A model generated the notes under the pieces. That model was given only the letters and a program-made list of their open reading frames with translations. It was not told the origin of the DNA and ran no database searches. Of a stretch of DNA of 42,354 nucleotides, positions 1-42,354 are shown piece after piece. Position numbers and translations under genes: made by a program. Numbering within the stretch: the first letter of the stretch is position 1; every line of letters begins with the position of its first letter. Origin of the DNA: a virus; the IMG/VR virus record IMGVR_UViG_3300045996_000529, positions 1 through 42,354 of that record. One strand, 5' to 3'.

Positions 1-127
1 CACAAGGGTGTCCCCATAGCCAGGGGCTTCACGCGGAAACGGGGAACCGTCGATACCGTGAAGGCAGAAAAGGGTAACCTATGGAACAACGCCAACTGGA
101 CTCTATACGCCGCCTAACCCCACCCCC
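1..127. repeat. terminal direct repeat, left copy
   Basis: Bases 1-127 are identical to 42228-42354. The end of the window therefore runs back into its start, and the sequence is a closed circle of 42227 bp or a circularly permuted linear genome. A repeat of exactly 127 bp is the usual overlap left by a short-read assembler with k=127, so it need not be a biological terminal repeat. Confidence 0.97.
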
Positions 128-152
128 TCCCCCAAGTATAGGAGACGAGAAT
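1..152 (+). other. 3' part of the junction non-coding region
   Basis: This continues the gene-poor stretch that starts at 41864. It holds CCCC 12-15 pairing with GGGG 23-26, CTTCACG 27-33 pairing with CGTGAAG 57-63, and inside that stem ACGG 39-42 with CCGT 47-50 closed by a GGAA tetraloop. A short frame from 82 reads WNNANWTLYAA and stops at 115-117. From 118 on it is pyrimidine-rich up to the ribosome site of the gene at 153. Confidence 0.5.
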
Positions 153-389
153 ATGACGACGAAACGACTGCAAGTGAAACGAACGGCGTTCGGTGACGAG
201 GCGCGGATCGACGGCTGGAAGCAGGGCTCTTATTACCCCGCAATAGACGGCAAGGCGTATGGGGAAAACGGTCGGGCATTCTGGCCTACTCGCGCCGAGG
301 CTATGCGTGTTGGCATTCGCTGCCTCGACAAGCTGCGTGCCGAGGAAGCCCTCCATCAACCCCCTTCCGTGTCTCCCACCACCCCCTAA
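153..389 (+). CDS. small hypothetical protein
   Basis: I do not recognise this 78-residue protein. The start at 153 is chosen because GGAG lies at 141-144, eight bases upstream; an in-frame ATG at 81 would add 24 proline-rich residues that look like translated leader. The product is soluble, basic at its start and has a conserved-looking middle (WKQGSYYPAIDGKAYGENG) followed by an amphipathic helix. There is no signal peptide or membrane segment. It is the first gene after the structured junction region and is separated by about 150 bases from the next gene, so it may be transcribed with that RNA. Small early phage proteins in this position often modify the host, but nothing here shows a function. 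Confidence 0.6.
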   Translation: MTTKRLQVKRTAFGDEARIDGWKQGSYYPAIDGKAYGENGRAFWPTRAEAMRVGIRCLDKLRAEEALHQPPSVSPTTP

Positions 390-459
390 AGAGGCTTTTG
401 AGGATGGTGTTCGCGTCGTGTTTCGTGGGCGATTTTTGGGGTGGGGAAATGGGGGGAAT

Positions 460-542
460 ATGCGCGAAAAACCCCGGATTTGCTGGTGTTTTCGACGTTC
501 TGAGAGTACAGTAATTCACTGATTTGGCAAAGGAAAATCGGC
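460..542 (+). promoter_or_regulatory. control leader, copy A (matches 24841-24924 on minus strand)
   Basis: The segment upstream of the gene at 543 shares with the minus-strand leader at 24841-24924 the blocks GCGAAAAACCC, TTTGCTRGTGTTTYCG (479 on), TACAGTAWTTCA (507 on) and GGCAAAGG before the start codon, with equal spacing between TTTGCT and TACAGT. Two operons on opposite strands thus share one control cassette. Which box is the -10 is uncertain; GCTRGTG also occurs alone elsewhere. Confidence 0.6.
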
Positions 543-902
543 ATGAAACCTGAGACCCAGACCAAGGCAGAACTGAGGGCCGAGCGCGACCATTGGCGCA
601 AGCTGGCGGAGGAAGGTCTTGAGCCTCGCATGCGCCAGATCAGGTTTGGTGATGGCGAGTTCAGCATGGAGGTTCTGGGGCCAGCGGTTGAGCACATCGC
701 CGTCGCCTTCATCTCGTACTTCAAAGCGAATGGCGCGGAGAACTACGTCGAGATGAACGTCCACGACCGGGACAACCCTTTCGAGCGCTACACGCTGACG
801 GTGCAGAAGGTCGGGAATCTCTCGCCAGCCGACAAGGTTCGCATCGCTGAGCAGAAGGTCGCTGAGCTTGAGGCGCGGCTTTCCAAAGCCATTCCCGCGT
901 AA
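543..902 (+). CDS. hypothetical protein with terminal coiled coils
   Basis: A 119-residue soluble protein, not recognised. Residues 5-30 and 96-116 are charged, heptad-like helices; between them lies a mixed segment with alternating hydrophobic residues (GEFSMEVLGPAVEHIAVAF; YTLTVQKVG) that looks like a small alpha-beta core. The start has AAGGAAAA about ten bases upstream. It is the first gene behind the duplicated control leader at 460-542, whose twin drives another group of small genes at 24840 on the minus strand, which suggests shared regulation. Gene order places it with the two following small genes (19-base gap, then overlap). An oligomerising accessory role is possible but unproven. 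Confidence 0.7.
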   Translation: MKPETQTKAELRAERDHWRKLAEEGLEPRMRQIRFGDGEFSMEVLGPAVEHIAVAFISYFKANGAENYVEMNVHDRDNPFERYTLTVQKVGNLSPADKVRIAEQKVAELEARLSKAIPA

Positions 903-920
903 CCCAGACAGAGGAACACC

Positions 921-1232
921 ATGAGCGACCTAGACCCGAAGGGCGACCCCGCTGAATGGATGCCAATCGACACAGCCCCCGCTGGAGCTTGGGTGTGGAC
1001 GCAGTACGCGAGTGGGCATCGTGGCGTCCACATCAAGGACGAAGAGGAGTTCATGTGGGAAGACGAAACCGGCGACTACACCATTGAGGCGCGGGCCAAC
1101 AACGGTCACGGCATCGTCGCTTGGGCCTACCTGCCTGACGAGTACGTCATCAGCGATTTCGAGGGCTCCAGCCGCGTAGACGAACCGAAGGCCAACCCTC
1201 CCCACCTAGACAGAGGAACGGCAGACACATGA
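921..1232 (+). CDS. DUF551-like small phage protein
   Basis: This 103-residue acidic protein carries the pattern W-M-P-I-D-T-A-P near residues 13-20, followed by a W-V-W strand and a later AWAYLP strand, which resembles the DUF551 family of small phage proteins. Function of the family is not known. Similar patterns occur in this genome at 29805-30002, 32482-32736 and at the end of 41055-41681. The start codon follows AGACAGAGGAAC, a 12-base ribosome-site leader repeated before the next gene. The stop overlaps the next start by four bases (ATGA), so the two are translationally coupled. Confidence 0.65.
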   Translation: MSDLDPKGDPAEWMPIDTAPAGAWVWTQYASGHRGVHIKDEEEFMWEDETGDYTIEARANNGHGIVAWAYLPDEYVISDFEGSSRVDEPKANPPHLDRGTADT

Positions 1233-1510
1233 GCGACCCCCGCGATGCCGATTGGCAATGGAAGGAAGTCAAGATGGGCTTCACCGTCACAGAGTCCGAA
1301 GCGCCCCGCGTCTACCCGGTATGGAGGTGGCAGGTTCGGGATAAGCGCAACATCGTGGATCAGTCTGGGCTGTGGCGATGGCTGCGCCCGATGGTGCGGA
1401 TGCCGACGCTGCATGACTTGCTCGTTGAGCACGCTGGCAAGCCGGAAATGATGGCGCGAATTATGGAGGGAAACGCGCTGTTTTCGTCGCTAACTACAGA
1501 CAAACACTAG
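1229..1510 (+). CDS. hypothetical protein
   Basis: This 93-residue protein is not recognised. It begins in an ATGA overlap with the gene before it and has the same AGACAGAGGAAC leader at 1208-1219. It is rich in tryptophan and arginine in the middle (WRWQVRDKRN; GLWRWLRP) and helical toward its end. No signal peptide or membrane segment is visible. Both this protein and its upstream neighbour begin MSD and share the leader, so a partial duplication of the start region is possible. It closes the small operon that begins at 543. Confidence 0.65.
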   Translation: MSDPRDADWQWKEVKMGFTVTESEAPRVYPVWRWQVRDKRNIVDQSGLWRWLRPMVRMPTLHDLLVEHAGKPEMMARIMEGNALFSSLTTDKH

Positions 1511-1514
1511 CAAA
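1505..1514 (-). promoter_or_regulatory. isolated TTTGCTAGTG box
   Basis: The minus strand reads TTTGCTAGTGTTTG from 1514, the same core as at 479 (plus) and 24905 (minus), but without the TACAGT box. It lies in the 41-base gap between the genes ending at 1510 and starting at 1552. It may be an operator rather than a promoter, because no leftward gene follows. Confidence 0.4.
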
Positions 1515-1551
1515 TCACGTACTCTGTTGCAACATCAAAGGGGCACTTTGC

Positions 1552-2115
1552 ATGGCGACCGACCAGATAATCCAGAACCGGCGCATTCAAGACCCGTCCA
1601 TGACGGACAGCGAGTTCCTGGCGCAGAAGGCGAAGCGGCCACAGGACATCCATGTCGGCAAGGTGTGGGTCCAAGAGAACGCGGTTACGCGCATCGGGGG
1701 CCTTGCTTTGATCCGTCGCCGGCTTGACCATCACGAGCGCGCCGCAGAGTGGTTCAAGAGCCAATACGAACGCCTCTATGGCGGCAGCATGTCCCCCGCC
1801 ATCGACCTCAGCCGCGTTCGCGTCGATACCTCCATCATGGCCCATGACAACGGGGCAGTGGCAGGTATAGACGCCGCGCGCCAGCTACTCGACCTGTTCG
1901 GCTCCGTCGCCAAGCCGGGGCTGATGCACAAGGAGGCGCTAGACCGCATCATTGCCTGTGTGGTGCTCCTGATCCCATGCAGTGACAGCGCCGCTCCCGG
2001 CCCCTCTGGCAAGCCTAGCGGCAGGGCTGTAGAGCGTGAGGTGGACAAGCTGCTCGATGCGCTGGAGGAATTGAGCGAAGTGGTTGGGTTCAAGACGCGC
2101 GGCAAGGCGGCGTAA
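1552..2115 (+). CDS. hypothetical protein, DUF6456-like
   Basis: A 187-residue protein. The segment around residues 63-105 (HERAAEWFKSQYERLYGG, then SIMAHDNGAVAGIDAARQLL) resembles a conserved alphaproteobacterial domain listed as DUF6456, in which a helical segment is followed by an aspartate-rich turn; I am only moderately sure. After residue 150 there is a flexible GPSGKPSG linker and a C-terminal acidic helix. It has no signal peptide. The gene stands alone between the CTAGTG box at 1505-1514 and the terminator at 2194. In alphaproteobacterial phages, proteins of this type sit just before the terminase and may take part in late-gene control; that is inference from position only. Confidence 0.65.
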   Translation: MATDQIIQNRRIQDPSMTDSEFLAQKAKRPQDIHVGKVWVQENAVTRIGGLALIRRRLDHHERAAEWFKSQYERLYGGSMSPAIDLSRVRVDTSIMAHDNGAVAGIDAARQLLDLFGSVAKPGLMHKEALDRIIACVVLLIPCSDSAAPGPSGKPSGRAVEREVDKLLDALEELSEVVGFKTRGKAA

Positions 2116-2135
2116 TGCAACCTCTTGATTGCCTA

Positions 2136-2164
2136 TTGACCGAACCGGAAACGGGTGCTAGTGA
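2136..2164 (+). promoter_or_regulatory. candidate promoter with TGCTAGTGA -10
   Basis: TTGACC at 2136-2141 lies 17 bases before TAGTGA at 2159-2164, which is preceded by TG (extended -10). The 13-mer TGCTAGTGATTTG at 2156-2168 recurs exactly at 23276-23288 before the tRNA cluster. It probably transcribes toward the terminase genes, although the hairpin at 2194 would have to be passed. Confidence 0.45.
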
Positions 2165-2193
2165 TTTGGGTATAGCGCTTATTGCGCCTTCAG

Positions 2194-2221
2194 CCCGCCA
2201 GCTTCACCGCTCGGCGGGTTT
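2194..2221 (+). terminator. probable rho-independent terminator
   Basis: CCCGCCAGC (2194-2202) pairs with GCT-C-GGCGGG (2209-2218) around TTCACC, leaving one bulged C, and is followed by TTT. It would end the transcript of the gene at 1552-2115. Confidence 0.6.
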
Positions 2222-2323
2222 CGCATTCCAAGCCCTTGGGAATATGGCCGCGCCTATCGGAAATTGGCGGCTCTCGCGTTCGCGAACAGACTGATCACCT
2301 CAGTAGCGACGAAGAGTAACAAA

Positions 2324-2349
2324 CGGGTTCGAGCCCCGGCTGGGCACCA
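2324..2349 (+). other. tRNA-like 3' end without a tRNA body
   Basis: GGGTTCGAGCCCC looks like a T-arm (stem CGGG/CCCG, loop TTCGAGC) followed by CTGGGCA and CCA, but the part after the T-loop is one base short and no matching 5' acceptor strand lies upstream. The string CCCCGGCTGGGC also occurs at the 5' edge of tRNA-Pro (23335 on). It may be a decayed tRNA or a recombination scar. Confidence 0.35.
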
Positions 2350-2443
2350 AATTCGCATTTCCGAGGTAACGCATGGCAGAAGTCGTTTACCTCGCTGACC
2401 TCGCCGCTTTGAATTAAATTCAAACAATCAAAGATAATCAAAC

Positions 2444-2722
2444 ATGGCTCGCGGTGGCTCTAGGGAAGGCGCAGGCCGAAAGCCTGGTGCCACAACCCGC
2501 ATGAACGAAGAGGCGCGCAAGGCCGCTGCTGAAGGCGGGATCATGCCGCTGGACTACATGCTGGGCGTTCTGCGGGATGAGGGCCAAGAGGCCGCAATCC
2601 GCATGGACGCTGCCAAGGCCGCCGCCCCCTATGTCCATGCCAAGCTCGCCAGCGTTGAGCATAGCGGCAAAGATGGTGGGGACATCGGCATCGTGTTCAA
2701 GACGGTTTACGAGAACAAGTGA
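2444..2722 (+). CDS. terminase small subunit
   Basis: A 92-residue protein with the start GGSREGAGRKPG that is typical of phage terminase small subunits, followed by helices that should form a DNA-binding and oligomerisation domain (residues 20-75, ending PYVHAKLASVEHSG). Small terminase recognises the packaging site and hands the DNA to the large subunit. It overlaps the large-subunit gene by four bases (GTGA), as expected for the pair. At 92 residues it is short compared with many relatives (120-180). The start follows an AT-rich leader without a strong ribosome site (AATCAAACATG), so expression may be low, which suits a regulatory subunit. Confidence 0.85.
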   Translation: MARGGSREGAGRKPGATTRMNEEARKAAAEGGIMPLDYMLGVLRDEGQEAAIRMDAAKAAAPYVHAKLASVEHSGKDGGDIGIVFKTVYENK

Positions 2723-4104
2723 CGGAATATGAGTTCCGGGTGCGCTGGTATCAGCAGGCATTCCACCGGGCGCTAGTTGAACGCACTCACGACAGGCTGA
2801 TAGCCATCTGGCACCGTCGAGCAGGCAAGGACGAGATTGTCCTGAATGCCATGCGCGAACTGGCCTGGAAAGACCCCGGCACATACTGGCACTGCTTCCC
2901 CGAACAGAAGCAGGCCCGCAAGGCGATCTGGAACGGCGTTAACGGCCACACCGGCAAGCGCCGTATATTCGAGGCATTCCCGCAAGCGCTGATAAAGCGA
3001 ATGCAGGACGATGACATGTTCATCGAACTGGTCAACGGCGCAACGTTCCAGCTTATCGGATCGGATCGGTATGACAGCACGGTAGGCTCGGGACCAAAGG
3101 GGATTGCCTATTCCGAGTGGGCGCTGAGCAACCCGGCAGCGTGGGCCTACCATTCTCCGATGATCCGCGAGTCCAAGGGCTTCGCGGCATTCATCACGAC
3201 GCCTCGCGGCAACAACCACGCCAAGACGATGTACAACCGGGCGCAGACGCAGCCCGATACGTGGTTCAGCCAGCTCCTCTCGATTGAGGACACACAGGCG
3301 CTAACGCCCGCAGTGCTCAAGGAAGCGCTGGAGGAATACCAGGACTTGCACGGCGCTGATCTGGGCCGTGCGCTATTCGAACAGGAATACCTCTGCTCAT
3401 TCGCTGGCGCGATGATCGGTGCCTATTGGGGCGCTGAAATGTCGGTGGCCGACCGTGAGGGGCGCATTGGTGAAGTGGCGGTGGACTACAACCATCCCGT
3501 CCATACCGCATGGGATCTAGGAAAGGCCGTCAACAACCCGATCTGGTGTTTCCAGGTTATTGGCGGCAAGCTGAGGATTGTGGACTTCTACCGGCCCGAG
3601 AGCGACGATCTGGACGACTGGATCAAGTGGCTCGACGACAAGGGCTACCACGGCGACGACTACGTGCCTGATGACGTTATGGAGTTCATCTGGGGCGCCA
3701 AGCACACCCGCTGGGATACCCTGAAGGCCAAGAAGCGCAAGCCCAAGCTGGTCAAGCGCATTGCCGTTGCCGATGGCATTCACGCCGGCCGAGAGGCAAT
3801 CAAGGTTGCAACGTTCGATGCAGAGCGGTGCGAGCTGGGCATTGAGGGCCTGAAGAACTATCGCCGGGAATGGGACGACGAACTCAAGACGTTCCGTGAG
3901 AACCCGGTCAAGGATTGGGCCGAGCATATCGGTTCATCGTGGCGCTATCTGGGCTTGGCCTGGCGCGACCAGATCAAGCGCGAGCCGCCCAAGCCCAAGC
4001 CTACAGAACTGGCCTACGAGGCCAAACCAGACGGCAGCATTGTTGGCAACATGTCGGTGAAAGCCGCTGTGGACGCGATGATTAGGCGGCGCAAGGCAAG
4101 GTAA
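2719..4104 (+). CDS. terminase large subunit
   Basis: This 461-residue protein is the DNA-packaging motor. The ATPase has a Walker A variant RRAGKDE at residues 33-39 and a Walker B-like GIAYSEWA near 128-135, followed by a coupling motif (FITTPRG). The second half is an RNase H-fold nuclease, starting with TAWDLG near residue 264, with later acidic residues that would bind metal and cut the DNA. It starts with GTG in an overlap with the small subunit. Its length and lack of a long N-terminal extension fit the Terminase_6-type proteins. It acts at the portal vertex and, with the next gene, defines the packaging machine. Confidence 0.92.
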   Translation: MTEYEFRVRWYQQAFHRALVERTHDRLIAIWHRRAGKDEIVLNAMRELAWKDPGTYWHCFPEQKQARKAIWNGVNGHTGKRRIFEAFPQALIKRMQDDDMFIELVNGATFQLIGSDRYDSTVGSGPKGIAYSEWALSNPAAWAYHSPMIRESKGFAAFITTPRGNNHAKTMYNRAQTQPDTWFSQLLSIEDTQALTPAVLKEALEEYQDLHGADLGRALFEQEYLCSFAGAMIGAYWGAEMSVADREGRIGEVAVDYNHPVHTAWDLGKAVNNPIWCFQVIGGKLRIVDFYRPESDDLDDWIKWLDDKGYHGDDYVPDDVMEFIWGAKHTRWDTLKAKKRKPKLVKRIAVADGIHAGREAIKVATFDAERCELGIEGLKNYRREWDDELKTFRENPVKDWAEHIGSSWRYLGLAWRDQIKREPPKPKPTELAYEAKPDGSIVGNMSVKAAVDAMIRRRKAR

Positions 4105-4110
4105 GCATTC

Positions 4111-6543
4111 ATGGCTGACACCAACACCGACCGGCGCAAGCCGGATGGCGAAGCCTTGCGCACTGCGGGCAAGAAATGGATCGAGCGGATCGAGGCTGCG
4201 GGCAAGCTCGAAAAGACGTGGATTGACGATGCAGAGCGCGCTGTCAGTGCATACACGGGCGAAGCCACGGACGGGCGTGAGACGGCAGGGCTGGATTTCA
4301 ACATCCTCTTTGCCAATGTCGAGACTATCGTTCCCGCCATTATCAACAGCCCTCCGCAGCCCGACATTCGCCGCAGGTTCGCGGATGATGACGAGGCGGC
4401 CAAGGACGTGTCGGAACTGCTGGAGCGCGCCATTCGCGTTCAGGTTGACGATAGCCGCTTGCAGATCGAGATGGAGGCAGGCGCGCATGATGCGTTCCTT
4501 GCGGGACGTGGTATTGTGCGGCTCCGCTTCAAGGCCGATGTAGAGGGCGGAGAGCCAGACAATGCAGACCTTCACCAACTCGCTGAAGCGTTCGTTGATG
4601 AGCGGACCGAGCCATCAGGCAATGCTGACGTGGCTGGCGGCTCAGGTGGAAGTGGTTATGGATTGGCCGCAGGAGCCTCTGACGCCGGATCAGGCGCTGA
4701 CCGAGTTGGTGCGTCAGAGACAGTTAGAAACGAGCGCGTCTGCTTCGAAGCCGTAAGCTGGCGCGACTACCGTCACGGCCCGGCCAAGCGCTGGGAAGAC
4801 CGCCCTTGGGAAGCGTATCGCCATGCTATCCCGATGGAAGACCTGGAAACCTTCGCAGACAAGGCCATTACCGACGCCCAGACGCTTCCCGAGGACAAGC
4901 TGGAGCGCGGCGACACCGATAATGACGTTGTGGTCTGGGAAGTCTGGGACAAGAAAAAGGGCAAGGTCCGGTTTATCGAGGAGGACACCGGCAAGCAGCT
5001 AAAGGTTGTCCCCGATCCGCTCGGGCTGACCAAGTTCTTCCCCTGCGCCACGCCGATGCAGCCCATCGAGATTACCGGGCGGCTGATGCCGGTAAACCCG
5101 TATTCGATCTATCGCAAGCTGGCTGACGAACTCGACACCACGACCCGCCGCATTGCCGCGCTCACTAACCAGATGAAGGTGCGCGGCTGGTACGCTGGTA
5201 GCGCCACCGACCTCGCCAATATGCTGGAGTCGGACGACGCGGAATTTACCCCGATTGCCGATGCCGAAATCTGGGCAGAGCATGGCGGGCTGGCGAATGC
5301 CGTAGCGTTCTGGCCTATCGAGAAGTTCATCCTCGCGCTGCGTGAACTCTACACCAACCGCAACGAAACCAAGCAGGCGATCTACGAAATCACCGGCATC
5401 AGCGACATTGTGCGCGGTGCCACCAAGGCGACAGAAACCCTCGGCGCACAGCAGATCAAGAGCCAGTGGGGCTCGCTGCGTATCCAGAAGATGCAGCGCA
5501 TGATGGAGCGCGCCGCCCGCGAATTGTTCGTGATGATGGCAGAGATCATCCCCGCCAAGTTCACGGCCAAGACCTTGCAGGCCATGACGGGCATTCAACT
5601 CGCCCCGTCGCCGCAGGAATTGCAGCCGGTGCCCATGCCTCCGCAGCCTCCATCCCCGGAGGAGGGGACGACACCCGAACAGGCGCAGCAGATGCTTCAG
5701 CAGTATCAGCAGGCGCAGCAGCAGGCCCAACAGATGGAGCAGGCCCGGCAGAAGAAGCTGGCGCACATCCAGGCCGTCAATACGCTGCTCAATGACCGCG
5801 TAGTCAGCAACTTCCGCGTGGACGTGGAAAGCGACTCCACGGTGCGCGCCGACCTGACGCAGAAAAAGCAGGAGCAGGCCGAGTTCCTTCAGGGCACGGC
5901 GGCGTACTTCCAAGGCGTTGCGCCGTTGGTGGAAAGCGGCGTGATGAGCCAGGAAGGCGCGCTGGAGATTTACGCCGCGACGGCACGCCTGTTCACGCTG
6001 GGCAAGTCCACTGAGGACGCGCTTGAGAAGGAAATCGCATCGGCCAAGGAGAAGTCCGGCCAGCCCAAGCCGCCAAGCCCTGAACAGATCAAGGCGCAGG
6101 CCGATGCCGAGCGGGCAAAGGCGGATGGCGTCAAGGCCAACGCTGACGCCCAGAAGGTGCAGGGCGAGGGCTTGCAGAAGCTCATGGAGGCCAAGTCCAA
6201 GGGCGAGGAAGAGGCATTGCAGCGCCAAATCAAGGCGCAGGAAGCGCAGGATGCCGCTGCCGCTCGCCAGCAAGACCTTCTGGATAAGACCGAATTGACC
6301 CGGTTGCAGCGCGTGGCCTTTGCCGAAAAGCACAGTCAGGACATGGAGAAGGGCACGCTGGAGATCGAACTGCTCAACCGCAAGATCGCCCAGACGCAGG
6401 TTTCAACGCAGGCCACCATTGCCACCACCGAAGCCAAGATTGACCAGGCCGCAGTCGCTACCGACAACTCAATCCGCACCACTCAGGCAGGCGTTGAGGC
6501 GACCAAGGCCAAGGCAGCGGCGAAACCGAAGGGAGACAAGTGA
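4111..6543 (+). CDS. portal protein, P22 type
   Basis: An 810-residue protein matching the large P22-like portal family. The N-terminal half contains the wing and stem regions; the strings IVPAIINSPPQPDIRRRF (about 69-86) and TRRIAALTNQMKVRGWY are typical. From about residue 505 there is a proline- and glutamine-rich stretch, then a long alanine/lysine/glutamate/glutamine coiled coil (about 630-800) that corresponds to the helical barrel reaching into the capsid in P22. The portal is the dodecameric DNA entry and exit channel. It follows the terminase with a six-base gap, and its TGA overlaps the next ATG (TGATG). The length points to a podovirus. Confidence 0.9.
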   Translation: MADTNTDRRKPDGEALRTAGKKWIERIEAAGKLEKTWIDDAERAVSAYTGEATDGRETAGLDFNILFANVETIVPAIINSPPQPDIRRRFADDDEAAKDVSELLERAIRVQVDDSRLQIEMEAGAHDAFLAGRGIVRLRFKADVEGGEPDNADLHQLAEAFVDERTEPSGNADVAGGSGGSGYGLAAGASDAGSGADRVGASETVRNERVCFEAVSWRDYRHGPAKRWEDRPWEAYRHAIPMEDLETFADKAITDAQTLPEDKLERGDTDNDVVVWEVWDKKKGKVRFIEEDTGKQLKVVPDPLGLTKFFPCATPMQPIEITGRLMPVNPYSIYRKLADELDTTTRRIAALTNQMKVRGWYAGSATDLANMLESDDAEFTPIADAEIWAEHGGLANAVAFWPIEKFILALRELYTNRNETKQAIYEITGISDIVRGATKATETLGAQQIKSQWGSLRIQKMQRMMERAARELFVMMAEIIPAKFTAKTLQAMTGIQLAPSPQELQPVPMPPQPPSPEEGTTPEQAQQMLQQYQQAQQQAQQMEQARQKKLAHIQAVNTLLNDRVVSNFRVDVESDSTVRADLTQKKQEQAEFLQGTAAYFQGVAPLVESGVMSQEGALEIYAATARLFTLGKSTEDALEKEIASAKEKSGQPKPPSPEQIKAQADAERAKADGVKANADAQKVQGEGLQKLMEAKSKGEEEALQRQIKAQEAQDAAAARQQDLLDKTELTRLQRVAFAEKHSQDMEKGTLEIELLNRKIAQTQVSTQATIATTEAKIDQAAVATDNSIRTTQAGVEATKAKAAAKPKGDK

Positions 6544-6734
6544 TGGCGCATCCTAATCTCCCTCCGGTGCAGATCGTGGCCTCTGGCGGCAAGCCCATGA
6601 CGCAGGTTGCGGTAACGGGTGGGAAGTCGCCCGCTGCCGTGGTCACGACAACCGGCCCAGCTATCACCCTCACCACCAACGCCCCTCCGGTCATCCTCTA
6701 TGACACGGACGGCGTGGAATACGTACCGAGCTGA
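6543..6734 (+). CDS. small hypothetical virion-region protein
   Basis: This 63-residue protein is not recognised. It is made of short valine- and threonine-rich strands (PVQIVASGG, QVAVTGGK, AVVTTTGPAITLTT) and is probably an all-beta fold. It is translationally coupled on both sides: TGATG with the portal gene and TGATG with the next gene. It has no signal peptide. Small beta proteins between portal and scaffold can be minor head proteins, but this is inference from position. Confidence 0.7.
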   Translation: MAHPNLPPVQIVASGGKPMTQVAVTGGKSPAAVVTTTGPAITLTTNAPPVILYDTDGVEYVPS

Positions 6735-7063
6735 TGCCCCGCTACATCTGGAAAGACGGCGCGTTCCGCGATCCCGGAACCGGCGAAGCAATGCCTATTC
6801 CCGAGCGTGACGGCATTTGCCTACCGCGCATCGTGGTTGAGCAGTTCGTGCCATTTGAAAGCCCCGCCACGGGCAAGATCATCACCAGCCGGGCCGAACA
6901 TCGCTACGACCTCGCGGCCAGTGGCTGCCGTGTGTTGGAGCCCGACGAAAGCCCGACCAAGGGCAAGATCAGGAACGCCAAGTTCGCCGCCAAGCGCGGT
7001 TTGAAAGTCTCGGATGAATACCGGGATTACGACAAGTCCACCAAACAAAAGGCAGAAGCATGA
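6734..7063 (+). CDS. hypothetical phage protein (MPRYIWKDG family)
   Basis: A 109-residue basic protein starting MPRYIWKDGAFRDPGTG, a start I associate with small head-region proteins of alphaproteobacterial and other podoviruses. The C-terminal half is rich in lysine and ends in a helix (RNAKFAAKRGLKVSDEY). The middle holds the string SRAEHRYDLAASGCRVLEP. It lies between the portal and the scaffold-like gene and overlaps the latter by four bases (ATGA). No enzymatic motif is visible. It may act during head assembly. Confidence 0.7.
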   Translation: MPRYIWKDGAFRDPGTGEAMPIPERDGICLPRIVVEQFVPFESPATGKIITSRAEHRYDLAASGCRVLEPDESPTKGKIRNAKFAAKRGLKVSDEYRDYDKSTKQKAEA

Positions 7064-8139
7064 GCGGCGTCGAAGCTCTTGAGCAGACCACCCAAGCCCC
7101 CATCATTCCCCAGACTGAAACCATCACATCGGAGCCGGTCAATCTCGACACGGAACTGGATGGCATCTGGGACCGCGCCTATGTGACCAACGGCGCAGAT
7201 CGTGGCGATGGTGGCAAGTTCGTCAGCCCCAATGGCGAGCAAGAGACACCGGAGCCTGTAAAGGAGCCGGAGACGCCCTCACTGGAAGGTGAGACGGGAG
7301 AGGAGCAGAGCGGTTCGACGCCCGCCGTTCCTCTCCCGGCAAATCGCCTGTTGAGCAGCCTTGATCCCGAATGGGCCACGCTGGCGCCAGAGGTGCAGCA
7401 GAAGCTGACCGAGCGGTCCAACGAGTTGCACGCCAAGCTTTCCGAGCAGGGCGCGTTCGTATCGAAGTTCAAGCCGCTCAACGATGCCGCGACGGAGTTC
7501 GCCGAGTATTTCAACGGCAACCTCAAGAGCGCGGATGGGCAGTCAATCACCCCTGCGGATGGCATTCGCTATCTCGCCAATATCCAGCGCGCCATGGACA
7601 AGGCGCCGCTCGATACTCTCCTTTCGATTGCTGACACCTACGGGCTTCGCGAGAAGCTGGCGGAGGCGTTCGGCGGTCAGGTCACGCAGGTTCCTGCGGA
7701 CCAGCAACAGTTACTCCGTGAAATCGCCGGACTGAAGCAGACCATTTCCGGCCTGCAAAGCCCCGCAATGATCGAACGGGTATTGAACGAAAGAGAAGTC
7801 ATCTCAGAGGTCAGCCGCTTTGCAGAGTCAAAGCCGCACTACGCCGCTGTTGAGGCCGATCTTCCGTTCTTCATCGGCAAAGCAAAGACGCAGCTTGGCC
7901 CAGAGGCAAAACACTCCGCCATTCTGGACAAAGCCTATGAGCTTGCCGTGCAGGCAGACCCCGCCCTGAGGGCGCAGACAGAGGCCGCGACAACCGCCGC
8001 CTCCAAGGATGCAGCCAAGGCCGTGGCCGCCAAGCAGGCAACGAGCGTCAACGTCACCTCAACCTCATCCGGCAAGGCCAGAGCGCCGTCGATTGACGAC
8101 GAGCTTTCGGCCATCTGGGATAAATCCCGAAAGGCATAG
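7060..8139 (+). CDS. capsid scaffolding-like protein
   Basis: This 359-residue acidic protein lies directly before the capsid gene, where a scaffold is expected. The N-terminal 100 residues are disordered and rich in E, P, T and G; residues from about 115 to 280 are helical (including LREIAGLKQTISGLQ); the C-terminus is basic. The motif ELDGIWDRA near residue 29 reappears as ELSAIWDKS at the extreme C-terminus, so both ends carry related short helices that could bind the coat protein. Scaffolds fill the procapsid and leave before DNA enters. Sequence alone does not prove the role; position and composition make it likely. Confidence 0.7.
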   Translation: MSGVEALEQTTQAPIIPQTETITSEPVNLDTELDGIWDRAYVTNGADRGDGGKFVSPNGEQETPEPVKEPETPSLEGETGEEQSGSTPAVPLPANRLLSSLDPEWATLAPEVQQKLTERSNELHAKLSEQGAFVSKFKPLNDAATEFAEYFNGNLKSADGQSITPADGIRYLANIQRAMDKAPLDTLLSIADTYGLREKLAEAFGGQVTQVPADQQQLLREIAGLKQTISGLQSPAMIERVLNEREVISEVSRFAESKPHYAAVEADLPFFIGKAKTQLGPEAKHSAILDKAYELAVQADPALRAQTEAATTAASKDAAKAVAAKQATSVNVTSTSSGKARAPSIDDELSAIWDKSRKA

Positions 8140-8143
8140 ATAG

Positions 8144-9109
8144 ATGGCTACTCCATCGGCTGTGTTCACGGAAATGGTGTCCACCACGTTGCGCCACACC
8201 GCAACCGAAGTCACCGACAACGTGAGCAACCACAACGCCCTTCTGCGCAAGCTGAAGGCCAAGGGCAAGATCAAGACCGTTGGCGGCGGTTACGAGCTTC
8301 AGTTCCCGCTCGAATATGGCGAGAACAGCACGTACCAGCGCTACGCGGGCTACGACACGCTCAACACCAACGCCTCTGACGTTGTGACCTCGGCCAAGTA
8401 TGATTGGGCACAGGTCGCGCTTCACGTCACGGCGTCCGGTCGCGAGCTGCGCCAGAACAGCTCCAAAGAGGCGATGATCAATCTGGTCAAGACCCGCAAG
8501 AGCAACGCCCTCAAGACCGCTGCCAACAACTTCTCCATCGACCTCTATTCGTCCGGCGCACTGACCAACCAGATCGGTGGCCTGTCGCACATTCTCCAGA
8601 CGAACGGGCAGGGCATTGTTGGCGGTATCGACTCCGGCACCTGGACCTTCTGGCAGAACGCCGTGAAGGAAATGACCGGCACCAACACCTGGTCCACTTC
8701 GACCATTCAGGGCGAGTTCAACACGCTCTGGCTGAACGTGGTTCGTGGCGCCGACAAGCCCGACCTGATCGTTGCCTCCCATGACGTGTATTCCACGTTC
8801 GAGGCTTCGCTTCAGCAGAACCAGCGCTACGCTCGCGCCGGGACTGGCGAGCTTGGCTTTGAGGCCGTCATGTACAAGGGCTGTGAAGTCATCTTCGATG
8901 ACAACACCAACTTCACCACCACTGCCGAGCGCGCCTACTTCCTCAACACGGACTACCTCTATCTGGTCCAGCACAAGGAAGCGCAGTGGACCCCCGACGA
9001 CGAGAAGAAGCCGATCAACCAGGATGCGGTCGTTGTGCCGATGTACTGGATGGGCGCCCTCGTCTGCACCAATCGCTCGGTTCAGGGCCTCCTGATCGAC
9101 GCTGCCTAA
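8144..9109 (+). CDS. major capsid protein (HK97-fold, Gp7-like)
   Basis: A 321-residue protein with the hallmarks of the GP7-like major capsid family: a long N-terminal helix (EMVSTTLRHTATEVTDNVSN), the strand PLEYGENSTYQRYAGYDTL, and the late segment GFEAVMYKGCEVIFDDN that forms the P-domain edge and A-domain start. It forms the icosahedral shell. It follows the scaffold after four bases and is followed by a likely decoration protein and a strong terminator, so head genes can reach high transcript levels. No N-terminal protease-cleaved delta domain is evident, which agrees with a separate scaffold. Confidence 0.88.
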   Translation: MATPSAVFTEMVSTTLRHTATEVTDNVSNHNALLRKLKAKGKIKTVGGGYELQFPLEYGENSTYQRYAGYDTLNTNASDVVTSAKYDWAQVALHVTASGRELRQNSSKEAMINLVKTRKSNALKTAANNFSIDLYSSGALTNQIGGLSHILQTNGQGIVGGIDSGTWTFWQNAVKEMTGTNTWSTSTIQGEFNTLWLNVVRGADKPDLIVASHDVYSTFEASLQQNQRYARAGTGELGFEAVMYKGCEVIFDDNTNFTTTAERAYFLNTDYLYLVQHKEAQWTPDDEKKPINQDAVVVPMYWMGALVCTNRSVQGLLIDAA

Positions 9110-9121
9110 GGAGCAACGAAA

Positions 9122-9634
9122 ATGGGCTACGCAATTGGCATGAAGTTCGATGAGTGGACTTCTGCGGCCGAAAATACCGCTGGTGGCAAGGGCTTCGGCC
9201 TTGGCGACCGCGTGACTACGCATGACGGCAAGGTCTATGTCTACGTCAAGCTCGGCACGGGTGGCGTAACCGGCGACGGTTATGTCTGCTCGTTCGGCAA
9301 TGACTACCTCGCCCTCATGACCGACACCGACACCGCCGGTTCCATTCTCGAAGGGGATTGGATCGGCGTTTCGGAAGGCGCTGGTGCTGTTGACGAGTTC
9401 GGCTGGCTCCAGATTTACGGCGGCTGCGGCATCATGTCTGAAGCCTCTGCCCTCGCCAACAAGAAGCTGGGGCCGACCGGCGATGCTGGACAGGTTGATG
9501 ACGCTGCCGCCGTTGGCATCTTCATCAACGGGATGCACTTCGGCACTGCCACAGGTGGCGCCGATGCGGTCAACACCACCGGCTTCCTGAACTTCCCGAC
9601 GCTGGAAGTCCAGATGGAGCCGGAGACGGCCTAA
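9122..9634 (+). CDS. probable head decoration protein
   Basis: A 170-residue glycine-, alanine- and aspartate-rich protein with alternating strands (GKVYVYVKLG; GDWIGVSEGAG; FGWLQIYGGCGI), which suggests an all-beta fold. It comes 12 bases after the capsid gene with the ribosome site AAGGAG, so it should be made in similar amounts. Proteins with such composition behind the capsid gene are usually decoration or stabilising proteins. It ends just before a strong terminator at 9652. I do not recognise a named family. Confidence 0.65.
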   Translation: MGYAIGMKFDEWTSAAENTAGGKGFGLGDRVTTHDGKVYVYVKLGTGGVTGDGYVCSFGNDYLALMTDTDTAGSILEGDWIGVSEGAGAVDEFGWLQIYGGCGIMSEASALANKKLGPTGDAGQVDDAAAVGIFINGMHFGTATGGADAVNTTGFLNFPTLEVQMEPETA

Positions 9635-9651
9635 ACCGTCCTGAACATACG

Positions 9652-9679
9652 GGCCTCGCCTACGGGCGGGGCCTTCGTT
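9652..9679 (+). terminator. rho-independent terminator after the capsid genes
   Basis: GGCCTCGCC (9652-9660) pairs with GGCGGGGCC (9665-9673) around a TACG tetraloop, with one U-G pair, followed by TTCGTT. It would reduce transcription into the tail genes and keep capsid mRNA abundant. Confidence 0.8.
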
Positions 9680-9699
9680 CCACCTTCCAAGAGAGCAAC

Positions 9700-10377
9700 A
9701 TGACACACATCATCGTAACCGGCTTCCGCCAGACCTACGGCGCCGAAGGCAAGGCCATTGATTGGGTGAAATGGGTTCCGGTTCACTCTCCCCAGACGAT
9801 GGGGAACGAGGACCGCGTTGACCATATGAACCCTGCAAACATCAAGCACCGCGACGGCGCCAACAGCTCCGAAAAGGTCGCCTACATGACGGCGATCTGG
9901 AAAGACGTTGAACCTGCCTACGACGCATGGCGCGAAGGCCGCGAAATCCCGCTGAACGGCACGCCGCTGGCCGCATGGCCGGGCATCACGCCCGAACAGG
10001 CCGAAATCTTCCGGCTCACCGGCATTCGTACCGTGGAAGCCGTGCGCGACATGACCGAGATGCAGCGCGGCAAGGTGCGGCTCCCCCATGCCCGCGAACT
10101 CCAGGAACTGGCCCGCGCCTTCCTCGATAACTCCGACGCCGCCAAGGCTGCGCAGCGTGAGGCCGCCAAGGACAAGCAGATTGCCGACATGGCCGAACGC
10201 ATGGCCGCAATGGAAGAGATGCTGTCCAAGGCCATGAACCCCGTTGCCGCCGAAGGGCAGGAGGAGGTTGACATTCTCCGCGCCGAACTCGACGCCAAGG
10301 GCATCCCCTACCACCACAAGGCAGGCGCCAACAAACTGCGCGAACTGCTCAACGCCGCCCCGGCTGAGGCTGCGTAA
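9700..10377 (+). CDS. hypothetical protein with C-terminal HeH/LEM-like domain
   Basis: This 225-residue protein has three visible parts. Residues 85-125 contain WPGITPEQAEIFRLTGIRTV, which looks like a helix-hairpin-helix element. Residues 130-175 form an alanine-rich coiled coil. The last 35 residues (ILRAELDAKGIPYHHKAG, then KLRELL) fit the HeH/LEM fold, a small two-helix module seen in phage head and DNA-binding proteins. It lies between the capsid terminator and the head-tail adaptor, so a minor virion or DNA-contact role is likely. Function is not established. Confidence 0.7.
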   Translation: MTHIIVTGFRQTYGAEGKAIDWVKWVPVHSPQTMGNEDRVDHMNPANIKHRDGANSSEKVAYMTAIWKDVEPAYDAWREGREIPLNGTPLAAWPGITPEQAEIFRLTGIRTVEAVRDMTEMQRGKVRLPHARELQELARAFLDNSDAAKAAQREAAKDKQIADMAERMAAMEEMLSKAMNPVAAEGQEEVDILRAELDAKGIPYHHKAGANKLRELLNAAPAEAA

Positions 10378-11070
10378 ATGACGATCCTTGGCGTCGTCCA
10401 GCGTGCCTCTACCAAGATCGGCATTGCGCGGCCAACCGTGCTTTACGCTGCGACGACGCAGGACGCCTATGCCTTGCAGGCGGTCATTTCAGACTCGGTT
10501 CTGACGATCCTCAAGGCGCACGACTGGCACCTGTTGCGGACCATCGAAACCGTTACCGGGGACGGGTCTGCCACGGGCTTTGCGCTGCCGTCCGACTATG
10601 ACCGGATGCTGACCACGGCCAGCCTTTGGTCCAGCCGCTACCAGTGGGCAATGGACCACATCGTTGACACCGACAAGTGGCTGGAACTGCTCACGCTGCC
10701 CTATACGCAGGTATCGGGCTCGTGGACCATCTACGGCGGGGAACTGCACATCCTCGATACGATGGCATCCACCGAGACGGCCAAATACTGGTACGTCTCC
10801 AATCTGGTGGTGACGGGCAGCGGCGGCTCACAGACCGAGTTTACCGCTGATACGGACACGTTCCGGCTCAATGAGGAGCTGCTGCGGCTCTGCATCATCT
10901 ACAAGTGGAAGCAGTCGAAGCTTCAGGACTATTCCGAGGAAATGCAGGATTTCAACATCCTGCTCAACCGCCTGATGAATGAGGACGGCGGCTCCAAGCC
11001 CGTCATTCGAGGCAGGGCGCGCGTGAAGGGCAACTATGCATGGCCCGGCACCGTGACGCCGGTTCCGTAA
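10378..11070 (+). CDS. head-tail adaptor (P22 gp4 / T7 gp11-like)
   Basis: A 230-residue protein with an N-terminal helical bundle, the hallmark string LPSDYDRMLTTASLW near residues 64-78, a central beta segment (YTQVSGSWTIYGGELHI) and a C-terminal helical region (EELLRLCIIYKWKQSKLQDY). This layout matches the adaptor (tail tubular A, gp4-like) proteins that bind below the portal in podoviruses. The stop of the previous gene directly touches its ATG (TAAATG), and the nozzle gene follows without a gap. It should form a dodecameric ring that closes the filled head. Confidence 0.8.
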   Translation: MTILGVVQRASTKIGIARPTVLYAATTQDAYALQAVISDSVLTILKAHDWHLLRTIETVTGDGSATGFALPSDYDRMLTTASLWSSRYQWAMDHIVDTDKWLELLTLPYTQVSGSWTIYGGELHILDTMASTETAKYWYVSNLVVTGSGGSQTEFTADTDTFRLNEELLRLCIIYKWKQSKLQDYSEEMQDFNILLNRLMNEDGGSKPVIRGRARVKGNYAWPGTVTPVP

Positions 11071-12681
11071 ATGCTGCTCAACCCGCGCAAGCCTGCCCCG
11101 CGCCGTCGCCAGAAGGTGATGGAGCATAAGCCCTTTATTGCCCCCACGGCGGGCTGGGTGTCGGCTACCAACCTAGCTGCTGCCCCTCCGGGATCGGCTT
11201 TCGTTTTGGAGAACTTCTACCCGACCACAACCGGGATTAAGATGCGCTCCGGCTCGCGCAAGCACGCCACCGCAGAGGATGGCGAGCCGCTGGAAAGCGC
11301 GTTCTCGTATGTCGGGACCGTTGCTCACGAGATGTTCGGGGCCGCCAATGGCTCCATCTACAACCTGACCTCGGTCGCTGACCCGGACGTTGCGCCCGCC
11401 GCCGATGTGACGGGACAGACCAGCGACTATTATTCGGCGTTGAACTTCACCACGGTAGGTGGGCAATTCCTGCTCGCGGCCAACGGCACGGATGACATTC
11501 AGCTATACGATGGCAGTTCGTGGTCCGCGATTGCGACGGGCAACGGCGTGGGCGAACTCGATGGCGTCGATAGCGACAAGATCATCCAACTCAACGCCTA
11601 TAGAAACCGCATCTGGGGCGTTGAGGGCGGGTCGCAGAACGCATGGTATTGGCCGACTGACTCGATAGCCGGAACCGTGGGGCAGGTGTCCCTGGCGGGC
11701 ATTTTCCGCAAGGGCGGAACACTGATGTTTACCGCCACATGGTCGCTCGATGCCGGAGACGGTCTGGACGACAAGATCGCATTCGTTTCGACCAAGGGCG
11801 AGGTTGCGGTGTTCCAAGGCGATCCAGTGGACGCGACCGGCTGGGGCCTTGTCGGGCTCTATGAAGCTGCCCCACCTCTGGGCAAGAATGCATTCCTCAA
11901 GGTGGGCGGCGATCTGCTCATCCTGACCGAGATTGGCCTAGTGCCACTGACTGCTGTCATTTCAAAAGACCCGGCCGCTCTGGCGCTCGCCGCAGTGTCA
12001 AGGAACATACAGCCCGATTGGGAGCGCGAAAGCCGCCAGCGCCGCTCCCTGCCGTGGGAAATCGTCAAATGGACCAACCGGAACATCTGCTACATCTCCT
12101 GCCCGGTCACGGCTGACGAAACCGTCACGCCGCCGCTGTGCTTTGCCGTCAACCTCGAAACCGGGGCTTGGTCGAAAGTTACGGGCTGGAACACCCGCTG
12201 CTTCGTGCTCAATGACGATCAGGTCTATTTTGGGACCAATGACGGAACACTGGTGCAGGCCGACATTACCGGGGCCGATCAGGGCGGGATCATCTACTAC
12301 CAGTATGTCGGCCATATGGACCACCTGGGGCAGATCGGGCGCTACAAGACCGTCATTCAGGCCCGCGCCATTTTCCGCGCCAGCAATGAGTTCAACCCGA
12401 TTGTGGACGTGTCCACGGACTACGCCACCTATGCCCCGGCATGGCCGAGCGCCGCTGCGATCAGCACCAGCCCCGGCGAATGGGATGTGGGCCTCTGGGA
12501 CGTGGCGCTGTGGGATGCAGGGTCAGCCTACTACAGCGCACAGACGCGATGGGTATCCATCGGCAAGTCCGGGTTTGCCCATGCGCCGGTTGTGCTCATC
12601 ACGTCCGGCTCTGAGGCGGCGCCGAGCGCCGAGCTGGTGACTGTGGAGACCACATTCGAACCGGGCGGGATCGTCGTTTGA
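11071..12681 (+). CDS. tail nozzle / tail tubular B-like (P22 gp10-like) protein
   Basis: This 536-residue protein is largely beta. Early it reads GWVSATNLAAAPPGSAFVLENFYPT, a start region (split here only for description) typical of nozzle proteins that fold as a beta-propeller; many Y/W-rich repeats follow (SDKIIQLNAYRNRIWGV; GLYEAAPPLGKNAFL; VYFGTNDGTLVQ). The last 100 residues contain GEWDVGLWDVALWD, which is common at the tip. The nozzle continues the DNA channel beneath the adaptor and carries the fibres. Its gene begins immediately after the adaptor stop. The likely partners are the adaptor and the tail fibre at 18159. Confidence 0.82.
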   Translation: MLLNPRKPAPRRRQKVMEHKPFIAPTAGWVSATNLAAAPPGSAFVLENFYPTTTGIKMRSGSRKHATAEDGEPLESAFSYVGTVAHEMFGAANGSIYNLTSVADPDVAPAADVTGQTSDYYSALNFTTVGGQFLLAANGTDDIQLYDGSSWSAIATGNGVGELDGVDSDKIIQLNAYRNRIWGVEGGSQNAWYWPTDSIAGTVGQVSLAGIFRKGGTLMFTATWSLDAGDGLDDKIAFVSTKGEVAVFQGDPVDATGWGLVGLYEAAPPLGKNAFLKVGGDLLILTEIGLVPLTAVISKDPAALALAAVSRNIQPDWERESRQRRSLPWEIVKWTNRNICYISCPVTADETVTPPLCFAVNLETGAWSKVTGWNTRCFVLNDDQVYFGTNDGTLVQADITGADQGGIIYYQYVGHMDHLGQIGRYKTVIQARAIFRASNEFNPIVDVSTDYATYAPAWPSAAAISTSPGEWDVGLWDVALWDAGSAYYSAQTRWVSIGKSGFAHAPVVLITSGSEAAPSAELVTVETTFEPGGIVV

Positions 12682-13142
12682 TCGAACTGGCATACGGCTT
12701 CGATGAGGCCATTGCCGATTTCGTCGCCCGCCACATACCGGGCTGCGAAAGAGGTTTCAGCAACCCGCGCGCTATTGGCGTTGTCGAGAACGGCTATCTG
12801 ATAGCTGGCGCAGTCTACCACGAGTGGCACCCTGAGGCGGGCGTTATCCAGATGTCGGCAGCGGCAACGTCGCCGCGCTGGCTCGCCCCCAAGGTGCTGC
12901 ACGCGATCTTCGCATACCCGTTTGAGTTGATCGGGGTGCAGATGGTGGTCCTTCAGGTGAAGGACAGCAATGCCCGGATGAAGCGGATTGCCGAGCGCTT
13001 CGGCTTCACCGGGCACCTTATACCCCGCCTCTCGGGTCGTGACGAGGCTGCAATCATCTACACGCTCACCGATGACGATTGGCGAGCGACGGCTTTTGAA
13101 AGGTCAGGGCATGGGCAAACCATCCGCACCGCAGGCGCCTAA
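12678..13142 (+). CDS. GNAT-type acetyltransferase-like protein
   Basis: A 154-residue protein with the core of the phage GNAT family: a strand-turn AIGVVENGYLIAGAVYHEW (about 32-50), then QMSAAATSPRWL and the late VLQVKDSNARMKRIAERFGF, which is the usual acceptor-side helix where N-A-x-M-x-R-I-A precedes a G-F. It would transfer an acetyl group from acetyl-CoA, but the substrate is unknown. The start is TTG in a TTGA overlap with the nozzle gene. Such enzymes are common between tail genes of podoviruses, and some are virion-associated. The usual Q/R-x-x-G-x-G/A P-loop is weak, so activity is uncertain. Confidence 0.72.
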   Translation: MIELAYGFDEAIADFVARHIPGCERGFSNPRAIGVVENGYLIAGAVYHEWHPEAGVIQMSAAATSPRWLAPKVLHAIFAYPFELIGVQMVVLQVKDSNARMKRIAERFGFTGHLIPRLSGRDEAAIIYTLTDDDWRATAFERSGHGQTIRTAGA

Positions 13143-14127
13143 TCCGCAGCAGACTGCGGCGGCTCAGACCGGTTCCAACGTCTCGACTGCCATCGCGCAG
13201 CAGCAGCTCAATGCTGTGAACCAGAACGGCCCGAACGGCTCCGTTACCTACGACCAGAACGGCACCTACGACTTTACCGACCCGTCAACGGGGCAGACCT
13301 ACAAGCTGCCCAAGATGACGCAGAACACGACCCTTTCGGCGGGTCAGCAGTCGATCTTTGACGCGCTTCAGGGCACAAACCAGAACCTCGCCACTACGGC
13401 GCAGAACCAGTCCGCCAAGCTCGACGGCATGCTGTCCCAGCCGTTCTCGCTCGACAATGAGGCGACCGAAGGCCGGTTGATGGAACTGGCGAACAAGCGC
13501 CTTGATCCGCAGCTTGCCCAGAACCGCGAACGCGAGATCGCCCGGTTGAGCAATCAGGGTATTAAGCTTGGCTCCACGGCCTATGATCGCGCCATTACGC
13601 AGATCGACCAGAAGGAAAACGACGCCCGCAACAATCTGATGCTCACTGGCCGCAACCAGGCGGTGCAGGAAGCCTTGCTGGAACGGCAGGCGCCCATCAA
13701 TGAACTGATCGCGCTCGCATCCGGCACGCAACTGTCTACGCCTAACCCTGTCGCATCGCCACAGACCGGACTTGCCGGAACGGACGTGGCTGGCATTACC
13801 CAGAACGGTTTTAACAACCAGATGGGCCAGTACAACCAGCAGATGCAGCAGTACAACTCGACGGTTGGCGGCCTCTTTGGTCTTGGTTCGTCGGCGCTCA
13901 TGGCCTTCTCCGATGAACGGCTGAAAGAGAACATCGAACCGACTGGTGAAAAAGTCGGCGGCGTCCCGGTCAAGACTTGGGATTGGAAGGATGGCGGCTC
14001 CGGCAAGGGCGTCATTGCACAGGAACTTGAGCGCAAGCATCCCGAACTGGTCGATAAGTCTCACCCGTCCGGCTACCGCCGTGTTGACTATGGCGGGCTC
14101 ATGAAACTCGGCCGGAGGGCTGCATAA
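13111..14127 (+). CDS. virion protein with C-terminal S74 chaperone-protease domain
   Basis: A 338-residue protein starting at 13111 (GAAAGG upstream), overlapping the GNAT gene. Most of it is rich in Q, N and A and forms helices like internal ejection proteins. A GGLFGLGSSAL stretch precedes the last 70 residues, which match the peptidase S74 intramolecular chaperone: SDERLKENI, then TWDWKDG, VIAQELERKHPELV and VDYGGLM. The catalytic serine and lysine five residues apart (S-D-E-R-L-K) are present, so self-cleavage is possible. S74 domains normally end trimeric spikes and fibres; here the domain sits on a protein in the ejection-protein slot. It overlaps the next gene by one base (TAATG). Confidence 0.75.
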   Translation: MGKPSAPQAPNPQQTAAAQTGSNVSTAIAQQQLNAVNQNGPNGSVTYDQNGTYDFTDPSTGQTYKLPKMTQNTTLSAGQQSIFDALQGTNQNLATTAQNQSAKLDGMLSQPFSLDNEATEGRLMELANKRLDPQLAQNREREIARLSNQGIKLGSTAYDRAITQIDQKENDARNNLMLTGRNQAVQEALLERQAPINELIALASGTQLSTPNPVASPQTGLAGTDVAGITQNGFNNQMGQYNQQMQQYNSTVGGLFGLGSSALMAFSDERLKENIEPTGEKVGGVPVKTWDWKDGGSGKGVIAQELERKHPELVDKSHPSGYRRVDYGGLMKLGRRAA

Positions 14128-15350
14128 TGGCAACGCAGCCGTTTATCTGGGGGCAGGGCGGACAGAAGCTCACCCCGGCGCAGGCCAAGGCCATGCGCGA
14201 CGTTGCCGCCGCCCTTGCTGCTCGTAAGGACACGCCGCAGAACCTTGGCGAAGGCTTGTCGTCCGTTGGCGATGCGCTGCTCTACAATGCCAACATGGCC
14301 CGCGCTGGAGAGGCCGAGTCAGCCGGTGCGCAGCGCGTTGCTGAAGCCTTGGCAGAGGCTCGCGCCAGCGGCAATCCCAACGCCTTCCTCGACGTGATGG
14401 GCAACGAATGGGCAAGTCCCGGACAGCAGTTGATCGCGGGCGAACTGTACAAGGGCTCCAAGCCTGATTGGCAGACGTTCGAAAGCGGCGGCGATATCCT
14501 CCGCTACAACCAGAACGATCCCAATTCGCAGCCAAGCGTGTTCTATGACGGGCCAGACCCGGAAGCTGTGCGCCCAATGACTCAGGAAGAACGCACCGCT
14601 TGGGGCATCCCAGCGAATGACCCCACGCCGTATGCCATCGGCGCTGACAACCTTCCCAAGCCGATTGGCGGGGGCAAGGGGCAGACTATCAATGTCGGCG
14701 GCAACAATGACATTGGCACAATCCCGCCCGGCAAGATGGTCCAGCGCGACGAAGCCGGGAACGTCATCGGCATGGTCGATATTCCAGGTGGCCCCTCTGC
14801 TCTTGAGGCGGAAGCCGCAGCCGCCAAAACCGATCTCGCTTCCGGGCGGAAGGATACCGCGACGGATACGATCACCACGGCGGCTGGCATCGCCCGCGAA
14901 CTTTCGAGCAAGCCGGGCAACGCTGGCATAGTCGGCGCGGTCATGGCGAACCTGTCTGAAACTGAAGCAGCCGAAATGCGCCGTCAGGTTGACGTGCTGA
15001 AGGCGCAGGCCACCATCGAGAACCTGACCGCCATGCGGCAGGCCAGCCCGACTGGTGGCGCGCTCGGCAGCGTGACTGAGAAAGAAGGCGCTATGCTGGC
15101 CTCGGCCGCTGGCGCTGTGGACCCGAACGCTAAGCCCGCTGACTTCCAGCGCGCCCTCGACAACTACGAGCGCACACTGTTGCGCATCGTTCATGGCCCG
15201 TCTGAGGGTGATCGCATCTTTGAAGAAACGCGGTCAACTGCAACGCCTCCGGGTGGAGCAGCCAAAATCAAAGACGACGCCGATTATGACGCCCTCCCGA
15301 GCGGAGCTACTTTTATTGCTCCCGATGGCACGACGCGAAAGAAACCCTGA
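14127..15350 (+). CDS. putative internal virion / DNA ejection protein
   Basis: This 407-residue protein is rich in alanine, glutamate and glycine. It has an N-terminal helical segment (LTPAQAKAMRDVAAALAA) and a long helical middle (about 85-260), and ends in a short beta-like tail with GATFIAPDGTTRKKP. Genes in this order (nozzle, then two or three large helical proteins) encode the ejection proteins that leave the head first and line the channel across the cell envelope. No enzymatic motif is visible. It is coupled to both neighbours by stop-start overlaps (TAATG, TGATG). The name is based on order and composition. Confidence 0.65.
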   Translation: MATQPFIWGQGGQKLTPAQAKAMRDVAAALAARKDTPQNLGEGLSSVGDALLYNANMARAGEAESAGAQRVAEALAEARASGNPNAFLDVMGNEWASPGQQLIAGELYKGSKPDWQTFESGGDILRYNQNDPNSQPSVFYDGPDPEAVRPMTQEERTAWGIPANDPTPYAIGADNLPKPIGGGKGQTINVGGNNDIGTIPPGKMVQRDEAGNVIGMVDIPGGPSALEAEAAAAKTDLASGRKDTATDTITTAAGIARELSSKPGNAGIVGAVMANLSETEAAEMRRQVDVLKAQATIENLTAMRQASPTGGALGSVTEKEGAMLASAAGAVDPNAKPADFQRALDNYERTLLRIVHGPSEGDRIFEETRSTATPPGGAAKIKDDADYDALPSGATFIAPDGTTRKKP

Positions 15351-17023
15351 TGGCAAACTGGGAAAGCGCACCCGTTGTCCAGCAAGGGCACGGTGGCGGC
15401 AAATGGCAGGAAGCGCCCGTAGTGGACGCGCCGATGAAGCCGGGCACTCGCGAATACGCCGATTGGGCGCGCGATCAGGCTATGGCTGGAAAGACGCTGC
15501 CACAGGTTAGCGACCCGAAGTTCACCGAGACGCAGAGCAGCCTCCTAGATCCATTCGTGCAGGGCGTGACGTTCGGATGGGGCGATGAGCTTCGCGGCGC
15601 TGTGCAGGGCGGAATTGGGGCATTGCAGGGCAAAGACTTTGGTGACGTGTACGCACGCACCATTGATGAAAGCCGCAACGCCCTTGATCACGAACGCCGC
15701 GTCAACCCCATCGGGTCGCTCGCTGCGGAAGTCGCGGGCGCGATCCCAACCGGAATGGGCCTTGGCGGGCAGATCGCTGGTCGCGGCGCTACTCTAGGCG
15801 CCCGGGCATTGTCCGGGGCTGGCGTGGGCGCTGCGCAGGGTGCAGCCTATGGCGCTGGGGCGGCAGAGGACGATGAGCGTCTACCTGGCGCTGCCCTCGG
15901 GCTTGTCACAGGCGGGGCCATTGGTGCTGCTGCCCCGTATGTCGGCGCGGCAGCACGCCGCCTCGTCACCCCAGCCCCAGCATCGGCCTCTCAAAATGCG
16001 GCGGCACGAGTGATGCAACAGGAGGGCGTGACCCTTTCGGCTGGGCAGCGCACGGGCAGCAAGAAACTGCAATATGCCGAGTCCGAACTTGGGGGCACCG
16101 CCGCTGATGCTCTTATGGAGCGCCAGTCGGAAGAGTTTACCGCTTCGGTTCTCCGTCGCATTGGGGTCAATGGCAACCGCGCCGAACCCGCTGTCATCGA
16201 CGCCGCCTATGACGCTATCGGTAACCAGTTCGACAACCTTGCCGCTTCTACCAATACTCCCTTTGACCCCACGCTTCAGAACAACCTGCTCGGTGTCGCT
16301 GCGGACTATGTAGACACAGCCGCCACCCCGGCTCCGGTTGTTGAGCGCATGGTCAATCGTCTTGGCGACCTCGCCCGGGCGAACGGTGGGCGCATCACTG
16401 GAGAAGTCTATCAGGAGGTTAGGTCTACGCTAGGCCGCCTCAGCAAGAGCGCTGATCCCGCGACCCGGGCGGCTCTCCGAGACCTACAGGACGCGCTAGA
16501 CGACAGCGTTGAACGCAGCCTAGGCGGGCCAGCATTGGAAGCGTGGCGGAATGTGCGCCGAGCCTATCGCAACTTCCTCGTGGTGGAACGCGCAGTCACG
16601 TCAGCAGGTCAGAACGCCGCCTCCGGGCTCATAACCCCGGCACAGTTGCGCGGCGCAGCTATCAACCAGAACCGCCGAGCGTTCGCCCGGGGGAACAATG
16701 ATTTCACCGAACTAGCCAATGCTGGCGTGCAAACCATGACGCCCCTGCCACAGTCCGGTACGGCTCCGCGTGCTGCTATCGGAGCGGTCAAGGCAGCAAT
16801 GCCATTTATCGGGGCCACTATAGGAGGCGGCGGCACGCTCGGCATGGGGGCACTCGCTGGCGCTGCCGCAGGGGCACTCGCGCCGGCCGCTATCGGGCGG
16901 GCCCTGCTGTCAGGCCCCGGGCGCAGGCTGGCAGGCAATCAATGGGCAGCGGGGCCGCAGCGCGGCGTTGTTGAAGCTCTAATGAGCCGCGGCGCCCCCG
17001 CTATCGCAGGCAGGCGCGACTAG
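15350..17023 (+). CDS. putative DNA ejection protein with glycine-zipper segments
   Basis: A 557-residue protein. It begins with a tail-like repeat (WESAPVVQQG, WQEAPVVDAP). Residues 110-200 contain long G/A runs with small-residue spacing (GLGGQIAGRGATLGARALSG; GAALGLVTGGAIGAAAPYVG), and another such block lies at 475-520 (IGATIGGGGTLGMGALAGAA). These look like membrane-inserting glycine zippers. The middle is helical and charged. This architecture is common in large phage ejection proteins that form a conduit through the inner membrane. Its stop overlaps the stop of a minus-strand gene within the palindrome CTAG at 17020-17023. Confidence 0.7.
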   Translation: MANWESAPVVQQGHGGGKWQEAPVVDAPMKPGTREYADWARDQAMAGKTLPQVSDPKFTETQSSLLDPFVQGVTFGWGDELRGAVQGGIGALQGKDFGDVYARTIDESRNALDHERRVNPIGSLAAEVAGAIPTGMGLGGQIAGRGATLGARALSGAGVGAAQGAAYGAGAAEDDERLPGAALGLVTGGAIGAAAPYVGAAARRLVTPAPASASQNAAARVMQQEGVTLSAGQRTGSKKLQYAESELGGTAADALMERQSEEFTASVLRRIGVNGNRAEPAVIDAAYDAIGNQFDNLAASTNTPFDPTLQNNLLGVAADYVDTAATPAPVVERMVNRLGDLARANGGRITGEVYQEVRSTLGRLSKSADPATRAALRDLQDALDDSVERSLGGPALEAWRNVRRAYRNFLVVERAVTSAGQNAASGLITPAQLRGAAINQNRRAFARGNNDFTELANAGVQTMTPLPQSGTAPRAAIGAVKAAMPFIGATIGGGGTLGMGALAGAAAGALAPAAIGRALLSGPGRRLAGNQWAAGPQRGVVEALMSRGAPAIAGRRD

Positions 17024-17289
17024 TCCTTTAGCTTCGAAAGCCAAGTCTTTGGGTTGGTGAGGATCATAGCGAACCCCACCATCCACCCGCAAAACAACAA
17101 AGCCCACGTCACCGGGTTTGACCAGCCGTTGCCCACTACGCAAAGGCCGGACAGCACTAGCGCCAAAACCAACCACCAACGGCTCATGGGTTTGAGTTCG
17201 TAGAGGCTCGAATGCTTTCGGGGCTCGATTTGCAAATCTGGCATCGCGCGAACATAGGCGCGGTTCACCGCCCCGACAAGACGGAGCAT
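17020..17289 (-). CDS. small minus-strand membrane protein (moron candidate)
   Basis: A minus-strand frame of 89 residues within the otherwise plus-strand late operon. It has two strong hydrophobic segments (WWLVLALVLSGLCVVG and TWALLFCGWMVGFAMIL) followed by a basic tail, so it is a plausible two-pass inner-membrane protein. It fills the 272-base gap between plus-strand genes and its stop meets the stop of its neighbour in CTAG. No clear ribosome site precedes the possible starts (17289, 17244, 17187), so the start is uncertain. Genes like this, placed backward in late operons of temperate phages, are often morons expressed from the prophage. Confidence 0.5.
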   Translation of the reverse strand: MLRLVGAVNRAYVRAMPDLQIEPRKHSSLYELKPMSRWWLVLALVLSGLCVVGNGWSNPVTWALLFCGWMVGFAMILTNPKTWLSKLKD

Positions 17290-17295
17290 CAATAA

Positions 17296-18144
17296 ATGGC
17301 TGAACTGACACCGGCACAGCTTCAAGCTGTGGAGGCGATGATTGCTGGTTCCCATTTCAAGGTGGACCCCAGCTTTGCCCCATCGAACACCGGCCCCGAT
17401 GTCGTGTTCCCGTCATCTGGCACTGGTGGCGTCTCACGCGTCACGGAAGAGGGGCTGAACGTCTACTCCCGTCCATCGGTCAGCGTAAACCCGTTCACCG
17501 GCTCACCCATCATGGTTGCGGCCGATGGCACCCGACGCTCGGTGCAGACGGCTACCGGCCCCGCCAATCGGGGCCCCGGCCGTAGCTCGGAAGCATCCCC
17601 GGTGATGATGGCCGGGCAACCCAACGGCTCCATACTGTCGGGCAAGGATCAGGCCCGCCTCGGGGCCAACGAGTACGATTTCGCCTATGGCGAGAAGTCG
17701 CCAATCGTCGCGGCCCTTTCGGCCATTGATGAAGCGACCGTGGGAATGCCCCGCCGCCGCCCGAACATCGAGGATAATCCCGGCACCATCATCCCGATCC
17801 GCGCGCCAGATACCGGCCGTTACGGGGTGAAGATGTCGCCCGGCATGTCCCGTGTACTCGGCGGGCAGGCTGGCATGGCGGGCGTTCCCGGCTTGGGGGC
17901 TATGCGCTCCGCTGTGATGCGCGCCCCTATGATGGTCGCAGCGCCGCCACAACAGGCCCGCCGCCCCGTCATGGTCGCAGCGCCTTCAGTTGCGCCGATG
18001 CTCCCGAACGGCGTGGCGAACCCCGCCTACCGTGACTACACGCCGAGCTACACGAGCGAAGGCGGCGGCGTGATGCCGTCCAGTTCCTACAGCGGCAGCT
18101 TCACCGACAGTCTCGGTGGCACCTACTACGACCGCCACCTCTAA
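17296..18144 (+). CDS. hypothetical proline-rich virion-region protein
   Basis: A 282-residue protein, not recognised. The N-terminal 150 residues are low in structure and rich in P, G and S; residues 190-240 hold repeats of MMVAAPPQQARRPVMVAAP type, and the end is rich in S, Y and G. A GGAG ribosome site lies at 17283-17286. It lies between the ejection proteins and the tail fibre, so it is probably a minor tail or fibre-linked protein. The repeat M-x-V-A-A-P appears four times, including near residue 73 (IMVAADG), and may be a protein-binding element. Confidence 0.6.
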   Translation: MAELTPAQLQAVEAMIAGSHFKVDPSFAPSNTGPDVVFPSSGTGGVSRVTEEGLNVYSRPSVSVNPFTGSPIMVAADGTRRSVQTATGPANRGPGRSSEASPVMMAGQPNGSILSGKDQARLGANEYDFAYGEKSPIVAALSAIDEATVGMPRRRPNIEDNPGTIIPIRAPDTGRYGVKMSPGMSRVLGGQAGMAGVPGLGAMRSAVMRAPMMVAAPPQQARRPVMVAAPSVAPMLPNGVANPAYRDYTPSYTSEGGGVMPSSSYSGSFTDSLGGTYYDRHL

Positions 18145-18158
18145 CATAGGACACAACC

Positions 18159-19643
18159 ATGCCAAGAGACGGCAGCGGCGTATATGACGTTCCTCCGGGA
18201 ACGCAGGGATCGCCCAATACCACCATTCTCAGCGCCGCATACAATGCGTTCCTGGCTGACCTCATCACCGACCTCAACGCCGCTCGCCCCGTCACGGCTG
18301 GCGGAACTGGCGGCACGTCGCAGATCAGCGGTTGGGATGGGCTGACGGCCAAAGGCACCGACATCGCCTCGGCTGGCACGATCAACCTCACCACCGCCAC
18401 CGGCCCGCGCATCGACATCACCGGCACCACGACCGTTACGGCGGTCACGCTGGCGTCTGGCTCCATTCGGATTGCTCGCGCAACCGGTATTTTCCAGATC
18501 ACGGCATCGGCCTCGCTGATCGTCAACAAGTCTACATCGGTCAACTACACGACTGCGGTGGGTGATCTGCTGATTTTCATCGCGGACGGCTCTGTTGTCA
18601 GCGTGACGGCAATTGGCGGGGGCGGCACCTTCGCCACCAATGCCCAGGCCCTTGCAGCATCCTCGACAACCTTGTCGGTGAACCCCGCGAACCTCGCCTC
18701 GCTCATCCAGAACATCAACAACAACGCCTTCAACATCGCTGATCTACAGGGCGTTCGCCTGAACATGGTTGGCGGCATCGCAGACGCCTACGATAGCGAA
18801 ACGGACGTGGACACGGCTACGTCTACGAACGAGAGCTACGACAGCGGCAACGACCTCTATTCGCCGACATCTACTGGCGCAACGATGATTTCCGCCGCCA
18901 CAGGCACGGTCATTGGCGACATGACGGTGGGTGGCGGCAACGCTGCAGCCTTCAATGGCACCACGAGTGCTATTGTTGGTGCGGGGACCGCCCGAAAGGA
19001 TACGTCCCCGGCGTTCATCGGCAAGGACTGGGGTAGCGGCAATACCAAGACAATCAGCAGGTATAAGGTCTACGGCAGTAGCGATGTTGGGCTTGCGTCG
19101 GCCGCTACCTTTGACATCAAACTGCAAGGCTCAACCGACAATTTTAGCTCCAGCATCGTTGACCTGCACTCAGCCACCGGCGTCTCGGACAGTAACGCAA
19201 TCATCCTAGACTACACCTCCGGGATCACGACGACGACAGCGTACCGCTACCATCGCGTCCTGCTGACCAGTGGCGGCAGTGAGTTCTACGTCGCGGAAGT
19301 CGAGTTCTATAACAACGACGCCACCATCAACAATATGACGCTGGTGAGCAATGCGTTCACAGCGACTGCGGTGCCAACGCAGGCCCGCGTGGCTGTGTTT
19401 ATCGACCCGCAGGTTTCCATCACCATCAACACCGACTTCACGGCTGAAGTCTCCCGCGACGGCGGCACGACGTGGACCGCGGTAACGCTGGCATTGGTCA
19501 GCAACCCGGTGGGCACCGTGGAGCAGTACGAAGGCACGGTTTCGATCAGTTCGCAGCCCTCCGGCTCATCCATGAAGTACCGGCTCAAGACACTCAACAA
19601 CAAAGACATTGATGTGACCGGCATCGTGTTCCAGTGGAGCTAA
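18159..19643 (+). CDS. tail fibre / receptor-binding protein
   Basis: A 494-residue protein. The N-terminal 60 residues (MPRDGSGVYDVPPGTQGSP, then NTTILSAAYNAFLADLITDL) match the attachment domain used by many tail fibres of alphaproteobacterial phages. Residues 60-200 are repetitive beta structure. Residues about 285-390 (KTISRYKVYGSSDVG; YRYHRVLLTSGGSEFYVAEV) fit a galactose-binding, discoidin (F5/8 C)-like fold, the likely receptor contact. The end is another small beta domain. It should hang on the nozzle complex at 11071. Two small genes follow directly and may encode fibre tip or chaperone proteins. Confidence 0.85.
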   Translation: MPRDGSGVYDVPPGTQGSPNTTILSAAYNAFLADLITDLNAARPVTAGGTGGTSQISGWDGLTAKGTDIASAGTINLTTATGPRIDITGTTTVTAVTLASGSIRIARATGIFQITASASLIVNKSTSVNYTTAVGDLLIFIADGSVVSVTAIGGGGTFATNAQALAASSTTLSVNPANLASLIQNINNNAFNIADLQGVRLNMVGGIADAYDSETDVDTATSTNESYDSGNDLYSPTSTGATMISAATGTVIGDMTVGGGNAAAFNGTTSAIVGAGTARKDTSPAFIGKDWGSGNTKTISRYKVYGSSDVGLASAATFDIKLQGSTDNFSSSIVDLHSATGVSDSNAIILDYTSGITTTTAYRYHRVLLTSGGSEFYVAEVEFYNNDATINNMTLVSNAFTATAVPTQARVAVFIDPQVSITINTDFTAEVSRDGGTTWTAVTLALVSNPVGTVEQYEGTVSISSQPSGSSMKYRLKTLNNKDIDVTGIVFQWS

Positions 19644-19647
19644 GGAC

Positions 19648-19992
19648 ATGGCAGCTATCAAGTGGGGCAATGCGGTTGAGGGGGCGCCGACCGTCCCCTC
19701 TCTCATCGCCATGGGCCAAGTCAAGATCACGGACGGCGACGTCTCCGAAATGAAGATCAGCGCCGCACTGGCGGGAGCCTTTCTCTTCGGCGACGGCGAA
19801 ATCTGGTGCTTCTTCGTCCATGAGCAGCCGGACACCGACTACATCGTGCTCGCCTATGATGGCAATTCCGTCCGTGCGTATGTCGAGGATGACGACAAGG
19901 ACACTGCGTACTTCATCATCCGAGCAACCGACTTCGAAGGTGTGCCGACCAACCCTCCTAACCTCAACTTCGAAGTCAAGAGAGTGATCTGA
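19648..19992 (+). CDS. hypothetical protein after the tail fibre
   Basis: A 114-residue acidic protein with predicted strands (IWCFFVHEQ, DYIVLAYDG, VRAYVEDD, AYFIIRATD). It is not recognised. It starts four bases after the fibre gene with AAGGAC and is followed two bases later by another small beta protein. Position suggests a fibre-associated protein, possibly an assembly chaperone or tip. Confidence 0.65.
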   Translation: MAAIKWGNAVEGAPTVPSLIAMGQVKITDGDVSEMKISAALAGAFLFGDGEIWCFFVHEQPDTDYIVLAYDGNSVRAYVEDDDKDTAYFIIRATDFEGVPTNPPNLNFEVKRVI

Positions 19993-19994
19993 CC

Positions 19995-20279
19995 ATGGAG
20001 AAACATGTGGCCAAAGTATTTTTTGAGAAAGAAGTTCTGATTGACGGCATTCCGACGATCAAACTCTTCAACGTCACCACCCCGGCAGGCAATCAGGGGC
20101 AGTATGTCGCGTCCCTCGCCAACGGCAAGCCGTTCTGGTGGTTCGCCACCGTTCCGACCGGGACTATCATCGGCTGCGACTTTACCGGCGCTCCGGTGGC
20201 GACCGGCAATGCTGCAACCAATCAGGGGCTTATTGACGCTATCACCGTCACCCCAGGCGACGTTCTGAGCTACGCCTAA
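19995..20279 (+). CDS. hypothetical protein after the tail fibre
   Basis: A 94-residue protein with beta character (VAKVFFEKEVLIDG; KLFNVTTPAG; PFWWFATVPTG) and a glycine/alanine/asparagine-rich end. It is not recognised. It is the last gene before a cluster of hairpins and the lysis cassette, so it closes the virion module. Confidence 0.62.
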   Translation: MEKHVAKVFFEKEVLIDGIPTIKLFNVTTPAGNQGQYVASLANGKPFWWFATVPTGTIIGCDFTGAPVATGNAATNQGLIDAITVTPGDVLSYA

Positions 20280-20289
20280 AGCGGAGCGA

Positions 20290-20332
20290 GCAGAGATATG
20301 GCCTCTGCCCACTCCTGACCCTCTTTCGAGGG
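20290..20332 (+). terminator. two hairpins, possible terminator
   Basis: GCAGAG (20290-20295) pairs with CTCTGC (20303-20308), and CCCTC (20319-20323) pairs with GAGGG (20328-20332) around TTTC. No T tract follows, so termination is uncertain. Confidence 0.35.
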
Positions 20333-20401
20333 CTGCGCGCAGTCTGGCGCTGCAAAAGTTACCGGGTCGTTTACCCCCTCCCCACATCGAAAGACAAACA
20401 C

Positions 20402-21289
20402 ATGAACCTCTCACCGGAGGGCGCTACCTTTTTGCGCCTGCACGAAGGCTTCGTTGACCATTGGTATCTTGATCCGGTGGCCGTGCCGACCATCGGTATC
20501 GGGTTCACCTGGGGCTCGGCTGCGTTCCGGGATTGGTGGGCGAAGAACAAGCCAGGTGTGCCGTTCGCCAAAGGCGCGAAGATGACCCGCGAAGAGGCGG
20601 ACGCGGCGCTGATCTACATCTGCGCCAAGGAGTACGGCAAGGCGGTCAACGACTTCCTCGCACCTCACAAAGTCCGCCAGCACGTCTTCGATGGCATGAC
20701 CTCGCCAGTCTACAACCTCGGCACTGGTTCGCTCAAGTGGAAGTGGGCTGCGGCGGTCAGAAACATGGACCTCCGCGAAGCTGCCGACCGTCTCCGCAAC
20801 ACTGGCACGACTGCCAAGGGCAAGAAGCTCGCGGGCCTTGTTCGTCGTCGCAAGGAGGAGGCCGACTTGCTTCAGAACGGCAACTACGGATCGGCTGCGG
20901 CGCTGACTGACCTCGATCCGCTGGCCGATGGCGTCTTGGTACGTGGCGAGCGCGGCGCGGCTGTGGCTGACCTCCAGAACAAGCTTGCGGCTATGAAATT
21001 CTATGTCGGCACCGTCGATGGCATCTTCGGCTACGGCACTGAGGCTGCGGTGCTGGAGTTCCAACGGTCCAAGGGCCTCACTGCTGATGGCTTCGCTGGT
21101 CCGAAAACACTGGAAGCCCTGTCCGTCAAACCCGCCCCTGTCACCCCTCCAAAGCCCGCTGAGCCGGTTTCGACTAAGCCCAACTCTGCCGGGTGGATCG
21201 TCCTCGCTGCAACCGCTGTCTCAGGCATCGTCCTAGCAGCTTGGGACTGGATTGTTGCTGTTACGGGGATTGTTTCGCCGTGGTGGTGA
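20402..21289 (+). CDS. endolysin: GH24 lysozyme + peptidoglycan-binding domain + C-terminal membrane segment
   Basis: A 295-residue muramidase. The catalytic triad fits T4 lysozyme spacing exactly: E15, D24 and T30 (E+9=D, D+6=T), within LHEGFVDHWYLDP and PTIGIGFTWG. A type 1 peptidoglycan-binding domain follows at about 178-240 (GAAVADLQNKLAAM; GTVDGIFGYGTEAAV; GFAGPKTLEAL). A proline-rich linker leads to a hydrophobic segment near the C-terminus (WIVLAATAVSGIVLAAWDW, then IVAVTGIV). There is no N-terminal signal or SAR segment. A membrane anchor at the C-terminus is unusual for an endolysin and could affect how it is held or released. Confidence 0.9.
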   Translation: MNLSPEGATFLRLHEGFVDHWYLDPVAVPTIGIGFTWGSAAFRDWWAKNKPGVPFAKGAKMTREEADAALIYICAKEYGKAVNDFLAPHKVRQHVFDGMTSPVYNLGTGSLKWKWAAAVRNMDLREAADRLRNTGTTAKGKKLAGLVRRRKEEADLLQNGNYGSAAALTDLDPLADGVLVRGERGAAVADLQNKLAAMKFYVGTVDGIFGYGTEAAVLEFQRSKGLTADGFAGPKTLEALSVKPAPVTPPKPAEPVSTKPNSAGWIVLAATAVSGIVLAAWDWIVAVTGIVSPWW

Positions 21290-21291
21290 GG

Positions 21292-21468
21292 CTAGACGAC
21301 TAGCTGGATCATCCCGGACATGGCCGCCAATAAACCAGCAGCGACTAATGCTGGCCCGGCAGCAATGCTGCGCAGCGACATGACCGGAGAATGCTCGTCG
21401 GCCTCGGCGCAATTTCTGCAGCCGAGGAAGAAGACGAGGATCCCGACGAATACCAGAAACGCGGCCAT
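21292..21468 (-). CDS. small minus-strand membrane protein
   Basis: A 58-residue minus-strand protein with two hydrophobic segments (FLVFVGILVFFLG and PALVAAGLLAAMSGMIQLVV) separated by a short charged loop. A GGGGG ribosome-like sequence precedes the ATG at 21468. Its upstream region holds the TGCTAG box at 21494-21514, shared with the divergent holin-type gene. Its stop lies two bases from the endolysin stop. Within a lysis cassette such a reversed membrane protein could be an antiholin, but it could also be a lysogeny-expressed moron. Confidence 0.55.
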   Translation of the reverse strand: MAAFLVFVGILVFFLGCRNCAEADEHSPVMSLRSIAAGPALVAAGLLAAMSGMIQLVV

Positions 21469-21493
21469 CCAAAACCCCCTGTAACGCCGACAA

Positions 21494-21514
21494 AACCTAG
21501 CATTTTTGCTGGTT
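21494..21514. promoter_or_regulatory. inverted GCTAG/GCTGG box between divergent genes
   Basis: AACCTAGCA (21494-21502) and TGCTGGTT (21507-21514) form a near-perfect inverted repeat around TTTT. It lies in the 65-base gap between the minus-strand gene starting at 21468 and the plus-strand gene starting at 21534. It is related to the TGCTAG boxes at 479, 1514, 24905 and 28795. Confidence 0.45.
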
Positions 21515-21533
21515 CGAACCAAGGAAATTCGCT

Positions 21534-21785
21534 ATGCTCAACAAGCTTTGGGAAGCGCTGCTTCGGTGGCGCAACTGGGTCGTAACGGCCATCGGTTCGG
21601 CAATGCTTCTGCTGCCCGATTTGCTCGCTGCGCCCGAGCTGCTGGCGGTGCTCCCGCCGCAGTATCACAAGTGGGTATTCTTCGGCACGCTGCTGCTCAA
21701 TCTGGCTATTCGCTGGCGTCCGGCAGTGCTCAAAGACGACCCCGAGGCAGAGATTACCCGGCTCCGTAAGGGGCTTTCGAAATGA
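21534..21785 (+). CDS. holin-type membrane protein
   Basis: An 83-residue protein with a basic N-terminus (MLNKLWEALLRWRN), a membrane segment (WVVTAIGSAMLLLPDLLAA), a second hydrophobic region (WVFFGTLLLNLAIRW) and a charged tail (DDPEAEITRLRKGLSK). Size, topology and position between the endolysin and spanin-like genes make it the best holin candidate. AAGGAA precedes the start. Its stop overlaps the next start (ATGA). Holins accumulate harmlessly and then open the inner membrane at a set time. Confidence 0.68.
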   Translation: MLNKLWEALLRWRNWVVTAIGSAMLLLPDLLAAPELLAVLPPQYHKWVFFGTLLLNLAIRWRPAVLKDDPEAEITRLRKGLSK

Positions 21786-21943
21786 CACTGTTCCTCCAGA
21801 TCGCCGCAACGGTCGTCCTCGTTTACTACTTCGCCCGCCAGGTTGCCGCTGTCCGTTCTGAACCTGCCGCAATCGGCTTCGTCGCCATCGGGTATCTCAT
21901 CGCCGCTGCTCTGCTGCTGCCCCTTGGGCTGGTGTGGTCATGA
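21782..21943 (+). CDS. small two-segment membrane protein
   Basis: A 53-residue protein that begins in an ATGA overlap with the holin-type gene. It has an N-terminal membrane segment (LFLQIAATVVLVYYFA), a short charged loop (RQVAAVRSEPA) and a second segment (IGFVAIGYLIAAALLLPLGLV). It probably serves as a second holin or antiholin. Its stop overlaps the next start as well. Confidence 0.62.
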   Translation: MTLFLQIAATVVLVYYFARQVAAVRSEPAAIGFVAIGYLIAAALLLPLGLVWS

Positions 21944-22254
21944 GCGGGTTCTTTCAAGCCCTCGCTTGTGTCGGCGCTCCGGTAGACTGCGGCCTTGGCT
22001 GGCTGGACGCTCAATCTGCTATCCTCGTGCTACTCGCTGGCGTCGTCATTGGCATGATTGCCGGGGCACTGATGGGCAAGGCTGCTGTGTTCGCTGTTCT
22101 GACCCTTGGGGCAGGGCTGTTCTTCATTGGCCGTCGCTCGAAAGACGATGGCCTGTACGTCCACGAAGACCCCAAACCCGTCCGTCGATCCTCTCAGAAG
22201 CCACCGAAGGGGAAGCGTGTCAGGACTATCTTTGACATGCTGGGGAAGAGGTAA
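21940..22254 (+). CDS. membrane protein of the lysis cassette
   Basis: A 104-residue protein (ATG at 21940 in a CATGA overlap; an upstream GTG is also in frame). Two glycine-rich membrane segments occupy about residues 28-68 (AILVLLAGVVIGMIAGALMG; VFAVLTLGAGLFFIG), followed by a basic cytoplasmic tail of about 36 residues. It could be a third holin-like component or a regulator. I do not recognise the family. Confidence 0.62.
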   Translation: MSGFFQALACVGAPVDCGLGWLDAQSAILVLLAGVVIGMIAGALMGKAAVFAVLTLGAGLFFIGRRSKDDGLYVHEDPKPVRRSSQKPPKGKRVRTIFDMLGKR

Positions 22255-22257
22255 GAG

Positions 22258-22327
22258 GGCTCCACGCCCGCTGGCCTAGCGGATCGCCCCGTGCTCGGGA
22301 CTGGTTTGCATTGCAGGGACCGGAGCC
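22258..22327 (+). other. compact hairpin cluster between lysis genes
   Basis: GGCTCC (22258-22263) can pair with GGAGCC (22322-22327) and encloses two hairpins: CCGCT/AGCGG (22268-22282) and CCCG/CGGG (22288-22299). The layout recalls a tRNA but there is no T-loop. It may be a terminator, processing site or leader. Apart from this the gap 22255-22473 shows nothing clear. Confidence 0.35.
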
Positions 22328-22473
22328 TTGTCACCCACCAATATACGCCTTCACCGCCTCGGAGCCAAGCGTTCCGGGGAGTTTCACAGCGTCAATTTCG
22401 AGCGACCCAGCAGCCTGCGTCAACAAGCTGCCGGGTCTAAGCACCACCTCCCCCATTAGAGGAGCTAGAGCCT

Positions 22474-22512
22474 ATGCCCATCATCACACTGACGCTGTTT
22501 ACGGGGTCCTAA
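22474..22512 (+). CDS. 12-codon leader peptide, candidate
   Basis: ATG at 22474 follows a strong AGAGGAG (22458-22464) and reads MPIITLTLFTGS before TAA at 22510-22512. The next gene starts with GTG two bases after the stop, so the peptide probably couples ribosomes onto the spanin-like gene, which lacks its own ribosome site. Confidence 0.45.
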   Translation: MPIITLTLFTGS

Positions 22513-22513
22513 C

Positions 22514-22882
22514 GTGCCGAAATGGACCTTCGAAAACAAGATTACCCTCGGCAACCTGATCCAGATCGGGTTTATCGCCTTTGCCTGCATCGCAGGGTAT
22601 TTCGTGCTGGTCGGAAATGACACCGCCCAAGCCAAGGCTATTGGCGACATTCAAGAGAAAATCGCCCCGCTCGCCGCCGCTTCCCAGAACTACGATACCA
22701 GGTTGACCGTAGCCGAGAGCAATCGGGCCGCCGACCAGAAGCAGATGGACGCCCTAGAGAGCACGAACCGGGAATTGCTGGCCGCGCTCCAAGTCCTCAC
22801 CGTGAAGCTCGCTGAGACAGGCCGGGACGTATCCTATCTGCGGCGCGAGACGGAAGCCGAGAAGCGGGAGGCCGCCGAGTGA
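22514..22882 (+). CDS. inner-membrane spanin-like protein
   Basis: A 122-residue protein with a short basic N-terminus, one membrane segment (LIQIGFIAFACIAGYFVLVG, about 14-33) and then a long periplasmic coiled coil to the end (residues about 40-122). This is the topology of inner-membrane spanins (Rz-like), which join inner and outer membranes in the last step of lysis. It starts with GTG right after a 12-codon leader peptide, and its stop overlaps the start of the RlpA-like gene (GTGA). No small outer-membrane lipoprotein partner is embedded in it; the lipoprotein at 28860 is far away. Confidence 0.65.
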   Translation: MPKWTFENKITLGNLIQIGFIAFACIAGYFVLVGNDTAQAKAIGDIQEKIAPLAAASQNYDTRLTVAESNRAADQKQMDALESTNRELLAALQVLTVKLAETGRDVSYLRRETEAEKREAAE

Positions 22883-23247
22883 AACGCATTCTCATCGCGA
22901 GCCTTCCCGCATGGGCGATCCTTGGGGTCGCCTTTTTCTTGCTCACAACCCCGGTTTTAGCTGCCTGCGGAACGGCGTCGTGGTATGGTGAGGAACACGA
23001 TGGGAGGCGCACCGCTTCGGGTGAAATCTTCCGGCAGTGGGCTTTGACAGCCGCGATGCCGCGCAAGTCTCAGTTCGGCACCTACCGCGTCACCAGCGGC
23101 GGAAAGTCGGTCACGGTTCGCGTAAACGACACTGGCAGCTTCGCCAAGTACGGGCGCGGGATGGATCTCTCGCGCGGGGCTTTCTCCAAGCTGGCGCACA
23201 CTGATCGCGGGGTTATTCGGGCCTGCTGGGAGCGGGTAGAACGTTGA
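22879..23247 (+). CDS. exported RlpA-like double-psi beta-barrel protein
   Basis: A 122-residue protein with a signal peptide (MKRILIASLPAWAILGVAFF, then LLTTPVLA, cut near AAC). The mature part matches RlpA-type lytic transglycosylases: ASWYGEEHDGRRTASGEIF, TAAMPRKSQFGTYRVT, TVRVNDTGSF and the end GRGMDLSRGAFSKLAH. The aspartates of RVNDTG and MDLSRG correspond to the active-site positions of the family. It should act on peptidoglycan in the periplasm. It is coupled to the spanin-like gene (GTGA) and may be a second wall enzyme for lysis or a wall modifier for infection. A cysteine after the signal could also allow lipid attachment, but no full lipobox is present. Confidence 0.78.
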   Translation: MKRILIASLPAWAILGVAFFLLTTPVLAACGTASWYGEEHDGRRTASGEIFRQWALTAAMPRKSQFGTYRVTSGGKSVTVRVNDTGSFAKYGRGMDLSRGAFSKLAHTDRGVIRACWERVER

Positions 23248-23255
23248 GAGAACAC

Positions 23256-23284
23256 TAGACGGATTCCGCCGAACCTGCTAGTGA
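23256..23284 (+). promoter_or_regulatory. candidate tRNA-cluster promoter
   Basis: TAGACG (23256-23261) lies 17 bases before TAGTGA (23279-23284), which is preceded by TG. The 13-mer TGCTAGTGATTTG at 23276-23288 is identical to that at 2156-2168. It lies 60 bases before tRNA-Pro. An ACTAG also lies at 23254-23258, facing the CTAGT. Confidence 0.45.
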
Positions 23285-23340
23285 TTTGCCTATGAGCAAC
23301 CGTTCCGAAATTGCTGTCCGACCATCTGACGCCGCCCCGG

Positions 23341-23415
23341 CTGGGCGTGGCGCAGTGGTAGCGTGCCGCACTCGGAATGCGGAAGTCGCGGGTTCGATCC
23401 CCGCCGCCCAGACCA
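23341..23415 (+). tRNA. tRNA-Pro(CGG)
   Basis: Acceptor CTGGGCG pairs with CGCCCAG, with discriminator A and an encoded CCA. Anticodon stem CCGCA/TGCGG with loop CTCGGAA gives anticodon CGG, which reads CCG. T-arm GCGGG-TTCGATC-CCCGC is perfect. The D-arm is short. Confidence 0.92.
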
Positions 23416-23455
23416 ACCTCCAACACCAACGAAATTGGTGACGCACTAAGCCCGT

Positions 23456-23529
23456 ATCGGCTTGGTGTAATGGTAGCGCGTCGGCCTCCAAACCCGAAAG
23501 CCTGAGTTCGATTCTCAGAGCCGGTGCCA
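23456..23529 (+). tRNA. tRNA-Trp(CCA)
   Basis: Acceptor ATCGGCT pairs with AGCCGGT (one U-G), discriminator G, encoded CCA. Anticodon loop CTCCAAA gives CCA, tryptophan. The anticodon stem TCGGC/CCCGA has a C-C mismatch next to the loop. T-arm CTGAG-TTCGATT-CTCAG is perfect. It is interesting because the phage attP is itself a tRNA-Trp fragment, with a different sequence. Confidence 0.85.
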
Positions 23530-23545
23530 ATCCCACAGCAATCAC

Positions 23546-23623
23546 TTCCGGCAGGCGAGCAAGGTGCACGCGGCGACCTGTTAAGTCGATTTTAGGCTGG
23601 TTCGATTCCAGCGCCGGGAACCA
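23546..23623 (+). tRNA. tRNA-Asn(GTT)
   Basis: Acceptor TTCCGGC pairs with GCCGGGA (one U-G), discriminator A, encoded CCA. Anticodon loop CTGTTAA gives GTT; the stem GCGAC/GTCGA has a mismatch in its outer pair. T-arm GCTGG-TTCGATT-CCAGC is perfect. D-arm and variable region are a little long (78 nt). Confidence 0.85.
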
Positions 23624-23624
23624 C

Positions 23625-23698
23625 TCTCCATTCGTTCAATGGTAGGACGCCGCGCTCTGAACGCGGTAATCGCGGTTCGAATCCCCGATGGAGAACCA
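23625..23698 (+). tRNA. tRNA-Gln(CTG)
   Basis: Acceptor TCTCCAT pairs with ATGGAGA, discriminator A, encoded CCA. Anticodon stem CCGCG/CGCGG with loop CTCTGAA gives CTG. The T stem CGCGG/CCCCG has one mismatch. It begins one base after the CCA of tRNA-Asn. Confidence 0.88.
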
Positions 23699-23699
23699 T

Positions 23700-23773
23700 T
23701 CCCTCTTCGTCTAGCGGTAGGACCGCGCACTTTGACTGCGCAGAGCGTGGTTCGAATCCACGAGAGGGAACCA
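23700..23773 (+). tRNA. tRNA-Gln(TTG)
   Basis: Acceptor TCCCTCT pairs with AGAGGGA, discriminator A, encoded CCA. Anticodon stem GCGCA/TGCGC with loop CTTTGAC gives TTG. T-arm CGTGG-TTCGAAT-CCACG is perfect. With the previous gene, both glutamine codons are covered by the phage. Confidence 0.9.
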
Positions 23774-23778
23774 CCTCC

Positions 23779-23925
23779 ATGACCCTTCGCGATCATCTCA
23801 TCCTCTATGCCGGGATAGTGGCTATAGTGGTTATTGCAGGGGTGTGTTCGGCTTTGCCGGTGTGGGTGGATCGGCAGGCTTGGGAGGAGCGGGCCGTCAG
23901 TTCGGGTCTTCCGCCCAAGCCTTAA
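23779..23925 (+). CDS. small membrane protein after the tRNAs
   Basis: A 48-residue protein starting five bases after tRNA-Gln(TTG). It has one hydrophobic segment (LILYAGIVAIVVIAGVCSAL, about 7-26) and a short charged tail. The ribosome site is weak. Its end overlaps the end of the minus-strand gene at 23897, so the two operons converge here. It is not recognised. Confidence 0.5.
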   Translation: MTLRDHLILYAGIVAIVVIAGVCSALPVWVDRQAWEERAVSSGLPPKP

Positions 23926-24142
23926 TGGCATCACAAATCCAGTCTGCATGTTGCCCTGACCACTGGGGGCTAGTGCGAACCTCCTCGATCACGGCATATA
24001 GCCGTTTACGTTCCTCGCGGACCTTGGCGTCGATCAGGCGTTCGATGACATAGGCTGTGCGCTTGCCAGCGCCATAGGCGTCAAGATGAGAGTAGAGGTC
24101 GTCTAGGGCCTTCTCGGCTTCGGTCTGCTCTTCGTCGCTCAT
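23897..24142 (-). CDS. hypothetical acidic protein
   Basis: An 81-residue protein, ATG at 24142 after AGGGGAA. It is acidic and mostly helical (EKALDDLYSHLDAYGAGKR; RLYAVIEEVRTSPQW), ending DAIKAWAEDPN. It overlaps its upstream neighbour by four bases (ATGA). It is the last gene of the operon driven by the control leader at 24841-24924. No family is recognised. Confidence 0.65.
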   Translation of the reverse strand: MSDEEQTEAEKALDDLYSHLDAYGAGKRTAYVIERLIDAKVREERKRLYAVIEEVRTSPQWSGQHADWICDAIKAWAEDPN

Positions 24143-24342
24143 TCCGTTCCCCTTATGGCCTTGGCGATTTCGCCGCGATGCTCGTGCATTTCCGCGATTA
24201 TCGCGCACCGCTCCCGTTCCTCCACTATCGCATAGCAAACCAATATCGCGAGTGCTGGATCAACAATCCCATCAGGGTATTTGCTGGAGAGTAGAGCATC
24301 AGCTCGGGATAGGATGTCTGTGGGGTAGGGAGGGAAGCGCAT
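24139..24342 (-). CDS. hypothetical small protein
   Basis: A 67-residue protein with helices LSRADALLSSKYP and AIVEERERCAIIAEMHEHRG. The latter string resembles the small phage proteins that contain ERERC..I.....G near their ends; function is unknown. It is coupled to both neighbours by overlaps. Confidence 0.62.
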   Translation of the reverse strand: MRFPPYPTDILSRADALLSSKYPDGIVDPALAILVCYAIVEERERCAIIAEMHEHRGEIAKAIRGTE

Positions 24343-24596
24343 CAGTACCCCCGACCCGGATTGTCGCAGTAGCCGTCGCGGTCATAATGCTCGTGGAAAC
24401 GCCACCAGCCCTGCCGGTCGGGATTGACGACCTCGCGCAACTTGCCCTCGTACATCTCTTTCAGCGGCTCTGGGCGCGGCTTGGCAGCCTCCGCTAGTCG
24501 GGCGGACTCCCATTCGGCCAAATCCTGCCGCGAGCGATCAATGAGCCCGTGGACGAAGGCGGAATAGTCTGCGGCGGCTTTCGCTGTCTCGCTCAT
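24342..24596 (-). CDS. hypothetical small protein
   Basis: An 84-residue protein (an in-frame ATG at 24608 is possible but lacks a ribosome site). The first 50 residues are an amphipathic helix; the end is rich in aromatic residues (GWWRFHEHYDRDGYCDNPG). It overlaps its neighbours. The C-terminal pattern occurs in other small phage proteins, but I cannot name it. Confidence 0.6.
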   Translation of the reverse strand: MSETAKAAADYSAFVHGLIDRSRQDLAEWESARLAEAAKPRPEPLKEMYEGKLREVVNPDRQGWWRFHEHYDRDGYCDNPGRGY

Positions 24597-24600
24597 TGTC

Positions 24601-24840
24601 TCATCCATGAGAAGGGGGGGAGGGAACCTTGTTGCCGGGCCAATAGTCGTCGCCTGACAGCACGTCTAGCGTGTGCTCATCGACCATGCGCACGTCTTTG
24701 ACGAAGTCCTCGATGGCCCAGCGGACGAACTCGACAACCTCGGGCGTTCCGGTCCAAGACTTGGGCCCGCTCACCCCATCAGAGCCAACCATGACCGCCC
24801 GCTTGTGGGTTTCAGAGATCAGAAAATAGTCGGTGCTCAT
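24601..24840 (-). CDS. hypothetical protein, first gene of the minus-strand operon
   Basis: A 79-residue protein with alternating strands and a helix (DYFLISETHKRAVMVGSDG; VEFVRWAIEDFVKDVRMVD). It is not recognised. It starts right behind the control leader at 24841-24924, whose twin lies before the gene at 543, with an AAGGGAAAG ribosome site. It is thus likely expressed together with the 543 operon. Confidence 0.63.
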   Translation of the reverse strand: MSTDYFLISETHKRAVMVGSDGVSGPKSWTGTPEVVEFVRWAIEDFVKDVRMVDEHTLDVLSGDDYWPGNKVPSPPSHG

Positions 24841-24924
24841 GCCCGCTTTCCCTTTGCCGAAGCGTTGAAATACTGTAGTCTCTTTTGACCGGAAACACTA
24901 GCAAAACATGGGTTTTTCGCAGTT
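24841..24924 (-). promoter_or_regulatory. control leader, copy B (matches 460-542)
   Basis: Read on the minus strand, this has GCGAAAAACCC, TTTGCTAGTGTTTCCG (from 24905), GAGACTACAGTATTTCA (TACAGT at 24877-24872) and GGCAAAGGGAAA before the ATG at 24840. The order and spacing equal those of 460-542. The rest of the gap (24925-25043) shows nothing clear. Confidence 0.6.
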
Positions 24925-25043
24925 TCCACCCCACATTCCGCGCTCCGAAACTGCCCCGATTTCGCCCGGTCCATCTTCCCCAGCCAATGCTATAAATCTA
25001 TCTCAGAACGTATCGGTAAGGGTGAAGACGAGGGAGCGAGGCG

Positions 25044-25199
25044 TCATGCCCCCACAGTATTCCCGCGCGCTCTCTTTGACCCGCTCCTAGATCGCAGGCC
25101 CTTAGCCACCCGCTTGGGATGATAGCGGAGCCCGCTGCTGGCGTAGTTGTGATTGCGCTTTCGCTTGGACGGGCCGGGGCCCTTACGCCTTCGGGCCAT
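25044..25199 (-). CDS. very basic small protein
   Basis: A 51-residue protein with 20 arginines and lysines and almost no acidic residues (MARRRKGPGPSKRKRNHN; YHPKRVAKGLRSRSGSKRAR). The start at 25199 has GGAG nine bases upstream; an ATG at 25214 is also in frame. It would bind nucleic acid. It lies behind the arm-domain/Mug113 gene on the same strand, so it may accompany it in integration or in DNA condensation. No family is recognised. Confidence 0.55.
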   Translation of the reverse strand: MARRRKGPGPSKRKRNHNYASSGLRYHPKRVAKGLRSRSGSKRARGNTVGA

Positions 25200-25235
25200 T
25201 TTCTCATTCTCCATGAACAGTGCTGTGAGGAGGGG

Positions 25236-25733
25236 TTAGGCAACCTTACGGTCGCGCTTTGCCATTTCGCGGAGCGCTTCCGCAGCTTCCGTTGACGAGA
25301 TGGCGAACCATTCGCCGTGGGTGCGGTATCGGGCGAACCTGCGGTGCAGGAGCCCTTCGATACGGAAAGCCTGCTTGCCAGTGTCAAAGCGCTGGGCATG
25401 AGCCAGCGTCGGCTTTGACGGGGAGCCTGTCTGTAGGCCCGCCATCCGAGTTGCGGGGTTCTTTGCTACCCCGATCTTGGTGAAGCCCTGGCAGTCGAGC
25501 ACGTAGACGAAGGTCGGGCGGCCTCGCTCGATGATCTTGTCCGGCTTGCTGTAGGGATCGCTGGCGGCAGCATGGCCGTACTCGCGGATAAACCTTGGCG
25601 AGTCCAGAGGCGGCAGCGCCACCCGGTAGTTCCTGCGGCGGTAGTAAACGCGTGGCCGTCCGTGACGGTCGTTATAGGTCGCAACGTACTTCGGCTTTGG
25701 GGCGCTTTCCGCATGCAAAAGGTTAGACACCAT
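25236..25733 (-). CDS. integrase arm-domain / Mug113 (GIY-YIG-like) fusion
   Basis: A 165-residue protein starting at 25733 (AGGA eight bases upstream). Residues 15-52 (YVATYNDRHGRPRVYYRRRN, then YRVALPPL) match the start of the phage integrase, which reads EYRDRHGTLRRYYRRKGAP; that part of integrases is the arm-type DNA-binding domain. Residues 74-150 (FVYVLDCQGFTKIGVAKNP; RMAGLQTGSPSKP; HRRFARYRTHGEWF) match the Mug113/T5orf172 branch of the GIY-YIG superfamily. The protein may bind the same arm sites as the integrase and cut, bend or block them. It lies on the far side of attP, and a GGTTAGACAC box overlaps its first codons. The function is not known. Confidence 0.75.
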   Translation of the reverse strand: MVSNLLHAESAPKPKYVATYNDRHGRPRVYYRRRNYRVALPPLDSPRFIREYGHAAASDPYSKPDKIIERGRPTFVYVLDCQGFTKIGVAKNPATRMAGLQTGSPSKPTLAHAQRFDTGKQAFRIEGLLHRRFARYRTHGEWFAISSTEAAEALREMAKRDRKVA

Positions 25734-25927
25734 GGGGTAATTCCTGTGGTTTATCAGTGACGCTGTAGACACTTTTGAAGCGCCAAGGCATTGAGGCGGC
25801 TAAGAACACCTACTCCTCCAAAACCGAGGGTCGAGGGTTCAAGTCCTTCTGCCCCTGCCAGGCACTCGCTTGAAAACATTAACATAATTGACCTCCATGC
25901 ACCAAATGCATAGTGGTGGTTAGACAC
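25721..25927. repeat. direct repeats flanking attP, candidate arm-type sites
   Basis: GGTTAGACAC occurs at 25721-25730 and 25918-25927, and TGTAGACAC at 25764-25772, all in the same direction, on both sides of the tRNA-derived core at 25816-25860. This arrangement fits arm sites of a lambda-type integrase. Confidence 0.55.
25816..25860 (+). other. attP core: 3' half of tRNA-Trp(CCA)
   Basis: From CTCCAAAACCGAG (anticodon loop and 3' stem) through T-arm GAGGG-TTCAAGT-CCTTC to the acceptor strand TGCCCCT, discriminator G and CCA, the 45 bases are the 3' half of a bacterial tRNA-Trp. The upstream bases do not continue a tRNA. This is the classic attP form: recombination at the host gene restores it. 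The integrase lies 85 bases away. Confidence 0.85.
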
Positions 25928-25944
25928 ATATTGCGGGCGGGTAG

Positions 25945-27015
25945 TCACTTCGCGTTCCCCATCTGCACCACATTGCCGCGCGACTCGCGCAGGGTTTCTT
26001 GGATCACGTCGCCCATTTTCCGCAACAATTCGCGACGGTCGGCGCTCATCCCGTAGAGCCCGGAAACCGACTTCGGCCCATGCCCGAGCAGATGACGGGT
26101 TTGCGTCTCGTCAAAGCCCGCTGCCTCTAGGATCGTCGCTGGCGTGTGACGCAGGCCGTGGAACGTCACGCCCTCGTCAATGCGCCCGGCCTTCACCAGA
26201 GCGTCTCTGTGGCGCTGGAAAGCCGTCTTGAGCCCTTCGTAGGTCCAAGGCTTCCCATCATCCTTGACGCAGATGGTGGTGCTATCGTTTTTCGGGATGC
26301 CGTCGAGTATCCAGCGCAGGTCTTCACAGACAGGCAGAACGACGATCTTGCGCGTCTTCCCTTGCACGACTTCCATAAACGCGCCCTTGTCCGCCGACTT
26401 GGACAGTATCGCCACGTCGCCAAGCCGCAGGCCGGTATAGATCGCCACGGCGATTGCGGGCTTCAGGTGCGCCGGAGCTGTGTCTATCAGCGTGTTGGCC
26501 TCAGTGGGAGAGCAGGGGCGGTTGCCGCGCTTGTTCCCGCCCGTCGCCTTGCTGATGCCGTCAGCTGCGTTGGTTTTGACGAAGCCGTACTCCTTGCCAT
26601 AGGCCAGCACCATCTTGAGGCTGGTCACTACCTGGTTGGCGAATTTCGGCTCGTGCTGATCTCGCGCACGATCCCGCACCTTGGCAACAGCCGGGGCGGT
26701 GATCGTCACAAGCGCCGCGTCAACTTCCTTCCCCAACCATGCGAAAACCCGCTCATAATCTTTGCGCGTTCGGTCACGTAATGCTCGCCAATGGTTTGAT
26801 TTTGCCTTATATTCGGCAATCAGCATTCGGAGCGTTCCGGCCTTTGCCTTCTGGGGCAAGTGGAGCGCATCGAGGCGGGCGACTTCGGCGGCCAACGCGG
26901 CGCCGGATAGTTTCAGGTCGATGGCAACCGATGGCGCGCCCTTGCGTCGATAGTACCGGCGCAGCGTTCCATGCCGGTCCCGGTATTCCTTAATGCCCAC
27001 GACCCGAACCCGCAT
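25945..27015 (-). CDS. int: tyrosine recombinase integrase
   Basis: A 356-residue phage integrase; ATG at 27015 is preceded by GGGGAGATGGAAG. Residues 1-50 are the arm-binding part (EYRDRHGTLRRYYRRKG), 60-155 the SAM-like core-binding domain, and 165-330 the catalytic domain. Catalytic residues are visible: R197 in YTGLRLGD, a lysine at 220-223 (GKTRK), H286 and R289 in HGLRH, H312 in LLGHG and the nucleophile Y321 in SGLYGMS. It should recombine the attP at 25816-25860 with a host tRNA-Trp gene. The Xis-like gene overlaps its start by 26 bases. Confidence 0.93.
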   Translation of the reverse strand: MRVRVVGIKEYRDRHGTLRRYYRRKGAPSVAIDLKLSGAALAAEVARLDALHLPQKAKAGTLRMLIAEYKAKSNHWRALRDRTRKDYERVFAWLGKEVDAALVTITAPAVAKVRDRARDQHEPKFANQVVTSLKMVLAYGKEYGFVKTNAADGISKATGGNKRGNRPCSPTEANTLIDTAPAHLKPAIAVAIYTGLRLGDVAILSKSADKGAFMEVVQGKTRKIVVLPVCEDLRWILDGIPKNDSTTICVKDDGKPWTYEGLKTAFQRHRDALVKAGRIDEGVTFHGLRHTPATILEAAGFDETQTRHLLGHGPKSVSGLYGMSADRRELLRKMGDVIQETLRESRGNVVQMGNAK

Positions 27016-27220
27016 CTTCCATCTCCCCGAACCCTCTGACGGGAACGGATTGACGGAGCGTATCGAGGTAGGCGTCAAGCGCCTCTTTGTCGTAGCGCAC
27101 ATTAGAACCGAAGTTGACAGGCGGAACGGCGACGTAGGATTTGAAGCCGTTCACTGATTTGAAGCCGCAATATTCCGCCGCTTCGTCCGCCGTGAGCATG
27201 CGTTTCGCCGGGGCTACCAT
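26990..27220 (-). CDS. small HTH protein, excisionase-like
   Basis: A 76-residue protein (ATG at 27220; a TTG at 27247 is also in frame). MLTADEAAEYCGFKSVNGFK, then YVAVPPVNFGSNVRYDKEAL fits the HTH_17/winged MerR-like fold of phage excisionases and small DNA-binding proteins. It overlaps the start of the integrase gene, so the two are made together. It probably directs integrase toward excision by bending attachment-site DNA, as known for Xis proteins; this is an inference from fold and position. Confidence 0.68.
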   Translation of the reverse strand: MVAPAKRMLTADEAAEYCGFKSVNGFKSYVAVPPVNFGSNVRYDKEALDAYLDTLRQSVPVRGFGEMEDAGSGRGH

Positions 27221-27321
27221 CTCAGCCACCCCTTCACCACCGGCCAAACCGCCATCCCGACCACCACCAGGATAACAGCAGCTATACCGTATAGGATGTC
27301 GTATTTAGAGATGCGCTTCAT
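27214..27321 (-). CDS. 35-residue membrane protein
   Basis: MKRISKYDILYGIAAVILVV followed by VGMAVWPVVKGWLRW: one membrane segment with basic ends. The ATG overlaps the upstream stop (ATGA), and its stop overlaps the start of the HTH gene, so translation is coupled along the chain. It is too small to name; a membrane-acting toxin-like or regulatory peptide is possible. Confidence 0.5.
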   Translation of the reverse strand: MKRISKYDILYGIAAVILVVVGMAVWPVVKGWLRW

Positions 27322-27578
27322 GGCAGGCGCTCCAGAGCAGCGGCTTTCCGGGCGTACCTGAGCCGGATGCTGTGGAGTGGGTCCCTCACCCACCTGCGCA
27401 TTGAAAGTTCGCAGCCTTCAGCAAGGCAGACGCCATTCGCCATGCCAAGGTGGGTTGAGCGTTGCTTGCAGCCGCAGTTGCAGCGGCGACGGCTTCGCGG
27501 CCCTACCGGCTGGATATAGCGGTTCATCTCGATTGAGCCATGCTGGCCCCACGGGCCTCTTGTCAGGCGCTCACCCAT
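27318..27578 (-). CDS. small cysteine-rich protein
   Basis: An 86-residue basic protein with cysteines in a CNCGCKQ cluster near residue 33 and two later ones (GVCLAEGCEL), a probable zinc site. AAGGAG precedes the ATG at 27578. It overlaps both neighbours. A nucleic-acid-binding role is plausible. No family recognised. Confidence 0.6.
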   Translation of the reverse strand: MGERLTRGPWGQHGSIEMNRYIQPVGPRSRRRCNCGCKQRSTHLGMANGVCLAEGCELSMRRWVRDPLHSIRLRYARKAAALERLP

Positions 27579-27987
27579 CGGTAGGCTCCTTTATGGTGGG
27601 GAGGAGGGCTGAACGGATGCGAGTTTCGTAGTCAGATTGGAACGCTGCCTTTGCTTGATCGGCGGTTCCGTCGAAGTAGTACCAGTCCTCGGTCCCGCAG
27701 CGCGCGCGAACCCTTCCCGCACTGGTCAGCCGCACTTCATAGCCGCCCCCGCCAATCATGCCGGGCGGTTGCGCAACCCACCAGTCGGACTCTTCGCGTT
27801 CCCAAACCAGCGGCTTCACCTTCACCTCCCCAGCTTCACCGGAAGGGGGAGGAGAGGTGCGGAGGGAGAGCATTTCGGACAGGATGTGTTCGAGCGCGCG
27901 CTGCGACGTTGGGTTCGGGCCGGTGGCCTTGGCGCGGCTCAGAACTTCGTTTGCGAGCGCGAGAAAGTCCTCACTGATCATTGTCAT
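27571..27987 (-). CDS. hypothetical phage protein (KPLVWE...DYETRI type)
   Basis: A 138-residue protein; ATG at 27987 after AAGGAAGG. The N-terminal 55 residues are helical. The second half holds VKPLVWEREESDWWVAQPPG, GYEVRL, a tyrosine-rich turn (EDWYYFDG) and AKAAFQSDYETRIRSAL. This pattern is common in small phage proteins of alphaproteobacteria and enterobacteria, encoded in early operons, with no known function. It overlaps its neighbours. Confidence 0.68.
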   Translation of the reverse strand: MTMISEDFLALANEVLSRAKATGPNPTSQRALEHILSEMLSLRTSPPPSGEAGEVKVKPLVWEREESDWWVAQPPGMIGGGGYEVRLTSAGRVRARCGTEDWYYFDGTADQAKAAFQSDYETRIRSALLPTIKEPTDG

Positions 27988-28193
27988 GTCCCTTCCTTCT
28001 GAGTGTTTGGGAGGGTGGCCTTGGGCGACCTTTCGGCGATTGCGATGCCAGCGAGGAACGGCGCGAGTAGGACGCACATCCCGAACAGAACGCCGATTGC
28101 GCGCTTGTCGGTGCTCTCCCCGAGCTTGCGAAAGGCCCACCCGCCGACGACTAGCCAGAGCATCGCGAAAATTCCGAAAGCGAGGGCGGTCAT
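27984..28193 (-). CDS. small two-pass membrane protein
   Basis: A 69-residue protein with two hydrophobic segments (LAFGIFAMLWLVVGGWAF and GVLFGMCVLLAPFLAGIAIA) joined by a charged loop. ATG at 28193 overlaps the upstream stop (ATGA). A GTG at 28202 is also in frame. It could act in superinfection exclusion or host membrane change, but nothing specific is visible. Confidence 0.58.
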   Translation of the reverse strand: MTALAFGIFAMLWLVVGGWAFRKLGESTDKRAIGVLFGMCVLLAPFLAGIAIAERSPKATLPNTQKEGT

Positions 28194-28426
28194 GGTTTGC
28201 ACCTGTCGAGGTGAATAAGGGAAGGTGAGGGAGTACGTGGTTTATCCCTCTGCACCGGCATTGCGACGACTCCGGCAGGCTTTCGCTCTCCCGTAGGTAT
28301 CCGGCCCAATGCCACCAGCTTGCGTGGCGCGACGGATTGATCAGCATGTGCGTTTGCCATGCCCACCGGGTAGCCATCCCCGGTCCACCTCGTTACCGTC
28401 TCACGACCTTTCGGTCCCAAATCCAT
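28190..28426 (-). CDS. hypothetical basic protein
   Basis: A 78-residue arginine- and proline-rich protein, not recognised. Its ATG directly follows the TAA of the upstream gene, with GGGAAAG as ribosome site. Low complexity makes it less certain than its neighbours; the overlaps on both sides support it. Confidence 0.5.
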   Translation of the reverse strand: MDLGPKGRETVTRWTGDGYPVGMANAHADQSVAPRKLVALGRIPTGERKPAGVVAMPVQRDKPRTPSPSLIHLDRCKP

Positions 28427-28564
28427 TTATAGCTCTTTCCCCGTATAAACGGCTAAAGCCTCAAGCATCACCTGCGGCAGCACGACGCCAAACCCGTAGA
28501 CGAACACCCCACATGTCGCGAACGCCAAGGCGGCGAACAGCACGGTGAACATCCGGTCACTCAT
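28427..28564 (-). CDS. 45-residue membrane protein
   Basis: MSDRMFTVLFAALAFATCGV then FVYGFGVVLPQVMLEALAVY: two short hydrophobic segments. The ATG at 28564 overlaps the stop of the zinc-ribbon gene (ATGA). Not recognised. Confidence 0.55.
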   Translation of the reverse strand: MSDRMFTVLFAALAFATCGVFVYGFGVVLPQVMLEALAVYTGKEL

Positions 28565-28761
28565 TTCGGGCGCCTCACTTGAACGGTGATCATGTCCGCG
28601 CAGACGGGGCACGAGCACGAGAGATAGTCACCGTCCCGCTGGTCATTGTTGTACTTGACCTCGGGATCGTCGCGGGTAAATTCCACCACCGTTTTGCAGC
28701 GGTTGCATGTCGCCTGATACGTGAGCGTTCTTGGGTCAACGCCTCTTGATATGATCTTCAT
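28561..28761 (-). CDS. small zinc-ribbon protein
   Basis: A 66-residue protein with two cysteine pairs: CNRCK near residue 19 and CSCPVC near residue 49, the layout of a zinc ribbon, with charged residues between (EFTRDDPEVKYNNDQRDGDY). Such proteins bind nucleic acids or proteins. It is the first gene of its transcript, behind the TGCTAG box at 28783-28795. Confidence 0.62.
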   Translation of the reverse strand: MKIISRGVDPRTLTYQATCNRCKTVVEFTRDDPEVKYNNDQRDGDYLSCSCPVCADMITVQVRRPK

Positions 28762-28782
28762 TTTTCACCGCTCCAAATCATC

Positions 28783-28795
28783 AAAACCCTAGCAT
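28783..28795 (-). promoter_or_regulatory. TGCTAGGGTTTT box
   Basis: On the minus strand ATGCTAGGGTTTT lies 22 bases before the ATG at 28761. It belongs to the TGCTAG group of intergenic boxes. The 28762-28859 gap also contains a short repeat GGGGTGCAAATCACCC, a palindrome-like element. Confidence 0.4.
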
Positions 28796-28859
28796 TTCCG
28801 GGGCTTTCAGGCTATAAGAAAGGGTGATTTGCACCCCGAATTACTGGATTTTTCGCGGG

Positions 28860-29150
28860 CTACCGGATGGGAATTAACTGCCCGCCTTCGTCGCATTGCA
28901 TCGACCTGAACAGATGGGCCGGAACAACGCACGGCTCTGCCGCAGCGACTGTCTCCAAAGCCACTTCCACCCTTTCCACAGACGGGGTAGGAGAAACGTA
29001 GACCGCTACGGATGGAGAGGGACCGCCCGGCATAGGCTGGCCATTGTTGGCGACCTTCAGGACAGCCTCCAACGGCTCGCAGCCAGTCACGATGATAGAC
29101 AGACCGGCGACCGCGAAAATTCCGACAATCGGCTTGATGGTGAGGGTCAT
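28860..29150 (-). CDS. small lipoprotein
   Basis: A 96-residue protein with a signal peptide (MTLTIKPIVGIFAVAGLSII) ending in a lipobox-like VTGC, so it should be lipid-anchored after cleavage. The mature part starts CEPLEAVLKVANNGQPMPGG, is proline-rich (VYVSPTPSVERV) and ends with two further cysteines. ATG at 29150 follows GGAG. Phage lipoproteins made early often block superinfection by masking receptors, while those in lysis cassettes are spanins; here it is in the early operon, so the first is more likely. Confidence 0.65.
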   Translation of the reverse strand: MTLTIKPIVGIFAVAGLSIIVTGCEPLEAVLKVANNGQPMPGGPSPSVAVYVSPTPSVERVEVALETVAAAEPCVVPAHLFRSMQCDEGGQLIPIR

Positions 29151-29326
29151 GGCTGGTTCTCCTTCGCCCATTCGCCAAGCCAGTAGGCATAGTCCTCTGT
29201 GGTCGGATCACTCTCCAAATCGTCTTGGCGGCTCCAAAATTCGGATGCCAAGGCGCGGCGCTCGTCATAGGTCTGCTGCAACAGCAGCGCTGCAATCTTC
29301 TGGTTGGTCGTCGGTTCGTCGCTCAT
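29147..29326 (-). CDS. hypothetical acidic protein
   Basis: A 59-residue acidic helical protein (ALLLQQTYDERRALASEFWS; YAYWLGEWAKENQP). ATG at 29326 follows AGAGGGAGA. It overlaps both neighbours. Not recognised. Confidence 0.6.
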   Translation of the reverse strand: MSDEPTTNQKIAALLLQQTYDERRALASEFWSRQDDLESDPTTEDYAYWLGEWAKENQP

Positions 29327-29808
29327 GTGGTCTCCCTCTTTCGTGATTGAAGTTTCCGGCCTTGCGGCCATACGGGTTTGGACTGCAGTTTCCGGTCGGG
29401 ATTGTGTGGAACGCGGGCGCGCTGCTCACGCGGCTTCCGAGGCTTGACCTGGCGCTCGCTGGACAGGCACTCGGGGTCGAGCGGGACGATGATGATCTGC
29501 CGCCGTGCCCGATTGACCATGGTCAGCACAACGCCGCGCAGCAGGTGCCAGTAGAACTCTGCATCGCTCATCAGCGGCTTGGTGCCGTGCCCTACGTCAA
29601 TGTAGGCGTGGCACGTGAAACAGGCGTCTAGGACGGCGATGTCGTGCGCCTTCATCCCCATGCCCTTGCCGAAGGCCGCGCCGTTCATGTGCGCCGGCAC
29701 GGTGGTCGCTTCATCAGCGCAGCACGTGGGGCCGCAGAAGGAGCAGGGCTGGTCCCTAGAGCCGTTGAGGTACTTCTGCGACCGGATAGGCTCTTCGCGC
29801 AGGTTCAT
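29323..29808 (-). CDS. DUF1364 / YbcO-like nuclease
   Basis: A 161-residue protein matching DUF1364 (YbcO of E. coli prophage DLP12, whose structure is nuclease-like). Visible signature: PCSFCGPTCC, TVPAHMNGAAFGKGMGMKAH, then DAC-FTCH-AYID, with the histidine of PAH, the K-A-H-D and the CxxCH likely binding metal. A basic tail of about 50 residues (REQRARVPHNPDRKLQSK) follows and may hold DNA. Encoded next to NinB, SSB-tail and Bet genes, it probably belongs to the recombination module and could supply the missing nuclease. Confidence 0.72.
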   Translation of the reverse strand: MNLREEPIRSQKYLNGSRDQPCSFCGPTCCADEATTVPAHMNGAAFGKGMGMKAHDIAVLDACFTCHAYIDVGHGTKPLMSDAEFYWHLLRGVVLTMVNRARRQIIIVPLDPECLSSERQVKPRKPREQRARVPHNPDRKLQSKPVWPQGRKLQSRKRETT

Positions 29809-30002
29809 GCGGCCCTCTCATATTTCGACAGGCGCCAGCCGGTGAACGGGGCAGGGCAAGCAGTTACCCAGATGCCGTCCGTCTCGTCCCACCAGACATC
29901 CTTGACCCAGCCGCAGTAGGGGCTCCACAGGTCGATAATCGTCCCATCTTTGGGCGCGTAGGTCATGAGCTTTGCCGACTTCGGCGCGGGCTTCTGGGTC
30001 AT
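29805..30002 (-). CDS. DUF551-like small protein
   Basis: A 65-residue protein with MTYAPKDGTIIDLW followed by three tryptophan-rich strands (GWVKDVWWDETDGIWVT; TGWRLSKY). This is the W-P-I-x-x-A-P-K-D-G pattern of small DUF551-like proteins, of which this genome has four. It overlaps both neighbours. Confidence 0.62.
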   Translation of the reverse strand: MTQKPAPKSAKLMTYAPKDGTIIDLWSPYCGWVKDVWWDETDGIWVTACPAPFTGWRLSKYERAA

Positions 30003-30406
30003 GCCGCGCTCCGTTCGTCATAACCAGCATCCGTCCACTCGACGCCGTGCTGGTCGCCATAGGCCTGAATGCAGGTGATAAGATCGCCCATCTGTCGCAC
30101 CGTGAGATGCGAGGAACGGAAGCCCAGCGGGAACGGCCCGGAGTTATCCAGCCCCTCGCAGAATTGAACCTGGTGCCCGAGGAAATGCATGAAGGCTGCT
30201 TTCCACGTCTCAGGCGTCCACTGGCGGCCTTCCGGCTTCGCGCGGGCAACGTCTCCGATCATGGCCCAGAGCTTCGCGTTCTGGTCGGTCGTGCGTTTCT
30301 TGGGGGCTATGGTCACAACGTAGTCGTCAGGGGCCTCAGCGACCGCCCTAGAGGCATTGGCGCGCACTCTGTCGTTGACGAGGCGGAATGATTGCTTGTC
30401 GGTCAT
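29999..30406 (-). CDS. ninB: NinB-like recombination protein
   Basis: A 135-residue protein matching the NinB (Orf) family: KKRTTDQNAKLWAMIGDVAR, then WKAAFMHFLGHQ, SSHLTVRQMGDLITCIQAYG and HGVEW. In lambda, Orf/NinB binds single-stranded DNA and helps load recombinase in place of RecFOR. It overlaps both neighbours and sits four genes from Bet, as in lambda-type recombination modules. Confidence in the family is high; activity is inferred from it. Confidence 0.85.
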   Translation of the reverse strand: MTDKQSFRLVNDRVRANASRAVAEAPDDYVVTIAPKKRTTDQNAKLWAMIGDVARAKPEGRQWTPETWKAAFMHFLGHQVQFCEGLDNSGPFPLGFRSSHLTVRQMGDLITCIQAYGDQHGVEWTDAGYDERSAA

Positions 30407-30609
30407 CCCGCCCTCGCACCAGTGAGCCGCCCAAGCCGCTTCTGATAGGCCGCCAGCAAGAACCGGCGCTGCCTGCTGCCATCCTCGAAAGGGTCGGCAT
30501 GTTCCCACCAGAGCCGGATAAGCTCTGAGGGAGTTTCGGCCTTGGCGAACTGGTCAGCGATGCGCTCTACAGCGAGGCTGTCCATGAGGTTGTCGAGAAG
30601 CGTGGGCAT
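30403..30609 (-). CDS. hypothetical helical protein
   Basis: A 68-residue protein with helices LLDNLMDSLAVERIADQFAK and ELIRLWWEHADPF, ending basic. Coupled to NinB by an ATGA overlap. Not recognised. A 57-base gap without features precedes it. Confidence 0.62.
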   Translation of the reverse strand: MPTLLDNLMDSLAVERIADQFAKAETPSELIRLWWEHADPFEDGSRQRRFLLAAYQKRLGRLTGARAG

Positions 30610-30666
30610 CGAATTATCGGCGGGCGCTTATTAGGCGGCCCGCCGCCCTGACGTTGGGAACTGGGG

Positions 30667-31008
30667 TCAAAAGGGGATGTCGTCGTCCATGCCGCCGCTG
30701 TCGAAGGCTGGCGACTGCGCGGCAGGGCGGCGAGTGGAATTGTCCTTTGCTGCCCCATAGCCGCCCGCTGAGCCCGATTGCTGTCGCGCGGGCGGGGCAT
30801 CGCCATCCTGCTTCGGCGGCATCATCAGAATGCGGGTTTCGAGCTTGCCTTCTCGGTTCATCGAGGGCAGGGGCAGCGCGTCGAATGTGAGGCTGTAGCC
30901 GTCACGTTCTTTCATCGGCCAAGCTGTGCCGATCTTGGTGAAGAACGTCCGTTCCTCGCCATCCTTTTCGTAGGGACGGGCGACAAGTAGGTCCATGCGT
31001 TCGCTCAT
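30667..31008 (-). CDS. single-strand DNA-binding-like protein with SSB-type tail
   Basis: A 113-residue protein. The first 60 residues form a compact beta domain (MDLLVARPYEKDGEERTFF; GYSLTFDALPLP; LETRILMMPP). A glycine- and glutamine-rich linker follows, and the last residues are MDDDIPF, the acidic tip by which SSB proteins recruit repair and replication enzymes. The beta domain is shorter than a normal OB fold (about 110 residues), so I call it SSB-like. Its stop and start overlap with Bet on one side (ATGA), which supports a partner role in annealing. Confidence 0.7.
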   Translation of the reverse strand: MSERMDLLVARPYEKDGEERTFFTKIGTAWPMKERDGYSLTFDALPLPSMNREGKLETRILMMPPKQDGDAPPARQQSGSAGGYGAAKDNSTRRPAAQSPAFDSGGMDDDIPF

Positions 31009-31817
31009 TCTGGCGCTCCTACGCGGTTGAGGTGGCGCTGCTTCATCTTCAGCGCGATTTCCATGTTCACTTCGTCGCCCTCAAGCGTCCCTTCCGGGTC
31101 GTTCAAGTCCCACGCCTCATCAATCGTGTCGGCGGAGTTGGCGACGGCGAGGTCTTCCTCCAGCTGCTCGAAATAGGCGACCGGATCGAACGGATCGGGC
31201 TCGCTAGGTGGCGGTGGCGGGGGAGGGGCCGCCGCGATCTGAACGGGCGGCGGGGGCGGCGCAATCGTCTCGGTGATGACCTCCGGCGACCGTTCGGCCT
31301 CTTCCGGGTCGATGATGCCAGCGAAGCCGAAGGCGTACCTGGCGCACTGGATCAGCGCCTTGTGCCGCAACATGCGCGCCGGCCACTTCTGCCACGGCTC
31401 CGTCTGGCGCCTGCACTCCGCCATGTACTCGGTGACCATCGTCGGGTGCTTCCGGTCCTTGCGGTGGATGCGCGCCGTGATGGCGGTGATTTCACCCTTG
31501 TCGTCCATCTGGTCGTGAAACTCGATGCCGTCGCAGGACGGATGCGAGTTGATAAGGTTCGACCATCCATCGATGCCGACGATTGGCTGGATGCCGCCGC
31601 CCTTCTTGGGGAAGGCGTAAATCTCCTTGGTGATCGGGTCCAAGCCGTAGCGGTGGGCGACCATCAGGAAGGCGGCGAACTCCTCATCGGAGACGTTGCC
31701 CGGCATGCAGGTTGCCTTCACGGTCTTGGCGAAAATCGCCGGTTCCATGTTGCGCTCTGAGGCCATGTTGGCGATCAAAGACTGGCGCTGCGGTTCGATT
31801 TTTGCTATGTTGCTCAT
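31005..31817 (-). CDS. bet: Redbeta-type single-strand annealing protein (Bet)
   Basis: A 270-residue protein very close to lambda Bet over residues 20-185: SDEEFAAFLMVAHRYGLDPI, KEIYAFPKKGGGIQPIVGID, TARIHRKDRKHPTMVTEYM and RMLRHKALIQCARYAFGFAG are near-matches to the lambda protein. After it comes a proline linker (PPPPPVQIAAAPPPPPPP) and an acidic C-terminal domain of about 60 residues. Bet anneals complementary strands and works with an exonuclease. No YqaJ or lambda-type exonuclease is found beside it. ATG at 31817 follows GAGGAGG. Confidence 0.93.
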   Translation of the reverse strand: MSNIAKIEPQRQSLIANMASERNMEPAIFAKTVKATCMPGNVSDEEFAAFLMVAHRYGLDPITKEIYAFPKKGGGIQPIVGIDGWSNLINSHPSCDGIEFHDQMDDKGEITAITARIHRKDRKHPTMVTEYMAECRRQTEPWQKWPARMLRHKALIQCARYAFGFAGIIDPEEAERSPEVITETIAPPPPPVQIAAAPPPPPPPSEPDPFDPVAYFEQLEEDLAVANSADTIDEAWDLNDPEGTLEGDEVNMEIALKMKQRHLNRVGAPE

Positions 31818-32122
31818 GCTGCTTCGGCCTCCTCGGGCCATGCCTTGTGCTCGTGCCAATAGGCGTAAGTTTCGTAGGGGATCGGGGTTTTCGCGCAGTA
31901 CGGCCAAAGCCAATCGGGCGGCACCGGCTCACCGGCTCTCTCTGCCCGCAGGTTGCCCGCCGCATCGCGCCAGATGGCACATGCGATCTTCGGCCACTTC
32001 GCAGCCTTCACCGTGCTCTTGCGGTCCTGCGTGGCGAAGTACCCGCACCAAGGTTCGCCCTCGTGCATCGGCACCTTTTCCCCAGCCAGGGCGCGCCGCC
32101 ACTGATCGAAATGGTCAGTCAT
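31814..32122 (-). CDS. hypothetical protein upstream of Bet
   Basis: A 102-residue protein rich in W and P in its last third (PPDWLWPYCAKTPIPYETYA; WHEHKAWP). It contains MHEGEPWCGYFATQDRK. Such proteins occur in early operons of alphaproteobacterial phages. It overlaps Bet (ATGA). Function unknown. Confidence 0.65.
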   Translation of the reverse strand: MTDHFDQWRRALAGEKVPMHEGEPWCGYFATQDRKSTVKAAKWPKIACAIWRDAAGNLRAERAGEPVPPDWLWPYCAKTPIPYETYAYWHEHKAWPEEAEAA

Positions 32123-32176
32123 GGGTTGTCTCCATCCGAACCGGAGAGACTTCCTGCCTCAATGGTGCATGGTGGT

Positions 32177-32482
32177 TCATGATTGGACGGGCTCTGCGCG
32201 GAAGAAGGCGAGGATCGCGTTGCCGTGGTGCAGTGTGGCGGCCACGTCGCCATGCTCAGCGTTGAACGCCTCCGCTTCCCTCAGCGCCTCTTCCAAAGCC
32301 TCTAAACGAGCTATCATTGAGAGGATGGAAGTGGGGTTGGCGAGGGCGATGAAACGGGCGTCAGGTTCGTGGTAGCTGGTCCCCGCGACATAGTGGTCGG
32401 TCCAGACTTCATCGTCGTGCTGCACATGCCACGGCCCCGGCGTAGCTAGTTCCGCAGATGCTTTGAGTGCTGCAATGTCCAT
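32177..32482 (-). CDS. Ead/Ea22-like protein
   Basis: A 101-residue protein with the Ea22-like pattern: ALKASAELATPGPWHVQHDD, then DARFIALANPTSILSMIARL and a coiled-coil tail (EALEEALREAEAFNAEHG). In lambdoid phages these genes lie in the b2/early accessory region with no known role. Starts at ATG 32482 with GAGG upstream, in a TGATG overlap. Confidence 0.75.
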   Translation of the reverse strand: MDIAALKASAELATPGPWHVQHDDEVWTDHYVAGTSYHEPDARFIALANPTSILSMIARLEALEEALREAEAFNAEHGDVAATLHHGNAILAFFRAEPVQS

Positions 32483-32736
32483 CACTTGGCCTCCTCAAGA
32501 GCAGGAGGGGCGGGCAGCGGCATCCAGTGTGTCGGAATGTCAGCATCCCAGCCGTTCGGCTTGACCTGAGAGGCGTTCAGCTTTTCCCAGAACAGCCACG
32601 GATAGTCTCCGTCGCCGACCTCGTCTGGGCACCATGCGCCGGGGTGAACTTCAGGCCCGCGCCGTCCGGTAACTCGGCACAGCAGCACGACCGTCCCATC
32701 CTTTGGCGCTGTTTCAATCGGTTGCCATTCGGTCAC
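32482..32736 (-). CDS. DUF551-family protein
   Basis: An 84-residue protein and the clearest DUF551 copy here: EWQPIETAPKDGTVVLLCRV at the start and THWMPLPAPP at the end. It starts with GTG in a GTGA overlap. The family is widespread in phages; function unknown. Confidence 0.75.
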   Translation of the reverse strand: MTEWQPIETAPKDGTVVLLCRVTGRRGPEVHPGAWCPDEVGDGDYPWLFWEKLNASQVKPNGWDADIPTHWMPLPAPPALEEAK

Positions 32737-32909
32737 TTGTTCTGCTCCTCTATGACTATCGCCGCTGCTGGCTGGACTGCTTGTGCAATACGAAACAGCT
32801 TGTCGCGGTTAGCTGCTGTCACTTCGCGCAGGGCGGCCTCTCGGTAGCGGCGGAGGAAGGGTGCAAGCGCTTCGTCTCGGTACATGTCGTCCAAGCTGAG
32901 AGTGGTCAT
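32733..32909 (-). CDS. small helical protein
   Basis: A 58-residue protein (MTTLSLDDMYRDEALAPFLR, then a long helix to the end). The ATG at 32909 overlaps the upstream stop (ATGA), and its TGA overlaps the GTG of the next gene. Not recognised; overlaps make it real. Confidence 0.62.
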   Translation of the reverse strand: MTTLSLDDMYRDEALAPFLRRYREAALREVTAANRDKLFRIAQAVQPAAAIVIEEQNK

Positions 32910-33130
32910 TCGGGCGCGTCCTCTTCGTCCATGCCGATAGCTTCCACGTGCTGCGCCGCTACGATGCGGTCACTGGTTACGACGCAGGTGAAGGTTCCGC
33001 CGTTGGTGAGCGTGTCGAGCAAAGCGTCTGTGAGCAGGGCCCGCATGCGCCCCCTGCGAGTGGACCCGCCGGAATATTCCCCGTTGGTCGCCGCATCTTT
33101 GTCGATGTCGATCTGAAGGACCGCGCTCAT
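32906..33130 (-). CDS. hypothetical small acidic protein
   Basis: A 74-residue protein beginning with a strand (MSAVLQIDIDKD), a basic patch (GGSTRRGRMRALLTDALLDT) and ending acidic (GMDEEDAPE). The size and charge pattern suggest a small regulator or host-interaction protein. Not recognised. Confidence 0.6.
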   Translation of the reverse strand: MSAVLQIDIDKDAATNGEYSGGSTRRGRMRALLTDALLDTLTNGGTFTCVVTSDRIVAAQHVEAIGMDEEDAPE

Positions 33131-33144
33131 CGGATGTGTCCTTT

Positions 33145-33459
33145 TCAGGCTGCGCGATTAGAGGAAATGGAGCGGGCGAGGCCGTCGAAAAGCTGCGTCA
33201 TGAGTTCGCGCTGGGCCGTCTCGCCGGGGCTCAAAGCCTTGTGTTCCGGGGCGTTTCGTGCGATGATCTGGTCAATGCGGTTGCGCCGCAAGAAGCCCGC
33301 GAGGCGCATGTTTTCCTTGCGCGTCTGATAGGCGGCAGTCAGTGCCTGGAATTTCGCGGATGCATCCACACGGCTGATTTTGCCCGCGTCCCGCGCATCG
33401 AACAGGTCATCTACTGCCCTGTCATAAGCCCGGCGCGCTATCTGGGTGAGGGAGGTCAT
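33145..33459 (-). CDS. hypothetical helical protein
   Basis: A 104-residue basic, all-helical protein (YDRAVDDLFDARDAGKISRV; FQALTAAYQTRKENMRLAGF; QRELMTQLFDGLARSI). Its ATG overlaps nothing upstream except the stop of the next gene (ATGA). Not recognised. Confidence 0.62.
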   Translation of the reverse strand: MTSLTQIARRAYDRAVDDLFDARDAGKISRVDASAKFQALTAAYQTRKENMRLAGFLRRNRIDQIIARNAPEHKALSPGETAQRELMTQLFDGLARSISSNRAA

Positions 33460-33764
33460 GATGCGCTCGCTTCCGCAGCGGCAATCGCACGGTCAAAGAG
33501 GGCCATGACTTCAGAATGCGAACGGCTTGGCGCGTCGTTCCACTGCCAAAGGTACTTGGCGCGGCGACGGGGCGGCAGGGAGCCGGCGATGGCTTCCAAG
33601 AGCAACTGCTGCCGGTTGCCGGCATAGTACGGCGCAATGGCGCGAGCAGCCCCGATGACGCAATGAGCGTCGTGCGCACCGCTGTTGTGGTAGCTGCCCT
33701 TGCACCACTTCTCAGGCGTGTCGATCAGCGCCTTCGCAGCAATCAAATCGTCTCTTAGGGTCAT
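33456..33764 (-). CDS. DUF6197-like protein
   Basis: A 102-residue protein (ATG 33764; GGGAG eleven bases upstream). It shows the pattern LIDTPEKWCKGSYHN, CVIGAARAI and ending with WNDAPSRSHSEVMALFDRAI, which fits the DUF6197 family of small bacterial and phage proteins: W-x-x-G, then C-x-x-G-A, then W-N-D and a final helix. Function unknown. Confidence 0.68.
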   Translation of the reverse strand: MTLRDDLIAAKALIDTPEKWCKGSYHNSGAHDAHCVIGAARAIAPYYAGNRQQLLLEAIAGSLPPRRRAKYLWQWNDAPSRSHSEVMALFDRAIAAAEASAS

Positions 33765-33813
33765 TTTTTCATGCACTCCCAATAGAGGGTGGCTGGACTT
33801 CAGGCGGGGGGCG

Positions 33814-34053
33814 TCAGGTCTCGTAGTGAGTGTCGCCGTAGGTCGGGCGGGTGGCCCGCGCGCTGCGAACCGTGTCGGCGTTGTCGGAGACTTCCTGCCC
33901 CCACCGCGCCCACCGGAGGTGGGTCACGAGTTCGTCGCGCAACCGCGTTGGCGGCGGCTCCAAGCCGGCATTCGCGAACAGCAGGTTGATCGACTGCCAG
34001 TCGGCTAGGTCGCCGAACGAGCGGACACGAGCGAGAGGTCGGTTGGTCGTCAT
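33814..34053 (-). CDS. hypothetical protein
   Basis: A 79-residue protein with ATG at 34053 behind GGAGGATGAA. Its leader contains ACAACGGGAACGGC, a 14-base box also found before the next upstream gene. Contains ADWQSINLLFANAGLEPPP and TRLRDELVTHLRWARWGQEV. Not recognised. Confidence 0.6.
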   Translation of the reverse strand: MTTNRPLARVRSFGDLADWQSINLLFANAGLEPPPTRLRDELVTHLRWARWGQEVSDNADTVRSARATRPTYGDTHYET

Positions 34054-34075
34054 TTCATCCTCCGGTGGCGGTATC

Positions 34076-34348
34076 GCCGTTCCCGTTGTTGGTTGGCTTA
34101 GGCGGTGGGCACTTCCGCGAAGACCCGGTAGTAGTTTCCGCCATCGTGCTTCTCGAAGAAGGCGGCTCGGCCGGCAGCGCGGAAACCCTTGACCATCGTC
34201 TGAGCCTGCTCGCGGAGATCGCCGGCGTTGGTGTCCAGCACGTCGCCCTCACAGACGAACCGCTTGCCGTTCTTTGTGCGGTAGCTTTCGGTCTGGTGCT
34301 TGAAGGTCATCTCGTGTCTCCCCGGAGGCGTTGTGCCGTTCCCGTTGT
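34076..34348 (-). repeat. 14-base leader box in two copies
   Basis: ACAACGGGAACGGC (minus strand) occurs exactly at 34089-34076 and 34348-34335, each about 25 to 40 bases before the start codon of an early leftward gene. It could be an antitermination (nut-like) or RNA-binding element. Confidence 0.5.
34098..34310 (-). CDS. first gene of the leftward early operon
   Basis: A 70-residue protein (ATG 34310; GGGGAG upstream). It starts MTFKHQTESYRTKNGKRFVC, has a helix DLREQAQTMVKGFRAAGRAA and ends with strands (FFEKHDGGNYYRVFAEV). It is the first product of the repressor-controlled leftward promoter, the position of lambda N, but no arginine-rich N-like motif is evident. Not recognised. Confidence 0.63.
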   Translation of the reverse strand: MTFKHQTESYRTKNGKRFVCEGDVLDTNAGDLREQAQTMVKGFRAAGRAAFFEKHDGGNYYRVFAEVPTA

Positions 34349-34607
34349 ATGGGGAGACCATCGCACGCATTTGCGGTCACGTCAACAGGGCTGCACGAAA
34401 ATGCGTGCATTAATTTGCGAGAACATCCCCGTGACAACGCTTGACGTGGTTTCGGGGTTATCCTCTCATATGAGAACGCATGTAGAACACTCGCTGTGGG
34501 GCCACAGAAGCGATCATGCGAAGGGGGGTATGGGGAGTTGGAACGCGTTGCGGCGTTGGCTTATGAGATTGCCCGACTAAGCCCAGAAAACACGGGGCTA
34601 GTTCTTA
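34311..34607. other. leftward control region and gap behind the repressor
   Basis: The part 34311-34420 is the leader and control region of the leftward operon. The part 34430-34607 lies behind the repressor gene and holds TTGACG (34441-34446), a perfect palindrome TCTCATATGAGA (34464-34475), and no gene that I trust. A plus frame from 34496 that overlaps the repressor antisense is weak. Confidence 0.6.
34357..34410 (-). promoter_or_regulatory. leftward early promoter with two operators
   Basis: On the minus strand TTGACG (34385-34380) lies 17 bases before GATGGT (34362-34357). Operator ATGCGTGCGA lies within the spacer (34370-34361) and ATGCGTGCAT upstream at 34401-34410. Repressor bound there would block RNA polymerase. 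Confidence 0.68.
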
Positions 34608-34919
34608 TTATTGCTCGGAAGCTCGCAGTTGGCGGGCCATCTCAATCAGAAGGTCTTTCTGACGATCAGGCATCTCGGCGGCAAGGCGGAGAAGCTCTTC
34701 CTGGTCGGGCGTCATGTGCGCGCCCGTGAATACATAGGTAACACTGATACCTAGTACATTGCACAGGGCAACGAGCGCTGGCGTGCTTGGCGCGGTGCCG
34801 CGCTCGATCATCTGCGCGAGGTAGTTCGGGCCAAGTTTTGCCGCGAGACTGATGGCGCGCGGGCTGCGCCCATCGCTCTCTATCGCCTTCAAAAGCCTTG
34901 CGCGCCACTCGTTGCTCAT
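34608..34919 (-). CDS. XRE-family repressor, CI-like
   Basis: A 103-residue protein (ATG 34919; GTG 34928 is an alternative). An HTH_3 domain covers about residues 8-62: ISLAAKLGPNYLAQMIERGT, then TPALVALCNVLGISVTYVF. The last 40 residues are an acidic helix (EELLRLAAEMPDRQKDLLIE), which probably dimerises it. There is no LexA-type peptidase domain, so RecA-driven self-cleavage is not expected; induction must use another route. It lies between two operator groups, at 34361-34410 and 34945-34998, and should maintain lysogeny. Confidence 0.8.
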   Translation of the reverse strand: MSNEWRARLLKAIESDGRSPRAISLAAKLGPNYLAQMIERGTAPSTPALVALCNVLGISVTYVFTGAHMTPDQEELLRLAAEMPDRQKDLLIEMARQLRASEQ

Positions 34920-34944
34920 CGGGCGCACTTCTAACTTAATTCAT

Positions 34945-35008
34945 ATGCGTGCAAAGCACGTTCGTGCGGGCACTTGACGCAACCGCAGATGCGTGCATTA
35001 TAGGCCGC
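34945..35008 (+). promoter_or_regulatory. rightward early promoter with operators
   Basis: TTGACG (34974-34979) lies 17 bases before ATTATA (34997-35002); the operator ATGCGTGCAT fills 34989-34998. A second site, ATGCGTGCAA, lies at 34945-34954 and GCACGTTCGTGC at 34956-34967 near the repressor promoter. The ATG at 35009 is so close to the -10 that the mRNA should start at or next to it. Confidence 0.75.
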
Positions 35009-35224
35009 ATGACCACTCTGCTTTCAGACATTGAAGCGTTTCTCAAAGAGACCGGCATGAGCGAGGCCAGCTTCTGCCGCGCTGTCGGGAACGGTCGCCT
35101 GTTCGAGCGACTTCGCAGCGTCGGGGTGCGCGGGAAACCGGGGCGTCTCTGGCCTGAGAATGAGATGGCCGTGCGGGCCTTCATGATGTCCGAGCGGTCC
35201 AAGCGCCAGAGCGAGGCAGCATGA
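35009..35224 (+). CDS. Cro-like HTH protein, leaderless
   Basis: A 71-residue protein. Residues 5-40 (LLSDIEAFLKETGMSEASFC; RAVGNGRLFERLRSVG) form a helix-turn-helix of the small Cro-like regulators of alphaproteobacteria. It is the first gene of the rightward operon. No ribosome site precedes the ATG, which lies six bases after the -10 box, so translation is probably leaderless, as with lambda cI from PRM. It overlaps the next gene (ATGA). Like Cro, it should compete with the repressor at the shared operators. Confidence 0.72.
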   Translation: MTTLLSDIEAFLKETGMSEASFCRAVGNGRLFERLRSVGVRGKPGRLWPENEMAVRAFMMSERSKRQSEAA

Positions 35225-35838
35225 GCATCGGTGACAACACCATCGCTGCCTACGCCGCCGAACTCATGGACCTTGAGGATGCGGTAGACGCCGCTCAGGG
35301 CGACAAGAAGTTCTTCTTCGAGAACGCCCGCGAGGCGCACGGCAAGGACTTCGCCAAGTCGCTCAAGCTGGCGGTTAAGATCGCCCGGACCGAGCCGGAG
35401 AAACTGCAAGAGGCGGAGGCCGTCGAAGCCGAGGCAGAACGCTTCCTCGGGATCATCCGGCAGGGCCTCGCAGCGCGCGGCGCGCGTACACGAGAAATCA
35501 TTGAAGAATTTCCGCCCGAAACGGCGGATCAAGTCCCCGCAACCACCAATGGAGGCTCTGATGAGTCCGAAGCATCTGCTGAGCTTGTAAACCTCGATCG
35601 CCGGCATCAGTCCGATGATGGCTCCCATGATGGGGCCGCCCTTGGCGGGGATCAGCGCCAAGTCACTCCCGAAACCAACCATGCGCCCGCCGAGAGCGCA
35701 GCTGATGAAATCTCGGTTCCCAAACCCAAGCGCATCACCTTCAACGACAAGCCGCATCCTGACTGCCTCGATACTGATCGGTGCGGCGGGCTGTCGAACC
35801 TAGGTCTGTGCCAGCGGTGCAAGGAAGCGGCGGCATGA
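35221..35838 (+). CDS. GapR (DUF2312)-like protein with zinc-binding tail
   Basis: A 205-residue protein. Residues 1-85 (AAELMDLEDAVDAAQGDKKF; ENAREAHGKDFAKSLKLAVK; EAEAERFLGIIRQG) look like the coiled coil of GapR/DUF2312, an alphaproteobacterial protein that grips overtwisted DNA; the match is one of pattern, not certain. The middle (95-165) is disordered and acidic. The last 45 residues contain CLDTDRCGGLSNLGLCQRCK, a four-cysteine zinc site. It may organise DNA at the replication fork or regulate the operon. Overlaps its neighbours. Confidence 0.55.
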   Translation: MSIGDNTIAAYAAELMDLEDAVDAAQGDKKFFFENAREAHGKDFAKSLKLAVKIARTEPEKLQEAEAVEAEAERFLGIIRQGLAARGARTREIIEEFPPETADQVPATTNGGSDESEASAELVNLDRRHQSDDGSHDGAALGGDQRQVTPETNHAPAESAADEISVPKPKRITFNDKPHPDCLDTDRCGGLSNLGLCQRCKEAAA

Positions 35839-35930
35839 CCCGCGACTCCGACACCATCATTGCCCTGCGTGCTGTCGCACTGGTGCTCGCCGGGCTGAAC
35901 CTCGCTCAAGCGCTGGGCTGGCTCGCATGA
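35835..35930 (+). CDS. 31-residue membrane peptide
   Basis: MTRDSDTIIALRAVALVLAG then LNLAQALGWLA: one short membrane segment. Start overlaps the upstream stop (ATGA). Not recognised. Confidence 0.5.
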   Translation: MTRDSDTIIALRAVALVLAGLNLAQALGWLA

Positions 35931-36329
35931 CGGGTCCACTCCATCATCAGACGGAACTGCATAGCCGCGACGGGGCTGGTCGCGTGGGGCTTTGCTATGC
36001 AGTTGCGCCTGCGGATGGTCCGCAGGGATTGCAGAGTGGCTTCTTGCCCTTCTGTTTGACTGACCTCCCTGTTCACTTGGCCGGGGTTCGCCCCGGTCAC
36101 TTTTCCAGTTTCACCCATCCGCTGGCGGGCTCCTCCCTCCAACGTCAGCGGTGCCACGGGCGACCGGTCGAGCATCGCGCTCCCGGTCGCTTCCGTGTGC
36201 CTCTTAATTCTCGCAAGCAGAGCGCCATCAACGCCGTCCAAAGCTATCTGGCCGATCTGCCTAAAACTCACCGTTCCCTCTCCTGTGTCTCGGGCTTCGA
36301 TGCCCACAGACAACCACGAGAGGCCGAAC
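35931..36329. other. gene-poor stretch with a terminator
   Basis: About 400 bases between coupled genes. Frames are open on both strands (plus 35927-36376, minus 35906-36367), but neither has a ribosome site or recognisable protein. A clear terminator lies at 36079-36104. It resembles the leader between cro and the replication genes in lambda, where termination (tR) is controlled. Confidence 0.55.
36079..36104 (+). terminator. rho-independent terminator in the early rightward operon
   Basis: GGCCGGGG (36079-36086) pairs with CCCCGGTC (36091-36098) around a TTCG loop, with one G-U pair; TTTT follows at 36101-36104. Genes downstream would need read-through or antitermination. Confidence 0.75.
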
Positions 36330-36752
36330 ATGAAGTCCCCGAAAATCGAGCATTTGGTGCAGCCCATGACTGTTGAAGCAGCCAGTGACTACGCCCGGCG
36401 CATCCACGGCTTTCTAGAAGCTGGTGTGCGTGACCCGGAAGAACTCGACTTCTCCTACGATGCCTTTGAACGCCAGTACGGCCTAGGACGTTGGACCATC
36501 GAGCATCTGCGCAAGGGCAGGGCCAAGACGTGCGACGTGGGCATCTTCGCCAGCATGCGCGCCGCCTACATTGACCTGTGCGAGCGCCAGGTGACGAAAC
36601 TCCAGCACCAGATCGCAATTGAGAGGGCCACCGGCGATGACACTCTGGAAGATTTGGAAACTGAGGCTCGCGCTCTGGCTGCGAAAATTCAGGCCAAAAA
36701 AGCGGGGCTGAGATTGTCGCGTCCCTCTCACGGAAGAGAGGGGGCGGAATGA
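36330..36752 (+). CDS. hypothetical protein with C-terminal coiled coil
   Basis: A 140-residue protein; ATG at 36330 is preceded by GAGAGG seven bases upstream. Residues 13-35 and 45-62 (YDAFERQYGLGRWTIEHLRK) suggest a helix-turn-helix-like segment; residues 85-125 are a coiled coil; the end is basic. It overlaps the next gene. It may be a DNA-binding regulator after the terminator. Not recognised. Confidence 0.62.
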   Translation: MKSPKIEHLVQPMTVEAASDYARRIHGFLEAGVRDPEELDFSYDAFERQYGLGRWTIEHLRKGRAKTCDVGIFASMRAAYIDLCERQVTKLQHQIAIERATGDDTLEDLETEARALAAKIQAKKAGLRLSRPSHGREGAE

Positions 36753-37096
36753 GCGACAACGGTCCAGTTAGCGTCGAAGTCAGAACGTGGCCGCTCGGGG
36801 GATATGCGCCTGGTGGGTACTACTGCATTTGCGGGCAATGCCGGAAGCAATTTGAAGGCGACAAGCGGGCCTCCGAATGCCTCGATTGCGCCGTCCGCAA
36901 TGCCAAGGCTTTGATTGAAAGTCAGGCGTCCGAACTCAAGACCCTCACGACCTCTGGCGTCATCGAAGTCGCCATCCGAAACCCGAGCGTTGCCGAATAC
37001 ATGCGGCATTGGGAAGGGCGCGCGGAGAAGGCTGAGGCGGCTCTGGAGATGGCGAACAAGGAAATCGCGTTCATCGTCTCAGGAGGCGCGAAATGA
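36749..37096 (+). CDS. zinc-finger protein with coiled coil
   Basis: A 115-residue protein with cysteines CICGQCRK near residue 26 and CLDCAV near 46, a likely four-cysteine zinc site, followed by a long helix (RNAKALIESQASELKTL) and a second one at the end. It overlaps the next gene (ATGA). Probably DNA- or protein-binding; no family recognised. Confidence 0.62.
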   Translation: MSDNGPVSVEVRTWPLGGYAPGGYYCICGQCRKQFEGDKRASECLDCAVRNAKALIESQASELKTLTTSGVIEVAIRNPSVAEYMRHWEGRAEKAEAALEMANKEIAFIVSGGAK

Positions 37097-37248
37097 CCTC
37101 CCAAGCATGGCCCCTCCGCATTCACGCTGTGCGCCTCAAGCGTAAGTCGCGCTACCGCTCCCCATCCGCCTTCAATCTCACCACCAGCAAGCTTCTACGC
37201 GCCTCTCTCGGTGCAACCTTCAAGCTATCAGAGAAGGGTATGGGATGA
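37093..37248 (+). CDS. 51-residue basic protein
   Basis: MTSQAWPLRIHAVRLKRKSR, then YRSPSAFNLTTSKLL and a short C-terminal part. It is basic, without a signal or membrane segment. It is coupled to both neighbours by ATGA overlaps, which supports that it is real. Confidence 0.5.
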   Translation: MTSQAWPLRIHAVRLKRKSRYRSPSAFNLTTSKLLRASLGATFKLSEKGMG

Positions 37249-38225
37249 CGTTCCGACGCGAAATTCTGGCGGAGGGCGTCGAGGTGTATCTCGGGGATTG
37301 CCTTGAGGTGCTGCCGACGCTTGGCAAGTTCGACGCCTGCGTAACCGACCCTCCTTATGGCGTCCTAGACGAAGAGTGGGACGACATGGACGAGCAGGAA
37401 TTGTCTCGGTTCACCATGTCGTGGCTCGCTCAGGTCCGGGCGCATTCTGACACCGGGGTATTCTTCTTCGGTGAGAGAACAAGGCAGACGATAAGTCCCC
37501 TTCTACATAGCATTTTCCCGGTTGTGCGCCAAGTGATTTGGAACAAAGGCGGCGGAAATATCGCGGATGATGGGCTGTTCTACAGCTACGAGTCCGCCTA
37601 CTTTTGCCACCCCGTTCGGACCTGGAGCGTGGTCGAGCCTAAGACCTTAGCCGTGGCCTCCCTCATTCGGCAGGGACGGGAACGGGCGGGTCTGTCGCGC
37701 GGTGGCGTCGACATGGTTATCCGAGGCAAGAAAACGGGCCTCTGCTACCGCTGGGAAGAGGCTTGCTGTCTGCCCACCGAAGAGCAGTCGGTACCGCTCA
37801 AGGCCCTCCTGAACCTCGGGGAAGACTTCGACTCCGCTATCGCAGAGGCTCGGTACTCCCGAGACAACGTGGTCGCGCTGGCGCAGGCCCAGACCGCGAA
37901 GAACGCCGCCAAGTTTACAGACGTTCTCTCCTTTCCAGTCCCGACCCGCAAACAGCATCCGACCGAGAAGCCGGTACCGCTCATGCGCTGCCTTGTCGAA
38001 GTGGCGGCGGAGAGCGGAGCAACTGTGCTCGATCCTTTCATGGGGTCCGGGACCACTGGCGTTGCCGCTGTGGGTACCGGCCGCTCTTTCACCGGCATCG
38101 AGCGAGAGCCGAAGTTCTTCGACATCGCCTGCAAGCGCATCGAGGCATCGCTGCGGCAGGCCGATTTGTTCATCTCGCAACCCACGGCCCAACAGCTTTC
38201 CATTCTCGACGGGGATGCAGCATGA
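37245..38225 (+). CDS. DNA methyltransferase, beta-class (DPPY)
   Basis: A 326-residue adenine-N6 or cytosine-N4 methyltransferase. Motif IV DPPY lies at residues 35-38 and the SAM-binding motif DPFMGSGTTGVAA near 265; the order IV-then-I puts it in the beta class. Between them is an insert (about 140-225) with an HTH-like target-recognition domain (LIRQGRERAGLSRGGVDMVI; YRWEEACCLPTEE). HPTEKPVPLMRCLVEVA is the typical motif X. No restriction enzyme is beside it, so it is an orphan that may protect phage DNA or alter host regulation. Confidence 0.9.
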   Translation: MTFRREILAEGVEVYLGDCLEVLPTLGKFDACVTDPPYGVLDEEWDDMDEQELSRFTMSWLAQVRAHSDTGVFFFGERTRQTISPLLHSIFPVVRQVIWNKGGGNIADDGLFYSYESAYFCHPVRTWSVVEPKTLAVASLIRQGRERAGLSRGGVDMVIRGKKTGLCYRWEEACCLPTEEQSVPLKALLNLGEDFDSAIAEARYSRDNVVALAQAQTAKNAAKFTDVLSFPVPTRKQHPTEKPVPLMRCLVEVAAESGATVLDPFMGSGTTGVAAVGTGRSFTGIEREPKFFDIACKRIEASLRQADLFISQPTAQQLSILDGDAA

Positions 38226-38728
38226 GCGAGTGGCGGACAAGCCCGAGCTTCCCGGACTATGAAGTGTCTGAGGACGGGCGCGTTAGGCGGCGGTCGCAAT
38301 CGCGCACACGGTCGGCTGGCAGCATGCTCAAGGGCAAGCTGGCCTATGGCTACTGGCGATACGCCCTGCGCCATGAGGGGCGGCCCTACAATCGGGGCGC
38401 GCACATGCTTGTGTGTGAGGCTTGGCACGGGCCAAGACCTTCCCCTGATCACATTCCCGCGCATTGGGATGGGGATCGGCTCAACAACCACTTCGCAAAC
38501 CTCCGGTGGGCAACAGAGACCGAGAATGCGGCCGATAGGGAGCGACACGGGGCCACGGCTCGCGGGGAGCGGCATGGCCGAGCAGTGCTTACTGCTTCGG
38601 TTGTCCGGCTAATCCGCGAGAGGTGCGCTGCCGGTGTAAGCCGAAAGCAAATTGCCGAAGCTGCCGGAGTGTCGAGAGCGGCAGTCTATGGAGTGCTTTC
38701 CGGGAGGACGTGGTCCCATGTCCAGTGA
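38222..38728 (+). CDS. HNH endonuclease (NUMOD4-type) with C-terminal HTH
   Basis: A 168-residue protein starting in an ATGA overlap. Residues 1-40 (EWRTSPSFPDYEVSEDGRVR) are a NUMOD4 domain. The HNH core follows: AHMLVCEAWHGPRPSPDHIP, then AHWDGDRLNNHFANLRWATE. The last 50 residues (VRLIRERCAAGVSRKQIAEA; AGVSRAAVYGVLSG) form a helix-turn-helix. This is a free-standing homing endonuclease architecture. It sits between the methyltransferase and RusA and probably arrived as a mobile gene. Confidence 0.82.
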   Translation: MSEWRTSPSFPDYEVSEDGRVRRRSQSRTRSAGSMLKGKLAYGYWRYALRHEGRPYNRGAHMLVCEAWHGPRPSPDHIPAHWDGDRLNNHFANLRWATETENAADRERHGATARGERHGRAVLTASVVRLIRERCAAGVSRKQIAEAAGVSRAAVYGVLSGRTWSHVQ

Positions 38729-39134
38729 AGCCGCATTCCAGGCTGCTGTCGAAGCCGGGCTCTTCGCCGGATTGGCTATGCCGCCGCGCGTCGTGACCCT
38801 CGATTGGCCTGCGAAGCCGCTGAGCCCGAATGCGCGCGTGCATTGGTCTGTCAAGGCGAAGGCGGTGAGCTACGCGCGGTCGCTGGCCTATTGGACCACC
38901 CGAGAGGTTGTCGGGCCTCCGCGCAAGGGCTGGACCGGGGCGAAACTGGCTATCACCTTTTGCCCGCCAGATCGCCGCCGTCGCGATGACGACAATGCCA
39001 TCGGAGCATTCAAAGCCTATCGCGATGGAATAGCCGACGCGCTCGGTGTGGACGACCACAAATTCCAATGCAGCTACGCGTTTTCCGAACCCGTCAAAGG
39101 CGGAGCCGTGCGCGTCGAGATACGCCCTATCTAG
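38718..39134 (+). CDS. rusA: RusA-family Holliday junction resolvase
   Basis: A 138-residue protein starting at 38718 inside the end of the HNH gene. Visible: PAKPLSPNARVHWSVKAKAV, TFCPPDRRRRDDDNAIGAFK and AYRDGIADALGVDDHKFQ. The aspartates of the DDDN and the later DGIADALGVDD bind metal in RusA. It cleaves Holliday junctions left by recombination or replication before packaging. It belongs with Bet, NinB and the SSB-like protein, although these lie in the other operon. Confidence 0.88.
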   Translation: MSSEAAFQAAVEAGLFAGLAMPPRVVTLDWPAKPLSPNARVHWSVKAKAVSYARSLAYWTTREVVGPPRKGWTGAKLAITFCPPDRRRRDDDNAIGAFKAYRDGIADALGVDDHKFQCSYAFSEPVKGGAVRVEIRPI

Positions 39135-39179
39135 AACCCAACTACGCCGGTCGGGGGATCGGCAGAAAGTGTGTGCTCC

Positions 39180-39788
39180 ATGAGTGATCTTTCGACGTTC
39201 GCCGGGCAGGCGGAACACTATGCAGCAGTGCGGGCAAGGTTGATGGGCGGCGTTCGTCGCCAGTCCCTCCCGCCGCCGCGCGAAGCCCCGGTTGCGCGCA
39301 TGGTGGTGCCCGTGCCGTTCGACTTCATCAGCAAGCCTAGCTGGAAGTCGCTGCTTCGCTTCGTCTCCCTCAAGACCGGCATTGGCGAGAGCGACATCAT
39401 GGGGCGGGAGCGCGGCTTGGTACTGGCGCACGGCCGATCGATGCTCATGAGCCTTATGCGCAGCCACCAGGGAATGACCTACGAGGCCATCTGCACGTTC
39501 TGGGGCTACGAGGCGTCGGCTGTTCTCAGTGCCGTCAAGCGGTACGAGAGCGGTAAGTCGGCAGAGCGTTTCACCAAGATCATCGCCCGCCGCGCGCGTG
39601 GCCCGAGCCGACCGAAGCGCGCCCGCGTCCCGTTCGCTACCAAGTGGACCGAAGACGAGATTGCCGAGGCGCAGCAGATGCGGGCGTCCGGGGCGTTGCT
39701 GAAAGACCTCGCGGAGTATTTCGGCGTCAGCGAAAACGCCGTTGGGGCCATGTTGCAGCGGGCGGCGAAGCGAGGGACGGTGCAATGA
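39180..39788 (+). CDS. DnaA-domain-IV-like / GcrA-like HTH fusion
   Basis: A 202-residue protein (ATG 39180). Residues 54-122 (WKSLLRFVSLKTGIGESDIM; RERGLVLAHGRSMLMSLMRS; YEAICTFWGYEASAVLSAVK) follow the pattern of DnaA domain IV, the part that binds DnaA boxes. A basic linker is followed at 154-195 by TKWTEDEIAEAQQMRASGAL and LAEYFGVSENAVGAMLQR, close to the start of GcrA, an alphaproteobacterial cell-cycle regulator. No DnaA ATPase domain is present. It could bind the phage origin or host oriC and influence replication. The gap 39135-39179 has no clear signal. Confidence 0.62.
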   Translation: MSDLSTFAGQAEHYAAVRARLMGGVRRQSLPPPREAPVARMVVPVPFDFISKPSWKSLLRFVSLKTGIGESDIMGRERGLVLAHGRSMLMSLMRSHQGMTYEAICTFWGYEASAVLSAVKRYESGKSAERFTKIIARRARGPSRPKRARVPFATKWTEDEIAEAQQMRASGALLKDLAEYFGVSENAVGAMLQRAAKRGTVQ

Positions 39789-40105
39789 CCGATTGTCCAT
39801 GTTGCGGCCAGTCTGTTTCTGGTGCTGTGCCGGTTGGCGGGCTCAAGGCGCTTTTGCGGGGCCAGCCGACCGCCGAGGCCATCATTGACGTACTTGCGAA
39901 GGTTTACCCAAGCGGGCTCCCCCGGCAGGCCATCGCCGATCGCGTCTACGCAAGGCTTTCGTCTGGCGGGCCTCCGAGCGCGGAGAACGTCATTTCCGTA
40001 ACGCTGCACCGACTGCGTCCCTTGCTCAAAGATAGCGGCTGGCGAGTGGCTGGCGCTCGCGGGCGGAACGGTAGCATCAAACTTCAGAGGATCACCCAAC
40101 AATGA
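39785..40105 (+). CDS. winged-helix protein with N-terminal zinc knuckle
   Basis: A 106-residue protein starting in an ATGA overlap. It begins MTDCPCCGQ (a CxCC zinc site) and has a winged helix like the DNA-binding domain of OmpR-type regulators: LPRQAIADRVYARLSSGGPP, then ENVISVTLHRLRPLLKDSGW. It should bind DNA. It is coupled to the DnaA/GcrA-like gene and to the replication-like gene behind it, and may take part in origin control or late regulation. Confidence 0.68.
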   Translation: MTDCPCCGQSVSGAVPVGGLKALLRGQPTAEAIIDVLAKVYPSGLPRQAIADRVYARLSSGGPPSAENVISVTLHRLRPLLKDSGWRVAGARGRNGSIKLQRITQQ

Positions 40106-40446
40106 CCAACGTCCTCCACCTCTTTGCTGAACCTACTGCTGTAGCTGAACCGTCTAGGTTTGCTGAGTTGTGGGCGACGTGGCCGCGCAAGGATGGGAAG
40201 GCTGTCGCCCGCGCGAAGTTCGACGCCATCGTTCGCGGCGGGTTCCAGACTAAGACGCTGGACAAGCCGTCCGGGCAATACATGGACATGGAGCTTACGG
40301 CGACGGCTGAGGAGATTATCGCCGGGGCGAAAGCCTACATGAAATCCCAGATCGATACCCGGACGTACCGGCTCAAGGATGATGGGAAGTTCATTCCTCA
40401 CTTATCCACGTGGCTCGGCCGCGCGGGTTGGGAGGACTGGGCTTGA
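40102..40446 (+). CDS. replication-protein C-terminal domain protein
   Basis: A 114-residue protein with the pattern FAELWATWPRKDGKAVARAK, then a helix ATAEEIIAGAKAYMKSQID and the end FIPHLSTWLGRAGWEDW. This domain is usually the C-terminal part of phage replication initiators or helicase loaders; here it stands alone without the HTH part, which may be supplied by the preceding gene. Its 3' end overlaps a minus-strand gene (40398). A near DnaA box TTATCCACG lies at 40402-40410 within it. Confidence 0.65.
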   Translation: MTNVLHLFAEPTAVAEPSRFAELWATWPRKDGKAVARAKFDAIVRGGFQTKTLDKPSGQYMDMELTATAEEIIAGAKAYMKSQIDTRTYRLKDDGKFIPHLSTWLGRAGWEDWA

Positions 40447-40655
40447 CGCCGGGAAAGCTCGTTACGGGCCGCCACGACCATACTGAAAAGCTGGGACGCC
40501 TGATGGCTCGGCGCGGGGATTTCTCTCGCCACCCGTTCAACCGCGTCAGTGAACATGGTGAGGAGCCTGTCTTCCGGCGACAGGGTCGCCAGCTTGACTG
40601 TGTTGAAGTCCTCCACCAACCGCTTATAGGCAGCGTACACTTCGTCTGGCGTCAT
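40398..40655 (-). CDS. hypothetical helical protein
   Basis: An 85-residue protein of helices (YAAYKRLVEDFNTVKLATLS; RLLTMFTDAVERVAREIP) with a disordered basic end. ATG overlaps the stop of the gene at 40652 (ATGA). Second of a two-gene minus operon facing the replication-like gene. Not recognised. Confidence 0.6.
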   Translation of the reverse strand: MTPDEVYAAYKRLVEDFNTVKLATLSPEDRLLTMFTDAVERVAREIPAPSHQASQLFSMVVAARNELSRRQAQSSQPARPSHVDK

Positions 40656-40858
40656 GGCTTGGCGCGCTCCCGGCGCTTGATTTCCCGCTCGATGGCTTCG
40701 CGGATCATGTCGAGGCGAGGTTCACCATCCGCCAGCACGGCGTCAATGCGCTGCATAGTCCCCGCCACAAGCGAGAGCCGCATCTGCTCATCGAATTCCT
40801 TTTTCCGTCCCACGCGGTGGGTTGTGGCGGCTTCCAACAATTTCGTCAATTCCCTCAA
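40652..40858 (-). CDS. small helical protein, possible regulator
   Basis: A 68-residue basic helical protein (MRELTKLLEAATTHRVGRKK; LDMIREAIEREIKRRERAKP). It is the first gene leftward from the control region with three GGTACC boxes, so it could be the protein that binds them. No clear HTH is seen. Not recognised. Confidence 0.58.
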   Translation of the reverse strand: MRELTKLLEAATTHRVGRKKEFDEQMRLSLVAGTMQRIDAVLADGEPRLDMIREAIEREIKRRERAKP

Positions 40859-40865
40859 TTTTTCG

Positions 40866-40917
40866 GGTACCTGCTATTGACCGTAACGGGTACCGGTTAT
40901 AGTGTCAATCAGGTACC
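40866..40917. promoter_or_regulatory. divergent promoters with three GGTACC boxes at 23-bp spacing
   Basis: GGTACC occurs at 40866-40871, 40889-40894 and 40912-40917, exactly 23 bases apart. Rightward TTGACC (40877-40882) lies 17 bases before TAGTGT (40900-40905). Leftward TTGACA (40908-40903) lies 17 bases before TACGGT (40885-40880). The middle box sits in both spacers. This looks like an operator or iteron array. Confidence 0.7.
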
Positions 40918-40935
40918 GGATTGGAGCGCCGAAAA

Positions 40936-41058
40936 GTGAGTGAACAACTGGTTCAGGATATGGGGTTTCACCTCGTGGTCGTGCCATTCGCCATCATGGC
41001 GGGCGGCATGGCGCTGCTGTTCGGCGTGATGATCGCAGCGGCGTGGTTCAGCAAATGA
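40936..41058 (+). CDS. 40-residue membrane protein
   Basis: GTG at 40936 with GGAG nine bases upstream; a polar start (SEQLVQDMGFHLVVVPFAIM) leads into AGGMALLFGVMIAAAWFSK, one membrane segment. It overlaps the next gene (ATGA). Not recognised. Confidence 0.55.
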   Translation: MSEQLVQDMGFHLVVVPFAIMAGGMALLFGVMIAAAWFSK

Positions 41059-41681
41059 ACACCACCATGTCACTGGCGGAGAAAGATGCCGTGCTTGCCC
41101 TTGGGCACCATTGCATTTCGGGCGACATGCTCACCGCCGCACACGCCAAACTCCTTCTGTCGGTAATGGCTCGGCTTGAGGAAGACCTGAAGTACGCAAC
41201 GGCCGCCCTCGACCGGGAGACGACCCGCAGGCTGGCGTTGGACGACGCGATTGCGGTCAAAGGCGGCACTGAGCATGCCCCGACGCAGGATGCCTACGAC
41301 GCCGCCTGCGTGGCTTTAGGGAAGCATCGCGCGCGGGCTGAGACAGCGGTGGGGCTGGCGCGCGTCATTCTCGACGCATGGTGCGAGGGGAATGAGGATT
41401 GGGACTCTGCTCACGACATGACGCGCTATCGCGCCATGCTCGCTGCGACAGCCGCGCGGGCTGAGTGCCTGCCGTCCGAGTTCTACTGCTGGAACCACAT
41501 GGACTACGCGCCACGTGACCGCGTGATTTTCGCGGGCGATGCCGCCAACGGATACACCGCCAAGGTCATTTGGAACGGCGCTGAGTGGGAGTGCGTGGAC
41601 TACCGCGACGAACCCACCGGGGTCGGCTTCTACCCAACGCACTGGCATCTGATCGACACAGTACCGGGGGTGCCAGAGTGA
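41055..41681 (+). CDS. hypothetical protein with DUF551-like C-terminus
   Basis: A 208-residue protein. The N-terminal 140 residues are helical (LSVMARLEEDLKYATAALDR; AARAECLPSEFYCW). The last 65 (MDYAPRDRVIFAG; AKVIWNGAEWECVDY; FYPTHWHLID) follow the DUF551-like layout: A-P-R-D, a W-rich strand and a final W-H-L. It is a fusion of a helical part with this module. It overlaps the next gene (GTGA). Confidence 0.66.
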   Translation: MNTTMSLAEKDAVLALGHHCISGDMLTAAHAKLLLSVMARLEEDLKYATAALDRETTRRLALDDAIAVKGGTEHAPTQDAYDAACVALGKHRARAETAVGLARVILDAWCEGNEDWDSAHDMTRYRAMLAATAARAECLPSEFYCWNHMDYAPRDRVIFAGDAANGYTAKVIWNGAEWECVDYRDEPTGVGFYPTHWHLIDTVPGVPE

Positions 41682-41863
41682 ACTGCCGCTTCGTCAGTTT
41701 TGTCTGTTTGGTGCTGCTTATCCCCGTGGCCTTGCCGCTGGCTGGCCTCGGGCTTGCCCTCCGTCTCGCGGGGAGTGCCCTTTTGTGGCTGTCCGCTTGG
41801 TACGTCGAAGGCGTCGATTTTGTGGACCGTCTCCTCTCGGGAGGTGTCACCCACAAAGAATAA
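41678..41863 (+). CDS. small membrane protein
   Basis: A 61-residue protein starting with GTG in a GTGA overlap. It has two hydrophobic segments (VSFVCLVLLIPVALPLAGLG; LRLAGSALLWLSAWYV) and a short polar end. It is the last gene before the non-coding junction region. Not recognised. Confidence 0.6.
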   Translation: MNCRFVSFVCLVLLIPVALPLAGLGLALRLAGSALLWLSAWYVEGVDFVDRLLSGGVTHKE

Positions 41864-42354
41864 GGGCCCCCGACCTGCAAAGTCGGGAAGCCCCAAATCC
41901 TCGGTCTGGTTGGAGATCATCCGAGGCACGCAGTGGTACTATCATACCGCACAGTGGAGCGCAAGCGAATGAACCCCAATCCGAGTGCCCGGCCTCAACA
42001 AGCGTACGGGAAACAAAAACACCAGATGAGCGTGACCCATAGCTCGCTGGGCCTTCACAAGCCGGGCAACCCCCGGAACGGTCCTGAACTCGTTGCGTGT
42101 CTTCCCGGCGTGGCTGCTGTGGGTAAAGCGCGAAGAGGTCGCCAGCCGTACGAAATGGCGACGAGGCACGAGCGTTTTGTGGCGTTCGAAGGGGTTCACC
42201 CCGAAAAGGCACTGAGTATGCGCACCTCACAAGGGTGTCCCCATAGCCAGGGGCTTCACGCGGAAACGGGGAACCGTCGATACCGTGAAGGCAGAAAAGG
42301 GTAACCTATGGAACAACGCCAACTGGACTCTATACGCCGCCTAACCCCACCCCC
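41864..42354 (+). ncRNA. candidate large structured RNA across the circle junction
   Basis: This stretch continues at 1-152 (about 516 nt in the circle) and holds no convincing gene. It has many perfect or near-perfect hairpins: 41864-41893 (CCCGAC/GTCGGG inside GGGC/GCCC), 41899-41926 (CCTCGG/CCGAGG), 41933-41950 (GTGGTA/TACCGC), 42049-42084 (GGGCC/GGTCC enclosing CCGGG/CCCGG), 42138-42162 (GTCGCCA/TGGCGAC), 42191-42202 (GGGG/CCCC). A frame of 123 codons is open but has no ribosome site and odd composition. Large ornate phage RNAs (GOLLD, ROOL) have similar size, but I cannot match their sequence. Confidence 0.5.
42228..42354. repeat. terminal direct repeat, right copy
   Basis: Identical to 1-127; see the left copy. 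One of the two should be counted when the circle is closed. Confidence 0.97.

Follow-up and report, generated by a model that had tools for sequence, protein, structure and literature searches.

The window, by which we mean the whole 42,354-base virus record analyzed here, encodes a Bet-type annealing protein followed by a 113-residue partner with the C-terminal tip of a single-stranded DNA-binding protein (SSB). We read this locus as a Bet - exonuclease - SSB operon that lacks the exonuclease and has a protein of the phrog_18187 family in the SSB slot, and assign this reading a probability of slightly less than 0.6. Judged from the sequence, the partner is best regarded as a non-canonical SSB substitute coupled to the annealing protein, which would use single-stranded DNA (ssDNA) supplied by replication or by host enzymes.

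Bet and its operon

The early genes of the window run leftward from approximately 34.9 kb to the integrase gene and beyond (Table 1). Overlaps of 4 nt join Bet to both of its neighbors, and the ATGA shared by the Bet stop and the partner start likely mediates translational coupling. Nearly all genes from Bet through the YbcO-like gene are linked in the same manner; NinB probably starts at the ATG at approximately 30406, which would give it a 4-nt overlap with the 68-residue ORF. The original prediction of a close lambda Bet homolog overlapping a 113-residue protein that ends in MDDDIPF was borne out, positions included, as was that of NinB and, for the predicted DUF1364 nuclease, a YbcO-like HNH protein encoded behind them: NinB scored 82.1 bits against PF05772 (Pfam cut-off 23.8), and the YbcO-like protein, with 23.7 bits against PF07102 (under the cut-off of 29.9), matched the HNH endonucleases of PHROG 131 at 71 bits. 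A DNA similarity search with positions 30000-33000 found no match in phages. Five tRNA genes (Pro, Trp, Asn, Gln, Gln) are clustered at positions 23341-23773 of the window.

Table 1. Features of the annealing-protein locus and other early genes of the window
Feature	Position	Strand	Remarks
Integrase	25945-27102		Within the leftward early genes
YbcO-like (DUF1364) HNH endonuclease	29323-29808	-	PF07102 below cut-off, PHROG 131
65-aa ORF			Between NinB and the YbcO-like HNH gene
NinB/Orf recombination mediator	29999-30508	-	PF05772 match
68-aa ORF	30403-30609	-	Between partner and NinB
Partner, 113 aa	30667-31008	-	phrog_18187 family; beta-rich core (~1-70), disordered linker, SSB-type tip
MDDDIPF, C-terminal tip of the partner	30670-30690	-	
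ATGA, 4-nt overlap	31005-31008	-	Bet stop/partner start
Bet/Redbeta-type single-strand annealing protein, 270 aa	31005-31817	-	ATG at 31817, stop at 31005
102-aa gene ahead of Bet	31814-32122	-	Corresponds to just the N-terminal domain of the ~320-aa gene of relatives
RusA-like resolvase ORF	38652-39134	+	Identified by eye; one RusA-like member, not specified further, appears in the pooled scan

Bet exceeded the cut-offs of Pfam RecT (101.1 bits against 24) and NCBIfam bet_lambda (87.4 against 76.95) and matched PHROG 252 with 236 bits. Its sequence matched the Redbeta structure 7ujl with an E-value of 7.7e-15, and its model was aligned to this structure with Z 12.8, rmsd 3.8, and 52% identity over 149 residues. 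The core (approximately residues 12-176) is followed by a proline-rich linker (approximately 186-213) and an acidic C-terminal domain (CTD, approximately 214-270); the C-terminus is proline-rich and acidic, with a net charge of -14 over the last 66 residues, and the model places three helices in the CTD with low confidence. The linker and the acidic domain, which had been predicted as extra to Bet, are present but replace the Redbeta CTD rather than extend the protein (261 residues in Redbeta vs. 270 here). By sequence the window CTD is unrelated to that of Redbeta (z 0.3) and related to that of phage Ssp-JY39 (z 15.3).

The Redbeta CTD is described as a three-helix bundle resembling lambda Orf, which binds lambda exonuclease and SSB and needs K253 for SSB binding (PMC8303780). 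Redbeta K214 and K253 align to P and L of the window Bet, in a region where the alignment is unreliable. Since the window CTD is strongly acidic and has neither lysine at the aligned places, it would receive an acidic tip poorly, which weakens the idea of a docking of the annealase CTD on the tip of the partner. The proline-rich acidic tail proved an imperfect marker of exonuclease-less Bets: it occurs in five of eight Bets without an exonuclease vs. one of nine with it, a trend only among these 17 related sequences, with exceptions in L007, L009, L010, and L011 (L-numbers denote the loci compared; L098, with a tail identical to that of L097, and the truncated L012 were left out). In two viral records, an ORF resembling acyl carrier protein by eye (DSLD-type motif) lies directly behind a distant Bet (L010:10921-11205 and L011:10955-11248).

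The 68-residue ORF shares 32% identity with the ORF at the same place in L002 and bears a faint likeness to annealase CTDs. Its role as a stand-alone annealase CTD was considered and rejected, the z-score being only 5.3 against the CTD of L016, and 3.7 for the L002 counterpart.

The partner family and the SSB slot

In Pseudomonas phage PS-1, Bet and YqaJ are followed by a 98-residue hypothetical protein with the C-terminus DDFSDDVPF, which the partner HMM recognizes (E 1.8e-14); Pseudomonas phage PAShipCat1 has the same Bet-YqaJ-partner order (E 7.3e-16). Both phages are also Bet matches, hence not independent of Bet. The sister phages LC3I3, Tr60_Ab31, and Pmp13 encode Bet, YqaJ, and a true SSB, the latter exactly at the position of the PS-1 partner, which argues that the partner fills the SSB slot. 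Moreover, five of the 20 records found with the PS-1 protein (Pseudomonas members) annotate the gene as a single-stranded DNA-binding protein.

The partner belongs to no Pfam family, and its sole PHROG match was phrog_18187 (E 4.9e-10), the profile of which matches all 19 family members scanned. Two NCBIfam SSB models gave 12.9 and 12.8 bits against cut-offs of 254 and 241, in the C-terminal half only, and hhalign of the partner profile against true SSBs aligned only 13 tail columns (91.8%), with no detectable SSB relationship of the core. In the model, based on a nine-row alignment, residues 1-70 form a confident all-beta core of four strands, and residues 73-108 have low pLDDT, consistent with a flexible linker before the acidic tip. 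Foldseek and VIA-align searches with this model listed no match above Z 3.4 and no OB protein among the matches recognized, and PDB profile searches with the partner yielded nothing credible. That the partner is simply the phage SSB, i.e., a true, highly diverged ssDNA-binding protein with an OB-like core, is a real possibility, if a somewhat unlikely one: the position in the SSB slot, the SSB-like arrangement of core, flexible linker, and acidic tip, the well-modeled all-beta core, and last residues nearly identical to the SSB tail in L003 all point this way, but the sequence searches matched no OB protein, none was recognized among the fold matches listed, and the model contains four strands only.

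Searches that took the partner and not Bet as the query yielded 27 further distinct loci (L002, L013-L016, L018-L020, L067, L071, L072, L074, L076, L078, L080-L083, L086-L094), giving 28 together with the window. Near-duplicates (L073 of L072, L077 of L076, L068 of L074) were left out, as were L003 and L004, SSBs whose resemblance to the partner is limited to the tail or a short segment; a wider group of lower-scoring genome matches, with 57 more genomes in one search and 11 in another, was not counted. With the window partner, tblastn found no match in phages and one weak match in plasmids, and a scan of genome contigs found one locus.

An annealing protein is encoded directly upstream of the partner in 17 of the 28 loci: ERF in five (L018, L019, L020, L067, L076), Rad52 in six (L014, L081, L088, L090-L092), a protein of the phrog_7838 class in five (L002, L013, L016, L080, L086), and Bet in the window alone. 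YqaJ is the direct upstream neighbor in five loci (L071, L078, L082, L083, L087); ERF precedes it in four of these according to the HMM, with an extra gene between in L071, and by eye in L078, where an HMM built from Pfam-confirmed ERFs did not confirm the annealase as ERF. Other upstream neighbors occur in five loci, namely L015, L072, L074 (Toprim/DnaB helicase-primase), L089, and L094, the last with an HNH-like ORF preceded by YqaJ; in L093 the upstream region is cut by the contig edge. The predicted pairing of Bet with the partner is thus real but not peculiar to Bet, as the partner also stands behind ERF, Rad52, phrog_7838, and YqaJ.

Searches with the PS-1 protein and two others produced homologs in named phages, of which ten regions were opened beyond PS-1. 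YqaJ is directly upstream in five of these 11 loci (PS-1, P7869, PAShipCat1, P19250A, ZP9) and an annealase in three (ERF in FBPa19, Rad52 in Mvi-Yong1342-1 and EBPR podovirus 2); MPK9 has an annealase of the phrog_7838 class two genes upstream, Bordetella PBb002 a helicase, and Cobetia Carin1 another gene. Two observations concern loci of the wider survey. In alphaproteobacterial genomes (L033, L040, L043, L050, L056, L058), remote relatives of the partner core that lack the tail are encoded behind a large protein that resembles TraG/VirD4 by eye. Directly before the annealase, L013 encodes a PolB-like 3'-5' exonuclease (8623-9303; PF10108, 62 bits), and similar PolB-like ORFs were seen by eye in L014 (8662-9339) and L016 (4560-5330).

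The tip is exact or near-exact in 24 of the 28 homologs, a conservation beyond chance that supports its original identification as SSB-type. Sixteen homologs end in [IVL]P[FY], including L078 (...DDDTGIPF), which an automatic pattern had labeled as "none"; in eight (L013, L016, L072, L074, L080, L086, L089, L093) the motif is followed by 3-5 residues (APE[FW]R, SPQVD, or NGG), and in four it is altered or lost (L020, NEPF; L071, EIQF; L076; L081). SSB-binding pockets prefer a free C-terminus, and the terminal Phe usually must be free. The pentapeptide APE[FW]R after the tip is conserved among L013, L016, L074, L089, and L093. Among the 11 named-phage homologs, ZP9 and Carin1 have no motif, PAShipCat1 ends in DDDIHF, and the motif of Mvi-Yong1342-1 is internal.

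Search for an exonuclease

The six-frame search of the whole window record found no YqaJ, and no exonuclease family occurred among those listed for the 46 early-region ORFs (25 of 72 PHROGs families and 25 of 27 Pfam families) or for the 32 hypothetical ORFs (25 of 26 families). Integrase, HNH, RusA-like resolvase, T5orf172, methyltransferase, NinB, and replication families were among the matches listed in these ORF scans; for the late half (1-23.8 kb), coverage was by the YqaJ profile only. The neighbors of Bet being the partner and the 102-residue gene, no exonuclease gene lies beside bet. The original prediction was of no exonuclease near Bet; absence from the window is well supported, although not completely. 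In eight of the nine named Bet phages opened (L096-L103), YqaJ directly follows Bet; this does not hold for Synechococcus phage Ssp-JY39 (L095), which gave one of the two best matches to the window Bet. YqaJ is also absent from seven of the eight Bet relatives L005-L012, some of the records being short or truncated, and among 17 records searched it was present in two, that of L009 and, for the L016 genome, a different contig.

An exonuclease hidden in an unrecognized small gene, or encoded in phage DNA that the record does not include, is distinctly unlikely. No family is assigned to many early ORFs, the record may be fragmentary, and the pooled scans list 25 families each, but the six-frame YqaJ search was negative and the families listed included no exonuclease. 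A further candidate was the gene ahead of Bet, which occupies the position of gam in lambda: in the close relatives L005, L006, L008, and L095 it is approximately 320 residues long and carries a C-terminal domain (phrog_10477) labeled "exonuclease" in PHROGs. The window gene is homologous to the N-terminal domain only, the phrog_10477 domain being missing, and Pfam recognizes no nuclease family in the relatives' copy; the label itself (L067:7957-8688) is not supported by this evidence. The DUF1364 protein, originally proposed as a source of single strands, is unlikely to be one, as it occupies the ninB-ybcO position and resembles an HNH endonuclease rather than an exonuclease.

Host enzymes such as RecJ, RecQ, and ExoI dock on SSB tips. 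Recruitment of these SSB-binding nucleases and helicases by the partner tip, in replacement of the missing exonuclease, would agree with the finding of no exonuclease in the window; we consider it very improbable, because the partner is kept beside YqaJ in the loci listed above (5/28, and 5/11 in named phages), where no replacement is needed. Its occurrence in operons that do have an exonuclease means that the partner is not an exonuclease substitute. Least probable of all is a decaying, no longer functional module that has lost its exonuclease and the larger part of the gene at the gam position: the gene ahead of Bet is indeed reduced to its N-terminal domain and the exonuclease is absent, but the remaining genes are all open and mostly joined by 4-nt overlaps, the tip and core are conserved, and the annealase-partner pair with no exonuclease between recurs in 16 other loci.

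Domain exchange, proposed role, and related systems

Annealase cores are exchangeable before a kept CTD, with which the partner often, but not always, stays. L013 (phrog_7838 class) and L014 (Rad52) have dissimilar cores, with a z-score of 1.4, and a CTD z-score of 34; for L086 (phrog_7838) and L019 (ERF) these values are -0.15 and 31. Partner similarity reaches 0.95 of the maximum in the first pair and, despite the common CTD, 0.16 in the second. In Mantel tests, partner similarity correlated with that of the CTD at r 0.54 vs. 0.44 for the core, and at 0.36 vs. 0.12 in the 101 different-family pairs, which is modest. The idea that CTD type tracks the exonuclease was rejected: the five exonuclease-positive ERF loci have a CTD type of their own, with links up to z 13.5 (weaker for L087), but are mutually related. 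The PHROGs label "exonuclease" of phrog_7838 (L002:9213-9998) was likewise rejected, on evidence that is suggestive and not proof: hhalign of the profile gave 63.8% for Rad52 and 0.7% for YqaJ, and the top five PDB matches were RAD52 (E 0.27-0.66).

We propose that the partner would sit on or near the phage ssDNA and help Bet to reach it, while its tip could recruit proteins that bind SSB, the likeliest being NinB/Orf, encoded just downstream, and host proteins. Single strands would come from replication gaps or host enzymes and not from a phage exonuclease. Redalpha is reported to be dispensable for DNA that is single-stranded from the outset (PMC3945230). Stimulation of an annealase by the tail of a phage SSB is described for Sak4 of HK620 (PMC5928155), and ERF and Rad52 annealases commonly neighbor ssb, which adjoins approximately 80% of the erf genes of Firmicutes phages (PMC8093625). 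Against the SSB-substitute reading we count the undetectable relation of the core to SSBs, the tips that are not C-terminal (8/28) or are altered or lost (4/28), the acidic Bet CTD, and the fact that partner and annealase CTD are not always found together (L019/L086).

A broader proposal, tentative and in its entirety rather doubtful, is that phrog_18187 represents a new class of phage SSB substitutes, with a non-OB beta core and an SSB docking tip, that fits the operons of four or more types of annealing protein and, with interchangeable annealase CTDs and NinB/Orf, would form an exonuclease-independent recombination machine acting on replication gaps. Our search of the open-access literature by PHROG number, accession, and SSAP/SSB/exonuclease themes found no paper on this family, which seems to be a regular but overlooked component of phage recombination systems; labeled as function unknown in PHROG, it now gains a testable function. 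Recombineering is driven by annealing proteins, and contacts with SSB probably govern how well these perform in a given host. Kept while the annealase swaps, with or without an exonuclease, the partner is a candidate for the missing part in recombineering outside E. coli.

Several known systems resemble the window locus. As in lambda Red (gam-bet-exo), an upstream gene precedes bet, the product of which has a core 51-52% identical to the Redbeta structure; unlike lambda Red, the window has an SSB-tailed partner instead of exo, and the Bet CTD is unrelated. The Bet-YqaJ-SSB operons of Pseudomonas LC3I3 and Tr60_Ab31 and of Pasteurella phage Pmp13 also contain Bet and an SSB-slot gene in equal order, but include YqaJ, which the window lacks, and a recognizable SSB in place of the phrog_18187 protein. 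PS-1 and PAShipCat1 share Bet and a homologous partner and differ in having the exonuclease. In prophage DLP12, ybcN pairs with ybcO. The succession of NinB/Orf and a YbcO-like HNH protein in the window is the same as that of ybcN (orf) and ybcO there (for YbcN, see PMC4118853), but in the window the two share one operon with bet. The erf-ssb, rad52-ssb, duf1071-ssb, and sak4-ssb modules of Firmicutes phages and HK620, as described in PMC8093625 and PMC5928155, similarly combine an annealing protein with an SSB-tailed protein and are often exonuclease-free; the SSBs reported there belong mostly to recognizable families, whereas the core of the window partner is unrelated in sequence. The combination of an annealase with an SSB-like partner is thus of a known kind, and what is new, as far as our searches show, is an unrecognized SSB-slot family common to four kinds of annealase.

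Follow-up and report, generated by a model that had tools for sequence, protein, structure and literature searches.

The window analysed here, which is the whole 42,354-base stretch of IMG/VR virus record IMGVR_UViG_3300045996_000529, carries a 127-base direct terminal repeat at its ends. A homologous contig of 42,571 bases (L070) has an exact terminal repeat that is also 127 bases long, and this identity of length suggests that the contig closes into a circle of some 42,227 bases; the repeat itself looks like the k-mer overlap of an assembler rather than biology. Between two rightward genes lies a region that a preliminary description, made from the letters alone, had presented as non-coding from 41864 to 152 and as encoding a large hairpin-rich RNA across the circle junction. 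The RNA that is conserved lies wholly within the window, at 41856–42301, and what follows (42302–152) comprises the ribosome-binding site and an ATG at 42308 with which a reading frame opens.

No protein coding was found within 41856–42301 by codon score, by the positions of substitutions or by frame integrity in homologues. From 41864 to the window end, a codon-usage score trained on the genome gave none of the six frames a positive value, whereas it was positive over most of the neighbouring genes. In the best pseudo-frame, differences among homologues were spread evenly over the codon positions (29, 32 and 31 at positions 1, 2 and 3 between the window and L067), and the frame was disrupted by stops and indels in homologues. 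The earlier claim that the region holds no convincing gene is borne out by the codon score and the equal codon-position changes. Homologues that conserve a frame, which the same description had named as the finding that would count against an RNA, were looked for and not found; base pairs were conserved instead.

Seven homologues of the window RNA were identified, all on IMG/VR contigs, giving a family of eight members with lengths of about 440–490 nt. An IMG/VR scan that used short pieces of the region, translated through an open but meaningless frame, retrieved L067, L068, L069 and L070, and scans with exact DNA patterns added L076 and then L095 and L093, the last a very divergent member with a profile match at E 1e-10. 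Two separate covariance models, of the core and of the 3′ part, recovered L070, L076, L095 and L093 at about E 1e-19 or better; as the models were built from the same members, this recovery is a consistency check and not an independent discovery. BLAST of the RNA against named phages and plasmids gave no real match: a 27-bp match in Rhodobacter phage RcDormio lay inside a gene and Mycobacterium matches lay inside the terminase, and both were set aside as chance. Among 84,980 genomes of bacteria and archaea, scanned once, there was likewise only a single chance match. Among the pattern matches, L075 was rejected as lying inside a coding frame, and for L077, L078, L079, L091, L092 and L094 profile support was absent or only at E 0.08–8. 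The family is thus rare in the collections searched, with exact patterns reaching only fairly close relatives. Neighbouring genes had no tblastn match in named phages, which indicates that there is no cultured relative.

Structure at this locus is proven by comparison alone. As a single sequence, the 505 bases from 41850 to 42354 fold no better than shuffles (MFE z −0.28 on the + strand and −0.98 on the − strand), an unremarkable energy attributable to the GC-rich DNA; the hairpin richness put forward earlier as evidence does not exceed what DNA of this composition would give by chance. By contrast with shuffled columns, the consensus fold of five members reached −253 (−191 ± 6.5 after column shuffling, z −9.6) and contained 23 double-changed pairs (8.8 ± 2 in column shuffles). 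Across all eight members, the curated helices had 766 of 782 cells paired and double changes in 57 of 101 pairs, and in a control, arms taken from different members paired in only 67%. Curation favours pairing, so the count was repeated on an alignment made by MAFFT from sequence alone; on it, the revised structure gave a covariation of 0.293 (shuffled 0.135 ± 0.014; none of 500 as high) and slid structures scored at most 0.112. G-U pairs outnumbered A-C pairs by 39 to 4, identifying + as the transcribed strand. Gathering homologues and looking for covarying pairs, as had been proposed, therefore yielded strong covariation behind a complex fold, as in a large structured non-coding RNA. The ordinary single-sequence fold and a 123-codon frame open in the window are what a coding region or chance GC-rich hairpins would have in their favour; equal codon-position changes, the broken frame in relatives and the strong covariation refute this reading, whose probability we regard as negligible.

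One architecture, of about 17 helices with the invariant loops GUGACCCAUAG, GGCAACCCC, CUGAGUAUGCG and UAGCCA, is common to all eight members (Table 1), its variable 5′ domain being formed by hairpins P1–P3. Judged from the curated helix list and column counts, the helices first proposed at 41869–41887, 41899–41926, 41933–41950, 42138–42162 and 42191–42202, and in the left copy at 12–26 and 39–50, recur with compensatory changes, and that at 27–63 is the local pairing of strands S2 and S3. For 42049–42084, the inner hairpin (P8) recurs, but the outer GGGCC/GGUCC pairing is unchanged in seven members, missing in the eighth, and in competition with P6 and S1. Helices P9, P14 and P14a of our first consensus were dropped in favour of Px, which takes up those bases and shows true covariation. 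The P6 loop (CCAUA) could also pair with the start codon (UAUGG), but no covariation supports this.

Table 1. Features of the conserved RNA and its 3′ edge (window positions)
Feature	Positions	Strand	Evidence or remark
Whole conserved RNA, 446 nt, AAGAAUAAGGG to GCAGAAAAGGG	41856–42301	+	Seven homologues, alignments, covariation
P1 hairpin; outer 41864–41867/41890–41893, inner 41869–41874/41882–41887	41864–41893	+	32/32 and 39/39 curated cells paired, 7 double-changed pairs
P2 hairpin	41899–41926	+	47/47 cells paired, 4 double-changed pairs
P3 hairpin	41933–41950	+	44/46 cells paired, double changes in 6/6 pairs
P5 helix 41988–41991/42007–42010	41988–42010	+	31/31 cells, 2 double-changed pairs
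P6 helix, loop GUGACCCAUAG invariant in 8/8	42022–42050	+	5 double-changed pairs jointly with P8 (alignment A2)
Strand S1 GCCUUCAC, pairs with the distant S3 in long-range helix P7	42051–42058	+	98.4% of cells paired, 3 double-changed pairs, 1/500 shuffles as high
P8 hairpin, conserved loop GGCAACCCC	42062–42076	+	39/39 cells, 2 double-changed pairs
P10/P10a/P10b compound stem	42089–42137	+	11 double-changed pairs
P11 hairpin	42138–42162	+	55/55 cells, 2 double-changed pairs
P12 hairpin	42169–42188	+	47/48 cells, 5 double-changed pairs
P13 hairpin	42191–42202	+	35/35 cells, 3 double-changed pairs
Invariant CUGAGUAUGCG, mostly unpaired in the model	42212–42222	+	Same in 8/8 members
P14b hairpin	42222–42238	+	100% of cells paired, 4 double-changed pairs (alignment A5)
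Px hairpin, loop (A/U)UAGCCA	42239–42253	+	100% of cells paired, double changes in 3/4 pairs
Strand S2 CUUCACG, pairs locally with S3 in competition with S1	42254–42260	+	90.6% of cells paired, 2 double-changed pairs
P15 hairpin ACGG-GGAA-CCGU	42266–42277	+	31/31 curated cells, double changes in 4/4 pairs
Strand S3 CCGUGAAGGC, common to two exclusive helices	42283–42292	+	Covariation and forced-fold energies
Shine-Dalgarno-like AGAAAAGGG (AGAAAGGG in L093)	42293–42301	+	Conserved in 8/8
(CU)AUG start and reading frame, past the junction to 389 (left copy 81–389)	42308–42354	+	CUAUG invariant in 8/8; products differ
RNA 3′ end present again as part of the 127-base terminal repeat; no additional gene	1–74	+	

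At the 3′ edge, S3 runs directly into AGAAAAGGG, which is followed 6–7 nt later by the invariant CUAUG, so that in every member the RNA ends as GGCAGAAA(A)GGG-N-CUAUG, with the ribosome site GAAA(A)GGG at start-codon spacing. The frame that opens at this AUG is short and variable: it has 9–25 codons in six members, is longer in the window and is an HNH_3 gene in L067. In the window it runs over 42308–42354 and then 128–389, in phase with a further ATG, at 153, for which a separate AGGAG site is present, and the gene may have two starts. In L067, a 155-aa HNH_3 endonuclease gene (L067:1857–2324) starts exactly at the AUG of the RNA. Behind this gene AGAAAAGGG..CTATG, the ribosome site with its AUG, occurs once more, an arrangement that would fit the insertion of a homing gene after the RNA.

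In having a structured RNA immediately before a start codon, and in L067 an HNH gene behind it, the family recalls HEARO and the omega RNA of IscB. The model for that family is unmatched, however, and the HNH_3 gene occurs in only one of the eight members; no IscB-type gene follows the RNA in the other seven, which have short or unrelated frames. The L067 gene looks like a small homing endonuclease that was inserted together with a duplicated ribosome site, and not like IscB.

Comparison with Rfam 15 by cmscan, as first suggested in the preliminary description, matched no family even at permissive thresholds. For the window RNA no credible match was obtained at E ≤ 10, the sole line being an antisense RNA on the opposite strand, far under its own threshold; L069, L093 and L095 had no match at E ≤ 5, and seven loci had none at gathering scores. 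Models of GOLLD, ROOL, HEARO, group I and II introns, RNase P and tmRNA were all unmatched. The early suspicion of a new class is supported by the covariation, the seven homologues and the lack of an Rfam relative, and we consider it close to certain that the RNA encoded at 41856–42301 (+) belongs to a hitherto undescribed family of large, structured RNAs from uncultivated phages.

The likeness to GOLLD and ROOL that had been drawn holds in that this is a large ornate phage RNA; kinship with either is not supported at E ≤ 10 or E ≤ 5, and both were set apart by covariance model and by context. ROOL is a homo-octameric RNA cage. It resembles the present RNA in being large, phage-encoded and highly structured with many helices; it differs in that its Rfam model is unmatched here, tRNA islands are not near, and a conserved ribosome site with AUG and mutually exclusive helices are present. 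GOLLD shares with our family a large size, occurrence in phages and a well-conserved portion joined to a more variable 5′ portion; our RNA, at about 446 nt, has another conserved core, gives no match and lacks nearby tRNAs, whereas GOLLD members are often >800 nt and lie near tRNAs (PMC12286853). An invariant ribosome site and start codon are not among the features described for GOLLD or ROOL. The window RNA is not GOLLD, ROOL or HEARO.

The association with tRNA-bearing phages that had been invoked did not extend to the locus, tRNA islands not being adjacent to the RNA: the tRNAs of the window are about 18 kb away, the six other records as fetched had none, and L093 had one about 1.5 kb downstream (ARAGORN); no tmRNA was found by ARAGORN. 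Nor was a sigma-70-type promoter or a conserved upstream motif found in three regions scanned, and no terminator of its own was seen for the RNA. These absences weigh against a free-standing, abundant trans-acting RNA in the style of ROOL or GOLLD, cut or ending near 42301, that would form an RNA particle or RNA–protein complex during phage growth, and for such an RNA the ribosome site and AUG, invariant at the 3′ edge in all eight members, would be superfluous. Conservation of the RNA while the downstream gene is not conserved speaks for a trans role, as do the size, helix number and invariant loops, which are like those of large ornate RNAs (PMC12286853). We regard this reading as the main rival of the leader set out below, and as only somewhat less probable. 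Large ornate phage RNAs form homo-oligomers (PMC12286853), and within a trans role strands S1, S2 and S3 might mediate oligomers through strand exchange.

These three strands form two helices that exclude each other, by which the RNA may be a large molecular switch. S3 is complementary both to S1, 230 bases upstream, and to the nearby upstream S2, and alignment columns 489 and 490 in S3 covary with both, so that two mutually exclusive pairings are conserved. In L095, S3 has changed from GUGAAGGC to GUGGAGGC, with S1 as GCCUCCAC and S2 as CUCCA; in L093, S3 is CUGACGGC, S1 is CCGUCAG and S2 is CGUCA, one of the two S3 changes lacking a matching change in S2. When either state was forced, the folding energies of S1:S3 and S2:S3 differed by 0–2.4 kcal/mol in seven members and by 4.5 kcal/mol in L093. 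Predicted ensembles had each state well populated in several members, L095 and L093 leaning strongly toward S1:S3; in the window ensemble the majority formed neither a complete S1:S3 nor a complete S2:S3. From these models and two independent change events, we read S1/S2/S3 as a probable conserved bistability.

Two mutually exclusive helices beside a ribosome-binding site are also found in riboswitch-type leaders, from which this RNA differs in being far larger and in having no known ligand core, no constant downstream gene and no predicted masking. The predicted exposure of the ribosome site or AUG was barely and inconsistently different between the two states, so the models lend no support to a switch that simply masks the ribosome site.

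Where a contig extends far enough to show it, the RNA follows early or replication genes that the members share (a methyltransferase, a RusA-like resolvase and a replication-initiation-like protein), and in five members the stop codon of the preceding gene falls within a few bases of the RNA 5′ edge. The large terminase gene (TerL) lies 2.6–4.7 kb downstream in the five members where it was mapped, and TerL is diverged among members (24–31% identity). Covariance-model searches of 45 records found through TerL yielded nothing convincing, and in all 46 records with close TerL relatives showed no copy of the RNA. Because close TerL relatives are without it, it is the early module, and not the terminase, that the RNA accompanies.

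The short distance to TerL in the five members checked would suit a packaging or replication element, either an RNA with a role like that of phi29 pRNA or a pac or ori site in the DNA. We judge this very unlikely, since compensatory changes and the G-U bias mean selection on RNA and not on a duplex DNA site, and since 46 records with close TerL relatives are without the RNA. A cis-acting antitermination leader, like the put RNA of phage HK022, would bind RNA polymerase and allow it to read through late terminators. Its expected place is the one seen, at the early/late boundary on the same strand, conserved despite diverged terminases, and such a leader would act whichever gene came next; it leaves the invariant ribosome site and AUG unexplained, and the cis antiterminators known to us are all far smaller than this 446-nt RNA. 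Antitermination thus seems quite improbable.

Hosts are likely to be Alphaproteobacteria, to judge from gene content: some neighbourhoods hold a GcrA-type regulator, and the nearest named terminases belong to Rhizobium, Bradyrhizobium and Acetobacter phages. In L070, the GcrA-type cell-cycle regulator (Pfam GcrA, E 3e-23) is encoded about 2.5–3 kb upstream of the RNA, next to a gene with a DnaA C-terminal helix-turn-helix domain, and similar proteins from L095, L068 and L093 cluster with it.

The best explanation as a whole, to which we give a probability of roughly 0.45, combines a new RNA family, alphaproteobacterial hosts and a switchable cis-leader of the late operon. The leader mechanism is the likeliest of several candidates, and we favour it only tentatively, from the invariant ribosome site and AUG, the neighbouring switch and the tight co-directional packing of genes. 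The RNA would be the 5′ leader of a transcript running from the early and replication genes toward terminase and the late genes. S3, lying upstream of the ribosome site, would alternate between S1:S3, which closes the large core, and S2:S3, a local hairpin. Entry of ribosomes into the downstream operon, or elongation of RNA polymerase into it, would then depend on the state of the core, which a ligand, a protein or translation might set. Against a leader stands the gene after the AUG, which is not conserved and often has only 9–25 codons, so that a single target gene is not indicated; against a switch, the S2:S3 covariation comprises two change events, and the modelled folds of L095 and L093 are strongly S1:S3. 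To our knowledge, leader RNAs are all smaller than 446 nt. The family also numbers only eight members. By analogy with an IRES, this ornate phage RNA could also be a translation-initiation module: its core would recruit ribosomes, or position them, at the built-in ribosome site and AUG whatever the gene context, and toggling between the two conserved folds would time late expression; we think this unlikely.

RNA families this large and complex are few, and most still await a function. The invariant start-codon module and adjacent three-strand switch make the function of this one testable. It adds a new RNA family from phages for which no cultured member was found, the novelty being at the level of the RNA family and not of biochemistry.

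Elsewhere in the window, five phage tRNA genes (Pro, Trp, Asn, Gln and Gln) lie at 23341–23773, four of them above the Rfam threshold and the Asn gene called by ARAGORN only. An integrase gene occupies 25945–27102. A 29-base repeat (86%) links a coding region at 15724–15752 with the 3′ half of tRNA-Pro at 23378–23406, and one of its copies may relate to an attachment site.
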